The notes under the pieces: model-generated
Database searches by the model: none
What the model was told of the DNA's origin: nothing
Seen by the model: only the letters and a program-made list of their open reading frames with translations
Position numbers and translations under genes: made by a program
From: Bacteroidota bacterium
Lineage (GTDB): Bacteria > Bacteroidota > Ignavibacteria > Kryptoniales > JAKASW01
Assembly (NCBI GenBank): GCA_021789975.1
Contig: JAJYIT010000008.1
Coordinates: forward strand, 1 to 64,000
Direction of reading: 5' to 3'
Length of the DNA: 64,000 nt
In this document: positions 1-64,000 of the stretch, piece after piece
How the letters are laid out: every line of letters starts with the position of its first letter
Numbering within the stretch: position 1 is the first letter of the stretch

Positions 1-121
1 GTACTAGTCGCTGCGCTCGACGAAGAATACAGACGAAGAACACTTGACACCAAACAATTAGCTACATAGATTTATGCCTCGGATAAACTTCGCCTTGGGA
101 ATTTCAACGGAGAAAGGGGCA

Positions 122-874
122 TCATCGATTATTCACGATCGGATATCTACCATAACTGTCGTTTGTATCATTAGGGTCTGGAAAATTATCTAGTAAAGGG
201 CCGCGTTTGTCTAGTGCCCAGTCAAGGTATAGGCTGTCCTGACCGTTGCTTGGGGTAGGATCACAGGGACTGAGTGGAAAAAGATCAGTTTCCCCAGCTT
301 GGAAATTCCAGGATGTTGGCCTCCAAGCTGAGAAATAGTAAAAGGTGCATGTGTCCCCTAGGGAGAAGCGCTTAGTTCCCTTAATCACATCCTCCACTCT
401 CACAGTTACATACGTGATCGGCGTCCTGAGGTTTAGCCCAGATACCTTATCACTCAACTTATAGGAGTGCGTATCCAACTTCAAAATCTTACCCGCGAAA
501 AGATAAGGAACTCCTATCAAAACAAAGTCAAGTTGTGATATTCTTTCTCTGATGGTCTGATTTAACCTCAGATTGAAAAGATTAGGACTTATTGCCCATT
601 TCCTCTTTTGGCTTTCCATTTCAAATGCAACCGGATCGGTCGAGCTCGCTTCATAAGCAATTCGTGCTATATGCTTCAAATCCGAAAGCGGCATCGTAGA
701 AAGTTCTCCCAACGTTTGGCGACTTTGCGTCAGATCGAGATAATCCGTTACTTCCTTCGGAAGCTGCACGGTACCCGTCGGCCTTTCCTGCGCGCTAGTA
801 CTTGAAAGTCCTAAAAAGACGGTAACTAACAAAAATAAACATCGCCTTGAGAGTTTTGTTTTTCTCTTATCCAT
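122..874 (-). CDS. Secreted protein of unknown function
   Basis: A 250-residue protein. The N-terminus is a clear Sec signal peptide: a basic stretch (KRKTKLSRR), a hydrophobic core (CLFLLVTVFLGL) and a probable cut after SSTSA-Q near residue 29. I do not recognise the mature part. Residues about 115-185 alternate like beta-strands and contain ITYVTVRVEDVIKG, a pattern seen in small secreted beta-sandwich or OB-like domains, but that does not give a function. The C-terminal third is rich in Asp, Pro and Asn with no sorting domain. The ATG start is well supported by a strong GGAGG ribosome-binding site a few bases upstream and by a near-consensus promoter at 905-933. It is probably a single-gene transcript running toward the window edge. 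Confidence 0.75.
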   Translation of the reverse strand: MDKRKTKLSRRCLFLLVTVFLGLSSTSAQERPTGTVQLPKEVTDYLDLTQSRQTLGELSTMPLSDLKHIARIAYEASSTDPVAFEMESQKRKWAISPNLFNLRLNQTIRERISQLDFVLIGVPYLFAGKILKLDTHSYKLSDKVSGLNLRTPITYVTVRVEDVIKGTKRFSLGDTCTFYYFSAWRPTSWNFQAGETDLFPLSPCDPTPSNGQDSLYLDWALDKRGPLLDNFPDPNDTNDSYGRYPIVNNR

Positions 875-904
875 TTTGATCCCTCCTTCCTCCCTTCGAA
901 AAGT

Positions 905-933
905 ATTTTAATTCGAAATGTTCTCCTTGTCAA
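905..933 (-). promoter_or_regulatory. Sigma-70-type promoter of the secreted-protein gene
   Basis: Read on the minus strand: -35 TTGACA (928-933), a 17-bp spacer, -10 TAAAAT (905-910). Transcription would start near 898, giving a leader of about 25 nt that carries two purine-rich Shine-Dalgarno-like runs before the ATG at 874. It is the best -35/-10 pair in the window. Confidence 0.65.
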
Positions 934-944
934 CGCTTAGCTAT

Positions 945-983
945 CAAAATCGCCTGTAATTTTCGCCTGTAAAAATCGCCGGT
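945..983. repeat. Three 13-bp tandem copies between the secreted-protein gene and araC
   Basis: On the minus strand three adjacent 13-mers share the core AC(A/C)GGCGA followed by an A/T tail: 945-957, 958-970 and 971-983. They sit just past the stop of the AraC-like gene and upstream of the promoter at 905-933. They could be protein-binding iterons or a simple duplication. Confidence 0.6.
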
Positions 984-1363
984 CATTCTATCTCCCCCCG
1001 ATATTTTGATGGCGGAACACCAACGACTTTTTTGAATGCTTTCTCAAATGTCACCGTTTGTCGGTAACCGACCAGCACCGCAACTTCGTGAACGACTGCA
1101 CCATGTTTTCTAAGAAGTATTTTAGCCTGCTCAATCTTTACCCGCGTGAGGTAAATCTTCGGACTGACACCGAACGATTCATAGAAAGCTTCCAGGAAAT
1201 AACTCGGTGATATATGAAGCGTGGTACAGATATCTTCCACACTATTGATTTTGCCGTAACTTTCATCTATCAACCTCTTCCCCTTCTCGGCCCAATAGTC
1301 GGGCACTTTCACATTTACTCTCGGGTACTCAACTTTTACTACCGTAACATTATCGCTCTCCAT
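983..1363 (-). CDS. Stand-alone AraC-family DNA-binding domain protein
   Basis: A 126-residue protein that is almost entirely an AraC/XylS double helix-turn-helix. About 25 residues lead in, then the first HTH (SVEDICTTLHISPSYFLEAF) and the second (VHEVAVLVGYRQTVTFEKAF), closing with the family-typical GVPPSKYR. The usual N-terminal sensor domain (total about 280 residues) is absent, so it may respond to a partner or simply to its own amount. The start has a strong GGAGGAG ribosome-binding site. It is transcribed away from the SDR gene at 1506, which makes that gene a candidate target (inference). Confidence 0.85.
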   Translation of the reverse strand: MESDNVTVVKVEYPRVNVKVPDYWAEKGKRLIDESYGKINSVEDICTTLHISPSYFLEAFYESFGVSPKIYLTRVKIEQAKILLRKHGAVVHEVAVLVGYRQTVTFEKAFKKVVGVPPSKYRGEIE

Positions 1364-1505
1364 AGGTTCTCCTCCATCTCAATCCGGTTTATGATTTCAA
1401 CAGTCAACTCATCGTAGCTATCGTCCCTTCGTGCAATGGAGATTATACCTGGTCCGGAAGAAAATCAAGCAGCCGATGTTAAATTATTGCTAAAAAGGAG
1501 CTTTA

Positions 1506-2276
1506 GTGGACACCTTTCATGGCAAAACCGCTATCGTCACCGGCGCCTCGAGCGGCATCGGCAAAGCGACCGCGATCGCATTTCTTAAAACCGGCGCAAA
1601 CGTCGCCGCCGTTTCGCGCAAGATGGAACACCTCGAAACAATTAGACGTGAAGTCAACGAAGCGGCTGAAAGACTCCTCTTGATTGCCGTAGATGTGACA
1701 AAGGAAACCAACCGCAAGAAATGCATCACCTCGACCGTCGAGAAGTTCGGGGGAATCGACATCCTGGTACAGGCGGCCGGCATTATTTCGAATGGGACAA
1801 TCGAGACCACAACCGAATCCCAGTGGAACGAGATGATGGATATCAACCTGACTTCGGTCTACAGGCTCATGCAGTTGGCACTTCCGTCGATCACAGAGCG
1901 AAGAGGAAATATAGTAAACGTTTCAAGTGTGACGGGGTTGCGGGCATTCCCCGGGGTTCTTGCTTACTGCGTCAGCAAAGCGGGAGTCGACCAGCTCACG
2001 AGGTGCGCTGCGCTGGAGCTCGCTTCAAAGGGAGTTCGTGTAAATGCCGTGAACCCCGGCGTGGTTATGACAAACCTTCACAGGAATAGCGGAATGGATG
2101 AAGCCGCTTATTCCAAATTCCTCGAGCACTCGAAAGAGACACACCCACTTGGAAGAGTCGGCTCACCTGAAGAAGTGGCGGAGCTGATACTCTTTCTCAC
2201 CTCCGAAAAAGCATCATGGATCACCGGAGCTACTTACGGCATCGACGGAGGAAGGGCACAAACCTGTTTCAGGTAG
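1506..2276 (+). CDS. SDR-family oxidoreductase (FabG-like)
   Basis: A 256-residue classical short-chain dehydrogenase/reductase using NAD(P)H. Visible motifs: the nucleotide-binding TGASSGIG at residues 12-19, the catalytic Ser in NVSS (139-141) and the Tyr-xxx-Lys pair Y154/K158 in YCVSK. The C-terminal YGIDGGRAQ segment is normal for the family. It starts at a GTG with an AAGGAG ribosome-binding site 6 nt upstream. The substrate cannot be told from sequence; resemblance to FabG and glucose/gluconate dehydrogenases is general to the family. It is a single gene, diverging from an AraC-like regulator and facing a GH18-like gene. Confidence 0.9.
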   Translation: MDTFHGKTAIVTGASSGIGKATAIAFLKTGANVAAVSRKMEHLETIRREVNEAAERLLLIAVDVTKETNRKKCITSTVEKFGGIDILVQAAGIISNGTIETTTESQWNEMMDINLTSVYRLMQLALPSITERRGNIVNVSSVTGLRAFPGVLAYCVSKAGVDQLTRCAALELASKGVRVNAVNPGVVMTNLHRNSGMDEAAYSKFLEHSKETHPLGRVGSPEEVAELILFLTSEKASWITGATYGIDGGRAQTCFR

Positions 2277-2301
2277 GGCGGCAAAAGGATGAATGGAGTG
2301 G

Positions 2302-2368
2302 TGGAATAATGGAATGCTGGAATATCAGAATATTGGGAGAGTGGGAATTCCATCCTTCCATCATTCCA
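2302..2368. repeat. 22-bp inverted repeat belonging to a dispersed repeat family
   Basis: Arms 2302-2323 and 2347-2368 match at 19 of 22 positions when one is reverse-complemented, around a 23-bp loop. It lies between the convergent SDR and GH18 genes, so it could act as a transcript end. The left arm is not unique: 20 bases (2303-2322) recur exactly at 55914-55933, and 15 bases (2301-2315) recur at 12934-12948. Confidence 0.75.
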
Positions 2369-2376
2369 GCCTTCCC

Positions 2377-3459
2377 CTATTTTATCCGGGCAGTTTTCGC
2401 CTCTTTCTGCAGGACGTTCCAGATGCCGGGGTCTTCATCCCCAAGGACCCATACCGATATACCGAGCAGGTTGTGTTTCTTCGCTACGTCGAATTTAGGC
2501 GCAAATGATTTTGTATCCTCCATGAAGAGCCAGTTGAAAACTCCGCCTTCTTCCCAGTACGCGTAGTTCACCTGCTGACTTTCCATCCACCTTTCCTTCA
2601 CACCGAACTCATCGAGCAAGTCTCTCGCCCCGCGATAGCTAATTTCAATGTGAGTAGAACGTGCGCCCCCCTTCGGCTCCCATGTGGGAAACCAGTAGCC
2701 GCTGTAATCAGGTATTCCAAGCGATATTTTGTTTGCCGGAATGCCGATCTTCAATAGGTAATTCAACATACGTTTGAACCATGGCATCCCCGCTACAGGT
2801 CCCGGCGGCGTAAGACTCGTGTGCTCGTCATAGGTCATGAATGAAATGAAATCGCTTGCGCTGGCTATCGCCGGAATGTCGAAAGCGCCGAAGTCATTCT
2901 CATACAAATAACGCGCGAATGCCGGATTCCCGGACTCAGGTGCAGGCTGGTCTGATTTAACTATGGCCATTGAAATTTTGAGACCGTATTTGTGGAGTGA
3001 ATCTGCGGCTTGAGTGTAGAATGATGTGTATCCATCGCGGTCACGGAGATTCATGTTCTCTATGTCGAATTGCCAGCCGTAGTAGTCGAACTTTTCGGCA
3101 TAGAAAATCATCAACCGTATGGCTTCTTCCCTGGCCGTCGGATTGCCAAACAATTCATGTTCATCTTTTTGATTGAAGGTGGCAACAAGCGGCATCACCT
3201 TCACACCTTTTTCCTTGGCAAGTCTCAGAACTCGCGGATCGACAAATCCGGTGATCACTCCCATTCCATCAATATGGTACACCGCTGGACAAATTATCGA
3301 TATCTGGTCGGCATGCTCCACAAATTCATTGTAACTCTGTGGGTCGCCGAGCATATAGAATAGATTCTCTGAGATATATTCCTGAGCCTGAGCAGCTGAA
3401 AAAGACAACCCAATGAATGTGAGGGCGACAGCGAAATAAAATCTTGTCCTTGAAACCAT
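2377..3459 (-). CDS. Secreted glycoside hydrolase family 18-like protein
   Basis: About 360 residues from the ATG at 3459, chosen because CAGGAG lies just upstream and the protein then opens with a proper signal peptide (MVSRTRFYFAVALTFIGL, cut after AQA). The rest is a GH18 TIM barrel like the YaaH/chitinase group: the strand-4 signature reads GWQFDIEN with D132 and E134 in the catalytic D-x-E positions, and FMTYDEH and IPDYSGYWF match later strands. Known members cut beta-1,4-linked amino sugars in chitin or peptidoglycan. The usual DGxDxDxE is reduced to D-x-E here, which is common in the family, so the substrate is uncertain. It probably acts in the periplasm or outside the cell. Confidence 0.85.
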   Translation of the reverse strand: MVSRTRFYFAVALTFIGLSFSAAQAQEYISENLFYMLGDPQSYNEFVEHADQISIICPAVYHIDGMGVITGFVDPRVLRLAKEKGVKVMPLVATFNQKDEHELFGNPTAREEAIRLMIFYAEKFDYYGWQFDIENMNLRDRDGYTSFYTQAADSLHKYGLKISMAIVKSDQPAPESGNPAFARYLYENDFGAFDIPAIASASDFISFMTYDEHTSLTPPGPVAGMPWFKRMLNYLLKIGIPANKISLGIPDYSGYWFPTWEPKGGARSTHIEISYRGARDLLDEFGVKERWMESQQVNYAYWEEGGVFNWLFMEDTKSFAPKFDVAKKHNLLGISVWVLGDEDPGIWNVLQKEAKTARIK

Positions 3460-3612
3460 TGCATCTCCTGTTAAGTGATACATTACAACCGTAAACACTC
3501 GCGCACCCGGCATCGATGCGAAAAAAAGCTTCGGGAGGAAACATCATTTCCGCCCGAACCCGACATTTAAATTATTCCCAACGCCTGGAACTTGCAAACT
3601 AAAGATCGGATC

Positions 3613-4977
3613 TTACAGTTCTCTCCATGCGCCGTTAGACCCTTCGGCATCTTCAAGCGGTATTCGGTTGCCGTCCTGATCGACGAAAGTGATCATCGCC
3701 TCACCCATCATTTGCCGCAACGTATTCTTTAATTTTACCGACTGGATAAAAAGATCATGCTCCGGCACGCTTTCAGGCGAGTGAATCGGACTCTTGAAGT
3801 AAAAAGACAGCCATTCCTGAATCCCGCTTCTGTGCGCCCTTTGAGCGAGGTCCGTAAGCAGCACAAGATCAAGTACAATCGGGGCAGCGAGAATCGAGTC
3901 ACGGCAAAGAAAATCTATTTTCAACTGCATCGGGTAGTTCATCCAGCCGAAGATGTCTATGTTGTCCCATCCTTCCTTGTTATCCCCGCGAGGAGGATAA
4001 TAGTTGATTCTGACTTTGTGATAATAGTCATGGTACAGGTCGGGGTACAACTCGGGCTGAAGGATTGAATCGAGGACCGAAAGTTTGCTTTCCTCTTTTG
4101 TCTTGAACGACTCGGGATCGTCCAGGACCTCACCGTCGCGGTTACCGAGGATGTTGCTCGAGAACCATCCGCTGAGACCCAGCATTCTCGCCTTCAACAT
4201 CGGAGCTATGACTGTCTTGATTAGCGTCTGTCCGGTTTTGAAGTCCTTGCCTGATATCGGAACTCCATTCTTCTCAGCCAGCTCGACGATCGCTGGAATG
4301 TCGTTCGTCAGATTAGGAGCACCGTTGATGTAGGGAACTCCCTCCGAAATTGCTGCCCAGGCATAAAGCATGCTTGGTGATATGTGCTCGTCGTTGTTCT
4401 TCATGCCGGCTTCGAACGATTCGATTGACAAGTGCACATCTTCAACAGACAGGAAGATTTCAGTACTGCCGCACCATATCATTACCAGGCGGTCAACTTT
4501 TTTCTCCACTTTGAAGCGGCGAATATCGTCTCTCAGTTGTTCCATCAAATCGTATTTGGTATTCGCCTTTTTCACATAGTCGCCGTGCAACCGTACGACG
4601 AACCGCTGCTCAAAAACTCCGGGCATCGGGTGAATCGCCTGCAATTCCTGTTTCACCTTTTCCAGATCCGGTGTGTCCACAACCTTAGCGTATGCCGCGG
4701 CTTCGTAGGCGTTCTCGTTCCTGATGTCCCAGCCACCGAATTCCAGTTGAGACAATTCTGCAAGCGGGACAAAATCCTTTATCAGTGGAAAGTTGTTCTC
4801 TGCTCGTTTCCCAATTCTGATTGTTCCCATCTGCGTCATTGAACCGATCGGCTTTGCGATGCCCTTTCTTATAGCGAATGTCCCTGCTAGAAAAGTCGTT
4901 GCAACAGCCCCATCAAGTCCAACGATCAAGACTCCTAATTTGCCTTTTGAATCATCAATACCGTTTACCGATTTCAT
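3613..4977 (-). CDS. ino1: Inositol-3-phosphate synthase
   Basis: 454 residues, the long form of myo-inositol-1-phosphate synthase. It turns glucose 6-phosphate into 1L-myo-inositol 1-phosphate with bound NAD+ and feeds inositol lipids. The N-terminus has the Rossmann loop (VLIVGLDGAVATTF, 16-29). The family core is visible in LVMIWCGSTE, NGAPNLTNDIP, SGKDFKTGQT and NILGNRDGEVL. The lipid-substrate helix region FLCRDSILAAPIVLDL is also present. Its ATG follows an AAAGGTG ribosome-binding site. A phospholipid-related flippase-like gene lies next to it, and pgsA/pgpA lie 40 kb away. Confidence 0.95.
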   Translation of the reverse strand: MKSVNGIDDSKGKLGVLIVGLDGAVATTFLAGTFAIRKGIAKPIGSMTQMGTIRIGKRAENNFPLIKDFVPLAELSQLEFGGWDIRNENAYEAAAYAKVVDTPDLEKVKQELQAIHPMPGVFEQRFVVRLHGDYVKKANTKYDLMEQLRDDIRRFKVEKKVDRLVMIWCGSTEIFLSVEDVHLSIESFEAGMKNNDEHISPSMLYAWAAISEGVPYINGAPNLTNDIPAIVELAEKNGVPISGKDFKTGQTLIKTVIAPMLKARMLGLSGWFSSNILGNRDGEVLDDPESFKTKEESKLSVLDSILQPELYPDLYHDYYHKVRINYYPPRGDNKEGWDNIDIFGWMNYPMQLKIDFLCRDSILAAPIVLDLVLLTDLAQRAHRSGIQEWLSFYFKSPIHSPESVPEHDLFIQSVKLKNTLRQMMGEAMITFVDQDGNRIPLEDAEGSNGAWREL

Positions 4978-4993
4978 TTTTCACCTTTGAGTT

Positions 4994-5023
4994 TATTTAC
5001 CATTGAAATATTAATCCGTTCAA
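4994..5023 (-). promoter_or_regulatory. Possible promoter of ino1
   Basis: Minus-strand TTGAAC (5018-5023), an 18-bp spacer and TAAATA (4994-4999). The predicted start gives a short leader of about 10 nt containing the AAAGGTG ribosome-binding site of ino1. Confidence 0.4.
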
Positions 5024-5088
5024 AATGACTTGTACTATATAATCGAGTCCCGGATCTACCAAACCATTCTCTTGGTGCCGCACCAGCT

Positions 5089-6114
5089 TTACTTGACGTC
5101 AATGTCCTCACCGCGGAGTAGATCCGGGATCGGCTGCCTCTTCGCCGGAACCCCTCCTACATGGATAAGCAGGAGACCGAGAAGAGTCCAGAACAATTCC
5201 CTGATTCTCATCACCAATGCCATGAACACGCCGACTCCTGAAGCTATTCCAATTGCCCCAGTTAGAAGGTAAAGCCCGCCTTCTCTTGCGCCAAGCTGGA
5301 GTGGTATGAAGAAAAATGCATCCACAAACAAATAGTAGCCCGCACCCAAATAGAGCGCTTCGTACAGACCAATCTCGATTCCTATGGCCTTGAGGATAAG
5401 GATGAATTCGATGGAAGCGGCAACCCTCGCTACTACCTCCAACAAAAGTGCCCAATAAAAATCAGGTTTCCTGCTCCTGTACAAGCCTTTTATCCTGTCA
5501 TCAAGCAGGGCCATAGATTTTTCGGTCAGACCCATTTTCTCTGTGATTCTTTTCAGGAAGGAAAACCCCTGCGCCACCTTGAATACCGTCCCGAACATTC
5601 CTTTCATATGTCGCGACAGCATGAACCAGGTTCCGAACAGCGATCCCAACAATGTAACGGCAAATACTACCCTAAGATCCACCGGCAGATTTATAGTAAG
5701 CATTACGATGATGATCGCGAAAATCCAGAAAACAAAAGAAGATAGAAAATGCAGCATCCAGTATAGCACGACCGCAGAGAGTGAATCTCTGGCGCCCACC
5801 GATTCTTTCAGAACCATCACCCTGTACGGTTCACCTCCCACTCCAACTAGTGGAGTGAGATTGTTCAAGGCGAATCCTGCCACGCAGATCTGGAAGATTT
5901 TCGGAAAGCTTACTTCGCGTCTTCCCCTCAATATGAGCCGCCAGGCTCCCGAGTTGAACAAGTATACCAGCGCCCAGAGGGCGATAATTGCAACAAACCA
6001 CAGCCCTGTCCTGCGAAGGTCGACGGCTATCTCACCTATACCGATCGCCCTTACCATGAACACAAACGCAATAAATCCGCAAACAGAAAATATTGCTTTT
6101 AAAACTCTACTCAC
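5089..6114 (-). CDS. Lysylphosphatidylglycerol synthase-type membrane protein (UPF0104 flippase-like)
   Basis: 341 residues with about eight hydrophobic segments from the N-terminus onward and short basic loops (RRTGLW, RLILRGRREV). The motif NNLTPLVGVGGEPYRV and the pattern QLGAREGGLYLL near residue 290 are typical of the LPG_synthase_TM/AglD family. That family includes MprF flippase domains and proteins thought to move lipid-linked or phospholipid substrates across the membrane. It has no synthase domain. It starts at GTG with a weak CTGAAG upstream. It lies in the same direction as ino1, 110 bp upstream of it, so an inositol-lipid role is possible but inferred. Confidence 0.8.
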   Translation of the reverse strand: MSRVLKAIFSVCGFIAFVFMVRAIGIGEIAVDLRRTGLWFVAIIALWALVYLFNSGAWRLILRGRREVSFPKIFQICVAGFALNNLTPLVGVGGEPYRVMVLKESVGARDSLSAVVLYWMLHFLSSFVFWIFAIIIVMLTINLPVDLRVVFAVTLLGSLFGTWFMLSRHMKGMFGTVFKVAQGFSFLKRITEKMGLTEKSMALLDDRIKGLYRSRKPDFYWALLLEVVARVAASIEFILILKAIGIEIGLYEALYLGAGYYLFVDAFFFIPLQLGAREGGLYLLTGAIGIASGVGVFMALVMRIRELFWTLLGLLLIHVGGVPAKRQPIPDLLRGEDIDVK

Positions 6115-6248
6115 TTCAGCCGATCAAATTTCAATCTGGTTCTAAATCTATGCCAGTTCGAATTGAATTGCACCACCTGATCTTCGATTTCGATCCCGGA
6201 TAAGGACGGGCTTTGTACCGACAGCCTCCGCGGCAGAAGATCGTATGA

Positions 6249-7385
6249 CTATCTTAGAGAGCGACGAAACCTGTAGACGCTAAGCGACAAGACAAGTGCT
6301 GCCATCACAAGCAACACTAATGTTTGCGGTATCAGGTCTCCAAAGCTGTCTCCCTTCAGGAATATCCCGCGGACAATTTCAAGAGCATATCTGATAGGTA
6401 CAAGATAGGTTATGTATTGGAAAACCCTCGGCATATTTGAGATTGGAAAGATGAATCCAGAAAGTATCATCATCGGGAACAACAGTAGAAATTGTGCCGT
6501 CATTGTCGCCTGCTGCTGGGTCTTGGAAATTGTAGACACAAAGATACCGAGTCCGAGCCCCACGATCACAAATAACAAGCTCAGAGTAAATAGGGCGGGC
6601 AGACTTCCCCGCAACGGCACCTTGAAAAAGTAAACGGCCACGATAAGCACGAGAAACACCTGTATGAATCCCGTGATCGTGAAAGGAATCATCTTGCCGA
6701 GTATGAATTCAGAGTCACGAAGCGGCGTTACAACTATCTGTTCTATCGTCCCTGTTTCTTTTTCCTTCACAATGGCCATAGCGCTCAAAATTGTCAGGAT
6801 AAGCATCAGCACCATTACCAAAACTGCGGGGACCATGAAATTAACGCTCTTCAAATCCTGGTTGTACCATGACCTTGTCTGTGCCACCACCTGGGGCAAA
6901 TCGTTGGGGCTCTTTATTAAATTATAGCTCTCCGCACGTTGCACCAGAATGTTTCTCGCGTAGCTTAGTGCGATGGTTGTCGCGTAACTAAGACCTATTC
7001 CCCCCGTGTTTGAATCAGATCCGTCTGCGATCACCGCAAGCTGTGGGTTCCGACCCGATAGCAAGTCACGACCAAAATTTACAGGAACGACGACTGCGAT
7101 ACCGGCTTTCCCACTCCTGAGATAAGAATCGATATCATTGACGTCCTGAACTCGGCCGACAAGTTTGAAGTAACCGGAGCTTGTGTAATGATCGATCAAT
7201 TCCCGACTCTGTTTGCTGTTGTCCATATCGCACACGACAATCGGAATATTCTTGATGTCCAGCGACGCAGCATAACCGAGGAGCAAGAGCTGAAGAAGCG
7301 GAGCGACAAACAACATGCCGACCATCCTCTTGTCCCTCTTCATTTGCAGGAATTCTTTCTTTACAACATGGAGGATTCTCTTCAT
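6249..7385 (-). CDS. ABC-2 type permease, YbhR-like
   Basis: About 378 residues from the ATG at 7385, three bases beyond the stop of the preceding permease; a longer start inside that gene is less likely. One N-terminal membrane helix (FVAPLLQLLLLGYAASL) is followed by a large extracytoplasmic domain (about residues 45-170). Five C-terminal helices follow, with the family motif VKEKETGTIEQIVVTPLRDSEFILGK split across a cytoplasmic loop. This is the YhhJ/YbhS/YbhR layout. With its neighbour it should form the heterodimeric channel of the export system encoded by 6249-13589. Confidence 0.9.
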   Translation of the reverse strand: MKRILHVVKKEFLQMKRDKRMVGMLFVAPLLQLLLLGYAASLDIKNIPIVVCDMDNSKQSRELIDHYTSSGYFKLVGRVQDVNDIDSYLRSGKAGIAVVVPVNFGRDLLSGRNPQLAVIADGSDSNTGGIGLSYATTIALSYARNILVQRAESYNLIKSPNDLPQVVAQTRSWYNQDLKSVNFMVPAVLVMVLMLILTILSAMAIVKEKETGTIEQIVVTPLRDSEFILGKMIPFTITGFIQVFLVLIVAVYFFKVPLRGSLPALFTLSLLFVIVGLGLGIFVSTISKTQQQATMTAQFLLLFPMMILSGFIFPISNMPRVFQYITYLVPIRYALEIVRGIFLKGDSFGDLIPQTLVLLVMAALVLSLSVYRFRRSLR

Positions 7386-7386
7386 C

Positions 7387-8517
7387 TCAGATGCCCCTGG
7401 TAGCCATGCGCCTGGATGCAACTATGATTATGATTACGGAAATCAGTATCAGGGGCACGATCTGGTCCCAGATATCCATGACACCAGCTCCCTTCAATAA
7501 GATGGCTCTTAAAGCGGCGACAAAGTATCTCCCCGGAAAAACATATGTGACGACTTGAAGCCAGACCGGCATGCTGTTTATAGGAAAAATGAAGCCGGAG
7601 AGGATAAGATTCGGGAGGTTCCCAAGAGCCGTAGCGGCCAAATATGCCTGAGCTTGGTTGGATGTAGCCGTCGAGATAAGAATGCCCATCCCCAGACCGC
7701 CGACCAAGAATAGTATTGTCACCACTGTAAGGAGCAGTATACTTCCCCTGACCGGAATGCCAAAGAGGATTACTCCCGCTACAATTACCATGACAGTGGC
7801 ACCGAGCGAAAGGATGAAGTACAGCAGGGTCTTCCCGAGAATGACTTCGAGCGGCCTTACAGGGGCGAGAAGTATATGCTCCATCGTTCCACGCTCTTTC
7901 TCGCGGACGATGGATATCGTCGGGATGAGAATCGTCAGCACCATGAGGATGAATGCGACCAATCCCGGGACGAGATACTTCATGCTCTTCAATTCGGGAT
8001 TGTAGTAAACTCGCGGCTCGTAATCTATCGCCCCGGAACCTATGGGAAATCCCCGCGCACTCATGTATGTCGCAGTCAACTGTGCAGAGTAGCTTTGAAG
8101 AATTCCCTCAACGTAGCCGATGATAATTGTGGCGTTATTTGAATTAGTCCCATCGACCACAACCTGCACATTTGCCGTCTTGCCAAGAAGAATTTTCCTC
8201 GCGTAATCACGCGGGATTACCATCACAACGGTAGCTTTCCCATCCTGGATAAATTTGTCGACTGAAGGCTCGGCAGGGACATTGCCGGCGAAGTCAAAAT
8301 ACTCTGTGCTGAAAAACTTCTGAACAAGCTCCCGGCTTTCTTTCGTCTTCGACTCGTCAAGGATACCCATCCTGACATGCTTGACGTCGAAATTCAAAGC
8401 GTAGCCGTATAGGATCAGCATCATCGTAGGAGTCAGTATTATTGCCGACAGCGTCAACCTGTCCCTTTTTAGCTGACGAAACTCCTTGATGTAGATGGTC
8501 AGAATATTCTCAAACAC
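7387..8517 (-). CDS. ABC-2 type permease, YbhS-like
   Basis: 376 residues with the same plan as the permease downstream: helix at about 20-45, an extracytoplasmic domain to about 170, then helices flanking the VREKERGTMEHILLAPVRP loop. The two permeases are clear paralogs (matching LSGFIFPINSMP and LSGFIFPISNMP). The stop is followed almost at once by the next start, so the two are translated together. Family knowledge: YbhR/YbhS pairs work with the YbhF ATPase and the YbhG adaptor in efflux of drugs and cations. Confidence 0.9.
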   Translation of the reverse strand: MFENILTIYIKEFRQLKRDRLTLSAIILTPTMMLILYGYALNFDVKHVRMGILDESKTKESRELVQKFFSTEYFDFAGNVPAEPSVDKFIQDGKATVVMVIPRDYARKILLGKTANVQVVVDGTNSNNATIIIGYVEGILQSYSAQLTATYMSARGFPIGSGAIDYEPRVYYNPELKSMKYLVPGLVAFILMVLTILIPTISIVREKERGTMEHILLAPVRPLEVILGKTLLYFILSLGATVMVIVAGVILFGIPVRGSILLLTVVTILFLVGGLGMGILISTATSNQAQAYLAATALGNLPNLILSGFIFPINSMPVWLQVVTYVFPGRYFVAALRAILLKGAGVMDIWDQIVPLILISVIIIIVASRRMATRGI

Positions 8518-8641
8518 TTCAGCACTTTCATAATACTAGGGAAAAGCAGGGAGTAGTAATGGACTGATGCTGCAAAGGTTTAACAGTACACATAGCGAAC
8601 GTCAGGACCTATACTTTGACTTCCATCGATTCGATAATTCA

Positions 8642-9568
8642 TTACTCCGCAGTTCCCCGGTTAGCGTTGACAAAAATGTCTTCCAAAGTCGGGGCAGCCT
8701 TTCTAATTTTAAACTCCCCGATGCTGTTTCTCTTCAATAAGTCGTCGATGGCAGATGACGGGTTGTCAGTGTGTGCCAGTACATGGACCTTGCCGCCGAA
8801 AATCGCAGCTTCAATTATCCACGGTTGCATTTCCATAAGCGTGAAGACTTTCATCGGATCGAAAGTCTCTATTTCAAACAGAGGAAGATCAGAGTACTTA
8901 TTTCTGATTTCTTCTGGGCGGCCGCTGACTATAATTTTCCCGAGGTGCATCATGATCACACTTTCGCAAAACTCCGCCTCCTCCAGGTGATGGGTGGTCA
9001 CTATGATCGTTGCCCCGTCTTGCGATAGCCGGTTGATGAGCTGCCAGAACTTGTCGCGAACTACCGGGTCGACACCGCTCGTCGGCTCATCGAGGAAAAT
9101 AACCTTCGGCCGATGTAGCACCGCACAGCCGAGCGCCAGCCGCTGACGCCATCCGAGAGGAAGGTCGATGGTAAGGAGGTTCTCCTTGCCGCTTAGATCC
9201 GCAGCTTCAATTACCCAATCATACCGGCTCTTCATTTCATCGTTTCCCAGCCCGTATACTCCGCCGTAGAACTCAATGTTCTCTTTTACGGTGAGATCGG
9301 GGTATAGCGAAAATCGCTGAGACATATAGCCGATACTTTCCCTCACTCGCTCCGGGTGACGAGCCACATCAAACCCCGCGACCACTGCCTCGCCAGAGGA
9401 GGGGGGTGTTAACCCGCAGAGCATCTTTATTGTAGTTGTTTTGCCTGCACCGTTCGCTCCAATGAAGCCGACAATCTTCCCTTCCTCGATGTCAAATGAA
9501 ATCGAGTCAACGGCGGTGAAGCTACCGAACTTTTTCGTGAGATTCGCAACTTTGATCGCTAGTGACAT
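8642..9568 (-). CDS. ABC transporter ATPase, matching the C-terminal half of YbhF
   Basis: 308 residues: one nucleotide-binding domain of about 230 residues plus a C-terminal extension. Walker A is GANGAGKTT, the Q-loop is YMSQRF, Walker B VIFLDEP with the following TSGVDP, and the H-loop TTHH. The signature is LPLGWRQRLALG in place of LSGGQ. This variant is characteristic of the second ATPase of YbhF-type exporters, so it is not a defect. In E. coli the two ATPases are fused; here this one is separated from the other by tolC. Confidence 0.92.
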   Translation of the reverse strand: MSLAIKVANLTKKFGSFTAVDSISFDIEEGKIVGFIGANGAGKTTTIKMLCGLTPPSSGEAVVAGFDVARHPERVRESIGYMSQRFSLYPDLTVKENIEFYGGVYGLGNDEMKSRYDWVIEAADLSGKENLLTIDLPLGWRQRLALGCAVLHRPKVIFLDEPTSGVDPVVRDKFWQLINRLSQDGATIIVTTHHLEEAEFCESVIMMHLGKIIVSGRPEEIRNKYSDLPLFEIETFDPMKVFTLMEMQPWIIEAAIFGGKVHVLAHTDNPSSAIDDLLKRNSIGEFKIRKAAPTLEDIFVNANRGTAE

Positions 9569-9699
9569 TGTCTCTATTTAGAATTTTGCATTGTAACTCC
9601 CGACATTTCGGAAAGTGACCTGTCCTTAAGTCGGGCGGGCTTCGGACTTGGACGCCGTTCTCTTCAATTCACTAAAACGGAAATCCGAGTTCTGCAGTT

Positions 9700-11058
9700 C
9701 TAAAGCTGTCCAGTGGACTGTTCCAGATTAATGCGCGCTATCTCGAGCCCTGTCAGCGCTTGTGTATAATTCAACTTTGCCTGAAGGAGTGCCATTTCCG
9801 CATCCATAAGATCAGTGTTGGTCACCAATCCGACTTTGAACTTCTGGTCTGAAATCCTGTAGCTCTCTTCTGCGTCTTTCACAGTCTCTCCAGCCACTTT
9901 GATCTTGTCTACTGCCTGTTTGAAATTGAGATAGCTTTGAGTGACCTGCAGATAGACTCCATCCGCCATTTGCTTCACCGCGAGTCGCGATTGCTGGTAT
10001 TGAGCATTAGCCTGGTCCACCTTATCCTGGGTCTGCCCCCAATTCCAGATCGGCAGACTTAGAAGGACACCCGCATCCCATGTTCCCTTGAACACATCCT
10101 GGGGCGGTTGAAATCTTTGATTAGGACGTTGGTAATAATAGTCGCCAAACAAAGAGATCTGCGGCAGATAGGCGCCCCATGCGACTTTGACCGCAGCATC
10201 GGCTGCCTCAGATTTGAGATCCAACGACTGCAACTCGGGACGATTCTCGATTGCCGTGTGGAGAAGCCGGGAGATATGCGGCAAGGTGGTATCGCCTGTC
10301 TGAGGTGTGGATTTGATAACGTAGTCGGTGTTCAACGGCACGCCGAGTACGTTGTTCAAAGAGACGGCGGCGAGCCTGACATTGTTTTCTGCATCGAGCA
10401 ACGACAGTTGGCTGTTCGACAGCTGCACTTTCGCACTCAAGACATCGCTCTGCGTCAGCATACCCTGGTTCATCAAGTCAACCGCCTGCTTGTAATGGGA
10501 CTTAGTTCTGTCGAGATTCTCCTGCATGACATTCTGTGCCTGGATTGCGGCATAGAGTGTCCAATAAGCCGAGGCAATCTGGACTTTCAAATTTGATTTA
10601 TCAGCTCTCGTGTCAAAAGAGGTTGCTTCCGCAGTTCGCTTTGCGGCTTTTGCCGAATTCAGGAGCTGGAATCCGGTGAAGATTGGCTGCTGAAGCTGAA
10701 GCTGAAGATTGTAATAGTTGAAGTAAAACTGCGAAATTGGATAAGTGATCGGTCGAGGTGGAAAACCGGGTCCGAACAAATTCGCCGGCAGGCTGAGGTC
10801 AAACCCTGGTATGGATGACAGTCTCGTGTAGCCTCCTTTGAGCTCCAGACTCGCAAACCGACTCGCGTTGACCTCATTGTACTTTTCGCGAGCAGTGGTA
10901 ACGTTCAACTCGGAGATCTTCAAGGACTTGGAGTTGTCTAACCCCAACTGCATTGCCTGATCGAGGGTTAGTGGTGTCTGCGCCGACGCCACACCTGCAA
11001 GCGTGGCGAACAACAAAACAAGAAATCTTCTCTGCAATTTATGTTTCCTCCTTGTCAT
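9700..11058 (-). CDS. TolC-family outer-membrane efflux protein
   Basis: 452 residues. The N-terminus has a signal peptide (RRFLVLLFATLAGVASA-Q) followed directly by LTLDQAMQLGLDNS, the usual opening of TolC-family proteins. Two repeated units of long amphipathic helices alternate with short strands (YNLQLQLQQPIFTGF and AGVLLSLPIWNWGQ mark the two barrel stretches). This is the trimeric duct that completes a tripartite pump with the HlyD-type adaptor. Its start overlaps the stop of the upstream ATPase gene by 4 bp. Confidence 0.93.
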   Translation of the reverse strand: MTRRKHKLQRRFLVLLFATLAGVASAQTPLTLDQAMQLGLDNSKSLKISELNVTTAREKYNEVNASRFASLELKGGYTRLSSIPGFDLSLPANLFGPGFPPRPITYPISQFYFNYYNLQLQLQQPIFTGFQLLNSAKAAKRTAEATSFDTRADKSNLKVQIASAYWTLYAAIQAQNVMQENLDRTKSHYKQAVDLMNQGMLTQSDVLSAKVQLSNSQLSLLDAENNVRLAAVSLNNVLGVPLNTDYVIKSTPQTGDTTLPHISRLLHTAIENRPELQSLDLKSEAADAAVKVAWGAYLPQISLFGDYYYQRPNQRFQPPQDVFKGTWDAGVLLSLPIWNWGQTQDKVDQANAQYQQSRLAVKQMADGVYLQVTQSYLNFKQAVDKIKVAGETVKDAEESYRISDQKFKVGLVTNTDLMDAEMALLQAKLNYTQALTGLEIARINLEQSTGQL

Positions 11059-11963
11059 GACTTTATCAGACTTGCGAACACATTGTCAAGTGAAGCTCCG
11101 ATCTCGCTCATCATCGCTTTCTGATCGACGCGGTTCCGAACTGCTTCGATAACCGAGCCGGCAGAATCGAGTGAGAGATCGTCAGTAACGAAATCTATCC
11201 GGTCACCGAGAATCGTGACATTCTCCACGAAGCTGAATGTCGATACGATATCGAAAGCTGCTCTGATATTCTTTGTAGTGATTTCGTAAACATGAACTTT
11301 CGCATTTGCAGTGATGGCCGAGACAGGATCAAACCCCAACAACTTTCCCTGGTTGAAAAGTGCCACCCGGTTACATCTCTCTGCCTCCGACAGATAGGGA
11401 GTCGCGACAAGAATTGTCATGGACTCCTTCAGGAAGGTCGCCAGTATCATCCATAACTCGCGTCTTGAAACCGGGTCGACACCAGTTGTGGGTTCATCGA
11501 GAACCAGAATCCGCGGCTGGTGAATTACGGAACAGCAAACGCCGAGTTTCTGTCGCATTCCACCGGAGAGTTGATCGGCCAGACGATCTTTGAACCTCTT
11601 CAATCTGGCAAATTGAAGCAGATCTTCCCCTCTCGTCTCCCAATTTCTTACTTTCCTTATCTTTGCGAAAAATTCTATATTCTCCCACACTGTCAGATCA
11701 CCGTATGCCTGACTGACCTGTGAGAGATAGCCGATTTCCTCCTTGAGCTCCAGACGGTTTTTCCTGAATGTCTTGCCATCGACTGTTAAGGTGCCCCCGG
11801 TCGGCTCAAGGGCGCCCGCTAACATCCTCAGAAATGTTGTCTTACCGGCACCGTCTGGACCAATGATTCCGATCAGCTCACCCTTCTCTATCGACATCGT
11901 AATTCCGTCCACCGCGGTGAGCTCGCCGTACTTCTTTGTCAAACCTTCAGTTTCTATGATCAT
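11055..11963 (-). CDS. ABC transporter ATPase, matching the N-terminal half of YbhF
   Basis: About 302 residues from the ATG at 11963, one base after the stop of the adaptor gene; an ATG at 11987 would add eight residues and overlap it. Neither start has a good ribosome-binding site. Motifs are canonical: Walker A GPDGAGKTT, Q-loop YLSQVSQAY, signature LSGGMRQKLG, Walker B ILVLDEP, then TTGVDP. It should pair with the variant ATPase at 8642-9568 and drive the two ABC-2 permeases. Confidence 0.92.
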   Translation of the reverse strand: MIIETEGLTKKYGELTAVDGITMSIEKGELIGIIGPDGAGKTTFLRMLAGALEPTGGTLTVDGKTFRKNRLELKEEIGYLSQVSQAYGDLTVWENIEFFAKIRKVRNWETRGEDLLQFARLKRFKDRLADQLSGGMRQKLGVCCSVIHQPRILVLDEPTTGVDPVSRRELWMILATFLKESMTILVATPYLSEAERCNRVALFNQGKLLGFDPVSAITANAKVHVYEITTKNIRAAFDIVSTFSFVENVTILGDRIDFVTDDLSLDSAGSVIEAVRNRVDQKAMMSEIGASLDNVFASLIKS

Positions 11964-11964
11964 T

Positions 11965-13008
11965 CTAGCGCGTAAGTATTGTGGCATCAGCCGGCAATCC
12001 GGCTTTCAAATATCCTTCGCGATTCGAAATCTCGATCTTAACAGCAAAAACAAGCTTGACCCGATCTTCTTTGGTCTCGACATTCTTCGGAGTGAACTCA
12101 GCTGTCGGTGAGATGTAGACTACCCTGCCTGAAAACGAATGGTTCGGCATTCCATCCAGGACTACATCCGCACTGTCTCCCAGCCTTATTCTGGCAAGAT
12201 CGACTTCCGTAACGTACACCGTTATTTTCATTCTCTTGAGGTTGGAGATTGTATAAACGGGAGTTCCTATGTTAGCGAAGTCGCCGACTTCCTGAAGTTT
12301 GTCAAGTATAGTTCCGCTGAATGGACAAATGACATAGGAATGCTCGAAGTTTATCGTGGCATTATCGAAGGCTGCCTGTGCTTGTTCAACCTGGGCGGCC
12401 GCGCTCCGTATTTCTTCCGGCCTTGCGTAGTGCCTCAGCTTTTCGAGCGTTTGCTGAGCGGAAGCCAGTTGCGCAGATGCTACAGTAAACTGCGCCTGAG
12501 CTGCATCCATTTGTGACTGCGAAACGCTGTGTTCGCCGAACAGATTCTTTGTCCTGTCGTAGGCCAGTTTTGCAAGCTCGAAATTTGCCTGTGCTTGTTT
12601 GACGCCCTCCTCACCGACCTTGAGGTCTTCGCTTCGAGCCCCCTTCACCAGAAGATCATACTGCTGCTTCGCCATCACGAATGCAGCATGGGCCTGGTTG
12701 ACCTGTTGTGCAAGAGAGCGATGATCGATCTCAGCCAAAGTGTCGCCCTTCAGTGTATTTGATCCCTCTTCGAAATTCATGGATATGATTCGCCCGGGTA
12801 CCTGTGCCGCTATTGAGCTTTCCGTGGCTTCAATCGTTCCGATTGCAGTCACCTCATTTTTGTTAGAGGAAGAAGAGCAGCCGGACAGGATCAAAAGAGA
12901 AGCAAGAAGCAGGAATAATGGGATAGCGGAGTAGTGGAATAATGGAATATTGGATTGATGGACCAGCCGCCGATAGCTGATGGCTGATAGCTGATAGCTT
13001 TTGTTCAT
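11965..13008 (-). CDS. HlyD-family periplasmic adaptor lipoprotein, YbhG-like
   Basis: 347 residues: a lipobox (LLILSGC, Cys about 44), lipoyl half (VPGRIISMNFEEGSNTLKGDTLAEID), a long coiled-coil hairpin (about 95-215, rich in Ala, Gln and Glu), the second lipoyl half (VICPFSGTILDKLQEVGDFA) and a beta-barrel end. It links the inner-membrane exporter to TolC. Its ATG overlaps the tetR stop (ATGA). The signal region is unusually long because the first 34 or so codons are made of dispersed repeat sequence (see 12905-13000), giving residues such as YQLSAISYRRLV before the hydrophobic core. Confidence 0.9.
   Translation of the reverse strand: MNKSYQLSAISYRRLVHQSNIPLFHYSAIPLFLLLASLLILSGCSSSSNKNEVTAIGTIEATESSIAAQVPGRIISMNFEEGSNTLKGDTLAEIDHRSLAQQVNQAHAAFVMAKQQYDLLVKGARSEDLKVGEEGVKQAQANFELAKLAYDRTKNLFGEHSVSQSQMDAAQAQFTVASAQLASAQQTLEKLRHYARPEEIRSAAAQVEQAQAAFDNATINFEHSYVICPFSGTILDKLQEVGDFANIGTPVYTISNLKRMKITVYVTEVDLARIRLGDSADVVLDGMPNHSFSGRVVYISPTAEFTPKNVETKEDRVKLVFAVKIEISNREGYLKAGLPADATILTR
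12905..13000. repeat. Dispersed repeat sequence forming the 5' end of the adaptor gene
   Basis: Two repeat types lie side by side. 12934-12948 is an exact 15-base copy of 2301-2315. 12972-13000 is a run of the unit GCTGATAG or GCTGATGG in tandem, whose 12-base core at 12982-12993 recurs at 35284-35295 inside wecB, and a 13-base piece recurs in inverted form between recX and recA. The reading frame of the adaptor stays open through both. Confidence 0.75.
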
Positions 13009-13589
13009 TTTCTTACCAACACTCCTTCAAGGAAGATCTTTAAAAGTTGTTTTGGGAGCACTTCTTCTGTTACCGGGTGTTTCTGGAGAAAGTCTGAGTT
13101 GAACAATTCTTTCGCGGCACCAAGATAAGCGGCAGTAAACAAATCTATGTTGAGGTCTTTTCTAACCGAACCTTCCTTCTGACCTTCTTTCAATATTGCC
13201 GGAGCAACCTTTGTAATAAAGTATGTAAGGACTCCCTGGATTTTGTGAGAGACAGACGGTACTGTGTGGGCAACATCCGATATGAGCCTTTGCCAATCCG
13301 GATCTACAAACCTCGGGAAGATTTCTCCGAGCCTTTTCATTCTTTCGTCCACCGATCCGGTTTCAGAAAGCAGAGCCTTCAAGGCAGCCAGGCCCCTCTT
13401 CAGCCTTTGTTCAACGATCTCCTCAAGGATCGCTTCCTTACTATTGAAATGCTTGTATACCGTCTTCTTGCTTATGCCGAGTTCAGCCGCGATTTCGTCC
13501 ATCGTCACCCGTTTGAAACCGAACTGACTGAATTTCTCGTGGGCAACGTCTGCAATGGCCTGTTTTATATCTGTTTCGTCTGCCACCAT
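13005..13589 (-). CDS. TetR-family repressor, CecR-like
   Basis: 194 residues from the ATG at 13589. The HTH lies at about 29-48 (TMDEIAAELGISKKTVYKHF), with the family's YKHFNSKEAILEEIV following; the C-terminal helical domain senses a ligand of unknown type. A TTG 36 bp further upstream is open, but it lies inside the -35 element, so I prefer the ATG. It is the first gene of the efflux operon, overlaps the adaptor gene by 4 bp and is expected to repress its own operon. The E. coli counterpart of this arrangement is cecR-ybhGFSR. Confidence 0.9.
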   Translation of the reverse strand: MVADETDIKQAIADVAHEKFSQFGFKRVTMDEIAAELGISKKTVYKHFNSKEAILEEIVEQRLKRGLAALKALLSETGSVDERMKRLGEIFPRFVDPDWQRLISDVAHTVPSVSHKIQGVLTYFITKVAPAILKEGQKEGSVRKDLNIDLFTAAYLGAAKELFNSDFLQKHPVTEEVLPKQLLKIFLEGVLVRK

Positions 13590-13625
13590 GGAAACCAATT
13601 TAGTGTAATGAGTTTCCAATGTCAA
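13589..13625 (-). promoter_or_regulatory. tetR promoter with an inverted repeat, candidate operator
   Basis: Minus strand: -35 TTGACA (13620-13625), 17-bp spacer, -10 TAAATT (13597-13602), then 7 bases to the ATG at 13589, which predicts a leaderless transcript. Perfect arms TGGAAAC (13612-13618) and GTTTCCA (13589-13595) flank the -10 with 16 bp between them, a position where a bound TetR dimer would block RNA polymerase. Confidence 0.6.
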
Positions 13626-13760
13626 GGCAATCTGCTGGCGTCCTGTGAAATGTCTGGTAAGTGTGACGAACCCTCACTGCAACTGCTTCGCAGCCGCAAC
13701 TTATCAAGCTCTGTCATTATTTTGGTCCGTACAAACCTTCGAAGTAGTCAGGAGCGGCGA

Positions 13761-15728
13761 CTATCCGAACATCTGCAAGAAACTCTTCGCTATTATTTCA
13801 AGATCAAGCCAGAACGACTGGTTCTTTGCATAATAGACATAGAGCTTTTCCACTTCCTCATCCGAAAGAGACTGACCTCGATTCATCTGGACCACACCGG
13901 TTATGCCGATCTTTCCGAAGACCGCTTCGCTACCGTATACGTAGTACTCAGAACGGCCCACCACCGTCAACCGCCCAGACAAAACTGCAGGCAGTTTTCT
14001 AAACACTCTTCGCACGGCGCTATCCTTTCTCAACAATGCAATTGGCGAGAGGAAAACCAGCCCGGCAAGTGCAAATGAGATATCGAATAACCTCTTGGAA
14101 ATCTTGTTCCTGGTCTTGCTGATGTTGTAGTCGATATCGACGAGCGGGACGTCGGCCAACCCATCAACGTACGTCTTCCCTATTATCACGTCCATCGTAT
14201 CGGGAACCAGCTTGAAACTGACCGCACGGTCCCTGACGCTGGCGACGGCTTGAAGAACCTGGCCATAAGAGATTCGACCTGATGCAAAGACCACATCCTC
14301 TATTTTCTTTTCGCGAACAAGCTTGGGCAGCTCCGCCAGGGTACCCACAACCTTAATCCCGAGCAGGCGGGGTTCAACAGGACGATCTTCGGCGACAACA
14401 CCAACGATATCGTAGCCCATCGAAACTCTTCCACGGATCTTCTTTATGAGCTCCACAGTCCGTTGATCCATCCCGACCACTAACGTCTTCCGTCCGAAAA
14501 ACGGATGCCGCTTTATCCCCGCAGATGTTTTCAATTGATAAAAGAGCCGATAGCCCGGCAGCGCCACCAACATGAACGCACTGGCGACTAAGACCATGAG
14601 TCTTGAGAAGGCAAACTCGTTGAAGAAATATGTCAGTGACGAAAACAGCAGAAATGTCAAGAATCCGGTTAGCGCTGTAAGCCGGATCGAGTTCCTGTTC
14701 TCGCTGTATATGCCCAACCACGAACCAAACAGGACAAAAAAGATCCCGGGCGCGATATAGAAATATGGCTTTCCGTACGACGGTATCGCGTACAATTTGT
14801 GCGATTTGACAAATTCGCCGAGAAACATTCCGAGCAGGACTATGAGAAAATCAGCCATAGCAGGCCAGCTCTTTTCCAGCCAGAGGACCAAACGACGAAC
14901 CTGCCTGTTGACCAGGATTGCGACCCTCAAGAGTCTTGACAGGACCGTGTTAATCCCATATCTCTTTTCAACGAAGACACTCATCGCATGGTAGAACTCA
15001 TAGGTCTGATTTATGTTGCTTCGTCTTGTACTCTCGCCCTTGAAATGAATGGCCGTGGTGACTGGAGTGTAGTAAACTTTGTAGCCCGCCTTCTTGATCT
15101 TGTAACAAAGGTCAATATCCTCCCCATACATGAAGTAGTCTTCGTCAAAGCCTCCGACTTCCTGATACACATTTCGTGGGATAAACATAAAGCTGCCGCC
15201 AATAGCATCGACTTCATGCTCTTCATCAGGGTTGAGGTAAGTCAGGTTGTACCTTCCGAAGAGCCGGGTCTTCGGAAATACCGCGCTGAGCCCGGAAATT
15301 TTCGTAAATGCTACCCATGGAGTAGGAAAACCGCGACGACAGGTTTTCTGGAGAGTTCCGTCGGCATTCAGAACTTTACAGCTCGCAGCGCCTGAATCCG
15401 GACGAGAGGCAGAAAAAGAAACCATCTCCTTTATTGTGTTCTCACCGACCACGGAGTCCGGATTTATGAGAAGAAGGTATTCGCCGGCAGCCGCCTTTGC
15501 TCCCTGGTTGTTCGCCTTTCCGAATCCGACATTGTGTAAGTTCTCGATGAGTCTGACTTCGGGGAAATTCTTTTTTAGATATTCCACCGAGTCATCATCC
15601 GACGAATTGTCAATGATTATGATTTCCGAGTCGATCCCGTCGAGAGCACGATTTAGTGAGTTGATGAGATTGCCGAGAAAACCCCGGACGTTGTAGCTGA
15701 CGGTTACGACAGATACCTGCTTGCTCAA
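13761..15728 (-). CDS. GT2 glycosyltransferase fused to a degenerate polyprenyl glycosylphosphotransferase
   Basis: 655 residues in three parts. Residues 1-260 are a GT2 domain of the rhamnosyltransferase type (VTVSYNVRGFL, INPDS with D91, YGEDIDLC). About 275-390 holds four or so membrane helices. About 400-530 is a CoA_binding_3-like Rossmann domain (KTLVVGMDQRTVELI). The end (about 545-655) matches a WbaP/PglC-type sugar-phosphate transferase at both its margins (SKRLFDIS, GITGVVQMN, FWLDLEIIAKSF). However, the roughly 60 residues carrying KFRSM and the catalytic LDE pair are gone, and GPRPE has become GRSEY. The GT2 half is probably active; the other half probably is not. The start overlaps the upstream gene by 4 bp. 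Confidence 0.85.
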   Translation of the reverse strand: MSKQVSVVTVSYNVRGFLGNLINSLNRALDGIDSEIIIIDNSSDDDSVEYLKKNFPEVRLIENLHNVGFGKANNQGAKAAAGEYLLLINPDSVVGENTIKEMVSFSASRPDSGAASCKVLNADGTLQKTCRRGFPTPWVAFTKISGLSAVFPKTRLFGRYNLTYLNPDEEHEVDAIGGSFMFIPRNVYQEVGGFDEDYFMYGEDIDLCYKIKKAGYKVYYTPVTTAIHFKGESTRRSNINQTYEFYHAMSVFVEKRYGINTVLSRLLRVAILVNRQVRRLVLWLEKSWPAMADFLIVLLGMFLGEFVKSHKLYAIPSYGKPYFYIAPGIFFVLFGSWLGIYSENRNSIRLTALTGFLTFLLFSSLTYFFNEFAFSRLMVLVASAFMLVALPGYRLFYQLKTSAGIKRHPFFGRKTLVVGMDQRTVELIKKIRGRVSMGYDIVGVVAEDRPVEPRLLGIKVVGTLAELPKLVREKKIEDVVFASGRISYGQVLQAVASVRDRAVSFKLVPDTMDVIIGKTYVDGLADVPLVDIDYNISKTRNKISKRLFDISFALAGLVFLSPIALLRKDSAVRRVFRKLPAVLSGRLTVVGRSEYYVYGSEAVFGKIGITGVVQMNRGQSLSDEEVEKLYVYYAKNQSFWLDLEIIAKSFLQMFG

Positions 15729-16522
15729 CGTTTTCTCAGCCGCAGCGCTCTAAGCAACCTATCAATGCCAACGATAACTACAATTTCCATCCCTTCGAAG
15801 ACGATCTTCTTCGACATCTTGCTTGCGCCGATTCGTCGTTCGGTAAACACAATCGGGACTTCCACAATCTTTAGTCCTCTTCGGTATGCGCGGACGTTCA
15901 TTTCAACTTGAAACGCATAACCGTTCGACCTGATTGAATTCAGGTCGATCGATTTCAGAGCTGCCACTTTGAACGCCTTGAAGCCACTCGTCATGTCGTT
16001 CACGGGGACCCCCGTAACTATGCGGGCAAATATGTTGCTGCCATAACTGAGCAGGAGTCTCTTTATGGGCCAGTTGAGGACCGAGACTCCGTGGGCGTAG
16101 CGCGAGCCTACAGCCACGTCCGCATGATTGAGGAGCGCCTGCTGAAACCGCGGTATTTCATTGGGCTCGTGAGAAAGGTCGGCATCCATCTCCATCACGT
16201 ATCCGTAGCCGTTCTCAATTGCATACCGGAATCCTGCCAGGTATGCAGTCCCGAGTCCGCCCTTGCTCTGTCGGGTCATCAGGTCAACCCGACTTTCGGT
16301 CGCGGAGATTCGCTCGACGGCCTTCGCGGTACCGTCTGGAGAGTTGTCGTCTACGACCAGGATGTCCACGTCTGGAGACGCATCCAATACCTTCCTGACT
16401 ACGATCGGGATGTTCTCTGCCTCGTTGTAAGTAGGGATTACAACGAGAATTCGACCTTCAGTTCCGTTAGTGATACTACTTTTTCCTGCTGAATTCTCTG
16501 ATTGTACCTGCAATGAAATCAA
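15725..16522 (-). CDS. Polyprenyl-phosphate mannose synthase (DPM1-like GT2)
   Basis: 265 residues, a single GT2 domain without C-terminal membrane helices. Motifs: VVIPTYNEAENI, VVDDNSPDGT, GLGTAYLAGFRYA, MEMDADLSHEP (metal-binding DAD) and VPVNDMTSGFKAFK. These fit dolichol/polyprenyl-phosphate mannose synthase, which makes the lipid-linked mannose used by membrane glycosyltransferases of the GT39/GT-C type. The start is a TTG inside the aminotransferase gene, overlapping it by 47 bp; no later ATG, GTG or TTG precedes the domain. A glucosyl donor cannot be ruled out. Confidence 0.85.
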   Translation of the reverse strand: MISLQVQSENSAGKSSITNGTEGRILVVIPTYNEAENIPIVVRKVLDASPDVDILVVDDNSPDGTAKAVERISATESRVDLMTRQSKGGLGTAYLAGFRYAIENGYGYVMEMDADLSHEPNEIPRFQQALLNHADVAVGSRYAHGVSVLNWPIKRLLLSYGSNIFARIVTGVPVNDMTSGFKAFKVAALKSIDLNSIRSNGYAFQVEMNVRAYRRGLKIVEVPIVFTERRIGASKMSKKIVFEGMEIVVIVGIDRLLRALRLRKR

Positions 16523-17579
16523 GTTCCTCTTCTTTTAGGTGCGGATGCATCGGGAGCGATAGGACTTCGGTGGAAAGTTTTTCGGCCACGGGAAAGTCGC
16601 CTGCTCTATAACCCAGATAATGATATGCCTTCTGCAAATGGAGTGGTACCGGGTAATAAATTGCAGATGGAACGCCCATTAACTTAAGGTGTTCTAATAA
16701 TACATCCCGCTTTTCGGTTCTTATCGTGTATTGGTGAAATATATGATTTCTGTCGGCGGGGATGTTCGGAGTCTTGACGATATCGGCAAGCTTCTCGTTA
16801 TAGATCCCGGCGAATTTACGACGTAGTCGGTTGTAGCTGTCGAGGCGATGAAGTTTCACGCGAAGAATAGCCGCCTGGATCGTATCCAGCCTGCTATTGA
16901 GTCCGATGTAATCGTGATAGTATTTTTTTTGGGATCCGTGGACCGCGATGGCACGCATCTTCACCCCAAGCTCTTCATCATCTGTAAAAGCCATTCCTGC
17001 GTCACCATAAGCACCGAAGTTTTTACTCGGGAAGAAACTCACGCAGCCGATTTTTCCGAACGTACATACCTTCCTCCCGTGGTACTCCGCGCCGAATGCC
17101 TGCGCTGCATCTTCCACGATCGGGATTCTCGTATCTTTCGAGATCGCAATCAGCTCGTCCATGTCGGCAGGCAGGCCATACAGGTGGACGGGAACTATCG
17201 CTTTCGTCCTGGCGGTAATTCTCTTTCTGACCTCCTTCGGATCGATGTTGAATGTCTCTTCACAAATATCTGCGAAGGTAACCTTTGCACCGAGGAGCGC
17301 CCCGACTTCGGCCGTCGACACGAACGTGAACGGTGTTGTGAGTACTTCATCGCCCGGTCCGACACCGAGTGCCATCAATGCAATCTGAAGCGCATCTGTG
17401 CCATTGGCGCACGCGACCGCATGTTTGACACCAACATACTCCTTCAACTCGCTTTCGAGCTGTTTCACATCCGGTCCGAGAATAAACTGACCTGATTCAA
17501 GAACTGCTAAGACTGCCTTGTCTATGTCTTCTTTCAGCTCATGGTACTGTCGATTTAAATCGACCATCTGAATTTTCAT
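16476..17579 (-). CDS. DegT/DnrJ/EryC1/StrS sugar aminotransferase, WbpE-like
   Basis: 367 residues, a PLP fold type I enzyme that aminates a keto-sugar on a nucleotide. The PLP lysine is K186 in FFPSKNFGAYGD; D157 in VEDAAQAFGAEY holds the pyridine nitrogen; ANGTDAL (59-65) binds phosphate. The sequence resembles enzymes that make 3-amino-glucuronate or amino-hexose derivatives (WbpE, FdtB, DesV). The 3-dehydrogenase and N-acetyltransferase of the Wbp route are not in the window. The start overlaps the preceding gene as TAATG. Confidence 0.9.
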   Translation of the reverse strand: MKIQMVDLNRQYHELKEDIDKAVLAVLESGQFILGPDVKQLESELKEYVGVKHAVACANGTDALQIALMALGVGPGDEVLTTPFTFVSTAEVGALLGAKVTFADICEETFNIDPKEVRKRITARTKAIVPVHLYGLPADMDELIAISKDTRIPIVEDAAQAFGAEYHGRKVCTFGKIGCVSFFPSKNFGAYGDAGMAFTDDEELGVKMRAIAVHGSQKKYYHDYIGLNSRLDTIQAAILRVKLHRLDSYNRLRRKFAGIYNEKLADIVKTPNIPADRNHIFHQYTIRTEKRDVLLEHLKLMGVPSAIYYPVPLHLQKAYHYLGYRAGDFPVAEKLSTEVLSLPMHPHLKEEELDFIAGTIREFSRKK

Positions 17580-19000
17580 TAAGCTTGACCCTTCCCGCGC
17601 ATAACCTGGAATATCGTCCAGAACAGAATTTCGAAATCCAACCTCAACGACATGTTCTCTATGTAGTAAATATCATACTGCAAATCCGCTTTGACATCGT
17701 CAATACTCTCATGGTATTTATACTTCACCATCGCAAGTCCGGTAAGTCCCGGTTTTACTTTGTACCGACGCTTGTACAGCGGAATATCCTTCGACAATTT
17801 CTCGACGAAGTACGGCCTTTCCGGTCTGGGGCCTACGAGGCTCATCTCGCCCCGAAGGACATTTAAGAACTGAGGAGACTCGTCGAGATGAGTCTTTCGG
17901 AGTATCCTGCCCACCCGCGTAACACGCGGATCATTTTTCGACGCCCAGACGGGGCCAGTATGCTTCTCGGCGTCTACATACATCGAGCGAAACTTCCACA
18001 GCGTGAACGTCTTCTGGTCCTTGCCAACTCTAACTTGCTTATAGATTGCCGGCCCCTTTGAATCGAGGCGTATCGCCAGGGTTACCATAAGCCAGACCGG
18101 CGAGCCAAGCACAAGGCAAACCAGAGAGACCATTGCGTCAATGAAACGCTTTGTGACGATTTGCCATTGCTGGGCAAGCTGTGGAACAACATCTATGAGA
18201 GGAAAGCCATAAAGCTGTGAGGTTCTTGCCTGCCCGGCTATCGAGTCGTAAAGATCAGGAACAATCTTGATTGATGCGTCGGCGCCGTTGATGCTCGTAA
18301 GAACGCTCGGCAGGATATCTTTTTCGCTTTCCTCCAGAGCTATGATGACTTCGTGTGCATTGTATTTTTCTATTGCGGTGTTTAGCTCCGATGCACCCCC
18401 CAACATCGGTGCCGGCAAAACAGGCGTTTGGCTTGCCGCCGGTGCAACCTGCACAAAGCCGAGCGGATCATAGCCAAGGTTCGGATATTTCTTTGTCAAA
18501 TCGAATACAGATATCGCGCGTTCCCCCGAGCCTACGATGATAACATTACGCAGTCCAATCCCTCTCATCAAAAGCTGCTTCTGAAGGGTCCGAAGAGTGA
18601 GTCTTGTTATCGAGACGATCAGGATAACCGCCGAAAGGTAGAAGAGGAAAAACATCCTGACGTGCGGTATTCTGCCGGAAGTTGCGTCGTCGAAGAAGAT
18701 CGCAAAAAACAGGATCAGGACCCCGATGGTAGCCGCCTTCACGACGGCAATTATCTCGTCAAGACGCGAACTCAAATACATGAACTTGTACAGTCCCCAG
18801 AACCAGAAAAGGAACATGAAAAAGAGTGTTAAAAAGAGAATGGGGCCCCAAAAATCCGGGATCACTATCACCCTGAAGAAGCCGCTCCTGACACGGAAGT
18901 AGTAGTACATCGAGTTTGCAATCACCAGGGAGACAAAATCTAATGCAGCCAGGAGGCGGACTTCGCTATTTTTTGCAGTAAAGGAATCTAGTTTCATCAC
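17579..19000 (-). CDS. Polyprenyl glycosylphosphotransferase (WbaP/CpsE type)
   Basis: 473 residues: four N-terminal helices (about 18-130), a CoA_binding_3-like domain (about 150-265), one re-entrant helix (about 290-310) and the catalytic domain. The latter is intact: KFRSM (336-340), the catalytic D373-E374 in LDESPQ, GPRPERP (390-396) and KPGLTGLAMV. It transfers a sugar phosphate to undecaprenyl phosphate at the inner membrane, the first step of repeat-unit building. It is the active counterpart of the broken domain at 13761-15728. Confidence 0.94.
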   Translation of the reverse strand: MMKLDSFTAKNSEVRLLAALDFVSLVIANSMYYYFRVRSGFFRVIVIPDFWGPILFLTLFFMFLFWFWGLYKFMYLSSRLDEIIAVVKAATIGVLILFFAIFFDDATSGRIPHVRMFFLFYLSAVILIVSITRLTLRTLQKQLLMRGIGLRNVIIVGSGERAISVFDLTKKYPNLGYDPLGFVQVAPAASQTPVLPAPMLGGASELNTAIEKYNAHEVIIALEESEKDILPSVLTSINGADASIKIVPDLYDSIAGQARTSQLYGFPLIDVVPQLAQQWQIVTKRFIDAMVSLVCLVLGSPVWLMVTLAIRLDSKGPAIYKQVRVGKDQKTFTLWKFRSMYVDAEKHTGPVWASKNDPRVTRVGRILRKTHLDESPQFLNVLRGEMSLVGPRPERPYFVEKLSKDIPLYKRRYKVKPGLTGLAMVKYKYHESIDDVKADLQYDIYYIENMSLRLDFEILFWTIFQVMRGKGQA

Positions 19001-19259
19001 GCCGCTAAATAGTAAACGGGTTTAACATAAGCTGCAAATTGCTGTCTACTCAACACGTCCCGGCTGTACGCTCCTCCGAGCTACTTCCCCGAACAGCTTG
19101 CGATACACATTAGATATTAGGAGCACGTTCGCTAAACCTCTCATCAATTGACCCTCACGACGTTGGAGAACACCTGCAACCTTCAAACTCCCACCAGCTC
19201 TAAAAATTCGCACTTTGAGGGTATTTAAGCAACACAAGGACTTCGTCGACATCACCGGC

Positions 19260-20486
19260 TCAATCTCCATTTCGATTCCGGCTGGTTTGCCCGCGCTCGT
19301 TCAAGAGTGCTTCAAGATCACCGGCGAAGCGATCCACAATCGAATCCCAACTAAGCATTCTTCGGACGGCATCAAAATCCTTCTGTTGGAGTTTTGATGA
19401 CCCTTCCCGGCGACCGTCGAGGATCTGCGTAATCTTTTGGGCAAATTCCCCGGGCGTGTCTGCAACTTGCACGAATGCCTGAGCTTCTGCAGGCAATCCT
19501 TTCGTCGCTATGGAAGTAGCCACCACTGGAACACCAAGGACTATCGCCTCGATCACTTTGTTCAGCGTGCCGACTCCGAACCGCATCGGAGCTACAGCAA
19601 CTGCGCTCTTCAAATATTCTTCCGTGATGTTCTCGACAAATCCCGTCACAAAAATGTTCTTTGAAGCTAACGCTTTAATTCTTCTTGTCGGCTTTCTGCC
19701 GACAATGTAGAACTTTGCTGACGGCCGCGATTTCCAGATCAGCGGCATGACTTCCCTTGCAAAATAGACTGCGGCGTCCTCATTTGGAAAGTACGGCATA
19801 TTTCCGGTGAAGATGATTCGCTCCGCGTCCACACTCTGCGGCGACCTGGAAAACAATTTTGTGTCAACGCCGTTAGGAAGAATTCCAATTTTTGTAGTGA
19901 TACCTTTCTTCAGAAGATGGGTCTTATCGGTATCAGCGCAGATGAAACACGAATCAAATTCCCGGGCAATGGTTTCATAATCAGAGATCCGGTGCCGCTC
20001 AAATTCCACGCCCAATCGGATAAACAAATTCCGCTCAGCTTCTGCAAAGCGGGAGAGGTAGAGCGAAACCGCATCAGTAAAATCCAGGACACGGAGTGAG
20101 CCACTACCTCGCGGAACGGCATCTACGTATTGTGCACTCCTTATAAGATGAAAATAGACGACGTCGGGGGATTCTCTGTTCACTATTTCCGAAAGCCGAA
20201 CGGAAAGATTCCGGCTCTTGTAGAGCAGGACTTGAATCGGGGTTTTATTGAAAATGAAAAGGGTGGTATTCAGAATGGAGCTTAAGATCGAATGATGAAC
20301 AGCATCGACTTCAGCACCAAGCGCGCGAATATTATCGAGATCTTTTAGCTCGGATTTCTTGCGGTAGATACACAGGACATGAACCGAATTATTCCTGGCA
20401 AGGTTTTTTGCAATGTTGTAGACCTTGAGTTTGTCACCCTTGAAAGGAGGATAAGGGACTCGCGTAGTAACGATAAGAATTTTCAA
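19260..20486 (-). CDS. Glycosyltransferase of the GT4 type (TIGR03087-like)
   Basis: 408 residues, GT-B fold. The N-terminus TTRVPYPPFKGDKLKVYNIA and the middle IIFTGNMPYFPNEDAAVYFA, then FVTGFVENI and RFGVGTLNKVIEA, match the group described as sugar transferases linked to PEP-CTERM/EpsH systems (TIGR03087). No exosortase is visible here, so only the fold and donor-side motifs should be trusted. The start is a TTG with CGGAG six bases upstream. A 259-bp stretch downstream (19001-19259) separates it from the glycosylphosphotransferase; I see no gene or clear signal there. Confidence 0.82.
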   Translation of the reverse strand: MKILIVTTRVPYPPFKGDKLKVYNIAKNLARNNSVHVLCIYRKKSELKDLDNIRALGAEVDAVHHSILSSILNTTLFIFNKTPIQVLLYKSRNLSVRLSEIVNRESPDVVYFHLIRSAQYVDAVPRGSGSLRVLDFTDAVSLYLSRFAEAERNLFIRLGVEFERHRISDYETIAREFDSCFICADTDKTHLLKKGITTKIGILPNGVDTKLFSRSPQSVDAERIIFTGNMPYFPNEDAAVYFAREVMPLIWKSRPSAKFYIVGRKPTRRIKALASKNIFVTGFVENITEEYLKSAVAVAPMRFGVGTLNKVIEAIVLGVPVVATSIATKGLPAEAQAFVQVADTPGEFAQKITQILDGRREGSSKLQQKDFDAVRRMLSWDSIVDRFAGDLEALLNERGQTSRNRNGD

Positions 20487-20823
20487 CCGGCACTCCGAGT
20501 CGAACCGGCTATATCGGCTACGGTGAAATTCATTCCACGAACTTTCATCAGATGCCCGGATAGCCCCCTAACAGTGGTGGATTCAAGCAGGTAACCGACG
20601 TCCCGCCGCAAAATACAGTACCGAAATAAGGTGTTGGATAATCATGTCAACAAAAATATCAAGAGAGGGGGGAAATTTCAATGTTTCCAATCGCGACTTA
20701 GCCAGCGGCACCGATCGGTCGAAGTGAGCACGATGCACCCTTGACCTCCGCGAAGTCTCGGCTCGCAGGTTTGTTTCATTGGAAGACTCTTCACTCTGAG
20801 TGCGCTAAGCTTAGTCCTGGTGC
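20487..20823. other. 337-bp intergenic stretch
   Basis: No convincing gene on either strand. A minus-strand TTGACA at 20645-20650 followed after 16 bp by TATTTC (20623-20628) could be a promoter for the glycosyltransferase at 20486; the -10 is poor. I see no terminator or repeat family here. Confidence 0.5.
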
Positions 20824-21606
20824 TCAATTAATCCCAATACCTACTTTCACGCTTAGCCCAAAGAATAGGTCTTGAAGGCGGTAATGCTCCCTGAAATGAA
20901 ACCATTGTTCGGGTGGAAACCTGCTTCCCACGTATCCCATGCTGGCAAGTGGGAGTACCACCTTAGCTCCAGTCTCAAAAAAGAATGCCCTGCCCCATCT
21001 CCTACTGATACCAAGAAACCCTGAACTATAGCTGGCGTTCCCGCTCTGCTCATCGATCCACCCTTGACTGTCGGCATGCGTTTCGCCGATTTCACATCGG
21101 TAACTACCCACAATCACGCCCGCGTAAAGTGAGTAAAAAGAAAAAATCCCGGAGGGGGGAATAGGGTGGATACCTTCGTCGCCCGAAATCCCGTACATGC
21201 CGCCGAGAACGAAGGAGTAAACTCTCGCCTCACCACCTAATCCGACATCATTCGTGAGCGATCCGACACCGGTTAAATGAAGTCCATAAAACCCGGCTGA
21301 CAGGAACAGATCACCTCCAATCGATGACGGCCACCAGCTAAAGTTGATGTAGTCAGTGTCAATGAAAGCATGGCGGGCAGTGTCGGGCTGGAACTCGTTG
21401 GCGTCCCGAGAACTGGAAATGGGTATCCGGCTATGTGCGTTCAACACAGGCTCAGACACTTTCAATTGCCCGTGGGTGACGGAGGCGGGTAGTCCGGGGA
21501 CCGCGGCAATATCGGTTTGCGCGAGGGCGAAATTGCAAACAGATGACCAAACTGCTAACGCAGCAAAGAAAACCCTTCGTCTCACTCTGCTATCTCCAAC
21601 GTTCAA
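20824..21606 (-). CDS. Secreted, probable outer-membrane beta-barrel protein, paralog of its upstream neighbour
   Basis: 260 residues with a signal peptide (RRRVFFAALAVWSSVCNFALA-Q). The second half alternates short Gly- and aromatic-rich strands (YINFSWW, GDLFLSAGFYGLHL, GLGGEARVYSFVLGGMYG, AGVIVGSYRC, SSGFLGISRRWGRAFFFETGAKVVLPL) and ends KVGIGIN, consistent with a small outer-membrane barrel. It aligns along its length with the gene upstream (shared VARRFG/ISRRWG and VKVVLP/AKVVLP blocks), so the pair arose by duplication. Function unknown. It lies in a polysaccharide locus, start overlapped 4 bp by the paralog's stop. Confidence 0.75.
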   Translation of the reverse strand: MNVGDSRVRRRVFFAALAVWSSVCNFALAQTDIAAVPGLPASVTHGQLKVSEPVLNAHSRIPISSSRDANEFQPDTARHAFIDTDYINFSWWPSSIGGDLFLSAGFYGLHLTGVGSLTNDVGLGGEARVYSFVLGGMYGISGDEGIHPIPPSGIFSFYSLYAGVIVGSYRCEIGETHADSQGWIDEQSGNASYSSGFLGISRRWGRAFFFETGAKVVLPLASMGYVGSRFPPEQWFHFREHYRLQDLFFGLSVKVGIGIN

Positions 21607-22373
21607 TTGAACCCGACCCCTAATTGAAGTCCGGCCACAACAAACAAGTTCCGCAATTCACCGGTAGCGGGCAGCACTACCTTCACGCTTGGTTCGACAA
21701 ATGCGACCTTCCCGAATCTCCTTGCGACAGCAACGAAGTACCCGCGATAGCTGCTGGAATACCCCTCTGAGGATGTCAATCCATTGTTTATACAAGATGT
21801 ACCGAATTGGAGCTTGGTCCCGTGCAATATACTACCGATATACAGCGAACTCAGGACGTCTTCGCCTCCAAGACCGACGCCGAAACCCAGCACTCCTCCC
21901 AAAAAGATCGGTATAAGTCTCATCTCAGCTCCGACTCCGACTGCTCCGATCAGTGGTTCACTACTGCTCGGCGGCATCCAAATTTCCCCGTCAACGAAAA
22001 CGTCACCACCGAAGTGATCCCCTATCCACTTCCAAGAGCTCTTAATTTCTTCCCACCCGTATCTAGTCGAATCCCGTCGAATGGCAGCCGGGTTGCTGGG
22101 CAGCACGCTGCTGCTGTGGCGGGAACAAATATTTGAAGAATACCTTGCGTCTGTACTAAGAGTCTCCGTCCCTCCGTGTCTCTTGACTGACGTTTGGGAA
22201 GGCAAACCAAATTCAAACAATGTGCTACAGAACCGCCCAGACACATCTTCTTTCCGGACGCTCTCAGGCACTCTAAACTGTGCCTCCACCCCCGAAACGA
22301 AAGGTACTGTGATCACCACGGCGGTGAGTAATGCAGATATGCCTCTATATACAACGAGCAGCCTGTGCATCAT
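21603..22373 (-). CDS. Secreted, probable outer-membrane beta-barrel protein
   Basis: 256 residues; signal peptide MMHRLLVVYRGISALLTAVVI, cut near VEA-Q. The mature N-terminal 90 residues are Ser/Arg-rich and poorly ordered. From about 120 on, strands such as GAVGVGAEMRLIPIFLGGVLG, SLYIGSILHG and YFVAVARRFGKVAFVEPSVKVVLP lead to LQLGVGFN. It is the paralog of the gene at 20824-21606. The start overlaps the stop of the lipoprotein gene upstream by 4 bp, so three surface proteins are made together. I do not recognise a family. Confidence 0.75.
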   Translation of the reverse strand: MMHRLLVVYRGISALLTAVVITVPFVSGVEAQFRVPESVRKEDVSGRFCSTLFEFGLPSQTSVKRHGGTETLSTDARYSSNICSRHSSSVLPSNPAAIRRDSTRYGWEEIKSSWKWIGDHFGGDVFVDGEIWMPPSSSEPLIGAVGVGAEMRLIPIFLGGVLGFGVGLGGEDVLSSLYIGSILHGTKLQFGTSCINNGLTSSEGYSSSYRGYFVAVARRFGKVAFVEPSVKVVLPATGELRNLFVVAGLQLGVGFN

Positions 22374-22658
22374 TTGGGCCCTCCCTTGTCGAAGTATTTT
22401 CTAGCACACGATCGAACAAAAGTCCCGTTATAGATGGAACCCTCAGCGTAATATCGATTCAACGGCTCCACGGAAGAAGTCGCCTTTCCCTTGGATGATC
22501 CGCCTTTCGGATTAGTCCCCACTGATGCCGAGTCGCTCTTCGTTACCGCCGCCGGCGCCGTTGGTGCTTGCACCTGCTTGACGTTTTCACTGCAGGATTC
22601 CAAGAGAGCAACGCTAATAATAAAGGTGAGTATTAGCTTGCATGATGACGTACTTCAT
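22370..22658 (-). CDS. Small lipoprotein with a frame disruption in its signal peptide
   Basis: The open frame from 22603 reads SC SENVKQVQAP and about 70 further residues, low complexity then RYYAEGSIYNGTFVRSCARKY. Directly upstream, in the same frame, lies a textbook lipoprotein signal: LILTFIISVALLESC. That frame has no ATG, GTG or suitable TTG start. An ATG at 22658 with a strong GGGAGG site 5 nt upstream is off by one base and ends after 14 codons (MKYVIM then out of frame). Removing one base near 22640-22648 would join them. Either a real frameshift or a sequence error; the only standard in-frame start (TTG at 22603) would give a protein without a signal. Confidence 0.65.
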
Positions 22659-22814
22659 TTCAGCCTCCCGATTTGTTTAGATAGTTTGACGTGACACACG
22701 ACGGTTACGTTCCGTTCCCCTCCTCACCGATCTATATCGCTTTCCAAACGCCCGTTACTATCTAAATGTCCCGTCGGAGCTTTCAATGACCGCTAAACCC
22801 CGACAGTGGTAAAA

Positions 22815-22843
22815 AAAGTAAATAACATCTATATCTATGTCAA
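22815..22843 (-). promoter_or_regulatory. Promoter upstream of the lipoprotein/barrel genes
   Basis: Minus strand TTGACA (22838-22843), 17 bp, TACTTT (22815-22820), in an A/T-rich stretch about 155 bp ahead of the ATG at 22658. It would serve the three surface-protein genes 22658-20824. The long leader has no structure I can point to. Confidence 0.45.
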
Positions 22844-22930
22844 GAGCAATTTTGAATAAGGATAGTTGGGAAGAATCTGAAGAGCCCATCGCAACGAACG
22901 GGTAGTCGAAGAACTATTTCGTGGTACAGA

Positions 22931-23875
22931 CTAAGCGCGGGGCGCCGGCTTCGAATCAGATAGTTTCGCTTTGAGCCCGGCCATCGTCCCTCGCAACCAC
23001 GCAAACCAGCCTCGCGTTCCGTTACCACCCACGATACTCTGGAAAAGGCGGTACGGCGTGTACAGAACAAAATGCAGTGCCATCGCATACAAGAAGTAAA
23101 TGGCGCCGAAGTTCTTCCTGAGAAGAATTACCGTGCTCCGCGCGAGATGGTACTGCACGTATGGAGAGGTGCGGCTCTTGCTGATGCCGTCCAGATCATG
23201 ATAGGCATGCGCTTCAGGCACGAACAGAACCGGAACACCTTTCCTTCCGGCGTTCAGGCAAAAATCCAAATCTTCCGTGTAGAAAAAATAGTCTTCATCA
23301 TAGAGACCCAGTTTATCGAACACATCCCTCTTGACAAGCATTGCGCAGCCGGTGACGAAGTCCACGGCTACAGTTTCCTTTATCGGGACCGGCAGGAATT
23401 TGTTCTTCTCAGGATTGCGGACGCCTGCTCTAAGGTAGTCGAAATAACCTCCCCCCTGCCAAATCTTGTCTCCTTGACTTTTGTAGAAGATCCTGGGTCC
23501 CGCTATTCCTGCATTTTCCTGCTGTGACTCCCGGACGAGTACGCCCACGCATTCGGGATCAATGACCGCATCGTTGTTGAATACAAAAGCGTAATCACTT
23601 CCTATCGAGAGAGCATGCCTCAGTCCAACATTCATCCCGGCGGCAAAGCCAAGGTTTTTCTCATTCCGGATAAGCTCGATCTGATCATCCCCTTTGAATT
23701 GATCCTCCAGCTTGTCTACCGAGCCGTCAGCCGATCCGTTGTCTACAATTATGATCCTGAAAAATGGAAGAGTACTGAGTTTCAGAGAACCGACACAAGT
23801 CCTGACATGGTCAAGGCTGTTCCAGTTGATAATAATTGCGGCAACGCGTGGCAAGGCGCTGTTGTTGTCACTCAT
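22931..23875 (-). CDS. GT2 glycosyltransferase, rhamnosyltransferase-like
   Basis: 314 residues. GT2 motifs: AAIIINWNSLDHV, IIVDNGSADGSVD, KNLGFAAGMNVGLRHA, VFNNDAVID (metal-binding DxD equivalent NNDA), FVTGCAMLVKRDVFDKLGLYDEDYFFYTEDLDFC. A C-terminal hydrophobic segment near residue 265 (AIYFLYAMALHFVLYTPYRLF) suggests membrane attachment. Similar proteins add rhamnose or another deoxy-hexose to lipid-linked repeat units on the cytoplasmic side. The start overlaps the methyltransferase stop by 4 bp. Confidence 0.9.
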   Translation of the reverse strand: MSDNNSALPRVAAIIINWNSLDHVRTCVGSLKLSTLPFFRIIIVDNGSADGSVDKLEDQFKGDDQIELIRNEKNLGFAAGMNVGLRHALSIGSDYAFVFNNDAVIDPECVGVLVRESQQENAGIAGPRIFYKSQGDKIWQGGGYFDYLRAGVRNPEKNKFLPVPIKETVAVDFVTGCAMLVKRDVFDKLGLYDEDYFFYTEDLDFCLNAGRKGVPVLFVPEAHAYHDLDGISKSRTSPYVQYHLARSTVILLRKNFGAIYFLYAMALHFVLYTPYRLFQSIVGGNGTRGWFAWLRGTMAGLKAKLSDSKPAPRA

Positions 23876-24711
23876 GATGCTTTTTCAGAGATGATTATGT
23901 CCTGGTAACTCAGATATTCTTTTCGACCACACCACGATCCATATCTCACAGGACTCAAGATAGACAGCTTAAGACTCTCGTATAATCTCATTATGTACTC
24001 CTGATCATACCCGACCGCAGCTTCCGGCGTCTCTTTTGAAATCGTCCGGAAAATGTCCCCGGAATTTCTCTTTTCAAACTTAAGTGTGCTGAGGCCGTCT
24101 GCGTTCAGCTTCTGAGACTCACTATTCACCAGCAAGTAGGTTATCAGCGATCTTCCTCCCGGCTTGAGAATACGCATGATCTCGGATAAATAGTTCTCCA
24201 TTTCGGGCTGGAGCATGTGTGTAAAGACGGACGTCGCATATATGAAGTCGAAAGTGTTGTCGGGATACGGGAACTTGTACTCGTTCGCACTATATTTTCC
24301 GGCCGGATTGTACCAGGAGTTAAAAACATCAGCCAACTCAAAGTGGAAGTTCGGGTATTGCGCACCGATGACTCTATTGGTCCAAGATATCCCGCGCTTG
24401 ACAATGTCGAACCCGTAATAACTTCCAGTGGTGAGGTACTTTGTAAGTGGCACCGCCATCCTGCCGATGCCACAGCCCACATCCAGGACTTTGTGGTTAG
24501 GGTTCAATCCGCCCAGATCAACAAAATACCTGAAGAACCCCTCACCAATCTTTCTAAAGTCGCCGTCGCCGACGAAAACAAGACGCCTCGGCTGGGCAAA
24601 TTTATCACGTCTTCGTGTGAAGGAGTCCATCAGATCAAACGGCAGGTAGTTCAAGTCCTTCACGAATGTCCTGATCTTGCGCTCAAACACCCTTCCCGCA
24701 CGACTACTCAT
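23872..24711 (-). CDS. Class I SAM-dependent methyltransferase
   Basis: About 279 residues from the ATG at 24711, preferred because AAGGAA lies 8 nt ahead and it falls just after the stop of the preceding gene; a longer frame inside that gene also exists. SAM-binding motif I is KVLDVGCGIGRMAVPL, followed by YYGFDIV (acidic ribose ligand) and DNTFDFIYATSVFTHM with MRILKPGGR. Inside a polysaccharide operon it probably methylates a sugar hydroxyl or caps a chain (inference); a lipid or protein substrate is possible. Confidence 0.88.
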   Translation of the reverse strand: MSSRAGRVFERKIRTFVKDLNYLPFDLMDSFTRRRDKFAQPRRLVFVGDGDFRKIGEGFFRYFVDLGGLNPNHKVLDVGCGIGRMAVPLTKYLTTGSYYGFDIVKRGISWTNRVIGAQYPNFHFELADVFNSWYNPAGKYSANEYKFPYPDNTFDFIYATSVFTHMLQPEMENYLSEIMRILKPGGRSLITYLLVNSESQKLNADGLSTLKFEKRNSGDIFRTISKETPEAAVGYDQEYIMRLYESLKLSILSPVRYGSWCGRKEYLSYQDIIISEKAS

Positions 24712-24715
24712 CCCC

Positions 24716-25633
24716 TTAATTCCTTTGGATTCTTGATGTGCCTCTGCCCTCTTGATAATTTGAAGCCAGATAGTCCCGCAAGCCAAGAAGTGCAGCATGG
24801 AAAAACGGCTTGTTCACGAACGCCCAGACCGCCAACTTCAACGTTATAACCAGGGAGAAATATAACCTTGCAATGAGACCAGCGAAACCCGGGAACGCAG
24901 TCTTGATCAGAAGCAACCGGTTCCGGGTGGAGAAATAAAGCTTCCATGTAGACTCTCTTTCATTCGCCACCTTGTGATAAATGATCGAACGGGGGACATA
25001 GAGGAGTCGGTAACCTTCTCTGGTTAAGCGTGCGGACAACTCGATGTCGTCATAGTACAAAAACAGTCTTTCGTCTTCAAGATTTTCACTTTTTATGACG
25101 TCCCTTCGCAGCAATGTCATGCAGCCGGTAACAAAAGTCGTTTCTGCGGGTTCGCCCAAACTCCTTTTCGGGATTCTTTCACCTTTGTGTTCCTGGATCG
25201 CCAACCCCCTCCATGGAATCATGCGGCCACCAGCATACCAGACCAATTCCCGATCATGCTCCGCATAAATGGTTCCACACGCACCGGCGGCTCCGGGATT
25301 AGATTCCATCGCTTCGACCAATGGTTGCAAAAAATCTTTCTCGACTATGGTGTCATTGTTTAGAAGAAGTATGTAGTCAAGATCCCTATTCCACAGGTGC
25401 TTAATTCCCAGATTAACCCCGCCGGTAAACCCTAAATTCTTTTGCGCCCTGACCAGCTCGACCTCCGGAAAGTTCGTGGAGATTCTTTCCATGGAATCAT
25501 CAGAAGAGCCGTTGTCCACAACAAGCACGCGCAGACTTTCGTAAGTAGACTCGCGCAAAGATTGTAAGCATTCCAGAGTATCGTGGGAGTCGTTGCAGTT
25601 TAACATAAGTATGCAGACAGACGGGTATGCCAT
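24716..25633 (-). CDS. GT2 glycosyltransferase, rhamnosyltransferase-like
   Basis: About 305 residues from the ATG at 25633, where the GT2 fold begins (MAYPSVCILMLNCNDSHDT); a start at 25699 would add 22 residues unlike the family. Motifs: VLVVDNGSSDDSM, KNLGFTGGVNLGIKHL, ILLLNNDTIVE, FVTGCMTLLRRDVI, YYDDIELSARL. Hydrophobic C-terminus near 240-280. It is a homolog of the enzyme at 22931-23875, so the two probably make successive linkages in the same repeat unit. Confidence 0.9.
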   Translation of the reverse strand: MAYPSVCILMLNCNDSHDTLECLQSLRESTYESLRVLVVDNGSSDDSMERISTNFPEVELVRAQKNLGFTGGVNLGIKHLWNRDLDYILLLNNDTIVEKDFLQPLVEAMESNPGAAGACGTIYAEHDRELVWYAGGRMIPWRGLAIQEHKGERIPKRSLGEPAETTFVTGCMTLLRRDVIKSENLEDERLFLYYDDIELSARLTREGYRLLYVPRSIIYHKVANERESTWKLYFSTRNRLLLIKTAFPGFAGLIARLYFSLVITLKLAVWAFVNKPFFHAALLGLRDYLASNYQEGRGTSRIQRN

Positions 25634-25800
25634 TGCTAACCGATTCTTCTTCCCAAAAACGGATTTCCACGAAGAGCCTTTATAGGAACGCAGAAACATG
25701 GGCTCTCATATTTTATTGCAGACAGATGCACCATGATAAATCCTAGAGTATTTTTCTTTTTCGCGCTAATCGGCATGATGCAGGATACGATCGGCACGGA

Positions 25801-27297
25801 TCAGGTGTTAGTGATTCTTAGGACTAGTTTCGAAATGAGCTGTCGTTCGTTTTCTTCGAGGGAAAACTTGAACACAAGCACAGCATAAACCAACAGTGAC
25901 ACAAAACCTATGATGACCTTAGTTACGATCTCCTGCGGGAAAGCGGCCACACCAATCACTCCGACCAACAAACACAAAGTTGGTACAATGATCTTCTTAA
26001 TATCTCTTATGAACCCGATCTGTAATCGAAGCCTTGTCGATGCAAAAAAGTAAAGAAGGGATGCATCAAAGATGAGTCGAATTAGAGTTGCAAGAGCGGC
26101 CCCTATTAAACCGAATGTCTGTATCAACATGTAGGCAACCAGCAAATGAATTGGAAGCTCAATGAGATGAGTTTTCCCCGTCAAATCCGGACGCCCGACT
26201 GCCTGCAGCATGGTAAATGGCAATTGTGAGACTGAATTAATCATGAATGCAATCGAGAGAATCTCAAAGGGATACGAAGCTTTTAGCGAAAAAGGTGCTC
26301 CCATCCAGACTTTGAGAATCTCTGGAGTAAACATAAGAAACAATGCCCCTATTGGAAGAAAAGTGAAAACCAGAATCCGCTCCGATTGCAGATAGAGTTT
26401 TCTAAAACTCTGGTCTAGACCGTTTACTTCGTGAATTTCGCTCATCGCCGGGAAAAGCGCCGTAACTAGCGCGATGGACAAAAAAGTCATTCTTGAAGTG
26501 GCCTCGTATGGAACGACGTAGAAAGTCACCACGCTCGTGGCGACCAGGGCACTCAACATGAACCTCTCAGTATTTACGAGGATTGGACTCACAACCTGGC
26601 TTACCATTGCCCAGCCGCCAAATACAAGAATTTCCTTCAGTAACGATATGTCGAGGTTTTTTCCGGGCAGCTGCCACCTCATGACACGAGAGATCATCCA
26701 CAACAGAACGACAGTGGTCACGAATCGCATTCCCATCACAAGCGCGATCACCCAAAGCACATTGAAGTGGAGCAGGACAAGGACGAGAGCGCCACCCCAC
26801 TGGAAGATTCCGTTGAACACTTGAATTGAGTTCACATAATCGAACCTCTCGAACCCCATGATGACGCCGCGCAAAACACTCTGCAACATCAGAATTGGCA
26901 TCGCGATTGCGACAATCCTTAACGCCGTCACAACAGTAGGTTCATATTTGGGAGACACTTTGAATAGGAGATGTGACAATTGGGAATCGAATCCCCAAAT
27001 CAATCCGCCGAACAGAATTCCCAGGAGCACACTTATAACAACTGAAATCAAGACAATGGAAACAACATCCCCGCTCTTCCCACTTCCCCTTTTTTCGGCA
27101 ACAAACTTCGTAACGGCGCGGCCGACGCCAAAGTCCCACATCGTAAAGTAAGTCATCATGGTCCAGACCAGAGACAATATTGCGAAGGCAACTTCTCCCA
27201 GCCCATTCACTATCCATGGCATTGATAAGAACAGAATCAACAGCACAAAGATCTGACCGACTAAATTTAGAGCTGTATTCTTGTAAACCTTCTGCAA
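25801..27297 (-). CDS. Polysaccharide flippase, Wzx-like (MOP superfamily)
   Basis: 498 residues with about 14 hydrophobic helices and no soluble domain. The N-terminus YKNTALNLVGQIFVLLI and the loop DFGVGRAVTKFVAEK are typical of the PST/MATE-like polysaccharide exporter group. It flips the lipid-linked repeat unit to the periplasmic face for Wzy. It starts at TTG with GGAAG a few bases upstream. Together with the Wzy at 29609 and Wzz at 30945 it defines a Wzx/Wzy-dependent pathway. Confidence 0.9.
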   Translation of the reverse strand: MQKVYKNTALNLVGQIFVLLILFLSMPWIVNGLGEVAFAILSLVWTMMTYFTMWDFGVGRAVTKFVAEKRGSGKSGDVVSIVLISVVISVLLGILFGGLIWGFDSQLSHLLFKVSPKYEPTVVTALRIVAIAMPILMLQSVLRGVIMGFERFDYVNSIQVFNGIFQWGGALVLVLLHFNVLWVIALVMGMRFVTTVVLLWMISRVMRWQLPGKNLDISLLKEILVFGGWAMVSQVVSPILVNTERFMLSALVATSVVTFYVVPYEATSRMTFLSIALVTALFPAMSEIHEVNGLDQSFRKLYLQSERILVFTFLPIGALFLMFTPEILKVWMGAPFSLKASYPFEILSIAFMINSVSQLPFTMLQAVGRPDLTGKTHLIELPIHLLVAYMLIQTFGLIGAALATLIRLIFDASLLYFFASTRLRLQIGFIRDIKKIIVPTLCLLVGVIGVAAFPQEIVTKVIIGFVSLLVYAVLVFKFSLEENERQLISKLVLRITNT

Positions 27298-27412
27298 TCT
27301 TTCTTCCTTCTAACGGGGTTAGTTCCTATCGCTGGTCAGACTTGTCTGCCTAACTTCCATCAACGGGTTCAAATTTAGTGCGCTCCGTGAACCGATGGGC
27401 ACCAGAAGCACA

Positions 27413-28399
27413 TCAAGACTTTCTCAAATAGATTACTGCCTGATCACCCCTCATTTCTCTGTTCAATACTGATGCTTCCTGCTTCCAGCGTTTAATCTGA
27501 TCTTTTGTGAAAATAGAATTCTTCAGTCCGTACCAATACGAATTGCTGGAAAGAAGCGCGATCCCTTTGGCGTTCTGCTCGCTTCCCCAGAACTGGAATT
27601 CAGAAGAGTCAAAGTCTACTCTTTCAAGATGGAAACCGACCCGCTCCGCAAGCCCTCTCAGACCTTTGAGTGAGAAAATTACAAAATGCCTTGGTGCGTC
27701 GAGCTGGATCCAACTTGTTCCATACTTTTCCCAGGCAAAATTTGAGACAATGGGGATTCGAATAAGACACATACCACTTTTGCAGAGGAGCGAAAAGATC
27801 TTGTTCAAGACATTTCCAGGATTTGACATATGCTCCAGCGAATGATGCAACATTATCACATCCCAATCTCCTTCATCGAGTTCATCAACCGACTTATGCA
27901 ATATTCGTAAGCCATTTTCAAAGTCAATATCTCGATCGAGGAATTTGTCCACTCCAAGTAGGTTCTTGAATCCAATATTTCTCAACGAGTACAACAGGAC
28001 ACCATTTCCACAGCCAACATCGAGAATCCGTGAATCCTTTGTTGGGGCTAAAGGCCGAAGGGTTTGCATGACTCTGGCCCAGCCCGGATCGAAATAGTCA
28101 ACTACTTGTCCTACGGCCCCTCGCCCGAAAACTTCATATGAATCTCTTAGTTTTCTTACTGTCCGAACGATAACATTCTTGTACTTGTCCGAAGGAAGAC
28201 CTGACATGCTGTAGTACCCCGCACCATAGTATTTGGAGATATCGACCGATGGATCTTTGATCTGAAGTGATCCACAACTTTCGCATTGGAGGTACTTAAA
28301 AACATCACCGGTGCCAACCATCATCTCGCGAACTTCAAATAGTTTGTTCAGTGCAGGGACACCGCATACCACGCACTCGGTCTCAGCTCCGTGTTCCAC
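27413..28399 (-). CDS. Zinc-ribbon plus SAM-dependent methyltransferase
   Basis: 328 residues. The first 45 hold two Cys pairs (CVVC and CESC) of a zinc ribbon, as in the sugar C-methyltransferase/TylM3-like group. The catalytic domain follows: RILDVGCGNGVLLYSL, LLGVDKF, DVIMLHHSLEHM and IRIPIVSNFAWEKYGTSW. Such proteins are common in O-antigen loci and methylate sugars or chain ends. Starts at GTG. About 115 bp downstream (27298-27412) separate it from the flippase and hold nothing I can name. Confidence 0.85.
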   Translation of the reverse strand: MEHGAETECVVCGVPALNKLFEVREMMVGTGDVFKYLQCESCGSLQIKDPSVDISKYYGAGYYSMSGLPSDKYKNVIVRTVRKLRDSYEVFGRGAVGQVVDYFDPGWARVMQTLRPLAPTKDSRILDVGCGNGVLLYSLRNIGFKNLLGVDKFLDRDIDFENGLRILHKSVDELDEGDWDVIMLHHSLEHMSNPGNVLNKIFSLLCKSGMCLIRIPIVSNFAWEKYGTSWIQLDAPRHFVIFSLKGLRGLAERVGFHLERVDFDSSEFQFWGSEQNAKGIALLSSNSYWYGLKNSIFTKDQIKRWKQEASVLNREMRGDQAVIYLRKS

Positions 28400-28515
28400 T
28401 CAGCCCGCCAACACTATCCGCAAGAAGAATATTCCTGCCGGTTTTGAAACATAAGAGCAAAATGCAATCATCCTTAGATAGTCGTCCATAATTGAAACAC
28501 AACAATAAGTCTCCA

Positions 28516-28642
28516 TTATTTCAAAAGCAAAAGTGTTTTCGTGTCAGTGAGAGTTCCTGCTTGTGGTGTATAGAAATAAACTCCACTCGGAAGTCTGCTG
28601 CCATCGAAAGTCAGCGAGTGACTTCCTGCAAGTTGTTTTTCA
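28516..28642 (-). pseudogene. Out-of-frame remnant of a T9SS type A sorting domain
   Basis: Directly after the stop of the propeller gene, in the +1 frame, the minus strand reads VDEKQLAGSHSL, then LPSGVYFYTPQAG and TKTLLLLK before a TAA at 28516-28518. This is the second half of a type A sorting domain, with the usual Gly-Val-Tyr-Phe-Tyr strand and a basic C-terminus. The first half (the NPFNP strand region, about 40 codons) is missing. Confidence 0.8.
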
Positions 28643-29593
28643 TCAACCAATGATCATCTGTGCCAAGGGACGTCGCCACATGCCCCCACCGTTTGTCCCT
28701 GCAACCAAGTACCCTCCGATTACGGTAAGAGCATTTACATGGCTGTTTCCCAAATCTGTAGCTTCTGGAACCCAGCTTGAACCATCGCCTGACAAAAGGT
28801 ACACACCGCCGCCATCGGTCCCAGCAAAGAGAACCGTATCGAAAACCGCGAATGAAGTAACATCGCTATCGGTTAGTCCGCTTTCAACGGCATTCCAAGT
28901 AGACCCGTCATCAGCGGAATAAAAGACGCCTCTGCCATATGTTCCTGCGTAAACTATACCGCCTGATGTGGCAAATGATTCTACTATCCCATTCCAAGTC
29001 GGGCCCGAATTCAACTGAAAATAATTCGTACTATCATCCTTGGAGAGATAGACCCCACCGTCAGTCCCCGCTAGAATACCGCTTCCTGATACAAGAAGGA
29101 CGCTAACTGCGCTCAGTCCATATTCATAGTCCCAGCTTGTTCCGAGATCGGTCGAATAAAAAAGGCCTCTGCACCAAGTTCCTGCAAAAGGATATGCCCC
29201 AGAAAAAGCAAGACCTGCGCCCCAGGTATTTTCCAACCCGATTCGTGTCCAGTGTGCGCCTTGATCAGTAGAACGAAACACGTCTCCCCCGTAAGTCCCA
29301 GCGAAGATGTAGGTACCGGGTACGGCAAGTGAACAGACTGTGAAATCTGTTAATCCTGAATCGACAGCAACCCAGTTGGTACCATCGTCGGTGGATACAA
29401 ATACTCCGCTTTCGCCTGTCCGGGCAAAAACATTGCTACCAGCTGACCCATTAGGGGATATCCATAAACTTAGAACTGAATTGCCAGCGGTCCTAACTCT
29501 TCCCTGGGTCCACTGAGCTGACAACGGGCTTACTCCACCAAGCGTTAGCCAAGTCACCACAACAAGACATAAAACATATGTTATCCCTCTCAT
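28643..29593 (-). CDS. Secreted beta-propeller protein (BNR/sialidase-like repeats), C-terminally truncated
   Basis: About 316 residues from the ATG at 29593 (GAGAGGA just upstream); 29608 is an alternative. Signal peptide TYVLCLVVVTWLTLGG. Then about six repeats of the form Gly-x-Tyr-x-Phe-Ala-Gly-Thr-x-Gly-Gly-Val-Phe-x-Ser-Thr-Asp-x-Gly-x-x-Trp, a beta-propeller or photosystem-stability-factor-like fold found on many secreted FCB proteins. Homologs with GVWRRPL-type ends run on into a T9SS sorting domain; this copy stops at MIIG, and the domain's second half is readable out of frame downstream. Without it the protein may not reach the surface. Confidence 0.82.
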   Translation of the reverse strand: MRGITYVLCLVVVTWLTLGGVSPLSAQWTQGRVRTAGNSVLSLWISPNGSAGSNVFARTGESGVFVSTDDGTNWVAVDSGLTDFTVCSLAVPGTYIFAGTYGGDVFRSTDQGAHWTRIGLENTWGAGLAFSGAYPFAGTWCRGLFYSTDLGTSWDYEYGLSAVSVLLVSGSGILAGTDGGVYLSKDDSTNYFQLNSGPTWNGIVESFATSGGIVYAGTYGRGVFYSADDGSTWNAVESGLTDSDVTSFAVFDTVLFAGTDGGGVYLLSGDGSSWVPEATDLGNSHVNALTVIGGYLVAGTNGGGMWRRPLAQMIIG

Positions 29594-29608
29594 CTCGTCC
29601 TCTCCCAT

Positions 29609-30940
29609 TCATCGTTCCACCAAGGGCAATTCGGCAGTCGATCTTGGCCTGCGCCTGGCCCAGCCGTCGGCAATTGCGCCTGCGATGGTTGCAAGAATGA
29701 AACTGGAGACCCAGTTCCCCCACCTTGTTGCCATCACATCGAAGCTCCAGAATACAATGACATATAGATGGGCAAGAACTGCCAGCGAAACAATCGACCC
29801 TTTTCTCTGAAATGTCTCATACGTTATAGAACACAAGGCGCCTATAAGATAAACTACAATAAGAGATCCTACCAGCCCCCAATCGTCATATAATTCCCGC
29901 AAAAAGGTCCCGGTGTTCGTGAAAACAGGAACAACATAGGCCTTTTCGTACTGCGGCGGATAGTCCGTAAGACCAAGTTTGGAGAGCATCCTGTATTCCG
30001 GAGCCAGCGTGTTAGCGCCAAACGTTTGATGCTCAATGTCCCCTTTGAAATTGTAATTCAGAAAGACATTCAAAACTGCGACGTCCGAGCTAAGATAGAG
30101 GTATAGCGAGGGACCAATGAGTCCGCCAATACCCTTCGTATGAGAAAGTGCAGATGGTTCCGCGGTGAAAGAACTCTTCGAGCTAGTGCGCACAATCTGG
30201 ATAAGCTCCACAGCCACGACAAAGATCAAACCTATCGATGTGAGAACGACGAGATGTCTCCTGAGTGCGTGGGGGTCTTTTGCTTTTGCCCTATGCAACG
30301 CGACAAAATAGCCTGTCCCCCATAGGACTGTGGTAACTATGAAGTCTCCCCTTCCAAAAGACGTGAGGGATTCGGCGAATTCTGTGAGAAGGGGGAGTAT
30401 CCCCAATAAAGGAAATCTCCCTTTTGCAGCTATGTAGTACCCTCCAAGGAAACTTGCTGCCATGCTCGCGCTGTCTAAATACTTCCACTCTCCTGGAAAC
30501 CCGCCCTTCCGGGTCATAGTGTAAATAATATTTCCATTTATGATTGCTTTCTGCACGCTGCCGAATGCGCGTATGAGTATAGTCCAGTGTTGGTAGGTCG
30601 CGGCAGCTCCAATGAAAATCAAAAATACCAGCAAACCTGCTACAGCGTTCTCGTTGTACTTTAGCTTCAATCCGGTTCCTGCCGGCACGATGGCAGGATA
30701 GAATGTTCTAAATGTCAGCGAGGCGATGATAAAGATTACCCACGCCCCGAAGATATACGTGGTGGTCTCAACGGTCAGGTTTGCGTAATTGATAAGTCTC
30801 ACTTCAAAGAGGACTATCTGGGTTCCCCAAACGAAGCTGTAAATCGTAATATGATTTATCCACCGCCCGTAGGCTTTGTACCCAATAAGAATAGTGCCTA
30901 TGGAGAATAGGATGTAGAATAGAAGAACAAGGTCGGACAT
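29609..30940 (-). CDS. Oligosaccharide repeat-unit polymerase, Wzy-like
   Basis: 443 residues, about 11-12 hydrophobic helices and one longer periplasmic loop around residues 270-340, as in Wzy/O-antigen polymerases. Wzy proteins share little sequence, so the call rests on topology and on position between a chain-length regulator and the flippase. It joins repeat units in the periplasm at undecaprenyl diphosphate. It starts 4 bp after the Wzz stop with AAGG upstream. Confidence 0.8.
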   Translation of the reverse strand: MSDLVLLFYILFSIGTILIGYKAYGRWINHITIYSFVWGTQIVLFEVRLINYANLTVETTTYIFGAWVIFIIASLTFRTFYPAIVPAGTGLKLKYNENAVAGLLVFLIFIGAAATYQHWTILIRAFGSVQKAIINGNIIYTMTRKGGFPGEWKYLDSASMAASFLGGYYIAAKGRFPLLGILPLLTEFAESLTSFGRGDFIVTTVLWGTGYFVALHRAKAKDPHALRRHLVVLTSIGLIFVVAVELIQIVRTSSKSSFTAEPSALSHTKGIGGLIGPSLYLYLSSDVAVLNVFLNYNFKGDIEHQTFGANTLAPEYRMLSKLGLTDYPPQYEKAYVVPVFTNTGTFLRELYDDWGLVGSLIVVYLIGALCSITYETFQRKGSIVSLAVLAHLYVIVFWSFDVMATRWGNWVSSFILATIAGAIADGWARRRPRSTAELPLVER

Positions 30941-30944
30941 CTAA

Positions 30945-32222
30945 TCAGCCTTCAGGAATTTCTTCTTTGACTCGAAACCTCCTGGCAGTTTTGTTCGCAA
31001 TTTTGCGCAGCCGCAGTTCCAGGGGGTTCAGTTCTTCGCGTTCATTCCTGACCCTTTCAAGGACATGTACGAAGTAAACCAGCAATGGACCTACCACAAG
31101 AGCAAAAATCAACTCTAAGAAAACCCTATTGGGTGTAGAAGGTTTTTCAGGCGGAACTGCACTATCAAGCACGATAACGGCAGGTGTATCTTTTTGTTCC
31201 TCGATTTTTGCCTGCTCATACAGAGGGAGAATAAACTCAAGGAGCTTCGTTTGAATTTCATAATCGCGGAACAGCCTGAGGTATGCCATCCCCAACGCGG
31301 GTACGTTCTTGAAGGCAGGCAATACGCTGATTCCCTTGTTCATGCCGTCGCCTTTCCCTGTCTGAAGATCTTCCATTTGACTGTTTAGCTCTTCTATCTG
31401 CATTGCTTTCAACCTGACCTGAGGAGCATCCTCACCAAACTGTCTTTTCAGCACACCCAGCTCGACTTCGGCTGCCATTCTTTGAGCTTGCAGGTCCGCG
31501 CCCGCCGTGATGGCGGCCTTAGCCTGCTGCGGCATATCGTAGATTTTATAATGTTGTTCGAATGCCTGGAGCGTGTCTTCGGCATTTCTCAGGTCAACCA
31601 GGTTCTTTTCATAGCGCTTCTCAATGAAAATCTTGTTGTTGTGGGCCTCTTCGATGCTAACCTTGATGTAGATTTCATTCAGCAAGTGGACAAAATAATT
31701 CGCCATCGCTGCGGCCCGAACGGGACTCCTGTCCATCACCGTGATATCAATAGCATTGTTTTCATCTATCTCAAAGTTGGTGTTCTCACGAAGAGTTTTC
31801 TCAGCATTAAACATAGGATAACCGGTTATACGATAAACCTTCACCAAGTCAAACTTGCTTATGACCGAATCGATCACAGTACGGCTGCTGAGAATGGCGA
31901 GGTAAGTGTAAACATCGGCTGTAGGACTCAGCCCGGCTTTGCTAAGCAAGGGAGAGACATTTTGAAGCACAGAGGAAATACCTGAGAGGCCGCTCAACAA
32001 GCTGGAGCTCTTCGGCGGCAATACGGAAGCTTCAGCTTTGTACTCGCGCGGCACCAACAGAATTAGAATTGTCACAACAATCATGATCCCGACGAAAGAC
32101 GCCGCCAGGAACCACTTCCATTTCAGGAGCACGTAGAGAAACTGCCAGAAGGTGCTCTTGCTCTTGTGATTATGATTCAAGAGAACGCCTTTTCCTTCCC
32201 CATCCTTTTCTTCAAGAGCCAT
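30945..32222 (-). CDS. Chain-length determinant (Wzz family)
   Basis: 425 residues. A cytoplasmic start of about 25 residues, a first membrane helix (FLAASFVGIMIVVTILILL), the periplasmic Wzz motif VPREYKAEASVLPPKSSS, a long coiled coil (about 190-310, rich in Glu, Gln and Lys), the Pro-rich DSAVPPEKPSTPNRV and a second helix near 375-395. This is the Wzz/GNVR layout without a tyrosine-kinase domain. It sets polymer length together with Wzy. The ATG is preceded by GAGGAT. Confidence 0.92.
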   Translation of the reverse strand: MALEEKDGEGKGVLLNHNHKSKSTFWQFLYVLLKWKWFLAASFVGIMIVVTILILLVPREYKAEASVLPPKSSSLLSGLSGISSVLQNVSPLLSKAGLSPTADVYTYLAILSSRTVIDSVISKFDLVKVYRITGYPMFNAEKTLRENTNFEIDENNAIDITVMDRSPVRAAAMANYFVHLLNEIYIKVSIEEAHNNKIFIEKRYEKNLVDLRNAEDTLQAFEQHYKIYDMPQQAKAAITAGADLQAQRMAAEVELGVLKRQFGEDAPQVRLKAMQIEELNSQMEDLQTGKGDGMNKGISVLPAFKNVPALGMAYLRLFRDYEIQTKLLEFILPLYEQAKIEEQKDTPAVIVLDSAVPPEKPSTPNRVFLELIFALVVGPLLVYFVHVLERVRNEREELNPLELRLRKIANKTARRFRVKEEIPEG

Positions 32223-32249
32223 ATTCTTACATCCTCTTTATGATTAATA

Positions 32250-33236
32250 TTACCATTCGATCTTCTTGAACGTGCGAATATTATAGAAGTTGTCATTTTC
32301 AAAATCGCCATAGAGGCTTTTGTGCTCATAGAGCTCAGCCACGGTGTCGAGTATCGAAAACACCGGTCTGAAACCGAGAGTCATCTCCGCCTTTTCTGTA
32401 GATACCTTATAGTTTCGGAAATCCTTGATGTTCTTGATCTCGAGGTGGATCTTCGTCCCTGTGAGCTTCTCAACCTGCATTTTCACGAGGTCGGCAACCT
32501 CTCCCACGGTATAGTTTCCCGCGGCAATATTGAAGACACCGTTTACGGAAAGATCTGCCTGGACCGACCGCACGTATCCGGACACTATATCTCTGAGATC
32601 GCAAATCGGCCGCCATATCGAAGGATTGTTGATGATTATTTTTCCAGTCGTCATGGCCGTCTTGAACATAGTGTTTACGATGAGGTCGAATCGCATTCGT
32701 GGACTGTAGCCGCTTATCGTACCCTGCCTCAAAGCGATCACAGAGAATTTGTCGTCCTGAATCTGGAACACTCCGCGCTCGCCCTGGAGCTTTGATATTC
32801 CATAAGGATAGCCGCACGTTACAGGAGACTCTTCATCGTAGAGGTTGTCTTCGGTATATCCGTAAACGGAACACGAAGAAGCATAGACGTATCGTCGCAC
32901 TCCCGCCTGCTTTGCAACGTATGCGAGATATGCAGGCAACGCCGCGTTGTGGATGAAGTTCTTCGACGGACTGAACTCGGCCATTGGATCGTTCGATAAC
33001 CCGGCCAGGAAAATGAATACGTCGAAGCCTTCCATCTGCTCCTTCGCAAGGTTAAAGAGATCCTGTTGGATAATCTTTACGCCCTTCGGAAGATGGTTCC
33101 CGAACCAAAGGAAATCTACTACGGTAACATCGTATCCATCCTCCAGAAGCACCGGGACAAGAACACTACCGATGTATCCGGCTCCTCCACCTACAAGGAT
33201 CTTCTTAATTCCGTTATCTGCCATATTATGCATCAC
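32250..33236 (-). CDS. NAD-dependent sugar epimerase/dehydratase
   Basis: 328 residues, extended SDR. The NAD loop is GGGAGYIGS, the active site SSCSVYG and Y-xxx-K in YPYGISK. The sugar end includes RQGTISGYSPRMRFD and the IWRPICDLRDIV loop. It acts on a nucleotide sugar; epimerase and dehydratase members are not separable by eye. An ATG at 33224 would remove four residues and is about as likely, the AGAGGTG site lying between the two. Confidence 0.87.
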   Translation of the reverse strand: MMHNMADNGIKKILVGGGAGYIGSVLVPVLLEDGYDVTVVDFLWFGNHLPKGVKIIQQDLFNLAKEQMEGFDVFIFLAGLSNDPMAEFSPSKNFIHNAALPAYLAYVAKQAGVRRYVYASSCSVYGYTEDNLYDEESPVTCGYPYGISKLQGERGVFQIQDDKFSVIALRQGTISGYSPRMRFDLIVNTMFKTAMTTGKIIINNPSIWRPICDLRDIVSGYVRSVQADLSVNGVFNIAAGNYTVGEVADLVKMQVEKLTGTKIHLEIKNIKDFRNYKVSTEKAEMTLGFRPVFSILDTVAELYEHKSLYGDFENDNFYNIRTFKKIEW

Positions 33237-33244
33237 CTCTGATT

Positions 33245-33967
33245 TTATTTATTCTCGAATAATGTCCTGTATAATTCCACGTTTAAGGAAGTGTCTTCCG
33301 GAACTTCGAAAGAAACCTCATTCACAGATAATTCACCAATAGCTTTGTGAGGAGAGAGTTTAACGGCATATTCATGGACCGTCTTCCTGTCTCCGCCGAT
33401 GTGAACTACGCCGCGGTAATCGGAGTCTACTATTTTCATCATCATCTTTGCTACAGCCGACACCGATTCCCTGCTTGTCCACTGATCCACAAACGCTTTT
33501 TCGTACGGAAAATCGTTTGGTCCGAAGCTCGTCCTTATGATTACCGAATTTTCATACATCCTTACGGCGCATTCGCCTCCCAGTTTTGACCAGGCGTACT
33601 TGTTCACCGGATGGACAGGGTCCTCTTCTTTGTAATTGCCTTTGTTACCGGAGAAGACGTAATCGGTCGAAACATAGATTAGCCTTGCACCGCAGTTTAT
33701 GCAAGCTTTCACGATGTTGGCCGTTCCGATGATGTTCGAATCGAGCGCCCGCGCCGGATCCTTTTCCACTTTCGGAGGTGAAGTGAACGCCGCACCATGG
33801 AACACGGTCGCTATGTCTTTCCCCTCGAAATATTTCTCGACCTGTTCGGAAACCGAGACGTCGAGATCGTCCCTCGTCGGATAGAGTGCATCCGGCAGGA
33901 GCTTTTTGAATTCTCCGCCGAGAAGTCCCGATCCTCCTGTAATAAGAATTTTCCTGTGATCTACCAT
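33245..33967 (-). CDS. dTDP-4-dehydrorhamnose reductase-like SDR, short form
   Basis: 240 residues. NAD(P) loop ITGGSGLLG, active-site STDYVFSG and YAWSK; the ADP-binding RmlD pattern DLDVSVSEQVEKYF is present. True RmlD proteins are near 290 residues and carry a longer sugar-binding end, so this one could reduce or epimerise a related keto-sugar. It lies directly between the RmlC-like enzyme and the epimerase, which supports a role in making a dTDP-deoxysugar. Confidence 0.8.
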   Translation of the reverse strand: MVDHRKILITGGSGLLGGEFKKLLPDALYPTRDDLDVSVSEQVEKYFEGKDIATVFHGAAFTSPPKVEKDPARALDSNIIGTANIVKACINCGARLIYVSTDYVFSGNKGNYKEEDPVHPVNKYAWSKLGGECAVRMYENSVIIRTSFGPNDFPYEKAFVDQWTSRESVSAVAKMMMKIVDSDYRGVVHIGGDRKTVHEYAVKLSPHKAIGELSVNEVSFEVPEDTSLNVELYRTLFENK

Positions 33968-33976
33968 ATCTCCATA

Positions 33977-34615
33977 TCAGCAAGAACCGTAGATAAAGTT
34001 TTCGGACCGATTATCACTCAGCCAACTTTTCAACGACAGACCGTTTCTGTCTTTGTCGCTGAAGATTCCGGAGGTCCTCACAATCTTGTCGAACTGCTCC
34101 TTCAATCCTTGATCGCAGAGCGACCAGTCGAGATCGTCCGTTAGTGGAGAAATGCCTGCCTCGCATCCCTGGCTGTACTCGCCCGAACACATGTATTCGA
34201 TCTTCGATTCCTCCAGAAAGTAATTCCCGTGTGCAAAACCGGGCGGAACCCAGATCCACTCGTTTGCAGTTTCAGAATTCGAAGTCGGCGTATCGTAGGC
34301 GATGATCTTGCCAAGCGTCGGGGAACCTTTTCGGATGTCTAGTACGAGGTCCACCATATGACCGGAGACCGTCCGCACCAGCTTACCCATATACGGGTTC
34401 CACTGGAAATGCAGGCCGCGGCAGACACCTTTGTGCGAAAAGCTTTCGTTGATCTGGACAAACTCGGTTTTCTTGAACACATCCAGCCCATCGTAATTCT
34501 GCAGGTCGCTTCTTCGGAACGGTTCCGTGAAGAAGCCGCGGTTATCGGAGAACCGCGCGAACCTTACCACCTTAATGTCGTTGATCGCTAGTGACCTGAC
34601 AGACTCAATCTTCAT
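33977..34615 (-). CDS. rfbC: dTDP-4-dehydrorhamnose 3,5-epimerase-like protein
   Basis: About 212 residues from the ATG at 34615 with GGAAG ahead; a TTG at 34627 would add four. Cupin fold: GVCRGLHFQW holds the active His, KLVRTVSGHMVDLVLDIRKGSPT the second strand pair, and WVPPGFAHGNYFL the conserved Pro-Gly-x-Ala-His-Gly. The family epimerises carbons 3 and 5 of the 4-keto-6-deoxy sugar made by RmlB. The C-terminus is about 30 residues longer than in classical RmlC. Confidence 0.9.
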   Translation of the reverse strand: MKIESVRSLAINDIKVVRFARFSDNRGFFTEPFRRSDLQNYDGLDVFKKTEFVQINESFSHKGVCRGLHFQWNPYMGKLVRTVSGHMVDLVLDIRKGSPTLGKIIAYDTPTSNSETANEWIWVPPGFAHGNYFLEESKIEYMCSGEYSQGCEAGISPLTDDLDWSLCDQGLKEQFDKIVRTSGIFSDKDRNGLSLKSWLSDNRSENFIYGSC

Positions 34616-34645
34616 GTTCACTTCCAATTATTACGTGAGAAAAAA

Positions 34646-34751
34646 AATCAGGACACGGATTGCCGCGGATGAAACTTATTCCTACGGATGATTCAGTGGT
34701 CATATTCCAAAAAATCCGTGAAAATCCGTTTGATCGGTGAAAATCAGTGTT
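34646..34751. repeat. Repeat-like intergenic sequence with internal AAAATCCGT units
   Basis: A stretch with repeated pieces: AAAATCCGTG and AAAATCCGTT next to each other (34711-34730), then GGTGAAAATCAGTG (34736-34749), plus the related ACGGAT units at 34655-34660 and 34684-34689. It runs into the end of wecB so that the last codons (Glu-His-stop) are part of it. It looks like a decayed dispersed repeat. Confidence 0.45.
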
Positions 34752-35865
34752 CAAATGTTTTGGCATCAACTAGAATTCTTGCAATCCTCTCGGCAGCCTT
34801 CCCGTCCCACAGGTCCGGCACTCTGCTCTTCTTCCATTCACCGGCATAGCATTTCTCAACTAAGTCAATGACTTTTTCTGACGATAGGCCCGTGAGCACG
34901 TTCGTTCCCAGTTCGAGTGTAATCGGCCGCTCTGTGTTCTCGCGCATCGTTATGCAGGGTACATCCAGGAACGTCGACTCCTCCTGAATTCCGCCGGAGT
35001 CTGTAAGTATCACTCTTGCATCCATCATCAGGTTGAGGAAGTCGAGGTAGCCCAGTGGGTCAGTCAGCACCAGGTTCTTCACCTCCGCAAAATGCGACGA
35101 TAGACCGAATTCTTCAATACGTTTCCTCGTCCTTGGATGAACGGGGAAAATTATCGGCCCGTGCTTTTCGGTAGCCTGGAAAATCTTCAGAATGGTTTGA
35201 AGATTCCCCTTTTCGTCAACATTACTCGGACGGTGTAGCGTCACAAGCGTGTAAGACCGGGGGAGCAGCCTATCTCCACTTGTGGCTGATAGCTGTTGTC
35301 TAATAGCTGACAGCTTTGCTTTCTCTTTGTAAAGCGCCAGCGAATCTACCATGACGTCGCCCACAAGAAACACTTTCTCGTCTGCAATTCCTTCATGCTT
35401 CAGGTTTACCACGCCGCTTTCCTCTGTGACGAACAGGTAGTCACTGAGAACATCGGTGACCATCCGGTTGATCTCTTCCGGCATGGTACGGTCGAAACTC
35501 CGCAGACCTGCTTCCACATGAGCCACGGGTATCCAGAGCTTCGCAGAAGTCAGGCTGCACGCAACGGTCGAGTTAACATCGCCGACGACGATGACCAGGT
35601 CGGGCTTCTCGCGCACCAGCACTTTCTCGAATTCGACCATGACCTTGGCAGTTTGCTCCGCATGAGTGCCGGAACCAACGCCAAGGTAAACGTCCGGCTT
35701 CGGCAGCTCAAGGTCGTCGAAAAAGACTTTCGACATGTTTGCATCGTAATGCTGGCCGGTGTGAACGATCATGTGCTGCACCGAACTGTACTTTCCGAAG
35801 GCACGATGCAGCGGAGCGACCTTCATGAAATTAGGACGAGCACCGACGACACTGATTATCTTCAA
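34744..35865 (-). CDS. wecB: UDP-N-acetylglucosamine 2-epimerase (non-hydrolysing)
   Basis: About 373 residues from a TTG at 35865, which gives the standard opening MKIISVVGARPNFMK; an ATG at 35892 would add nine residues. Conserved pieces: HTGQHYDANMS, GSGTHAEQTA, VVGDVNST, AHVEAGLRS, PEEINR, LTDSGGIQEE. The enzyme interconverts UDP-GlcNAc and UDP-ManNAc. Near residues 185-200 the loop before LVTLHRPSNVD carries KLSAIRQQLSATSG, encoded by the same GCTGATAG-type repeat found in the adaptor gene. Confidence 0.93.
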   Translation of the reverse strand: MKIISVVGARPNFMKVAPLHRAFGKYSSVQHMIVHTGQHYDANMSKVFFDDLELPKPDVYLGVGSGTHAEQTAKVMVEFEKVLVREKPDLVIVVGDVNSTVACSLTSAKLWIPVAHVEAGLRSFDRTMPEEINRMVTDVLSDYLFVTEESGVVNLKHEGIADEKVFLVGDVMVDSLALYKEKAKLSAIRQQLSATSGDRLLPRSYTLVTLHRPSNVDEKGNLQTILKIFQATEKHGPIIFPVHPRTRKRIEEFGLSSHFAEVKNLVLTDPLGYLDFLNLMMDARVILTDSGGIQEESTFLDVPCITMRENTERPITLELGTNVLTGLSSEKVIDLVEKCYAGEWKKSRVPDLWDGKAAERIARILVDAKTFEH

Positions 35866-35902
35866 TCCTTCAATCCTGAAATTTCTGAGCATTCATGTGT
35901 AA

Positions 35903-36372
35903 GAAATCCTAATATCTGAACCCTAAGCTCTAAATGAATTCAAATCACAAAACACAAATTACGAAAAGTCTCGCGAGATCGATTTTGTAATGATAGCACC
36001 GAACATTTTCATGAGCTCGGTCCCTTCTTGCATCAACTTCTGGTGTTCATCCTCTTTCCCTTGGGCACATCGCGCAAGTCTAAGCCAATATGCGCTCTCT
36101 TTCGATTCTTTTCGGCAGATCTTAATTCTCATCAAGAAATCCTTTTTTGCTCAATGCCTCGTTCGCTTCGATGCAATTAGCTCCGACAGATCCAGATGAG
36201 CGGATCAACTGTTTCCCGTGTTCCACCTTCCGAGCAGTCTTCGCGAGTCCATCGACAAATTCCCCAACTCTGCCAGCACATTTCTCCGTCCTCTCCTCCA
36301 GATCATACCGTTTTGAATTTTCTTCTTTCATTTGAAATTCTTTAGGCTTTAGATATTCGTGCTTAGAATTTC
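35903..36372 (-). mobile_element. Possible IVP cassette with imperfect inverted ends
   Basis: A 470-bp segment holding one S23/IVP-type gene. Its ends, 35903-35945 on the plus strand and 36372-36330 on the minus strand, align without gaps at 28 of 43 positions and share spaced CTAA motifs. Such genes are best known inside 23S rRNA intervening sequences; here it is in a polysaccharide operon. Movement is inferred only. Confidence 0.4.
35959..36331 (-). pseudogene. Four-helix-bundle S23/IVP-family protein, frameshifted
   Basis: The first 64 or so codons encode the family N-terminus (YDLEERTEKCAGRVGEFVDG, LIRSSGSVGANCIEANEALSKK). At a run of six A and two G (36141-36148 on this strand) the frame goes off by one base and stops five codons later. 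In the +1 frame the normal second half follows at once: DFLMRIKICRKESKES, YWLRL, ending at 35959. The S23/IVP fold is a homopentameric RNA-associated helical bundle of uncertain role. One missing base would restore a full protein of about 123 residues. Confidence 0.8.
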
Positions 36373-36378
36373 TTCACC

Positions 36379-37701
36379 TCACCTGCCATCTCCAAGTAGC
36401 ACAATCTTCTCCCTTCCCTTCTTCACCTGCTTCGTGGCGTTGCGCGCATCGATGACCAGCTTTGAATTCTTAATGATGAAATCATAGTCATAAGAGGAAT
36501 GGTCGGTCGTGATGAGGACACAATCGGCATCCTTCAGCAGCTTAGCCGTGATTCCGACCGACTTAAAGTCTTTGCCGTCGACATGGACCTGCGGAACGAA
36601 GGGGTCGTTATATACTATGTTTGTTGCTCCGTCCAGCAGTAGAAGTTCCATGACTTTCAAAGCGGGTGAATGACGGGTGTCATCGACGTCTTTCTTGAAG
36701 GCAGCACCGAGGATGACTATCCTGGCTTTCTTGAAACTCACAGGCTTGAAGCTAAGCTCCCGCTGTACCATGTTCCTGACGTAGAAAGGCATATTCTCAT
36801 TGACTTCCGCAGCCAGCGAGATGAAATTGGTTTGGAAGTCGTAGGCCTTTGCAAGCCATTCGAGATAGTAAGGATCGATCAGGATACAGTGTCCGCCGAT
36901 CCCGGGACCGGGGTAAAACGGCATGAACCCGAAAGGCTTTGTCGCGGCCGCGTCCACAACCTCCCAGATATTGACTCCACCCATCCTGTCACAGAGCTGT
37001 GCCAGCTCGTTCACGAGTGCTATATTGACGCTCCTGAAAATATTCTCGAGGAGCTTCTCCATTTCAGCGACCTTCGGGCCGGAGACCTTAATCACATCAG
37101 TTACACTGTGCTTGATTACAAGCGCGGCAAGTTCGGTACTTATTTCGTTGACGCCCCCGACGACCGTGGGGATGTTGTTAGTCTTGAATTTCTTATTGCC
37201 GGGATCTATGCGCTCCGGTGAAAATGCAAGGAAGAAATCCTTTCCTGCTTTCAGTCCGGTCTTCTCAAGTATCGGTTGAACATAACCCTCTGTGGTATTG
37301 GGAAAAGTGGTACTCCTCAGGACGATGATCTGATTTTTTCGAAGCCGTCTCGCAATCTCTTCCGCCGACTTCACGATGAAAGAAATATCAGGCTCCTTAT
37401 TCGCCGTAAAGGGGGTTGGAACGCAAATGAAGATGGCGTCGCATAGTCCGACGCCTTCATAGTTGCTCGCGGCGGAGAGCTTTCCAGAAGCGACGACTCT
37501 CTTGAAGTCCTCGTCATTCACGTCGTCAATATAGTTCCGCCCCTTGTTGACACTATCGACTTTTCTCGTGTCGAGATCGATTCCCAAGGTTTCGATCCCC
37601 TTGTTGGCAAATTCGACCGCAAGAGGCAGGCCGACATAACCAAGTCCGACAACCCCGATTCTTATCTTCCCTTTTGGTATTCTCGATTTCAACTCATCCA
37701 T
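36379..37701 (-). CDS. UDP-sugar 6-dehydrogenase (WecC/WbpA group)
   Basis: 440 residues. NAD loop GVVGLGYVGLPLA; central STTFPNTTEG, FSPERIDPGN and the dimer helix NVALVNELAQLC-like stretch. The catalytic Cys is in GPGIGGHCILIDPYYL (near 265). It oxidises C6 of a UDP-N-acetylhexosamine in two NAD+ steps to the uronic acid. With wecB next door UDP-ManNAcA is the likely product; UDP-GlcNAcA is the alternative, given the WbpE-like aminotransferase. GGAGGTAG precedes its ATG. Confidence 0.9.
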   Translation of the reverse strand: MDELKSRIPKGKIRIGVVGLGYVGLPLAVEFANKGIETLGIDLDTRKVDSVNKGRNYIDDVNDEDFKRVVASGKLSAASNYEGVGLCDAIFICVPTPFTANKEPDISFIVKSAEEIARRLRKNQIIVLRSTTFPNTTEGYVQPILEKTGLKAGKDFFLAFSPERIDPGNKKFKTNNIPTVVGGVNEISTELAALVIKHSVTDVIKVSGPKVAEMEKLLENIFRSVNIALVNELAQLCDRMGGVNIWEVVDAAATKPFGFMPFYPGPGIGGHCILIDPYYLEWLAKAYDFQTNFISLAAEVNENMPFYVRNMVQRELSFKPVSFKKARIVILGAAFKKDVDDTRHSPALKVMELLLLDGATNIVYNDPFVPQVHVDGKDFKSVGITAKLLKDADCVLITTDHSSYDYDFIIKNSKLVIDARNATKQVKKGREKIVLLGDGR

Positions 37702-37786
37702 AGATACTACCTCCTAGCACGATTTGTGAATAATTGATGCTTACGTTTTGCCCTAATTTGAGCACCCGCTATTTGAGAGGAGTGCC

Positions 37787-38809
37787 TTATCGCTCTTTAC
37801 CGTATTGTTGTCTGTAGTAGTTCTGGTACTCTCCGGATATGATTCTACCCCACCACTTCTCATTTTGAAGGTACCACTTCATAGTTTCTGCCATTCCCTC
37901 TTCGAAAGATCGGCAGGGTTTCCACCCAAGTTCCACTTCAATCTTTGAAGAATCCATCGCATACCGCCGGTCGTGTCCCGGTCTGTCGGTCACATATTTA
38001 AGAAGACTTTCAGGCTTTCCGAGCCTGGCAAGAATCATTTTTGCCATGTCTATGTTATGCACCTCATTCGACCCGCCGATATTGTAAACTTCACCCACTT
38101 TGCCGTTGAACAAAACGGTCTCGATCGCCCTGCAGTGGTCCTCGACAAATATCCAGTCCCTGACGTTCATCCCATCGCCGTAAATCGGCACCACCTTGTC
38201 TTGCATGGCATTGACTATCATAAGCGGAATGAATTTTTCAGGAAACTGGTAAGGACCATAATTGTTGGAACAACGGGTTATCAAGGTCGGCAGGCCGAAT
38301 GTCTTATCCCATGCCTTCGCAAGGAGGTCGGCGCTCGCTTTGCTGGCGGAATACGGACTGTTCGGAGAAATGGGAGTAGTCTCCTTGAACTTCCCGCTAG
38401 GACCAAGCGAACCGTAAACCTCATCGGTGGAAATTTGGAGAAACCGGTCCACGCCGAATTCTCTCGCCGCTTCAAGGAGCGTCATGGTGCCGCGGACGTT
38501 GGTATCGACAAACACTTGCGGACCGAGTATACTGCGATCAACATGTGACTCCGCGGCGAAATTGACTACTGCATCGAAATGCCACTCATGAAAGAGCCTG
38601 CCTACCAATGAGGCATCGGAAATATCTCCGCGATAGAAGTGGTAATGCAGGTTGGACTCGACGTCACGCAAACTCTCCAGATTCCCCGCGTAAGTCAGTT
38701 TGTCGAGGTTGATAAGATCGATCTCTTTGTGTGAGTCCAGAAAGAGTCTGATGAAGTTGCTGCCGATGAAACCAGCCCCGCCCGTGACAAGCAAACTTTT
38801 TAGAATCAA
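37787..38809 (-). CDS. rfbB: dTDP-glucose 4,6-dehydratase
   Basis: 340 residues. NAD loop TGGAGFIGSNF, FAAESHVDRSI, the active-site STDEVYGSLG and Y-xxx-K in YSASKASADLL, then TRCSNNYGPYQFPEK and NVRDWIFVEDHC. These are diagnostic of RmlB, which makes dTDP-4-keto-6-deoxyglucose. It starts at TTG. It is the first gene of the minus-strand polysaccharide run. The rmlA thymidylyltransferase that makes its substrate is not in the window. Confidence 0.95.
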   Translation of the reverse strand: MILKSLLVTGGAGFIGSNFIRLFLDSHKEIDLINLDKLTYAGNLESLRDVESNLHYHFYRGDISDASLVGRLFHEWHFDAVVNFAAESHVDRSILGPQVFVDTNVRGTMTLLEAAREFGVDRFLQISTDEVYGSLGPSGKFKETTPISPNSPYSASKASADLLAKAWDKTFGLPTLITRCSNNYGPYQFPEKFIPLMIVNAMQDKVVPIYGDGMNVRDWIFVEDHCRAIETVLFNGKVGEVYNIGGSNEVHNIDMAKMILARLGKPESLLKYVTDRPGHDRRYAMDSSKIEVELGWKPCRSFEEGMAETMKWYLQNEKWWGRIISGEYQNYYRQQYGKER

Positions 38810-38938
38810 TTCTGCAACTTTCCCGTATCAGTAAGATGAAATCGTAAGGTTACCTAGCTAACTCGGATTGCGAACCACGATTGTGATTCATTAACACTGA
38901 ATATATCAATTAGTGTTTCGACTTTCAACGTGAACTCC

Positions 38939-38967
38939 TTGTAAATTCCTCCACCAACACTTATTTT
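38939..38967 (+). promoter_or_regulatory. Probable rpmB promoter
   Basis: TTGTAA (38939-38944), 17-bp spacer, TATTTT (38962-38967). Transcription would start near 38974, leaving a short leader with GGAG before the rpmB start. Confidence 0.5.
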
Positions 38968-38989
38968 ACATAAAATTTTGGAGCAACTA

Positions 38990-39181
38990 ATGGCAAAAGT
39001 TTGTGAGATTTGTGGCAAGAAGCCGGTTTATGGTCATAATGTCAGCCACGCACACAATATCACCAATCGCAGATGGAACCCCAACCTCCAGAGTGTTCGA
39101 GCTATCGTTGATGGCAAGGTGAAGCGAATGAAGGTCTGTGCATCATGCATCAAACAGGGACGCGTTCGCAAAGCGGCATAG
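38990..39181 (+). CDS. rpmB: 50S ribosomal protein L28
   Basis: 63 residues from the ATG at 38990, which has GGAG 7 nt upstream; a TTG at 38978 overlaps that site and is rejected. Typical L28 features are [15 protein letters not shown] and the basic middle. It keeps the zinc-binding type: Cys 5, 8, 50 and 53. It is a single gene, without the usual rpmG next to it, divergent from rfbB and convergent with the AI-2E family gene. Confidence 0.96.
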
Positions 39182-39233
39182 CGGGTAACTCCAGGCAACT
39201 TAGTCAGGAAGGAGCCCCTAAGGGGTTAATGAT

Positions 39234-40325
39234 TCAAATGGGGCTGGGCTTCCGAAGCTTAGAGCTTTCCTGAAACTTCGTTTTAGTAACGGAATACGAC
39301 TCCAGCCCCCAGTAAGTCTCTTTGGCCACTACCCTTAAAACAGTATATAGCGGGATAGCTAGGACCATCCCGAGAACGCCTTTCACCTCGGCCGCAATTA
39401 ATATCAGGAGTACGACCGTTAGCGGGTGCATCGACGCGCCTCGTGAATAGACTATCGGGACAATCAACAAATCGTCGGCAAGCCTAATCGCAACAAAGAG
39501 CGCTACTATCGGCAGTAGCATGCTTAGATTCCCGCTCTGGATAAGCGAGACAAGAATCGCCGGTACAGCGCCGACAACCGGCCCCAGGTACGGTATGAGA
39601 TTGGCAAGCCCGGCTGCGACACCGATAATGACGGCGTACTTGACCCCCATGATGGAGAGGCCTATAACTGAGAGTGCCCCTACGATGGCTGCTTCAATGA
39701 GCCATGCCCTGATGTATCTGCCAAGTTGCACGCCGATCTTGTGAAGAACGTTAAGAGTCATCTCGAAGTACCTGTTCGGAACAAGAGATATCAGCCTGCC
39801 CAGGATCAAATCGCCATCCTTCAAGAAGAAGAAAGTAACGAAGGGAACGATTATCATCACAAGCAGAAGCGAGCCGATACTTGTCACGATCGAGAGCCAC
39901 TTTCCAGTCAGGTCTATGATTATCTGGTTTACTTTATCCAGTATATCTCCGAGCTTCAAAAAGGGGATGGCGTTTTGCATCTCAGTTTGCATGGACTGCA
40001 GTTTTTGCGCGAAGTTCGGCGCCGTAACTGCATTCTCGAGACTTGTGATTTGCGCAAGCACAGGCGGAAGAAGGGTCCTCAGAAGAGCGAATAGGAGAAG
40101 CGCAATGAGGAGGTACACAGCCATTATACCATAAATTCTTTGTAAACCCCTCGTCTCAAGTGCAGATACTACCGGAGCAAGAAGGAACGTCATCAATATC
40201 GATAGGATTACCAGAACGAAAACGCTGCCCAGAAGGGAGAGCGTGTAGAGGATTAGAAGTATTACGACAACCAAAAGGAATACTTTGAAACGATTGGACC
40301 TAAGAATCCATGGCATCCGGGTCAC
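39234..40325 (-). CDS. AI-2E family transporter (UPF0118/PerM)
   Basis: 363 residues with eight or so membrane helices in the family's order: three N-terminal, a soluble amphipathic segment (about 95-150) and the C-terminal group with VPFVTFFFLKDG, IPYLGPVVGAVPA and VLLILIAAEVKGVLGMVLAIPLY. Members have been linked to autoinducer-2 export and Na+/H+ antiport, so the substrate is open. It starts at GTG 40325 (or ATG 40316) inside the end of recX, so the two are coupled. Confidence 0.9.
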   Translation of the reverse strand: MTRMPWILRSNRFKVFLLVVVILLILYTLSLLGSVFVLVILSILMTFLLAPVVSALETRGLQRIYGIMAVYLLIALLLFALLRTLLPPVLAQITSLENAVTAPNFAQKLQSMQTEMQNAIPFLKLGDILDKVNQIIIDLTGKWLSIVTSIGSLLLVMIIVPFVTFFFLKDGDLILGRLISLVPNRYFEMTLNVLHKIGVQLGRYIRAWLIEAAIVGALSVIGLSIMGVKYAVIIGVAAGLANLIPYLGPVVGAVPAILVSLIQSGNLSMLLPIVALFVAIRLADDLLIVPIVYSRGASMHPLTVVLLILIAAEVKGVLGMVLAIPLYTVLRVVAKETYWGLESYSVTKTKFQESSKLRKPSPI

Positions 40326-40956
40326 CGTTGATTAGCTTGCGAACAACTTTCCTAACTATTTCCCACTCAAAGCCGCGTCTCATCAGAAACGCGACGAGCT
40401 TCTCACGGAGCCGGTTAACATCGCTGTCTCTAAGCGAGCGGAGTTTCGATTCCCCGGCCCGCAGCGCAAGCTCCATCTGGTTTTCTTCGGTGGAAACCTC
40501 GGCGACAGATCTTCGAGCAAGCTCCTTATCGATCCCTTTTTCCCGGAGTCGCCTTTCCAGCTCTCTCTTCCCAATCGGCTTGGAGGCGATCTTGCTCGTG
40601 ATGAAAGCATCCGCAAATTTTGAATCGTCGACGAGTCCAAGATAGGCAAACCTCTCGACGACTCTTGCTCCGATCGCGGGAGGAAAATTTTTCTTTAAGA
40701 GTCGCTGCTCCAGCTCGCTTGCAGTCCTCATGCGGTAGGCTACGAGTCTTACCGCGGCAGAATAAGCATCATGGTACATCTGCGCATCGTGAATTTCCGC
40801 CATTTTTTCCCCAGAGATTTCGTCTCCACGTCTCAAGGCAAAATCAATCAGGATTTCCCGACTTACCGACACAGAGACACCATCGTCCATGACGATTTCA
40901 AATCTCCCTCCGCGACGGCCTTTTTCAATAGAGGCAATTCGCATTTCAGTTGACAA
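40300..40956 (-). CDS. recX: Regulatory protein RecX
   Basis: 218 residues: an N-terminal beta-rich region of about 60 residues (the RecX/SufR-like GGRFEIVMDDG) and three three-helix units. The second unit reads AYRMRTASELEQRLLKKNF, the third GKRELERRLREKGIDKELARRSV. RecX caps RecA filaments and inhibits recombinase activity. It sits about 100 bp downstream of recA in the same direction, as in many bacteria. Confidence 0.93.
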   Translation of the reverse strand: MSTEMRIASIEKGRRGGRFEIVMDDGVSVSVSREILIDFALRRGDEISGEKMAEIHDAQMYHDAYSAAVRLVAYRMRTASELEQRLLKKNFPPAIGARVVERFAYLGLVDDSKFADAFITSKIASKPIGKRELERRLREKGIDKELARRSVAEVSTEENQMELALRAGESKLRSLRDSDVNRLREKLVAFLMRRGFEWEIVRKVVRKLINGDPDAMDS

Positions 40957-40964
40957 CCGATGAG

Positions 40965-41090
40965 TGTTGGCTCATAGCTCGTAGTTACAGGCCCGGTACG
41001 ACGATTCCGGAAGTTCATAGGATTTAATTTCTATCAGCCATCAACTATGAGCAAGCTGCTACTTACTTCTTACTTTTTGCTTCCTGCTTT
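40965..41090. repeat. Dispersed repeat sequence between recX and recA
   Basis: Contains GGCTCATAGCTCGTAG (from 40970) and an inverted piece around 41031-41045 that carries 13 bases matching the GCTGATGG/GCTGATAG repeat of 12972-13000. It continues as AAGAAGTAAGTAGCAGC-like sequence into the last codons of recA. Confidence 0.55.
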
Positions 41091-42148
41091 TCGCTTTTCC
41101 CGTCAGGCTTCTCTGCCTTGTCAGGTGACTTGCTGTTTGCACCGTTTGAAGAGGTGATCCCAAGTTTGGTGCGTACTTCGGTCTCCATGTCCTTGAGGGC
41201 AGTAGGGTTCTCCTGGAAATATTTCTTAGCTGCCTCTCTTCCCTGGCCGAGCCTGTCGTTCCTGAATGAGAACCATGTACCGCTCTTCTGTACGATGTTG
41301 TTTTCCACGGCGACATCAAGTAAGTCTCCGATCCGTGAAATCCCTTCACTGTAAGCTATATCGAACTCAACTTCCTTGAACGGCGGCGCCACCTTGTTCT
41401 TGACAACCTTAACCCGCACCCTGTTGCCGATTATTTCCGAACCTTCCTTGATGTGGTCCCGTTTTCGAATATCGAGTCTGACTGCCGCATAGAACTTGAG
41501 CGCGTTGCCACCGGTCGTGGTTTCCGGGTTACCGTAGACGACCCCGATTTTACTTCGCAGCTGGTTTGTGAAAATGACAGACGTGTTGCTCTTGTTGATA
41601 GCGGCCGTAAGTTTGCGAAGCGCCTGAGACATCAGTCTCGCTTGCGCTCCCATCTGGGCGTCGCCCATCTCGCCTTCAATCTCTGCACGCGGTGTAAGAG
41701 CAGCAACCGAGTCGATGACGACAACATCGATCGCTCCGCTTCTCACGAGGGTCTCCACGATATCGAGTGCCTGCTCGCCGAACTCCGGCTGCGAGAGAAG
41801 GAGATTGTTGGTGTCAACTCCGATGCGTTTCGCGTAATTAAGATCCAGAGCATGCTCGGCATCGATGAACGCGGCCATGCCACCGAGCTTCTGAGCCTCG
41901 GCAATGACACCGAGACATAGTGTTGTTTTGCCGGAAGACTCGGGTCCAAAAATCTCAGTGATTCTCCCGCGAGGAATCCCTCCAATGCCCAATGCCCAAT
42001 CTAGAGAAATCGAACCGGTGGAAATTGCATCGATCTTGGCAATCGGGCCTTCACCCATCTTCATGACGGCACCCTTGCCATAGTCCCTCTCGATCTGGTT
42101 GAGCGCGACCTCCAATGCCTTCAGTTTGGCTTCTTTCTCTTCAGCCAT
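41063..42148 (-). CDS. recA: Recombinase RecA
   Basis: 361 residues, full length. Walker A GPESSGKT (68-75), MAW-type [10 protein letters not shown], Walker [12 protein letters not shown], and the L2 region [18 protein letters not shown]. It forms the ATP-dependent strand-exchange filament. The last 25 residues are Lys/Glu/Ser-rich ([11 protein letters not shown]), as usual, though here the DNA merges into repeat sequence. It follows thpR by 27 bp with no room for its own SOS box there; control probably comes from upstream in the pgsA-cinA run. Confidence 0.98.
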
Positions 42149-42175
42149 TTCTCAAACTCCTTTCAAAGATTAAAT

Positions 42176-42787
42176 TCAGCCGACGGATGGATCTCGTCGG
42201 CCCTGCTCCAGTTGAAACTCTCTTAGTATTCTATACCTTGACCCACCTGGGTTCAACGTGCTTTCGAAAAGCGCAACGCTGGTTGGGAAGAATTGCTCCA
42301 CGCTAAATTTACCTTCCGCCCAGAATTTCTCCAAATCTGGAAAAGTCTGACGTTTTTCGAATTCTGAGCCATGGTGGAGATTTCTTAGTCGCGCGATGGT
42401 GATGTGTGGTACGAATGCCCTCTCTTCCGGAAGGACTCCGAAACCGGCGGTTGCCTGCTTGATACTGTCGGCAATGCCCCCAAGGGAACCGCCATCTTCA
42501 GCATCGAGCCATATCCCCCTCCTTACACGCAAGCCGGGAAAATAGTGAATACCGGTGATCTTCGTCGAAGATGAGCGATGCTTTTCTGATTCCAGGACCT
42601 CGGCTGTCGATTCGAAAAGATAGCCTGATCTCGATTCGTCAAAGTCACCGATGAATTGGAGCGTGATGTGCAGCTTGTCCCTCGTTTCGAGCCTTGCTTC
42701 CGGAGAAACCAACTGGAGTTCTTTCTGAATGTCTTCGATCTCATTCTTTGTTACGTCCGGAAGCGTCGCGCCGAAAAATAGCCTAAT
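42176..42787 (-). CDS. thpR: RNA 2',3'-cyclic phosphodiesterase (ThpR/LigT), probable AUU start
   Basis: Two His-x-Thr-x motifs, HITLQFIG and HITIARL, about 80 residues apart mark the 2H phosphoesterase fold, which opens 2',3'-cyclic RNA ends. The first ordinary start in frame is a TTG at 42712, but that would drop the conserved N-terminal strand. In frame upstream the sequence reads (I)RLFFGATLPDVTKNEIEDI. The expected start codon is ATT at 42785-42787, with GAGAGG ten bases upstream and no ATG, GTG or TTG back to the previous stop. From ATT the length is 203 residues, normal for the family. Confidence 0.88.
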   Translation of the reverse strand: MRLFFGATLPDVTKNEIEDIQKELQLVSPEARLETRDKLHITLQFIGDFDESRSGYLFESTAEVLESEKHRSSSTKITGIHYFPGLRVRRGIWLDAEDGGSLGGIADSIKQATAGFGVLPEERAFVPHITIARLRNLHHGSEFEKRQTFPDLEKFWAEGKFSVEQFFPTSVALFESTLNPGGSRYRILREFQLEQGRRDPSVG

Positions 42788-42829
42788 GATATTTTTGCCT
42801 CTCTTTAAGCAAATCGTTTGTGGCGCGTA

Positions 42830-44074
42830 CTACAGGCCCAGTACTCTTCTCCGCACCAGCTCGAGAGCTGCCTGCGATGCCCTCTCTTTGAATCTTAGCC
42901 GTTGGTCCGGCAGCACCATCTTTTTCACAATGGTTCCACCGGCATCAGACAACCCGATGTAAACCAGACCTACCGGCTTATCGGGAGTGCCGCCTGTCGG
43001 ACCGGCGATCCCTGTTGTCGATATCCCGATGTCAGTATTTGAAATCTTTCGTACCCCTTCCGCCATTGCTGCGGCCACTTCTTCACTGACTGCACCCAAT
43101 CTGGATATGAGTTCCTCGGGAACTCGGAGGACTTCGGTTTTTGACTTATTGCTATAAGTAACGACTCCGCGCTCAAAATAGCTTGAGCTCCCGGATATGT
43201 TTGTCAGCCTGTTTGCGATCATGCCGCCTGTGCAGCTTTCGGCGACGGAAATTGTCAACCGCTTTTCTGTCAGAAGGTTTGCCAATGCCTCTTCGAGATC
43301 TACTTCGCCGGAGGAGTAAATGAATTTTTCAGCCCGTGCGCGGATTTTCGATTCAATTTCATTTGCGATTTCATCGGCTTCGGCCTCCGAGCCGGCTTTC
43401 ACGGTGATTCGTAGACGGACCCCAAACTGGCTCGGAAGGAAAGCAAGCTTCGCCCTCCCATCGAGCAGATCATCAACACTTCCGAGCAGCTCAAATAAAC
43501 TTGACTCGGCAATACCCGTCGTCTTTAGTACCCGATGTTTGATTACCTGACTGACGCCCGCCGCCCTGATGCGGGGAATGACATACTCTGTCATGAGATT
43601 CTGCATCTCGTGAGGTACTCCGGGCATCACCACGAAGAACTTCTTCTCTTTCTCGAACAGCATACCCGGAGCGGTGCCCCAATGGTTCATTAGTACCTCG
43701 CATCCTTCAGGTACAAGCGCCTGCGCCTCGTTTACCTTCTTCATAGGGATGTTTCTTTTCGATAACCTGTCGCGAACGTTTTCCAGTACCCGGTCATCCA
43801 TAACAAGCTTCGCACCGAAGAAATCTGCCACAACTTTTTTCGTGATATCATCATGAGTAGGGCCGAGACCGCCCGTTACCAGAAGAGCGTCATATTGTCC
43901 GAAGTATTCCCTGAAGACTTTCATTATGCCGTCGTAGTTATCTCCGACTACCACGGTCCGAGCAACTTCTATCCCCGTTTCCGACATCTTCTGACCGATG
44001 AACGCGGCGTTAGTGTTCGTAACCTGACCGATGAGTATCTCGTCGCCGATTGTTATAACTGCTGCAGTTTTCAT
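42830..44074 (-). CDS. cinA: CinA-family nicotinamide-nucleotide amidohydrolase
   Basis: 414 residues, two domains. About 1-170 is the MoCF/COG1058 domain (ITIGDEILIGQVTNTN, LVTGGLGPTHDDITK, PGVPHEM), an ADP-ribose/NMN-related pyrophosphatase. About 255-414 is PncC (TISVAESCTGGMIANRLTN, GVVTYSNKSK, TTGIAGPTGGTPDKPVG), which deamidates NMN. Both keep their signature residues. Gene order cinA-thpR-recA is also known from Deinococcus/Thermus, and cinA-recA from Gram-positives. The start overlaps a possible small reading frame as TGATG. Confidence 0.95.
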   Translation of the reverse strand: MKTAAVITIGDEILIGQVTNTNAAFIGQKMSETGIEVARTVVVGDNYDGIMKVFREYFGQYDALLVTGGLGPTHDDITKKVVADFFGAKLVMDDRVLENVRDRLSKRNIPMKKVNEAQALVPEGCEVLMNHWGTAPGMLFEKEKKFFVVMPGVPHEMQNLMTEYVIPRIRAAGVSQVIKHRVLKTTGIAESSLFELLGSVDDLLDGRAKLAFLPSQFGVRLRITVKAGSEAEADEIANEIESKIRARAEKFIYSSGEVDLEEALANLLTEKRLTISVAESCTGGMIANRLTNISGSSSYFERGVVTYSNKSKTEVLRVPEELISRLGAVSEEVAAAMAEGVRKISNTDIGISTTGIAGPTGGTPDKPVGLVYIGLSDAGGTIVKKMVLPDQRLRFKERASQAALELVRRRVLGL

Positions 44075-44169
44075 CAGAATTCCGGTTCTAAGATAACGAA
44101 GAAAAGGAAGATCGTAAAGGCAGCCGAGCCAGCCAGCCGCGACAGAATATGGGAAACATGGTCCTTCAC
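44074..44169 (-). CDS. Possible 31-residue membrane peptide
   Basis: Between pgpA and cinA a GTG-started frame reads VKDHVSHILSRL then a hydrophobic run (AAFTIFLFFVIL) and ends EPEF. Its TGA overlaps the cinA ATG (TGATG). The amphipathic-then-hydrophobic pattern and the coupled stop are suggestive, but there is no good ribosome-binding site and no known relative. Confidence 0.25.
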   Translation of the reverse strand: MKDHVSHILSRLAGSAAFTIFLFFVILEPEF

Positions 44170-44218
44170 CACCAGTACAATGGAAGTACCGCCCCTAAAA
44201 TGAACTCGGTCTGATTCC

Positions 44219-44692
44219 TTACGCGAATCTCAAAATAATATGGAGAATCACGTTCGTGTATACGGCGCAAACCACATCATCGAGCATTATCATGAGCCCC
44301 CCGTTATTCTTGTCGAAGTAGTTCGCGGGATAAGGCTTGAAAATATCAAGCAGCCTGAAAATCAAGAACGCAATTGCCGCAACGAACAGCCTCTTCGGAA
44401 GAAAGAGAAGTGAAATCCACATTGCAACTACCTCATCGATGACCACTCTTGAAGGGTCGTGTCCGTAAACTCTTTCGGCTCTTCCTGCCGAGTATGACCC
44501 CCAGAAGAAGAACACCACTATTGCCGGGAGTATGACATATAGCCTGTCAAATCCCGGAATGAAGTAAACGATTAGACCGAGAAGAGTCCCGAATGTCCCT
44601 GGAGCGATCGGCGATAGACCGCTCCCCAAACCGGTTGAGATTAGATTATCGACAAAAGAGATTCCGGGCTTACTCGGACTCTGCTCTTCCAC
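44219..44692 (-). CDS. pgpA: Phosphatidylglycerophosphatase A
   Basis: 157 residues. GLGSGLSPIAPGTFGTL is the family's N-terminal signature, GHDPSRVVIDEVVAMW carries the catalytic Asp/Glu set and FRLLDIFKPYPANYFDKNNGGLMIMLDDVV the second half. It removes phosphate from phosphatidylglycerol phosphate, the step after PgsA. Its start overlaps the pgsA end by 23 bp. Confidence 0.95.
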   Translation of the reverse strand: MEEQSPSKPGISFVDNLISTGLGSGLSPIAPGTFGTLLGLIVYFIPGFDRLYVILPAIVVFFFWGSYSAGRAERVYGHDPSRVVIDEVVAMWISLLFLPKRLFVAAIAFLIFRLLDIFKPYPANYFDKNNGGLMIMLDDVVCAVYTNVILHIILRFA

Positions 44693-45275
44693 TGAGCGCC
44701 CTGAAGGAAGTTTGGATCATTTTGAAGTTATCCACAACATATTGCAGACCGGTCCCGAGAGTAAGCACTGTTACTACCAGCATTGAATAGTATAGGACAC
44801 CCTGTGAAAGCACAATGCTAAGAACTCGCGACAGCTCCGGAGTTGTTGCTCTAACAACCACAGCAATCAGCAAGCCATATATGAAAACCATCTGCGTGAA
44901 TGTTTTAATCTTTGCACTGAAATTTGTATGAAGGCTGTTTCCGCGCAGCTCAGCAAAGGACCGTAGTAGGGTAATGGAGATATCGCGTATGACTATAGCC
45001 CAGACCATCCACCAGCGGACCAGTCCGAGCCAAGCAAAAGCCATGAACGCAGAAGAAGTAAGTATTTTGTCCGCGAGAGGATCGAGAAAGTTACCCCATC
45101 TCGTGACTTTACCGATTTTTCTCGCCACCCACCCGTCGTACCAATCGGTCAATGCTGCTACGGCATAAACCGCAACCGATAGCTGCTTGAGCACTATATT
45201 GTCGCTCACGAACAGGACAACAAACAGAGGCGTCAGCAGAATTCTCAGAACGGTAAGTTGATTCGGTAGCGTCAT
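44670..45275 (-). CDS. pgsA: CDP-diacylglycerol--glycerol-3-phosphate 3-phosphatidyltransferase
   Basis: 201 residues, six membrane helices. The CDP-alcohol phosphotransferase motif is complete: D-x2-D-G-x2-A-R-x8-G-x3-D-x3-D, read as DWYDGWVAR through GNFLDPLAD. The N-terminus LPNQLTVLRILLTPLFV is typical of PgsA. It makes phosphatidylglycerol phosphate. As the substrate end can vary, an inositol-phosphate acceptor (with ino1 in the genome) is a remote alternative. It has its own promoter at 45284-45312 and probably leads the run pgsA-pgpA-cinA-thpR-recA-recX. Confidence 0.93.
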   Translation of the reverse strand: MTLPNQLTVLRILLTPLFVVLFVSDNIVLKQLSVAVYAVAALTDWYDGWVARKIGKVTRWGNFLDPLADKILTSSAFMAFAWLGLVRWWMVWAIVIRDISITLLRSFAELRGNSLHTNFSAKIKTFTQMVFIYGLLIAVVVRATTPELSRVLSIVLSQGVLYYSMLVVTVLTLGTGLQYVVDNFKMIQTSFRALSGRAESE

Positions 45276-45283
45276 CCGAACGT

Positions 45284-45312
45284 AATTTAAGTTTCAAGGT
45301 AATGGAGGTCAA
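45284..45312 (-). promoter_or_regulatory. pgsA promoter, predicted leaderless
   Basis: Minus strand TTGACC (45307-45312), 17 bp, TAAATT (45284-45289), then 8 bases to the ATG at 45275. Transcription would start within about one base of the start codon. Confidence 0.6.
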
Positions 45313-45327
45313 GTGACTTCCACTCAA

Positions 45328-45356
45328 TTGAATTTAAGGAGAAGACGGAATATTTT
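45328..45356 (+). promoter_or_regulatory. M20 amidohydrolase promoter, predicted leaderless
   Basis: TTGAAT (45328-45333), 17 bp, TATTTT (45351-45356), then 6 bases to the ATG at 45363. It points away from the pgsA promoter; the two -35 elements are 15 bp apart, so one regulator could touch both. Confidence 0.55.
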
Positions 45357-45362
45357 TAGGTA

Positions 45363-46589
45363 ATGGAAGATAAGAACCACGCATCCGCCGACATTTCAGC
45401 GCGGACGTGTCTTTCACTCGCGAGGGAGTTCTACCCCGAAGTTGTAAGAATCAGACGGCAGCTCCACCAGTACCCGGAATTGGCATTCGAAGAATATGAC
45501 ACCGCCAATTTGGTAGCCTGTGAATTAAAAAGGCTCGGCATCGGAACGACACAAGGTGTAGCGAAGACCGGATTGGTGGGAATTCTCGATAAGAGAGCGA
45601 GAGGACCCGTCGTTGCGTTGAGAGCTGATATGGATGCCCTCCCCGTTGCTGAAGAGACCGATCTTCCTTTCAAGAGCAAACGTCAGGGGAAAATGCACGC
45701 TTGTGGTCACGATAGCCACATGGCTATGCTCTTGGGAGCGGCTAAGATTCTCATGCAGCTCAAAGAAGAGATCCGCGGGACGGTCAAGTTTCTTTTCCAG
45801 CCCAGTGAAGAAAAGAATCCCGGTGGTGCGCCGTCGATGATCAAAGATGGCGCCCTTTCGGATCCAGAGGTGGACGCGATTTTCGGTCAGCACATAACCA
45901 CCGACCTTCCGGTAGGAACCGCCGGATTCCGGCCTGGTCCCACCATGGCGTCGGCAGATGAAATCTACATTACGGTGCTCGGCAAAGGCGGCCATGGCGC
46001 CAAACCACACCAGGCGGTAGACCCTATACTAATCAGTGCGCACATCATAACCGCGCTCCAGGCAGTAATAAGCCGGAGTAGGAACCCTTTCGAACCTTCG
46101 GTACTTACCATAGGGTCTATACATGGCGGCACCGCAACGAACATCATCCCCGACTCTGTAAAACTCATGGGGACTTTCCGTGCTATGAATGAGAAATGGA
46201 GATCCAGGGCTCTGGATCTGATAAAGAAGACCGCTGAGGAAACATCGAGAGGGCTTGGCGGCAAATGCGTCGTCGAAGTGAGTCGCGGATACCCGGTACT
46301 CATAAATTCCCAAAAGGAAACTGACTTTGCCATTGAAAGAGCGGGTGAAATCCTCGGGAAAAAGGGAGCAGTCATCATACCTCCCGTGATGGGTGCAGAG
46401 GATTTTTCGTACTACCTTCAAAAGAAACCGGGATCTTTCTGGTGGATGGGCGCGAGAAATCCGAAAATCGGAGCGACCGCTTCCATACACAGCTCCAAAT
46501 TCGCAATAGACGAATCGGCTATGATGTACGGCTCAGCTCTCCTGGCGCATATCACTCTGCGCTACCTGCACGAAAGCGGTGTCAAATAA
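45363..46589 (+). CDS. M20-family amidohydrolase (N-acyl amino acid hydrolase type)
   Basis: 408 residues. Metal site and core: VVALRADMDALPV, GKMHACGHDSHMAMLLGAA, FLFQPSEEKNPGGA and the late GAEDFSYYL. The lid domain has GGHGAKPHQAVDPI and GGTATNIIPD. The closest functional group is the IAA-amino acid/hippurate hydrolase (M20D) subfamily, which removes acyl groups from amino acids with two metal ions. No signal peptide, so cytoplasmic. It leads the plus-strand run. Confidence 0.92.
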   Translation: MEDKNHASADISARTCLSLAREFYPEVVRIRRQLHQYPELAFEEYDTANLVACELKRLGIGTTQGVAKTGLVGILDKRARGPVVALRADMDALPVAEETDLPFKSKRQGKMHACGHDSHMAMLLGAAKILMQLKEEIRGTVKFLFQPSEEKNPGGAPSMIKDGALSDPEVDAIFGQHITTDLPVGTAGFRPGPTMASADEIYITVLGKGGHGAKPHQAVDPILISAHIITALQAVISRSRNPFEPSVLTIGSIHGGTATNIIPDSVKLMGTFRAMNEKWRSRALDLIKKTAEETSRGLGGKCVVEVSRGYPVLINSQKETDFAIERAGEILGKKGAVIIPPVMGAEDFSYYLQKKPGSFWWMGARNPKIGATASIHSSKFAIDESAMMYGSALLAHITLRYLHESGVK

Positions 46590-46591
46590 TC

Positions 46592-49456
46592 GTGAAGGCA
46601 AGAGCGAATGAAAAAGTAGCCGCCATCCTTTCCAAAATATTTGAATTGACCGTTAACTCCGGCACGGCAGCAAGCGCATCACGGCTTGTGGAACAGTTGG
46701 AGCAGGCCAGCGCAACTCTGCCCGACCAATTTATGACGGTAAATAACTTCGAAAGATTCATCTCCGCCACTCCAAATTCGGCGTCTGTGCTTTCGGATAT
46801 CTCGAAGGATCCGAAGCTCCTTTCCGATTTTCTCAAAGTAATTTCTACGAGCCAGTATCTTTCAGATATCCTGGTCAGGCATCCGGCATTCTTTCGCTTT
46901 CTCTTCTCGCCGGCCGGGATTGAGTCGCCGCTCGATCCTTCTCGTCTGCAACAAGAGATGTCGGGACAAGTCGCTATCTACAAAGATTTCTCGCGCAAAT
47001 CGGATTACATCCGGAGAATCTACAAAAGAGAGATATTGAGAATTGGAGCTCGCGACATTTGTGGGAAAGACGACATCGAACACACCACCCACCAGGTATC
47101 AGATCTTGCTGAATCCATCTTGAAAGTTTCATTTCAAATCATCTCAACGGAATATGTCACAAAGCATAACCTCACACCGCCGGACATCGCATGCATTGCA
47201 CTTGGAAAGCTCGGTGGGAATGAACTGAATTACAGCTCGGATATCGATCTCCTCTTTTTGTTCTCGGATGAAGGACATGAAGATGCGCACAAGGCATCGG
47301 AGCAGGCGAACAATTTTGTGGGTCAACTGGTGAAGATGCTGACGGCGGAATCGCCGGAGGGACATCTCTATCGGGTGGATCTTCGCTTGAGACCGGACGG
47401 CCAAGCCGGTCCGGCGGCGCAGAGCTTAGATAGCGCTCTTTCTTACTACGAGTCTCGAGGCGAATTGTGGGAACGCCAAATGCTAATCAAGGCCAGCCAT
47501 GTCGCGGGAAACGAGAAGGTCAGCGACATTTTCCTGAAGACTCTCCGGCCATTTATCTACCCGAGAACATGGCTTGAGAACCCGATAGATGAGATTCCGA
47601 GAATGAAAATCAGGATCGAGACCGCTAGCCCGACCGAATACGACATAAAGCTTCGCCGCGGCGGGATAAGGGATATCGAATTCATCGTCCAGGCTTTGCA
47701 GCTTCTCAACGGCGGCTCGTATCCCGATCTCCAGACCGGTAATACACTTCAAGCGGTCCGCTGCCTCGGCGAAAACAAGATTCTCTCCAGGCAGGAAGCG
47801 CAGCGTCTCTCCGATGCATATAAGTTCTTCAGACTGGTCGAACACAGGCTACAGCTCTTCAGCAACAAGCAGACTCACACCCTGCCTTCCGACGGGAAGG
47901 AATTCAGAGAGCTGTCCAAGAGATGCGACTACAAGAACGAGCGGCGGTTCAGGAATGAGCTGTTCGCCTATTTCGATTCTGTTTCGGATCTGTTCAACAA
48001 CGTGTTCAGGATTGAGCAGCCCATCGAGCGCAGCGAGATCGAGCAGCTATTGGAGGGCACCGTTAACGATGAGCGGACGAGGCACGTGCTGGAGAACTAT
48101 GGGTTGGAAAGGATCGAAGAGAGCTACCGAAATGTCCAGTTCCTCTCCAGGGGAGTGACCCGCGCAGGAGACATAGAATTTCCTTCGGCGGTTACACGGG
48201 CATTCCGGGAAATCGCACCCCACCTCCTCGAGGATATTAAGCTGACGGTCGATCCAGATCTCACTTTAAGAAATCTCGCGCGTCTCGTACCAGCCATCAA
48301 GAGCCTGGAAGTATTCTACAAGTCTCTTTCAAATGAAACATTCAGCCGGTTGGTGCTTACCCTTTGCTCAAAGGCCACCCGCTTTGTCGATTATATCACT
48401 GTCGAGCCGCTGCTGCTCGATCTTATAATCGCTCCCGATCGTCTTTTGGGTGTCGATGTCTACATGCCTGATACGCTGTCGCTCTCCCTGGCAAAAGAAT
48501 TCAACGAAATAAAACTGGGCATTCTGTATCTTCTCGGCGATATTTCGCTTTCGGAAATGCACACAAGGTGGACAGACGTGGCGGAGAAATTTTTCCTGAG
48601 CGCCGTGAATCGTGTATTCCCGAAAAGGGCACCAATGATAATTGCGGGAGGTAAATTCGGCTCACGCGAGATGTCCTTTATGTCGGACCTCGATGTGATC
48701 TTCATTCTGCCCGACCGGCTGAAATCAGACAAATCGTCCATCGAGAAAAAAATTCCGGAGATTCAAAGGGAGCTTCTTGACGGAACCGGGAAGCCGGTCT
48801 TCAGCGTCGATCTAAAGCTTAGGCCCGAAGGCAAGAGCGCCCCGCTCCTGATGACCGAATCCGAATACAATGTCTACCTGGAAAAGCGGCTGTCAGTCTG
48901 GGAGAGGATGGCAATGACTCGCTTCCGCATCCTCGGAAAAGAAGCAACATTGCGCGATGCGGTATCCAGATCTCTTCACAGCCATGACCTTACGCCTGCG
49001 GCGGCCGAAGAAATCAGCTCGCTCTACTCGAAAGCAATTCAGAGTCACAGCTACTTCGACGAAATCGATGTCAAAACCGGCGACGGCGGCTTGTTCGCAA
49101 TCGAATTCTTGGCACAGACTCTTTCGCTCAAGAGGATAAGCGAGCTGAAGGAGATCTTCCCCACTAGCATACCGCTTTTGATGGAAGGTCTTGCGGCACT
49201 CGGAGCAGTTTCGGAGGAGAAATCCGAGGAGGCGATTGAGAGTTATTCGTTCTATCGAATGATCGAGTTCTCAAACTATGCATCTCTGTCGAAGACCAGC
49301 TGTAAAATTCCGCACGATGAGCGTGAGCTTGAGTCGCTCTCTTCTCACCTGGACTTTAAGAACTCAGACGAATTCCTCGATAGCCTCAAATCAAGAATGC
49401 GAAGGATGAGTTCGCTGCTTCGCAAAGAGCTGGCTGCTTTGAGCGAGAAAGATTGA
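46592..49456 (+). CDS. glnE: Glutamine-synthetase adenylyltransferase/deadenylyltransferase
   Basis: About 954 residues from the GTG at 46592, two bases after the M20 stop; the frame is open further upstream but only within M20. Two nucleotidyltransferase domains are visible: GKLGGNELNYSSDIDLLFLF (about residue 210) and GKFGSREMSFMSDLDVIFIL (about 685), both with G-x2-G...D-x-D. Helical linkers include RRGGIRDIEFIVQALQLL and GGLFAIEFLAQTLSL. GlnE adds and removes AMP on glutamine synthetase in response to PII. Neither glnA nor glnB is nearby. Confidence 0.93.
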   Translation: MKARANEKVAAILSKIFELTVNSGTAASASRLVEQLEQASATLPDQFMTVNNFERFISATPNSASVLSDISKDPKLLSDFLKVISTSQYLSDILVRHPAFFRFLFSPAGIESPLDPSRLQQEMSGQVAIYKDFSRKSDYIRRIYKREILRIGARDICGKDDIEHTTHQVSDLAESILKVSFQIISTEYVTKHNLTPPDIACIALGKLGGNELNYSSDIDLLFLFSDEGHEDAHKASEQANNFVGQLVKMLTAESPEGHLYRVDLRLRPDGQAGPAAQSLDSALSYYESRGELWERQMLIKASHVAGNEKVSDIFLKTLRPFIYPRTWLENPIDEIPRMKIRIETASPTEYDIKLRRGGIRDIEFIVQALQLLNGGSYPDLQTGNTLQAVRCLGENKILSRQEAQRLSDAYKFFRLVEHRLQLFSNKQTHTLPSDGKEFRELSKRCDYKNERRFRNELFAYFDSVSDLFNNVFRIEQPIERSEIEQLLEGTVNDERTRHVLENYGLERIEESYRNVQFLSRGVTRAGDIEFPSAVTRAFREIAPHLLEDIKLTVDPDLTLRNLARLVPAIKSLEVFYKSLSNETFSRLVLTLCSKATRFVDYITVEPLLLDLIIAPDRLLGVDVYMPDTLSLSLAKEFNEIKLGILYLLGDISLSEMHTRWTDVAEKFFLSAVNRVFPKRAPMIIAGGKFGSREMSFMSDLDVIFILPDRLKSDKSSIEKKIPEIQRELLDGTGKPVFSVDLKLRPEGKSAPLLMTESEYNVYLEKRLSVWERMAMTRFRILGKEATLRDAVSRSLHSHDLTPAAAEEISSLYSKAIQSHSYFDEIDVKTGDGGLFAIEFLAQTLSLKRISELKEIFPTSIPLLMEGLAALGAVSEEKSEEAIESYSFYRMIEFSNYASLSKTSCKIPHDERELESLSSHLDFKNSDEFLDSLKSRMRRMSSLLRKELAALSEKD

Positions 49457-49469
49457 TTCCGGTATTCGG

Positions 49470-51452
49470 TTGAGCGTACGTCGAAAAGAAACCGTCAGAG
49501 AGACACCCACCGCCAAAGGGGCATCAGTCTTGTCCGCATCTCACAAGTTTTCCCGTCACGACGTACTGATCGCCGGTTCCCTCTCGCTCATCTCCTTCAT
49601 AGTATACTTCCCCACCATGTCCCGGAGCGTTCCATACATCGATGGTGGCGAACTCACAACGGTTCTGTGGACTCTCGGCATAGCACATCCCACCGGTTAC
49701 CCTCTCTGGACACTTCTGGGATTCCTTTTTGTCCACATCCCTACGTTCGGTGAAGTGGTCGCACGAGCAAACTTGTTTGCCACGGTTTGCACATCGTTAT
49801 CCACCGCCATGTTCTATCTGGCATTCCTAAGGATGCAGGCAGTCCTGACACCAGCAGGGAAAAGGTCGGCGGAGCCGAAGCAGTCAAAAAAATCCACCGC
49901 GAATGTACCAAAAGGTCATTTGCTGGCTGATGAAAAGACTTCCAGACTCCCGGCTTTTGCTGCGGCCTTAACACTGGCTTTTTCATTGACGTTTTGGAAG
50001 CAGGCTACCGTTGTCGAGACGTATTCACTTGAGCTATTCTTATTTGCCGCGATAATTACCGTTTGGCTGGGCTTCTACGATTTGCCGACCAGATCGCGAT
50101 CCTACTTTGCTGGATTAGTGCTCGGGCTCGGTTTCACAAACCATATGACTACGGTTCTCACCATCCCGGCAATCCTGTTTCTACTTGTCTCGGCATACAG
50201 ACGAAGGAAATTCAAGCTCCAGATCCTTTATTTCGTTATCCTGGGCGGATTGACTGCGGCACTCATCTACCTGTATCTTCCGATCCGCGCCTCGCAGGCA
50301 CCTCTTATGGACTGGGGAAATCCGGACACGCTCAAAAGATTCTACTGGCAGGTGTCTGCTAAACAATTCAGGACCTGGATGTTCAGCTCACTTGATGTGT
50401 TCGAACGTCAACTCGGAGTGTTTGCATCGAGCATTTACCCGGACTTCAGAATATCAGCGGTCGTCGTGATCATCGGGGTGGCAACAAGCTTTCTCTCACG
50501 CAGAAGATTTTTCTGGTTCACAATTCTTCTCGTCGTCGGTGACGTAACGTATGCCAGCAACTACAATATCCATAACATTCACAGCTATTTTCTCCTCGCC
50601 TTCATCGGGTTTGCGGCTTTCGGCCTCATGGGCTACAGCTTCCTGGTACAGAGGATGAGAGCAATGAGATACGGTAAAGCTGCGGCGCTCATCCTCATCT
50701 TTCCGGTTGTTTCTGCATTTTCAAATTTCGGCGGCCCGAACGCGAGCAACGATTACGCCGTCGAATGTTACAGTCATGATATCCTGACCAGCGTCCCAAA
50801 AAATTCGGTCATATTATCATTTCAGTGGGATATATTCGTAGCGGGATCTATCTATTATCAGCATGTGGATGATGTGCGGACCGATGTAACTGTGATAGAT
50901 AAGGAACTCCTCAGACGATCATGGTACGCGGCAGAAGTGCATAGCCGGTATCCGTTCTTGTTTCCGAAAAACGATCAGGTTTATCGCTTCTACCGGGATA
51001 ATCTTCGCTTGTTTGAAAACAACCTGCCATACGACCCGAGAACGATCCAGCGAAGTTATTCCGATTACATCAGGGAAATAATTCTTGGTGCACTCCGTCA
51101 TGGACGGAAGATATTCGTCGGTCCGGAGATTCAGAACAAATATCTTTACGGGTTCAACAAGGTTCCATATGGTCTGTTGTTCGAATTGACTCCAGACACG
51201 ACTTACGTCCCCTTCAGTTCGAGAGGACTGAACGGCTACCGGGGGGCTCAGAAACTGGACAACCCCTATTCGCACCAGATACTCAACTTCTATGAAACTA
51301 TGTTCATGGCGAGGGCCGGCTACGAGTATACTCACAAACATCTTAGACTGACGATTCAATGGATAGATAAAGCACTTGCGGTCGATCCATCTTCACAGCA
51401 AGCGCAAACGGCAAAGGCGCAATTACTGCAGGAGCTGAGTCGCGTCAGATGA
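49470..51452 (+). CDS. DUF2723 membrane glycosyltransferase (protein O-mannosyltransferase-like)
   Basis: 660 residues. About 11 helices from residue 33 on; the diagnostic DUF2723 opening is SRSVPYIDGGELTTVLWTLGIAHPTGYPL, with Asp/Glu in the first outside loop as in GT39/GT-C enzymes. A soluble C-terminal part (about 430-660) has no clear motif. Related proteins (TMEM260 in animals) O-mannosylate proteins from a lipid-phosphate sugar; bacterial substrates are unknown. A polyprenyl-phosphate-mannose synthase at 15725 could supply the donor (inference). The start is a TTG without a strong ribosome-binding site. Confidence 0.85.
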   Translation: MSVRRKETVRETPTAKGASVLSASHKFSRHDVLIAGSLSLISFIVYFPTMSRSVPYIDGGELTTVLWTLGIAHPTGYPLWTLLGFLFVHIPTFGEVVARANLFATVCTSLSTAMFYLAFLRMQAVLTPAGKRSAEPKQSKKSTANVPKGHLLADEKTSRLPAFAAALTLAFSLTFWKQATVVETYSLELFLFAAIITVWLGFYDLPTRSRSYFAGLVLGLGFTNHMTTVLTIPAILFLLVSAYRRRKFKLQILYFVILGGLTAALIYLYLPIRASQAPLMDWGNPDTLKRFYWQVSAKQFRTWMFSSLDVFERQLGVFASSIYPDFRISAVVVIIGVATSFLSRRRFFWFTILLVVGDVTYASNYNIHNIHSYFLLAFIGFAAFGLMGYSFLVQRMRAMRYGKAAALILIFPVVSAFSNFGGPNASNDYAVECYSHDILTSVPKNSVILSFQWDIFVAGSIYYQHVDDVRTDVTVIDKELLRRSWYAAEVHSRYPFLFPKNDQVYRFYRDNLRLFENNLPYDPRTIQRSYSDYIREIILGALRHGRKIFVGPEIQNKYLYGFNKVPYGLLFELTPDTTYVPFSSRGLNGYRGAQKLDNPYSHQILNFYETMFMARAGYEYTHKHLRLTIQWIDKALAVDPSSQQAQTAKAQLLQELSRVR

Positions 51453-52555
51453 GCTTTGGCATTTTCGTCGACGTGTTTGCGGTTCTGTACGCCTTCGAGC
51501 TGTTATTCCTCTCTTACGCCGCATATCTCGCACGGCGGACTCCGCGGGAGAGAAAGGACTCCGTTGCCTTTCCAAAGGTATCGGTGGTCGTTGCCGCCAA
51601 GGATGAAGAGAAAGCGCTCCCGGCATGTATCGATTCCATCACCAGGATCGATTATCCATGCGAGATGCTTGAGGTCCTGATTGTTGACGACCAGTCTTCG
51701 GATTCGACGCCAAAGATCATCGACCAGCACGCGGCCAGATTTCCCTTTGTGAAAAGAATTGATGCGGTGAAGAGTCTGCAGCTTAGAGGCAAAGCAAATG
51801 CATTGGCCCAGGGGATCGAGAGAGCCACCGGTGAATTCATCTTCCTGACTGACGCGGACTGCACAGTACCACCTTCCTGGATCAAGGACACTCTAAACTA
51901 CTTCGATGAAGATACGGGCATCGTTCCAGGGGTCACTTTGATTTCTACTGCCGCGAAACCAATTCACGGCCTGCAAGCACTTGATTGGGATTTCCTCCTG
52001 ACGGTGGGAGCGGGTCTGGCTACTATCGGCAAGCCTGTCGCCTGCCTCGGCAACAACCTCGTTTTCAGGAAAGCGGCATATGACGATGTCGGTGGATATC
52101 GCGAGATCAAGTTCAGCGTCACCGAAGATTACGCCCTCTTCAAGTCGATCGTGGAATCCCGCAAATGGAAGTTCGTCTACCCGATGGACAGCCGCACGCT
52201 GGTGAAGACAATTCCCCTCGAACATCTCAAAGATGTGTTTGCACAGAGAAAGAGGTGGGCGACGGGAGGAAAAGATACCGGCGTCTTTGGAAAACTGATA
52301 CTAGCACCCGGATTTGTTCTTCACTGGCTAATGTTGGCTGCAATCTTCTTTCAACCGCTGACATTCATTGTCATGTTCCCGCTGAAGTTCATAATTGAAG
52401 CTGCGTTCTTGATTCCTACACTGCGCCGATACGGAAAGATTGCTCACTTGAACTTTATACTTTATTTTGAGATTTATTATCTGATTTATGTTGCCATTCT
52501 CCCTTTTTCCGTTTATTTCGGCAAGTCGGTGATCTGGAAAGGACGCAAGTACTGA
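51449..52555 (+). CDS. Membrane-bound GT2 glycosyltransferase
   Basis: 368 residues: an N-terminal helix (about 5-25), a GT2 domain (VSVVVAAKDEEKALPACIDSI, VLIVDDQSSDSTP, FIFLTDADCTVP with DAD, VTEDYALF, QRKRWATGG), and three C-terminal helices. The Q-x-x-R-W motif and the helices point to a processive or lipid-linked transferase. The ATG overlaps the DUF2723 stop by 4 bp, so they probably act in the same pathway. Confidence 0.9.
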   Translation: MSFGIFVDVFAVLYAFELLFLSYAAYLARRTPRERKDSVAFPKVSVVVAAKDEEKALPACIDSITRIDYPCEMLEVLIVDDQSSDSTPKIIDQHAARFPFVKRIDAVKSLQLRGKANALAQGIERATGEFIFLTDADCTVPPSWIKDTLNYFDEDTGIVPGVTLISTAAKPIHGLQALDWDFLLTVGAGLATIGKPVACLGNNLVFRKAAYDDVGGYREIKFSVTEDYALFKSIVESRKWKFVYPMDSRTLVKTIPLEHLKDVFAQRKRWATGGKDTGVFGKLILAPGFVLHWLMLAAIFFQPLTFIVMFPLKFIIEAAFLIPTLRRYGKIAHLNFILYFEIYYLIYVAILPFSVYFGKSVIWKGRKY

Positions 52556-53557
52556 ATGTCTGAATCGACCCAGAGATTCGAATACGCCGAACCATTGTTT
52601 TCGACAGCGCATGAGTTGAAGATCCCTCTTCATGTCGGATTGTTTCTCATCACTCTGTTCACGACGACCATGGCCGGAGTGGAATGGATTGGAAAGAATC
52701 CACTGAATCTTCTGAACCTCGGGTCTGGTTTGGCGTACAGTCTGACTCTTTTGCTCATACTCGGTTCGCACGAGTTCGGGCATTTTTTCTACTCACTGAA
52801 GCATCGTGTCAAGGCGACACTTCCCTATTTCATACCCTTCCCTGTAATTCCCGGGATGTTAAACTTCGGAACATTGGGGGCGGTGATCAGGACAAAAACC
52901 CCCGTTCCGTCCCGCAAGGCTATATTCGATATCGGAGTCTCGGGACCGATCGTCGGATGGATACTAAGCATACTTGTGCTAATATTCGGATTCACACACC
53001 TCCCCTCCAGGTCGTACCTGCTCGAAATTCATCCGGGGTACGATTTTGCGACTAACAGCGTTCCGGGAACCGATGGTCTGCCGCTTGCCTTCGGCAGTTC
53101 AATCATCTTCAAGCTGCTTGAACTTGTCTTCACAAACCCACACACCGAATTCGTACCACCCATGTCTGAAATCTACCATTATCCCTTTCTCTGCGTCGGA
53201 TGGTTCGGACTTTTTGTGACTGCGATGAACTTGCTGCCAGTAGGTCAACTGGACGGCGGCCACATGATCTATGCGATGTTCCCGAACGCTCACAGGAGAA
53301 TCGCCAGAATTTTTTTCTTCCTGATCCTTCTGATAGGACTTTTCGGCCTTCTTCCTCTGGTCGGTCTCGACACGGGATTCGGGTGGACGGGCTGGTTATT
53401 TTGGTGCCTCATTCTTTTCTTCGTTGTGAAGCTCAATCATCCGCCCGTATTTGATCCATCTCCAATCGACAACAGGAGAAAAGTCGTCGGGTGGTTAACC
53501 ATACTTATTTTCGTGGTTTCTTTTTCTCCAACTCCATTTATCATTCTTTCGAGGTAA
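52556..53557 (+). CDS. M50-family intramembrane metalloprotease (site-2 protease)
   Basis: 333 residues. HEFGH (H72, E73, H76) lies in a helix and the third ligand Asp in NLLPVGQLDGGHM, the two marks of site-2 proteases. About seven helices, no PDZ domain, a loop (about 150-195) facing out. It starts directly after the GT2 stop. S2P enzymes cut membrane-anchored regulators or remnant signal peptides; which it cuts here is unknown, though its neighbours suggest an envelope substrate. Confidence 0.9.
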   Translation: MSESTQRFEYAEPLFSTAHELKIPLHVGLFLITLFTTTMAGVEWIGKNPLNLLNLGSGLAYSLTLLLILGSHEFGHFFYSLKHRVKATLPYFIPFPVIPGMLNFGTLGAVIRTKTPVPSRKAIFDIGVSGPIVGWILSILVLIFGFTHLPSRSYLLEIHPGYDFATNSVPGTDGLPLAFGSSIIFKLLELVFTNPHTEFVPPMSEIYHYPFLCVGWFGLFVTAMNLLPVGQLDGGHMIYAMFPNAHRRIARIFFFLILLIGLFGLLPLVGLDTGFGWTGWLFWCLILFFVVKLNHPPVFDPSPIDNRRKVVGWLTILIFVVSFSPTPFIILSR

Positions 53558-53559
53558 CG

Positions 53560-54354
53560 TTGAAACGCAGCCTTTTTGTTGTCATGCTGGGTATGGCAGT
53601 CATGTCGTGTCAGAAGTCTAACGACTCGCTGGTAACCGTCGCCCCGCCGGTGAATGCAGTCGCGCTGAGATTCGTTGGCACTGACAGTATCGATATCGCC
53701 AACAATCTTAATGCAAATCCGCCATCCCTGATAATTGCAGACAGCTTTGCGGTTACTATGGACCCCATCGGCAATTTTTCTTATCTGCAGGTTCAAATAC
53801 AAAACGATTCGGGAAATGTCCTGTACCAGGAATCATATTCGTCTCTGAATGCAAATTCAGTAGTGGGGAGTTTTTCTTTCACTGCGACAAACGTGTACGT
53901 GGGAAACTTGATTTGCACTTTCACACCTTACAACAACACAGGCACTCCGGGCAACTACATCGGAAAATCGATCGTCCTTTTCAACTCCGCGGCAAACCCT
54001 CCTGTTGTTGACAGTGTCTCAGCTCCCGATTCGGTAAGAATCGACTCGACGCAAACAACTCTTTTGTATCTATTCGCATACGTCCATGACGTCTACGGGA
54101 TCAGCGATGTTAAAAGTGTGTACTTTAACTCCACGCTGCCCGACGGCAGTCCTTCTAAAGCAAACCCGATTGAGATGCCCGGCATGGTGACCATCAGCAG
54201 AAACGTCGGTCAGTATTCAACTACTGTCCAGCTTCCGCCCCTCAATTCTCAGGCACCTCCGCCACTCGGCACGTACACATTCACTTTCTACGCCGTCAAT
54301 CGAAGCGGCATACTAAGCTCACCATTAGCCCACAAGATTACGGTGTACAGATGA
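53560..54354 (+). CDS. Lipoprotein of unknown function, Ig-like fold probable
   Basis: 264 residues from a TTG at 53560, preferred since GAGG lies 6 nt ahead and a proper lipoprotein signal follows (KRSLFVVMLGMAVMSC, Cys 16). Frame upstream of it lies inside the protease gene. The mature part is Ser/Asn/Val-rich with beta-strand alternation (NFSYLQVQIQND, TYTFTFYAVN), as in tandem Ig-like surface domains. I do not recognise a family. It overlaps the T9SS-type gene by 4 bp. Confidence 0.8.
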   Translation: MKRSLFVVMLGMAVMSCQKSNDSLVTVAPPVNAVALRFVGTDSIDIANNLNANPPSLIIADSFAVTMDPIGNFSYLQVQIQNDSGNVLYQESYSSLNANSVVGSFSFTATNVYVGNLICTFTPYNNTGTPGNYIGKSIVLFNSAANPPVVDSVSAPDSVRIDSTQTTLLYLFAYVHDVYGISDVKSVYFNSTLPDGSPSKANPIEMPGMVTISRNVGQYSTTVQLPPLNSQAPPPLGTYTFTFYAVNRSGILSSPLAHKITVYR

Positions 54355-55904
54355 ACACAATCCCAAACTCAAGATTTATCTTAGCTGCCTCTGCAATCCT
54401 TCTCACGGCTTGTACGGTCCATGCCCAGCTTCTGACGAACTCCTACAAACTGTCAGGTCAGACAGCAACAATGCTCTCCAGCAACACGGTGAGTCAGATT
54501 CTGATAGACCATGGTACAGTCTTCTTTGGAACCGATAAGGGTCTGAACGTGACGACCGATGGCGGCAGGACCTTTCAGGATTCACTGGGGACCGGAGGAC
54601 CTTCCTCAATCAGCTTGAATGCAATTGCCGTCATTGGTGATACGATCATCGCAGCTGTCTCGGGCTCGCTTGATCAAAGCGGGACAACTTATCCCGTGGG
54701 GAAAGGGTTGTACGCGTCGATCGACTTCGGGAAAACGTGGACCTACGAGCCGCAGAGCATCGATTCACTGGCGGACTCAACAGTCGCCTACGGAAAGAAT
54801 CGGTTGATCGCCCTCGCGATCACAACAGGGGTCAACAACGTGTCATACTCTGCAACTTTCTTTAAGGGTGAACTCTATACGGCGAACTTCGCCGGTGGTT
54901 TGAGAAGGAGTACCGACCTTGGCAAGACATGGCATCGTGTTGTGCTTCCCCCCGATTACCTGGACTACATTACACCGGACAGCACATACTCCTTTCAGCT
55001 CTCCCCTGTCGCCAGCACGGGACTTACAACCGAGAGCAACTTGAACCAAAGAGTCTTTTCTATATATTCCGACGGCGACAGTGCACTTTACGTCGGAACT
55101 GCCGATGGCATCGACAAAACTACCGACGGACTAACATGGTACAAGTTTAATCATCAGAACGAGGCAGAGGCGATATCGGGCAATTTTGTCGTTTACATCA
55201 CCGGGCAGAACTATGGAACCCTTCATAACATTTGGGCAGCAACCGTCAACGCCACGACCCCGGGCGAAGTCGAAGCGCTTAGCTATACCGGCGATGGAGG
55301 CGCAAGCTGGCAGTTCATCCTGCCAGGCCATTTCTTCCACAGCATAGCCTTTAATGACAGCATAGTATACGCCGCTTCTGACGACGGATTATTCAGGACC
55401 TCAGATTTTGGACAAACCTATCAGGCTGTCACGAACATCTACGATGCGTCAGCCGGGCAGTCAGTGCTTGCCGGCAGTTTCTACGCCGTGGCTGCAAGCG
55501 GAGATTCTGTTTGGGTGGGATCCGGAGACGGTACAGCGGAGGAAATCGACAACGGTACCAGCTTCGACTCAAATGGATGGTCGGTCTTCAGATCCTACGT
55601 TAGCGTCGGCTCTTCTAATTTTACTTACTTCTACCCAAATCCTTTCTCACCAACGTTAGACGTTGGCCGGATTCACTATTCGGTGAGAAATGCAGGAAGC
55701 TCCGTAACGATCCGGATTTTCGACTTTTCCATGCATGCCATTCGGACACTTATTCAGAATGTACCGCAGAATGCCGGCGAACATGACGTACCGTGGAACG
55801 GGCTGGGCGACGCCGGCGGTATGGTGGACAACGGAGTGTATTTCTACAGCGTCACGGTGAGCAATCAGGCCCCTGCCTGGGGAAAGATTTTGGTGGTAAG
55901 ATGA
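54351..55904 (+). CDS. T9SS-type secreted propeller protein with FlgD-like C-terminal domain
   Basis: 517 residues. Signal peptide (FILAASAILLTACTVHA-Q). Propeller repeats follow (LFFGTDKGLNVTTDGGRTF-type blocks: Ser/Thr-x-Asp-x-Gly-x-x-Trp). The last 85 residues are a FlgD-Ig/T9SS-type sorting module: FYPNPFSPTLD, VTIRIFDFSMHAIRTLI, AGEHDVPWNGLGDAG, NGVYFYSVTV, KILVVR. It is expected to cross the outer membrane through a T9SS and remain on the surface. It is followed by PorV-like genes, a common pairing in this group. Confidence 0.9.
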   Translation: MNTIPNSRFILAASAILLTACTVHAQLLTNSYKLSGQTATMLSSNTVSQILIDHGTVFFGTDKGLNVTTDGGRTFQDSLGTGGPSSISLNAIAVIGDTIIAAVSGSLDQSGTTYPVGKGLYASIDFGKTWTYEPQSIDSLADSTVAYGKNRLIALAITTGVNNVSYSATFFKGELYTANFAGGLRRSTDLGKTWHRVVLPPDYLDYITPDSTYSFQLSPVASTGLTTESNLNQRVFSIYSDGDSALYVGTADGIDKTTDGLTWYKFNHQNEAEAISGNFVVYITGQNYGTLHNIWAATVNATTPGEVEALSYTGDGGASWQFILPGHFFHSIAFNDSIVYAASDDGLFRTSDFGQTYQAVTNIYDASAGQSVLAGSFYAVAASGDSVWVGSGDGTAEEIDNGTSFDSNGWSVFRSYVSVGSSNFTYFYPNPFSPTLDVGRIHYSVRNAGSSVTIRIFDFSMHAIRTLIQNVPQNAGEHDVPWNGLGDAGGMVDNGVYFYSVTVSNQAPAWGKILVVR

Positions 55905-56941
55905 TCGACAAAGGGAATAATGGAATGCTGGAAGGATGGAACGATTTGGGAAATAACAGGAGAAAATACTTACCCGACTTCAATTGGAGCATTCAAAGAT
56001 CGGCTGGAATCATCTTTCTAATCGCCTTCATCAGTTTATTTTCCACCGTTTCGTTTGCCCAGAGCTACCCCGGGAGCTTCGCGAGGGTAGGTCTTAACGC
56101 CAAAGGGATGGCACTCGGTAATTCAATATCTGCAATGACGGAGGGCAACGTCTACACTTACTACAACCCGGCACTTGCGTCGTTTCAAAACGACGGCAGC
56201 ATTGCTGCTTCCGTCGCCCTAATGTCGCTCGGAAGACAGTTGAATGTGCTTACATACACTCAAGGACTAAAGCCGACGGCGGGACTTTCGTTGGGAGTTA
56301 TAAATGCGACCGTGTCAAACATCGACGGCAGAGATGCAGACGGTGTACATACGACGGACCTCTCAACCAGCGAGAACCTGGTCTACCTTTCTTTTGCCAA
56401 TCAATTTACTCCAGGGCTGTCTGTCGGCCTGAGCCTGAAGCTCTATTATTATAGTCTTTACTCCGGAATCAGTTCCACATCCATCGGCTTTGACCTCGGC
56501 GGAGTATACCAATTGACACAGCACTTGTCTGTCGGAGTTGTCGCGACAGATCTCGGTGAGAGTTATCATTGGGACTCATCGAGTCTTTACGGCACCAGCG
56601 GGTCGAATTTTATTACAAACTTCCCACACATCTACAAGATCGGTGCTGCATACAACTTCCCGGCACTTCACTCTTCCCTTACAGCCGAGTACGACATCGG
56701 ACCGGCATCTCTGGGCGGACTCAGGGCCGGAGTCGAGTATGCACCGTTCGACATGCTGGCACTCCGCGCGGGAGTTGCATCCGGAAACGAGAGTTACGTC
56801 GGGACCAAGGTGTGGCCCTCCTTCGGTTTCGCAGCCAAGATTGCATTCCTGGATTTCACCCCCGAACTTAACTACGCTTATACCTCGGAGCCGTTTACTC
56901 CGTACGGAATACAAACTCTATCATTAATATTTGGATTTTGA
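55901..56941 (+). CDS. PorV/PorQ-family outer-membrane protein
   Basis: 346 residues from the ATG at 55901 that overlaps the previous stop (ATGA). The N-terminus is odd: about 40 residues (GNNGMLEGWNDLGNN...) precede the signal core (GIIFLIAFISLFSTVSFA-Q), and 20 bases of that region are an exact copy of the dispersed repeat at 2303-2322. The mature part has the family opening RVGLNAKGMALGNSISAMTEG, YYNPALAS, and barrel strands, ending in LSLIFGF. PorV shuttles T9SS cargo to the cell-surface attachment complex; the role of this paralog is inferred. Confidence 0.88.
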   Translation: MIDKGNNGMLEGWNDLGNNRRKYLPDFNWSIQRSAGIIFLIAFISLFSTVSFAQSYPGSFARVGLNAKGMALGNSISAMTEGNVYTYYNPALASFQNDGSIAASVALMSLGRQLNVLTYTQGLKPTAGLSLGVINATVSNIDGRDADGVHTTDLSTSENLVYLSFANQFTPGLSVGLSLKLYYYSLYSGISSTSIGFDLGGVYQLTQHLSVGVVATDLGESYHWDSSSLYGTSGSNFITNFPHIYKIGAAYNFPALHSSLTAEYDIGPASLGGLRAGVEYAPFDMLALRAGVASGNESYVGTKVWPSFGFAAKIAFLDFTPELNYAYTSEPFTPYGIQTLSLIFGF

Positions 56942-56946
56942 TTCAC

Positions 56947-57852
56947 ATGAAATCACTTAGTCTCGCTGCAGCATTCCTTGCGATATTATACTCGAACGCG
57001 TTTTCTCAGGTAGGGAGTGCAGGGTTTCAAATACTCAGACTCGGATACTCTGCAAGGGACATGTCGCTCTCTGGTGCCGCAGACGTTTTGACCACTGAAC
57101 CAATTGCCGTGTTCATAAACCCGGCAGGGCTCGCGGCAGCTCAACGCACCGACGGCATCGGGTTGGACTTCATGTTGACCCACCGAACATACATCGCGGG
57201 GACCACGATCGACATGTTCGGTACCCGCTTCGAAGCCGGGGGCACTGCGTTTGGAACCAGCCTCTTGTTGTCGAGCGTCCCGGATATCCAGGTAAGAACC
57301 GTTCCAGGCGATCCACAGTCAACATTCTCAGCAAAAGATTTCGTCTGGGCAGCAGGCCTGGCGAGGAAATTCGGCAGCTTTGACGTGGGACTCTCCGGAA
57401 TGTTCCTTTATGAGAAGCTATTTGTCTATGAATCGAGCGGTTTCGCGTTCAATGCAGGAGTGAGGTGCACACCTGTTGAGAACGTCCACCTCGGTCTCTC
57501 TGCCGGGAACATAGGCTCGACGACAGCGATGATATCCCAAAGCATCGCCTTGCCTACGTATGTGCGAGCAGGCGGAAGCTATACCGAGCAAGTCGGCGGA
57601 AATATTTCATTGACCGGCTACGCGGGAGTGACTTCGTTCAAGTCCGGCGGAGTTTCGCCTGGAATCGGCGCCGAACTTGGGTACGGAAACAATTTGAGAT
57701 TGAGAGCAGGCTATTCTTCCGGCAACGACCTCTCCGGGTTTTCCTTCGGTGCGGGAGTCTGCTACAACTTCCTTCGCTTCGACTACTCTTACACTCCGCT
57801 CAAGCTTGACTTTGGCGACAGCCAGACTTTTACACTCTCCTTCATCCTTTGA
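56947..57852 (+). CDS. PorV/PorQ-family outer-membrane protein
   Basis: About 301 residues from the ATG at 56947; signal peptide SLSLAAAFLAILYSNAFS-Q. The family pattern is strong: AGFQILRLGYSARDMSLSGA, AVFINPAGLAAAQ, then 14 or so strands ending in TLSFIL. It is more typical of PorV than the gene before it. Both follow the T9SS-type cargo gene without gaps, so the three are probably made as a set. Confidence 0.9.
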   Translation: MKSLSLAAAFLAILYSNAFSQVGSAGFQILRLGYSARDMSLSGAADVLTTEPIAVFINPAGLAAAQRTDGIGLDFMLTHRTYIAGTTIDMFGTRFEAGGTAFGTSLLLSSVPDIQVRTVPGDPQSTFSAKDFVWAAGLARKFGSFDVGLSGMFLYEKLFVYESSGFAFNAGVRCTPVENVHLGLSAGNIGSTTAMISQSIALPTYVRAGGSYTEQVGGNISLTGYAGVTSFKSGGVSPGIGAELGYGNNLRLRAGYSSGNDLSGFSFGAGVCYNFLRFDYSYTPLKLDFGDSQTFTLSFIL

Positions 57853-57855
57853 AAA

Positions 57856-59013
57856 ATGGGAGAGGCAACGGGGGGACAGAATGTAAAGGGGAAATATGAT
57901 CCGCTGGACATCTTAATTATTGTCACTTCGGATCCGCGGTACGACACCCGAAGCAGCAAATTTCTCAGGAGCCTCCTTGAATCCGGGTACAAAGCGAAAG
58001 TCATCGGAGTAGCTTCAGACGGAATTGCCGAATGCAGCGATACGATGATAAGACTTCCGCTGGGCGCAACGGGCGGCAAGCGGTTTTTCGTTGAGTTCTA
58101 TCAGCGGATTATCCCGTTAGCCCTTAAATCAAGTGCCAGGGTCGTCTTAGCAGGAGATCTTTTTTCCCTCCCCCCGGCCATAATCAACAAAACACGATAC
58201 AACAAAAAGGGCCACCGAGTGAGGCTGGTCTACGATTCCAAGGAGCTGTACCAGGAACTGCCGAGCCTGAAAAGAAGGAAGTCAAGCTTCTTGTTCTGGA
58301 GACTTGTCGAAAAGACTTCAATTAGATACATCGATTCTGTGTTTACCGTGAACAGGTCGATCGCCGATATACTCGAAAGGAATTGGAGACTTCCAACAAC
58401 GGTGATATTGAATGTACCCTCACCCGAAAACAATCACGCTGAAACAAAGAGAAACTTAGATCGGGTTTATCTGGCTTTTTCCGGCGGGATCCAACCCGGA
58501 AGAGGCATTGACCGGCTCATCGAGCTTCTGACATTACTTCCGGAAAAATACAGGTTGAAGATCATCGGTAACGGAAATATGCGCTCTGGACTTGAGACTA
58601 AATGCGAGTCACTGAAGCTGAAGGACAGAGTGGAATTTGTGGGAAGAGTAAAGAACGATGAGGTTGTGTCCGAACTCTCGAAGGCGCATCTGGGGGTGTA
58701 CCTCATGGAAAATTCCGGATTGTGCCACTACCTGGCGTTACCCAACAAGCTGTTTCAGTTCATCATGGCACAACTTCCAGTGGTCGTGTCCAACTTCCCC
58801 GAGATGCGACGGGTGGTAGAGAAATTCGATGTGGGTGCGATTATCGATCCAACAAATCTTAGAGAAGCGGCGGAGAATATTCTCGCGATGACTTCCGATG
58901 AAAATCGTTATTGGAAGCTGGTAGACAATTGTCGGAAGGCAGGTGCAGTGCTCAATTGGGAAACTGAAAAAGTCGGATTCCTCAACGAGATGAAAAGACT
59001 GCTACAGAATTGA
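57856..59013 (+). CDS. Glycosyltransferase, GT4-type
   Basis: 385 residues, GT-B fold. N-terminal half ILIIVTSDPRYDTRSSKFLRSL; C-terminal half LAFSGGIQPGRGIDRLIEL, LKIIGNGNM, DRVEFVGRVKNDEV, and LALPNKLFQFIMAQLPVVVSNFPEM, the donor nucleotide-sugar side. No membrane helix. It ends the plus-strand run and could decorate a surface glycan or glycoprotein. Confidence 0.87.
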   Translation: MGEATGGQNVKGKYDPLDILIIVTSDPRYDTRSSKFLRSLLESGYKAKVIGVASDGIAECSDTMIRLPLGATGGKRFFVEFYQRIIPLALKSSARVVLAGDLFSLPPAIINKTRYNKKGHRVRLVYDSKELYQELPSLKRRKSSFLFWRLVEKTSIRYIDSVFTVNRSIADILERNWRLPTTVILNVPSPENNHAETKRNLDRVYLAFSGGIQPGRGIDRLIELLTLLPEKYRLKIIGNGNMRSGLETKCESLKLKDRVEFVGRVKNDEVVSELSKAHLGVYLMENSGLCHYLALPNKLFQFIMAQLPVVVSNFPEMRRVVEKFDVGAIIDPTNLREAAENILAMTSDENRYWKLVDNCRKAGAVLNWETEKVGFLNEMKRLLQN

Positions 59014-59049
59014 AATGATGGGTAGCAACTGAGGCTGTCGACCGCCCTA

Positions 59050-60411
59050 TCAGTTCAGCAGACCGTATTTCTTCCTCTTTTCCCAGAGAGTTTTTCTCGT
59101 AACGCCAAGCTGCTTGGCCGTGGCCTCCAGGTTGAATTCGTTCCACTCCAGCACCTTCTTGAGATACTCGCCTTCTATTTGTTCGAAGGAAAGGCCTTTC
59201 GGTAACTTCAGCCCATCCTGCATCGAAGAAGGTTGAGAGATGTCCGACATCGCTATCTCATCCGCATTGAGATAATCTCCGCTCGCAAAAATCATTGCCC
59301 GCTCCACCACGTTTCGCAGCTCACGGACATTTCCCGGCCATTTATGGCCGAGAAGCTTTCGCTCCGCGGCGGCAGTAAATCCTTTGACGTGCTTCCTGAA
59401 CTTCTGATTGAAATCCTCGATGAGCTTTCTACCTATGAGGATTACATCTTTCCCACGCTCCCGCAACGGCGGCACAACGAGCGACACAACGTTTATCCTG
59501 TAAAACAGATCACTTCGGAACTTGCCTCCTGCAACATCCGCCTCAAGGTCCGAGTTTGTAGCCGAAATAACCCGAAGATCTACCGGCAGCTCATCCAGTC
59601 CTCCCACTCTCCGCATCTTCCTGTTCTCTATGAATGATAGAAACTTAGCTTGCAGAGGAAGATCCATGCTGGTTATTTCATCGAGGAGCACCGTACCGCC
59701 GCTGGCCACTTCCAGCAAACCCTTCTTGGATGCTTTGGCATCGGTGAAAGCGCCCCTCTCGTAACCGAACAGTTCTGCTTCAAGCAGATTGGAAGGAAGA
59801 GATGCGCAATTGATCTCCAGATAACGTTTGTCCGCCATCGGACCAGTGTAGTGAATGACTCGCGACACCAGGTTCTTCCCAACACCGCTCTCACCTCTAA
59901 GTAGAATTACCGCCTCCGGGACCGCTGAAATTCTCTGTATGAATTCACGGATTGCGATTATCTTCTCGCTCTCTCCGATAAGGTTTTCAAACGAGTAACG
60001 AGTTTTGAATCCCGACTTGAATTCGGCCACTTCGTTGCGAAGCCGCGCGACTTCAACCGCCCTTCCTATTGCAAGTTTCAGCTCATCAAAGTTTATCGGC
60101 TTGAGAAGGTACTCGAAAGCGCCCGCCTTCATGGCACGCACTGCAGTGTCGACTGCTGCTTTTGCCGTCACAAGTATAATCGGCATCTGCCTGGACATCG
60201 CACGCAGCTTGTCTATCATCTCGATTCCGTCCATCTCCGGCATCATTACATCGCTAATGACAACGTCAGGGTATTCAATCTTAATCGCTTCGATTAGATC
60301 CGAGGGATGAGTAAAGAACTTAACGTCCATTTGCTCACTTCTCAATCCGTACTTGACAAGCTTGACGATATTTTCATCGTCGTCCAGGAAATAAACCGTG
60401 GGAACAGGCAT
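59050..60411 (-). CDS. Sigma-54-dependent response regulator (NtrC type)
   Basis: 453 residues, three domains. Receiver 1-120: phosphate-accepting D54 in VISDVMMPEMDG, K104. AAA+ about 142-380: Walker A GESGVGKN (173-180; Asn in place of the common Glu/Thr at the end), GAFTDA loop (220-225) that contacts sigma-54, Walker B VLLDEI, R-finger region ELPVDLRVISATN. Fis-type HTH at the end (NLEATAKQLGVTRKTLWEKRKKYG). It activates sigma-54 promoters when phosphorylated. Its partner kinase is not in the window. Confidence 0.95.
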   Translation of the reverse strand: MPVPTVYFLDDDENIVKLVKYGLRSEQMDVKFFTHPSDLIEAIKIEYPDVVISDVMMPEMDGIEMIDKLRAMSRQMPIILVTAKAAVDTAVRAMKAGAFEYLLKPINFDELKLAIGRAVEVARLRNEVAEFKSGFKTRYSFENLIGESEKIIAIREFIQRISAVPEAVILLRGESGVGKNLVSRVIHYTGPMADKRYLEINCASLPSNLLEAELFGYERGAFTDAKASKKGLLEVASGGTVLLDEITSMDLPLQAKFLSFIENRKMRRVGGLDELPVDLRVISATNSDLEADVAGGKFRSDLFYRINVVSLVVPPLRERGKDVILIGRKLIEDFNQKFRKHVKGFTAAAERKLLGHKWPGNVRELRNVVERAMIFASGDYLNADEIAMSDISQPSSMQDGLKLPKGLSFEQIEGEYLKKVLEWNEFNLEATAKQLGVTRKTLWEKRKKYGLLN

Positions 60412-60419
60412 GATGAATA

Positions 60420-60448
60420 AATATAGTCTAAAGAGTTTAGATGCACAA
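60420..60448 (-). promoter_or_regulatory. Response-regulator promoter with palindrome in the spacer
   Basis: Minus strand TTGTGC (60443-60448), 17 bp, TATATT (60420-60425), 8 bases to the ATG at 60411, so predicted leaderless. The spacer contains a perfect inverted repeat, TCTAAA-CTC-TTTAGA (60427-60441), placed where a bound protein would block the promoter. Confidence 0.6.
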
Positions 60449-60498
60449 TGAAACCACTTCGTCCGTTATCGAGCTTACGAATCCGAAAACCGGGGAGT

Positions 60499-61581
60499 TC
60501 ACGATCGTACAGCATTCAGGCACGCCCTGACGGAAGAGATGAACAGCTTGCTTTCTTCTTCAGTCCCTGCATTCACTCTCAGATACTTCTCAAGCATCGG
60601 ATATGATGACACGTCGCGCACCAGGACATTTTCTCGTTCAAGGAGATCTTCGAATATCACCTTCGGTGCAAGCGGAGTTGAGAACAAAAAGAAGTTGGCG
60701 TCCGATTGCAGCGCTTTCACACCGTTGATCTTGTTTAGCTCACCGACCATCTCCAGCTTCTGGCGCTTCAGTATCTCGATGCGCCTGGCGAAAAGATCGC
60801 CATGGTCGAGGAGTTTCAAGGCGGTGAACTCCGACAAGGGATTGACCGTGAAAGGAATTTTCACTTTCAGTATTTCGGCCGCTGTTTCGGGATGGGCAGC
60901 CAGGTAACCGATCCGAAGACCTGCCAGACTGAATGCTTTCGAGAATGTCCTGAGCACAACCAGGTTTTTGTAAGCCTTTACCAATTCGATCAGGCTCTTG
61001 TTCTCGGAGAATTCGATATAGGCTTCATCTACAAGCACGATCGCACCGGTTGAATCCAGGAGCTCCTTGAAAAAGTCAGGCGACGCGGACTTGCCTGTTG
61101 GATTGTTCGGCGAGCTTATGATGATCAGGCCGGATTTGATGCGCCTTGACTCCTCGAGAATTCTTTCCTCATCGAAACTCAAATCGCTCTTTGCAAACAC
61201 TTTCCTGATTTCGCCGCCAAGTATCCCGACGACCTTCTCGTAAAGGTAGAATGTCGGCTGTGGGATCAAGACCTCAGTCCCGTCTTTAACAATTGCCAGC
61301 GCCGTCGTATAAATCAGCTCATTCGATCCGTTTGAGGCGATGATGGAATCTTCAGCTATGTTATGAATTTGAGAGATCCTGCGCGGCAGGGAGACGGGGA
61401 AAACCTCCGGATACCGGTTCCAGCTCATCTTGAAAAACTGCCCGATGATTTCCTCCTTGATTTCGGAAGGCACATCGTACGGGCTTTCGTTTTGATTCAG
61501 CTTTATCTTTGCCGGATGTCCGGATACAGTATATGGCGACAGGTCAATAACGCTTTTTCTAAAATTGCTTCTAACGTCCAC
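60499..61581 (-). CDS. hisC: Histidinol-phosphate aminotransferase
   Basis: 360 residues, fold type I aminotransferase. NQNESPYDVP (substrate loop), NGSNELIY (phosphate), SSPNNPTG, VDEAYIEFSE (Asp-x-x-Tyr) and the PLP-binding Lys in RTFSKAFSLAGLRIGY. It makes histidinol phosphate from imidazole-acetol phosphate. The start overlaps the hisD end by 11 bp. Only hisD and hisC are here; the rest of the pathway must lie elsewhere. Confidence 0.93.
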   Translation of the reverse strand: MDVRSNFRKSVIDLSPYTVSGHPAKIKLNQNESPYDVPSEIKEEIIGQFFKMSWNRYPEVFPVSLPRRISQIHNIAEDSIIASNGSNELIYTTALAIVKDGTEVLIPQPTFYLYEKVVGILGGEIRKVFAKSDLSFDEERILEESRRIKSGLIIISSPNNPTGKSASPDFFKELLDSTGAIVLVDEAYIEFSENKSLIELVKAYKNLVVLRTFSKAFSLAGLRIGYLAAHPETAAEILKVKIPFTVNPLSEFTALKLLDHGDLFARRIEILKRQKLEMVGELNKINGVKALQSDANFFLFSTPLAPKVIFEDLLERENVLVRDVSSYPMLEKYLRVNAGTEEESKLFISSVRACLNAVRS

Positions 61582-62881
61582 TTTTTTCCCTTACTTTGAT
61601 CGATAGTGCATGTGCATCCAGGCCTTCATGTTCGGCAAGCACTCGAATTTTCGCCGAGTCTCTCTCGAAAGCATCACGTGAATAACGAATTATACTCGAG
61701 CGTTTTACGAACGAATCCACGTTCAAAACTGAGGAGAACCTTGCAGTCCCGCCGGTCGGCAATACGTGGCTCGGACCCGCAAAATAGTCGCCTACCGGTT
61801 CAGGGGAGTATCTGCCGACGAATATCGCCCCGGCATTGACGATTTTACCGGCAAGCTCCAGATCTCCTTCGGCAATGATCTCCAGATGCTCGGGAGCGAT
61901 CTGGTTGACCAGGTCCACGCCACTATGCAAGTCACCCACAACGAAGGCAGTTCCGTTACGTCGCATCGACTCCGAAGCGATTTGGCTGCGAGGAAGGCTT
62001 TGCAGGTATTTTAAGATTCGTCTTTGGACCTTGCGCGCAAACCCGGAATCGGTGGTAACAAGAATCCCCGCCGCATTGGCATCGTGCTCGGATTGCGCCA
62101 GGAGATCAGCCGCAACCTCCGCCGGATCTGCCGAACCGTCGGCAAGCACAACCACCTCACTCGGCCCTGCAATCATGTCGATATCGACATCGCCATACAC
62201 AAGCTTCTTTGCCGCCGAAACATAGATATTTCCCGGCCCGACAATCTTATCTACCTTCGGGACGGACCCGGTGCCGTACGCAGCCGCGGCGATCGCCTGT
62301 GCCCCGCCGATTGAAAACACATTCTCTATCCCGAGAATACTGCACGTGGCCAGTACAATCTGGTTTACGTTCCCATCCTTGTTCGGGGGCGTAAGAAGGA
62401 TTATATCTCGTACTCGTGCAACCTGGGCCGGCACTGCGTTCATTATGACGGTCGACGGATATGTCGCCGTTCCGCCGGGCACATAGAGAGCCACTTTGTC
62501 GACAGGGATAATTCTCTGGCCCAGGAGTGTGCCATCCTCTTCCTGAACGTGCCAAGAAGTCTGCTTCTGCATCTCGTGAAACTTCCTCACCCGGGCGACA
62601 GCTTCTCTGAGTATCGAAAGGATGTCATCACTTAGAATGGCTCGCGCCTTTTCGATTTCCTCTATCGGAACCCTGATCTGATTCAGGGTGATACCATCAA
62701 ACTCTTTCGTGAATCTCTTTAGCGCCGGGTCGCCTTCTACCCGGACGGTGCGGATAATCTCGCTTACTTTCGAAATCAGCTTTTCGTCAAAAGTCAGATT
62801 CCGATTCTTGATCTTTTGGAGACGTCCATCAGCCTCCCTGCTTCCCGCCTTCAGAACGGGGAAAAGTTCGGTGTCGTTCAT
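61571..62881 (-). CDS. hisD: Histidinol dehydrogenase
   Basis: 436 residues from the ATG at 62881 (MNDTELFPVLKAG); an upstream start at 62917 would lie in the promoter. Motifs: RIIPVDKVALYVPGGTATYPS, AGPSEVVVLADGSADP, LLAQSEHDANA (zinc Gln and His), NQIAPEHLEI and GPSHVLPTGGTARF. It oxidises histidinol to histidine in two NAD+ steps. First gene of a hisDC pair, with a promoter directly ahead of it. Confidence 0.95.
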   Translation of the reverse strand: MNDTELFPVLKAGSREADGRLQKIKNRNLTFDEKLISKVSEIIRTVRVEGDPALKRFTKEFDGITLNQIRVPIEEIEKARAILSDDILSILREAVARVRKFHEMQKQTSWHVQEEDGTLLGQRIIPVDKVALYVPGGTATYPSTVIMNAVPAQVARVRDIILLTPPNKDGNVNQIVLATCSILGIENVFSIGGAQAIAAAAYGTGSVPKVDKIVGPGNIYVSAAKKLVYGDVDIDMIAGPSEVVVLADGSADPAEVAADLLAQSEHDANAAGILVTTDSGFARKVQRRILKYLQSLPRSQIASESMRRNGTAFVVGDLHSGVDLVNQIAPEHLEIIAEGDLELAGKIVNAGAIFVGRYSPEPVGDYFAGPSHVLPTGGTARFSSVLNVDSFVKRSSIIRYSRDAFERDSAKIRVLAEHEGLDAHALSIKVREKSGR

Positions 62882-62888
62882 ATAGAAT

Positions 62889-62917
62889 AATTTATCAGAA
62901 GGGACGGTAGTATACAA
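62889..62917 (-). promoter_or_regulatory. hisD promoter, predicted leaderless
   Basis: Minus strand TTGTAT (62912-62917), 17 bp, TAAATT (62889-62894), then 7 bases to the ATG at 62881. No Shine-Dalgarno sequence could fit in the transcript. I see no attenuator-like His-rich leader peptide. Confidence 0.6.
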
Positions 62918-62923
62918 AGGGAT

Positions 62924-64000
62924 TCAAAAATACATCTCGCATACAAGACCGAACATATCATGGTACATACCGGAATTCCACTGTGGGTTCTTTGAGTAGG
63001 AAAGTTCGAGAGAGGTAATTGGCAAATCCGGAAGAAGCAGCTTGACGGGAAACCGAAGTGAAAACCCGTACGAGAATCCGCTGCCCATGCGTGAAACGGT
63101 CAGGTCGTTGGCAGGATCGTAAAACGAGTATTGTGGTGTCTTCAACGTGTAACCAACTCTGGCTGCGAGCACGCCAAGTGCAACAGTCTCGAGTCCAACC
63201 CTAAACTGATCGTTTTGGACAATGAACCCATCCATCGGCGCTGAATTACCCAAGACGTGAGAGTAATCAGCGGCGAGAGTCACCCGGAATAAATCGTAGT
63301 CGGCGAGACGATAATTGGAGACAAACGTGTAGGCAGCGCCAAAGCTGATAGTTTGCGGCAGGTCAATGCTGTAAAGCTTATGACCGTTCGCATACCAAGC
63401 CGATCCGGGCACTATGTTAGAGAAGTCGGCGCCGAGAGATAGGATAGCTCGGAAGAAGGTGTTATCCGCTAGAACGGCTCTTTTCATTACACCAAGATCA
63501 AAAGTCAAATGAGACACACTATATTGTGAACTCACTACCGGAACCGCGTTTTCAGGATTCGCATCCACGGTTATGTACTTGCCGGTCACGCCCGCTGAAA
63601 AGCCTAATGGCAACTGGACGCCTGTTCCGATGGCAGAGATTGTTGTGCGCCACCCTGCGAGCTCGAAACCATCAAACGCTGCGCCTACACCGACAACCTC
63701 CAACGGCGCAGCCATTGAAATGTTCCATGATGTTAGCTTTCCATTAGCGAGAAATCCTGGCAAAGAATTGAACGGTAAAAACAATTCGCCTTCTCCCCGA
63801 TTAAAATTCTCGTAGTCTCCTGCCACATAGACATTAGCGGCATGAACTAAATTGGCCGGATTGAGGAGGACGGAGTGAGCAAAGTCAGGGTCGGCGACAT
63901 ACGCTGCCATCCCGCCAGCCCGATTCCCCAGTATGTATTCTCCGTCAAGGAAGAGAGATTGAGAACGAGCGGCCGTCACCACGAACAGGCATATGATGAG
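62924..64000 (-). CDS. PorV/PorQ-family outer-membrane protein, 5' end outside the window
   Basis: At least 358 residues. The frame is open to the window edge and reads ICLFVVTAARSQ-SLF, the end of a signal peptide, so the start codon lies beyond 64000; a GTG at 63982 is internal. The family opening EYILGNRAGGMAAYVADPDF, VLLNPANLV and barrel strands ending VCEMYF are present. It is the third PorV-like gene in the window and the most divergent. It points toward hisD. Confidence 0.85.
   Translation of the reverse strand, partial: LIICLFVVTAARSQSLFLDGEYILGNRAGGMAAYVADPDFAHSVLLNPANLVHAANVYVAGDYENFNRGEGELFLPFNSLPGFLANGKLTSWNISMAAPLEVVGVGAAFDGFELAGWRTTISAIGTGVQLPLGFSAGVTGKYITVDANPENAVPVVSSQYSVSHLTFDLGVMKRAVLADNTFFRAILSLGADFSNIVPGSAWYANGHKLYSIDLPQTISFGAAYTFVSNYRLADYDLFRVTLAADYSHVLGNSAPMDGFIVQNDQFRVGLETVALGVLAARVGYTLKTPQYSFYDPANDLTVSRMGSGFSYGFSLRFPVKLLLPDLPITSLELSYSKNPQWNSGMYHDMFGLVCEMYF

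Follow-up and report, generated by a model that had tools for sequence, protein, structure and literature searches.

The HlyD-family adaptor lipoprotein encoded in the DNA described here opens with codons that also read as tandem repeats dispersed over the same genome, which raises the question of how such repeats become part of a protein, and of its export signal in particular, with the reading frame kept. A preliminary description had derived the first 34 codons of the adaptor from two repeat types, had placed further copies in wecB, at the end of recA and at the N-terminus of a PorV-like protein, and had likened them all to the in-frame palindromic elements of Rickettsia. All the copies that it named were recovered as arrays where it had placed them. 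The arrays are real, polymorphic among congeners and mostly non-coding, and they add DNA that has no counterpart in the empty orthologues; as judged from sequence alignment, in-frame copies lengthen WecB, the isoleucyl-tRNA synthetase (IleRS), the PorV-like protein and the signal peptide of the adaptor.

Sequences and searches

The window, i.e. the whole 64,000-nt stretch that was analysed (G000:C27:1-64000), belongs to a genome (G000) of 4.70 Mb in 85 contigs, the nearest named relatives of which are metagenome-derived genomes of the Bacteroidetes/Ignavibacteria type. Arrays were first located by pattern search (for the heptamer, 18 bases with at most three mismatches, the control being the reversed pattern) and then rescored with cyclic profiles. 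Since these were trained on the pattern matches themselves, profile and matches are not independent, and the array counts are lower bounds. Counts were obtained from genome-wide pattern searches and from a profile scan of 568 kb, mostly sequence around pattern matches, and gene boundaries are those of home-made gene calls. Six Markov-simulated windows of the same size served as the null for the arrays of the window. The congener comparison covered 13 species of the genus, with one genome per species, and orthologues were compared for the in-gene arrays of WecB, IleRS, the PorV-like protein and the adaptor.

Two families of degenerate arrays

Two degenerate tandem families were distinguished, a heptamer, TAGCTGA (also read GCTGATA), and an octamer, TGGAATNN. 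With the cyclic profiles, seven arrays of at least 26 bits were found in the window (table 1), three of them heptamer (30.7-47.1 bits) and four octamer (37.6-56.6 bits), and none in the six Markov windows. Over the whole genome the heptamer pattern has 58 matches against four in the reversed control and the octamer pattern 90 against two, and the scanned 568 kb hold 46 octamer arrays of at least 22 bits against none in the reversed sequence. The genome totals of approximately 50 octamer and approximately 20 heptamer arrays, besides 23 heptamer matches that correspond to a T9SS sorting-domain motif, bear out the earlier description of the repeats as dispersed. A GGA core is present in approximately 94-95% of the octamer units, two positions of which are nearly free; the number of units per octamer array has its mode at four, and at least four GG at a spacing of 7-9 nt are found in 30 of 39 arrays.

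The window, with 1.4% of the genome sequence, contains 12 of the 90 matches to the octamer pattern, a density about 10 times that of the genome. Across the 13 species the abundances of the two families are independent of each other (rho 0.14), and congener G008 has nearly no octamers (four matches, with five in the control) and 70 matches to the heptamer pattern. Positions 12898-12912 hinted at a third heptamer family, GGAAGCAG, which was rejected because it did not clearly exceed the control in the scanned loci (five matches against three) and was borderline in the window.

Table 1. Arrays and array-bearing genes of the window (positions are those of the window).
Feature	Position	Strand	Score or basis
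Octamer array TGGAATNN, left arm of convergent inverted pair; begins 16 nt past the SDR stop	2292..2348	+	50.8 bits
Octamer array, right arm of convergent pair; extends to the GH18 stop	2347..2381	minus	37.6 bits
HlyD-family adaptor lipoprotein	11965..13008	minus	Pfam; start-codon check
Octamer array, antisense within the adaptor signal peptide (SNIPLFHYSAIPLF)	12912..12962	+	56.6 bits; codon map
Heptamer array (TAGCTGA), antisense = adaptor codons 4-12 (SYQLSAISY)	12969..12999	+	47.1 bits; codon map
wecB, UDP-GlcNAc 2-epimerase with insert	34744..35892	minus	Pfam, PDB homologues
Heptamer array, antisense in frame in wecB	35279..35315	+	32.5 bits; orthologue alignment
Weak inverted heptamer partner, recA-recX spacer	40970..40984	+	17.1 bits
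Heptamer array directly 3' of recA	41031..41061	minus	30.7 bits
Octamer array, sense = PorV-like codons 5-15 (GNNGMLEGWND)	55914..55945	+	39.0 bits

Placement, orientation and reading frame

Called genes contain seven of the 42 octamer arrays of at least 26 bits, a strong depletion given that 0.87 of the sequence is coding (p 1e-24). Of the 35 non-genic ones, 28 have a gene boundary no more than 25 nt from their 5' side and three from their 3' side (p 2e-6), and gene 3' ends make up 22 of the 28 boundaries on the 5' side. Octamers adjoin a gene on their own 5' side and are directed into the spacer. A partner on the opposite strand within 200 nt accompanies 18 of 50 octamer arrays against four of 110 in the control, nearly always in convergent orientation, and the arms of such pairs match no better than random arrays. 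One of these pairs, the right arm of which had been missed in the preliminary description, fills the SDR-GH18 spacer of the window, and in G009 an octamer array likewise begins 8 nt past the SDR stop. The copy noted at the end of recA is present and begins immediately after the recA stop; the inverted heptamer pair of the recA-recX spacer folds at z −3.3 and adds length in only two of the 13 species (G000 and G005).

Antisense arrays of both families leave on average 2.36 of the three frames open, whereas the corresponding values are 0.36 for sense heptamers and 1.31 for sense octamers. With antisense arrays nearly free of stops, the frame can be kept without a special mechanism, and purifying selection would be enough. 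In four genes it is a sense array that supplies the stop, directly after LEGSVG in a SufB/D-like protein, GIME in an AcrB-type protein, and DGKME and NGVME. The proposal of a family inserting at gene ends and loops without breaking the frame stands insofar as in-frame copies do occur in ends and loops, but insertions within genes are a minority.

Array-coded segments in proteins

The N-terminal repeat region of the adaptor reads MNKSYQLSAISYRRLVHQSNIPLFHYSAIPLFLLLASLLILSGC, with codons 17-32 formed by octamer units; both repeat types are present as proposed, but approximately 25 of the 34 codons are repeat rather than all of them. The ATG at 13008 overlaps the tetR stop, and none of the in-frame starts after it leaves a signal peptide without arrays, the next in-frame start codon falling within the hydrophobic core. 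Among 11 orthologues, only that of G000 carries arrays in the signal peptide, the other 10 having array-free signal peptides (e.g. MKRYVVLFAFAFLLAGC). The position of arrays within this operon changes from one species to another: heptamer arrays are found at the junction of the adaptor stop with the next gene in three species of two clades (L314 in G002, L317 in G004 and L323 in G011), and the junction array is absent in others.

In WecB the array, read antisense, translates in frame, as described earlier, into KLSAIRQQLSA and accounts for extra length with respect to the congeners that lack it. The heptamer segment is found in five of the 13 congeners (G000, G005, G002, G007 and G004), where it adds six residues (15 in G004), and is missing from the WecB of the remaining eight and of more distant relatives. 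It is placed between the end of the REKAK helix and YTLVTLHRPSNVD, and in a confident structure model (mean pLDDT 89.6) it is predicted to form a helix-loop ahead of strand 215-218. In G004 wecB (L083) an additional palindrome-like piece, TTCCCGCAAACGGGA, lies between the heptamer units of the insert.

An octamer insert is carried by the IleRS of six of the 13 congeners (G000, G005, G004, G011, G010 and G012) at one site after GSVEELR; it measures 36 nt in five of these species and 39 nt in the sixth. Six others lack it, and G006 carries another segment. Since AlphaFold gave only a poor model of IleRS (mean pLDDT 33.8), an alignment with solved structures was used instead, in which the best homologues lack the insert and the extra residues are evident. 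The inserts are scattered across the species tree, a patchiness that requires multiple losses, more than one gain or an exchange of alleles, and the likeness of units 2 and 3 across species would favour common descent.

The octamer extension of the PorV-like protein is found in two of the 13 species, G000 and, with different octamer units, G005, and in the 11 other congeners the protein begins directly at the signal peptide. Here too the predicted N-terminal unit was found, and for all four proteins the sister species include orthologues without the insert, in keeping with the earlier proposal. The 20-base match between 2303-2322 and 55914-55933, to which the preliminary description had drawn attention, is exact, but it is no evidence of copying since matches of this kind are expected between octamer arrays: two consecutive identical units are common to two array pairs, against 0.8 in the null.

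Besides the adaptor, array-coded N-termini are found in L157, a likely lipoprotein (SLLHYSIIPLFLLSLSSC), and in L148, with an array at the signal peptide, and further array-bearing proteins are a COX3-like protein, an F5/8 C protein, L135 and L120. In L135 a long octamer array (3626-3698, minus strand) covers much of a 97-codon ORF, which may be a spurious gene or a gene built from the array.

Heptamer matches in sorting domains

The profile-based count of in-gene copies that had been called for was run, but it overstates insertions, since most in-gene heptamer matches are sorting domains: 23 of 43 heptamer arrays of at least 23 bits correspond to the T9SS C-terminal sorting-domain motif, and the other 20 do not. 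The genes concerned differ greatly in length; their matches mostly lie approximately 180 nt upstream of the stop and translate as NPFNPTT-ISYQLSA-xSxVTLKVYDVLG. The type IX secretion C-terminal domain (TIGR04183, 151 matches in the genome) has an ISYQLSA motif that matches the heptamer read antisense; unlike the inserted arrays, it is a protein domain without inserted length, and its heptamer matches bring no added length here. Heptamer codons are used by only some of 27 sorting domains chosen by protein score, with a bias (CTA for 5 of 18 Leu, p 0.003; TCA for 7 of 10 Ser, p 0.0002; paralogues, hence not independent) that is suggestive. A subset (e.g. L115, L143 and L144) has ISYQLSA in heptamer codons directly after NPFNPTT. 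The sorting-domain motif and the heptamer family could have a common origin.

Comparison with known repeat arrays

Direct repeats of the heptamer TAACTGA have been described in marine Beggiatoaceae, Cyanobacteria and five Bacteroidetes (MacGregor 2015, PMC4679880). They were searched as exact units and are mostly intergenic, mostly just upstream of start codons, with some in ORFs, mostly near protein ends, and some overlapping stop codons; the reverse is open and reads LSVISYQ, whereas the forward direction gives stops, and single-base variants, TAGCTGA included, hardly form arrays in the genome of that study. The heptamer found here differs by one base, its reverse peptide being LSAISYQ, and shares the asymmetry between an open reverse and a forward direction with stops. 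It differs in its degenerate units and mixed positions, and in that congener orthologues without the in-frame insert have been identified. A search of the literature for exactly this heptamer gave no match.

The octamers resemble the (GGGANTN)n arrays of Xanthomonas (GGGAATC; GGGGA(T/C)T in Nostoc), which have a mode of four units, an intergenic placement in 89-93% of cases (PMC4692102), many convergent pairs and a greater proximity to the 5' neighbouring gene (28 versus 160 nt). Degeneracy, G-richness, the four-unit mode, the mostly intergenic placement, the convergent pairs and the proximity to the 5' gene are common to both, but the period is 8 with GG here and 7 with GGG there, in a different phylum, and the sections consulted do not describe in-frame loops or signal peptides with empty orthologues.

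The palindromic elements of Rickettsia are units of approximately 150 bp, in families with a conserved peptide (reviewed in PMC10969869). The arrays share with them dispersal, in-frame presence in unrelated genes and absence from orthologues (WecB, IleRS, PorV-like protein and adaptor). However, no conserved unit of approximately 100-150 bp is common to the copies, which have only a 7-8-base consensus, so that the proposed likeness fails beyond in-frame insertion. Short repeat arrays of this kind are already known elsewhere; what is added here is evidence at the level of species that they have inserted into particular enzymes and into signal peptides.

Origin of the arrays

The account that we regard as probable is that insertions at the edges of genes, and now and then inside them, have built up the two degenerate families in the genus, with the frame kept by a sieve. 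Some process would insert arrays at gene edges and sometimes in genes. An antisense array of fitting length in a surface loop or at an N-terminus would then be tolerated, as stops are rare in all its frames, and the antisense octamer peptide, (FHYSIIPL)n, may be hydrophobic enough to serve within a signal peptide. Sense heptamers and many sense octamers would be confined to gene 3' ends, where they might supply the stop. Insertion followed by a selective sieve seems the most economical account; against it stand the patchy distribution of the IleRS inserts on the species tree and the fact that neither a donor copy nor a target duplication nor a mobilising enzyme was found.

A different reading, kept as a live alternative and given appreciable though limited weight, is that selection maintains the arrays at gene ends as functional sites (protein-bound RNA or DNA, or two-tier quadruplexes), with the in-gene copies as by-products. 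The GGA core with its two nearly free positions, the regular GG spacing and the strict polarity relative to the gene edge speak for it, as do the same polarity and four-unit mode of the Xanthomonas arrays (PMC4692102). However, the arrays are patchy among species even next to the same gene, G008 is essentially without octamers, and a T-run within 40 nt was found at none of 39 arrays, which rules out a role as intrinsic terminators. It appears unlikely that a transposase mobilises the arrays as miniature palindromic elements of the MITE, REP or RPE type. The convergent inverted pairs of the arrays, their presence or absence among congeners and the stability of some folds (z −5.2 for L157, z −4.3 for L146) would fit, and the number of Y1 transposases follows that of heptamer matches (rho 0.67, p 0.01, n=13, sorting-domain matches being mixed in). 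Octamer matches do not follow it (rho 0.08), which speaks against Y1 transposase as the octamer driver, and G003 has none of these transposases yet 73 octamer matches. Comparison of array flanks revealed no recurrent sequence, the copies having no more in common than a consensus of 7 or 8 bases; no runs of three identical units common to different arrays were found, and the arms are not specifically complementary.

Local microsatellites, generated by replication slippage and unrelated among sites, would likewise be tandem, of short period, mostly intergenic and variable among species, but this origin is quite improbable, given that dozens of sites have the same consensus and that adjacent units resemble each other no more than they resemble those of other arrays (likeness 4.78 against a null of 4.80 for the heptamer; 5.23 against 5.10 for the octamer, p 0.07, and p 0.40 at the NN positions). 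The dissimilar neighbouring units, the lack of three-unit runs, the non-complementary arms and the flanks without recurrent sequence argue together against both slippage and the recent copying of one element. That the likeness within proteins reflects convergence at the protein level is very hard to reconcile with the WecB, IleRS, PorV-like and adaptor segments, which are added length at unrelated sites and match the intergenic consensus in DNA, although it probably holds for most in-gene heptamer matches, i.e. those of sorting domains, where length is unchanged and heptamer codons are used only in part. Equally remote is the idea that every unit is drawn independently from a single degenerate template, by a synthesis at gene edges resembling that of telomerase or diversity-generating retroelements; if true, it would account for one consensus at many sites with neither slippage nor copying.

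Concluding remarks

A common anatomy links the dispersed heptamer and octamer arrays of Xanthomonas, of Beggiatoaceae and Cyanobacteria, and of the present Bacteroidota-related genus, with the caution that profile searches for such repeats also pick up T9SS sorting domains. The independence of the units makes the origin of the arrays testable with strain-level data. For the genus itself, insertion and sieving of arrays would leave, in the comparison of its species, a record of short repeats turned into components of export signals and of enzymes that are essential.
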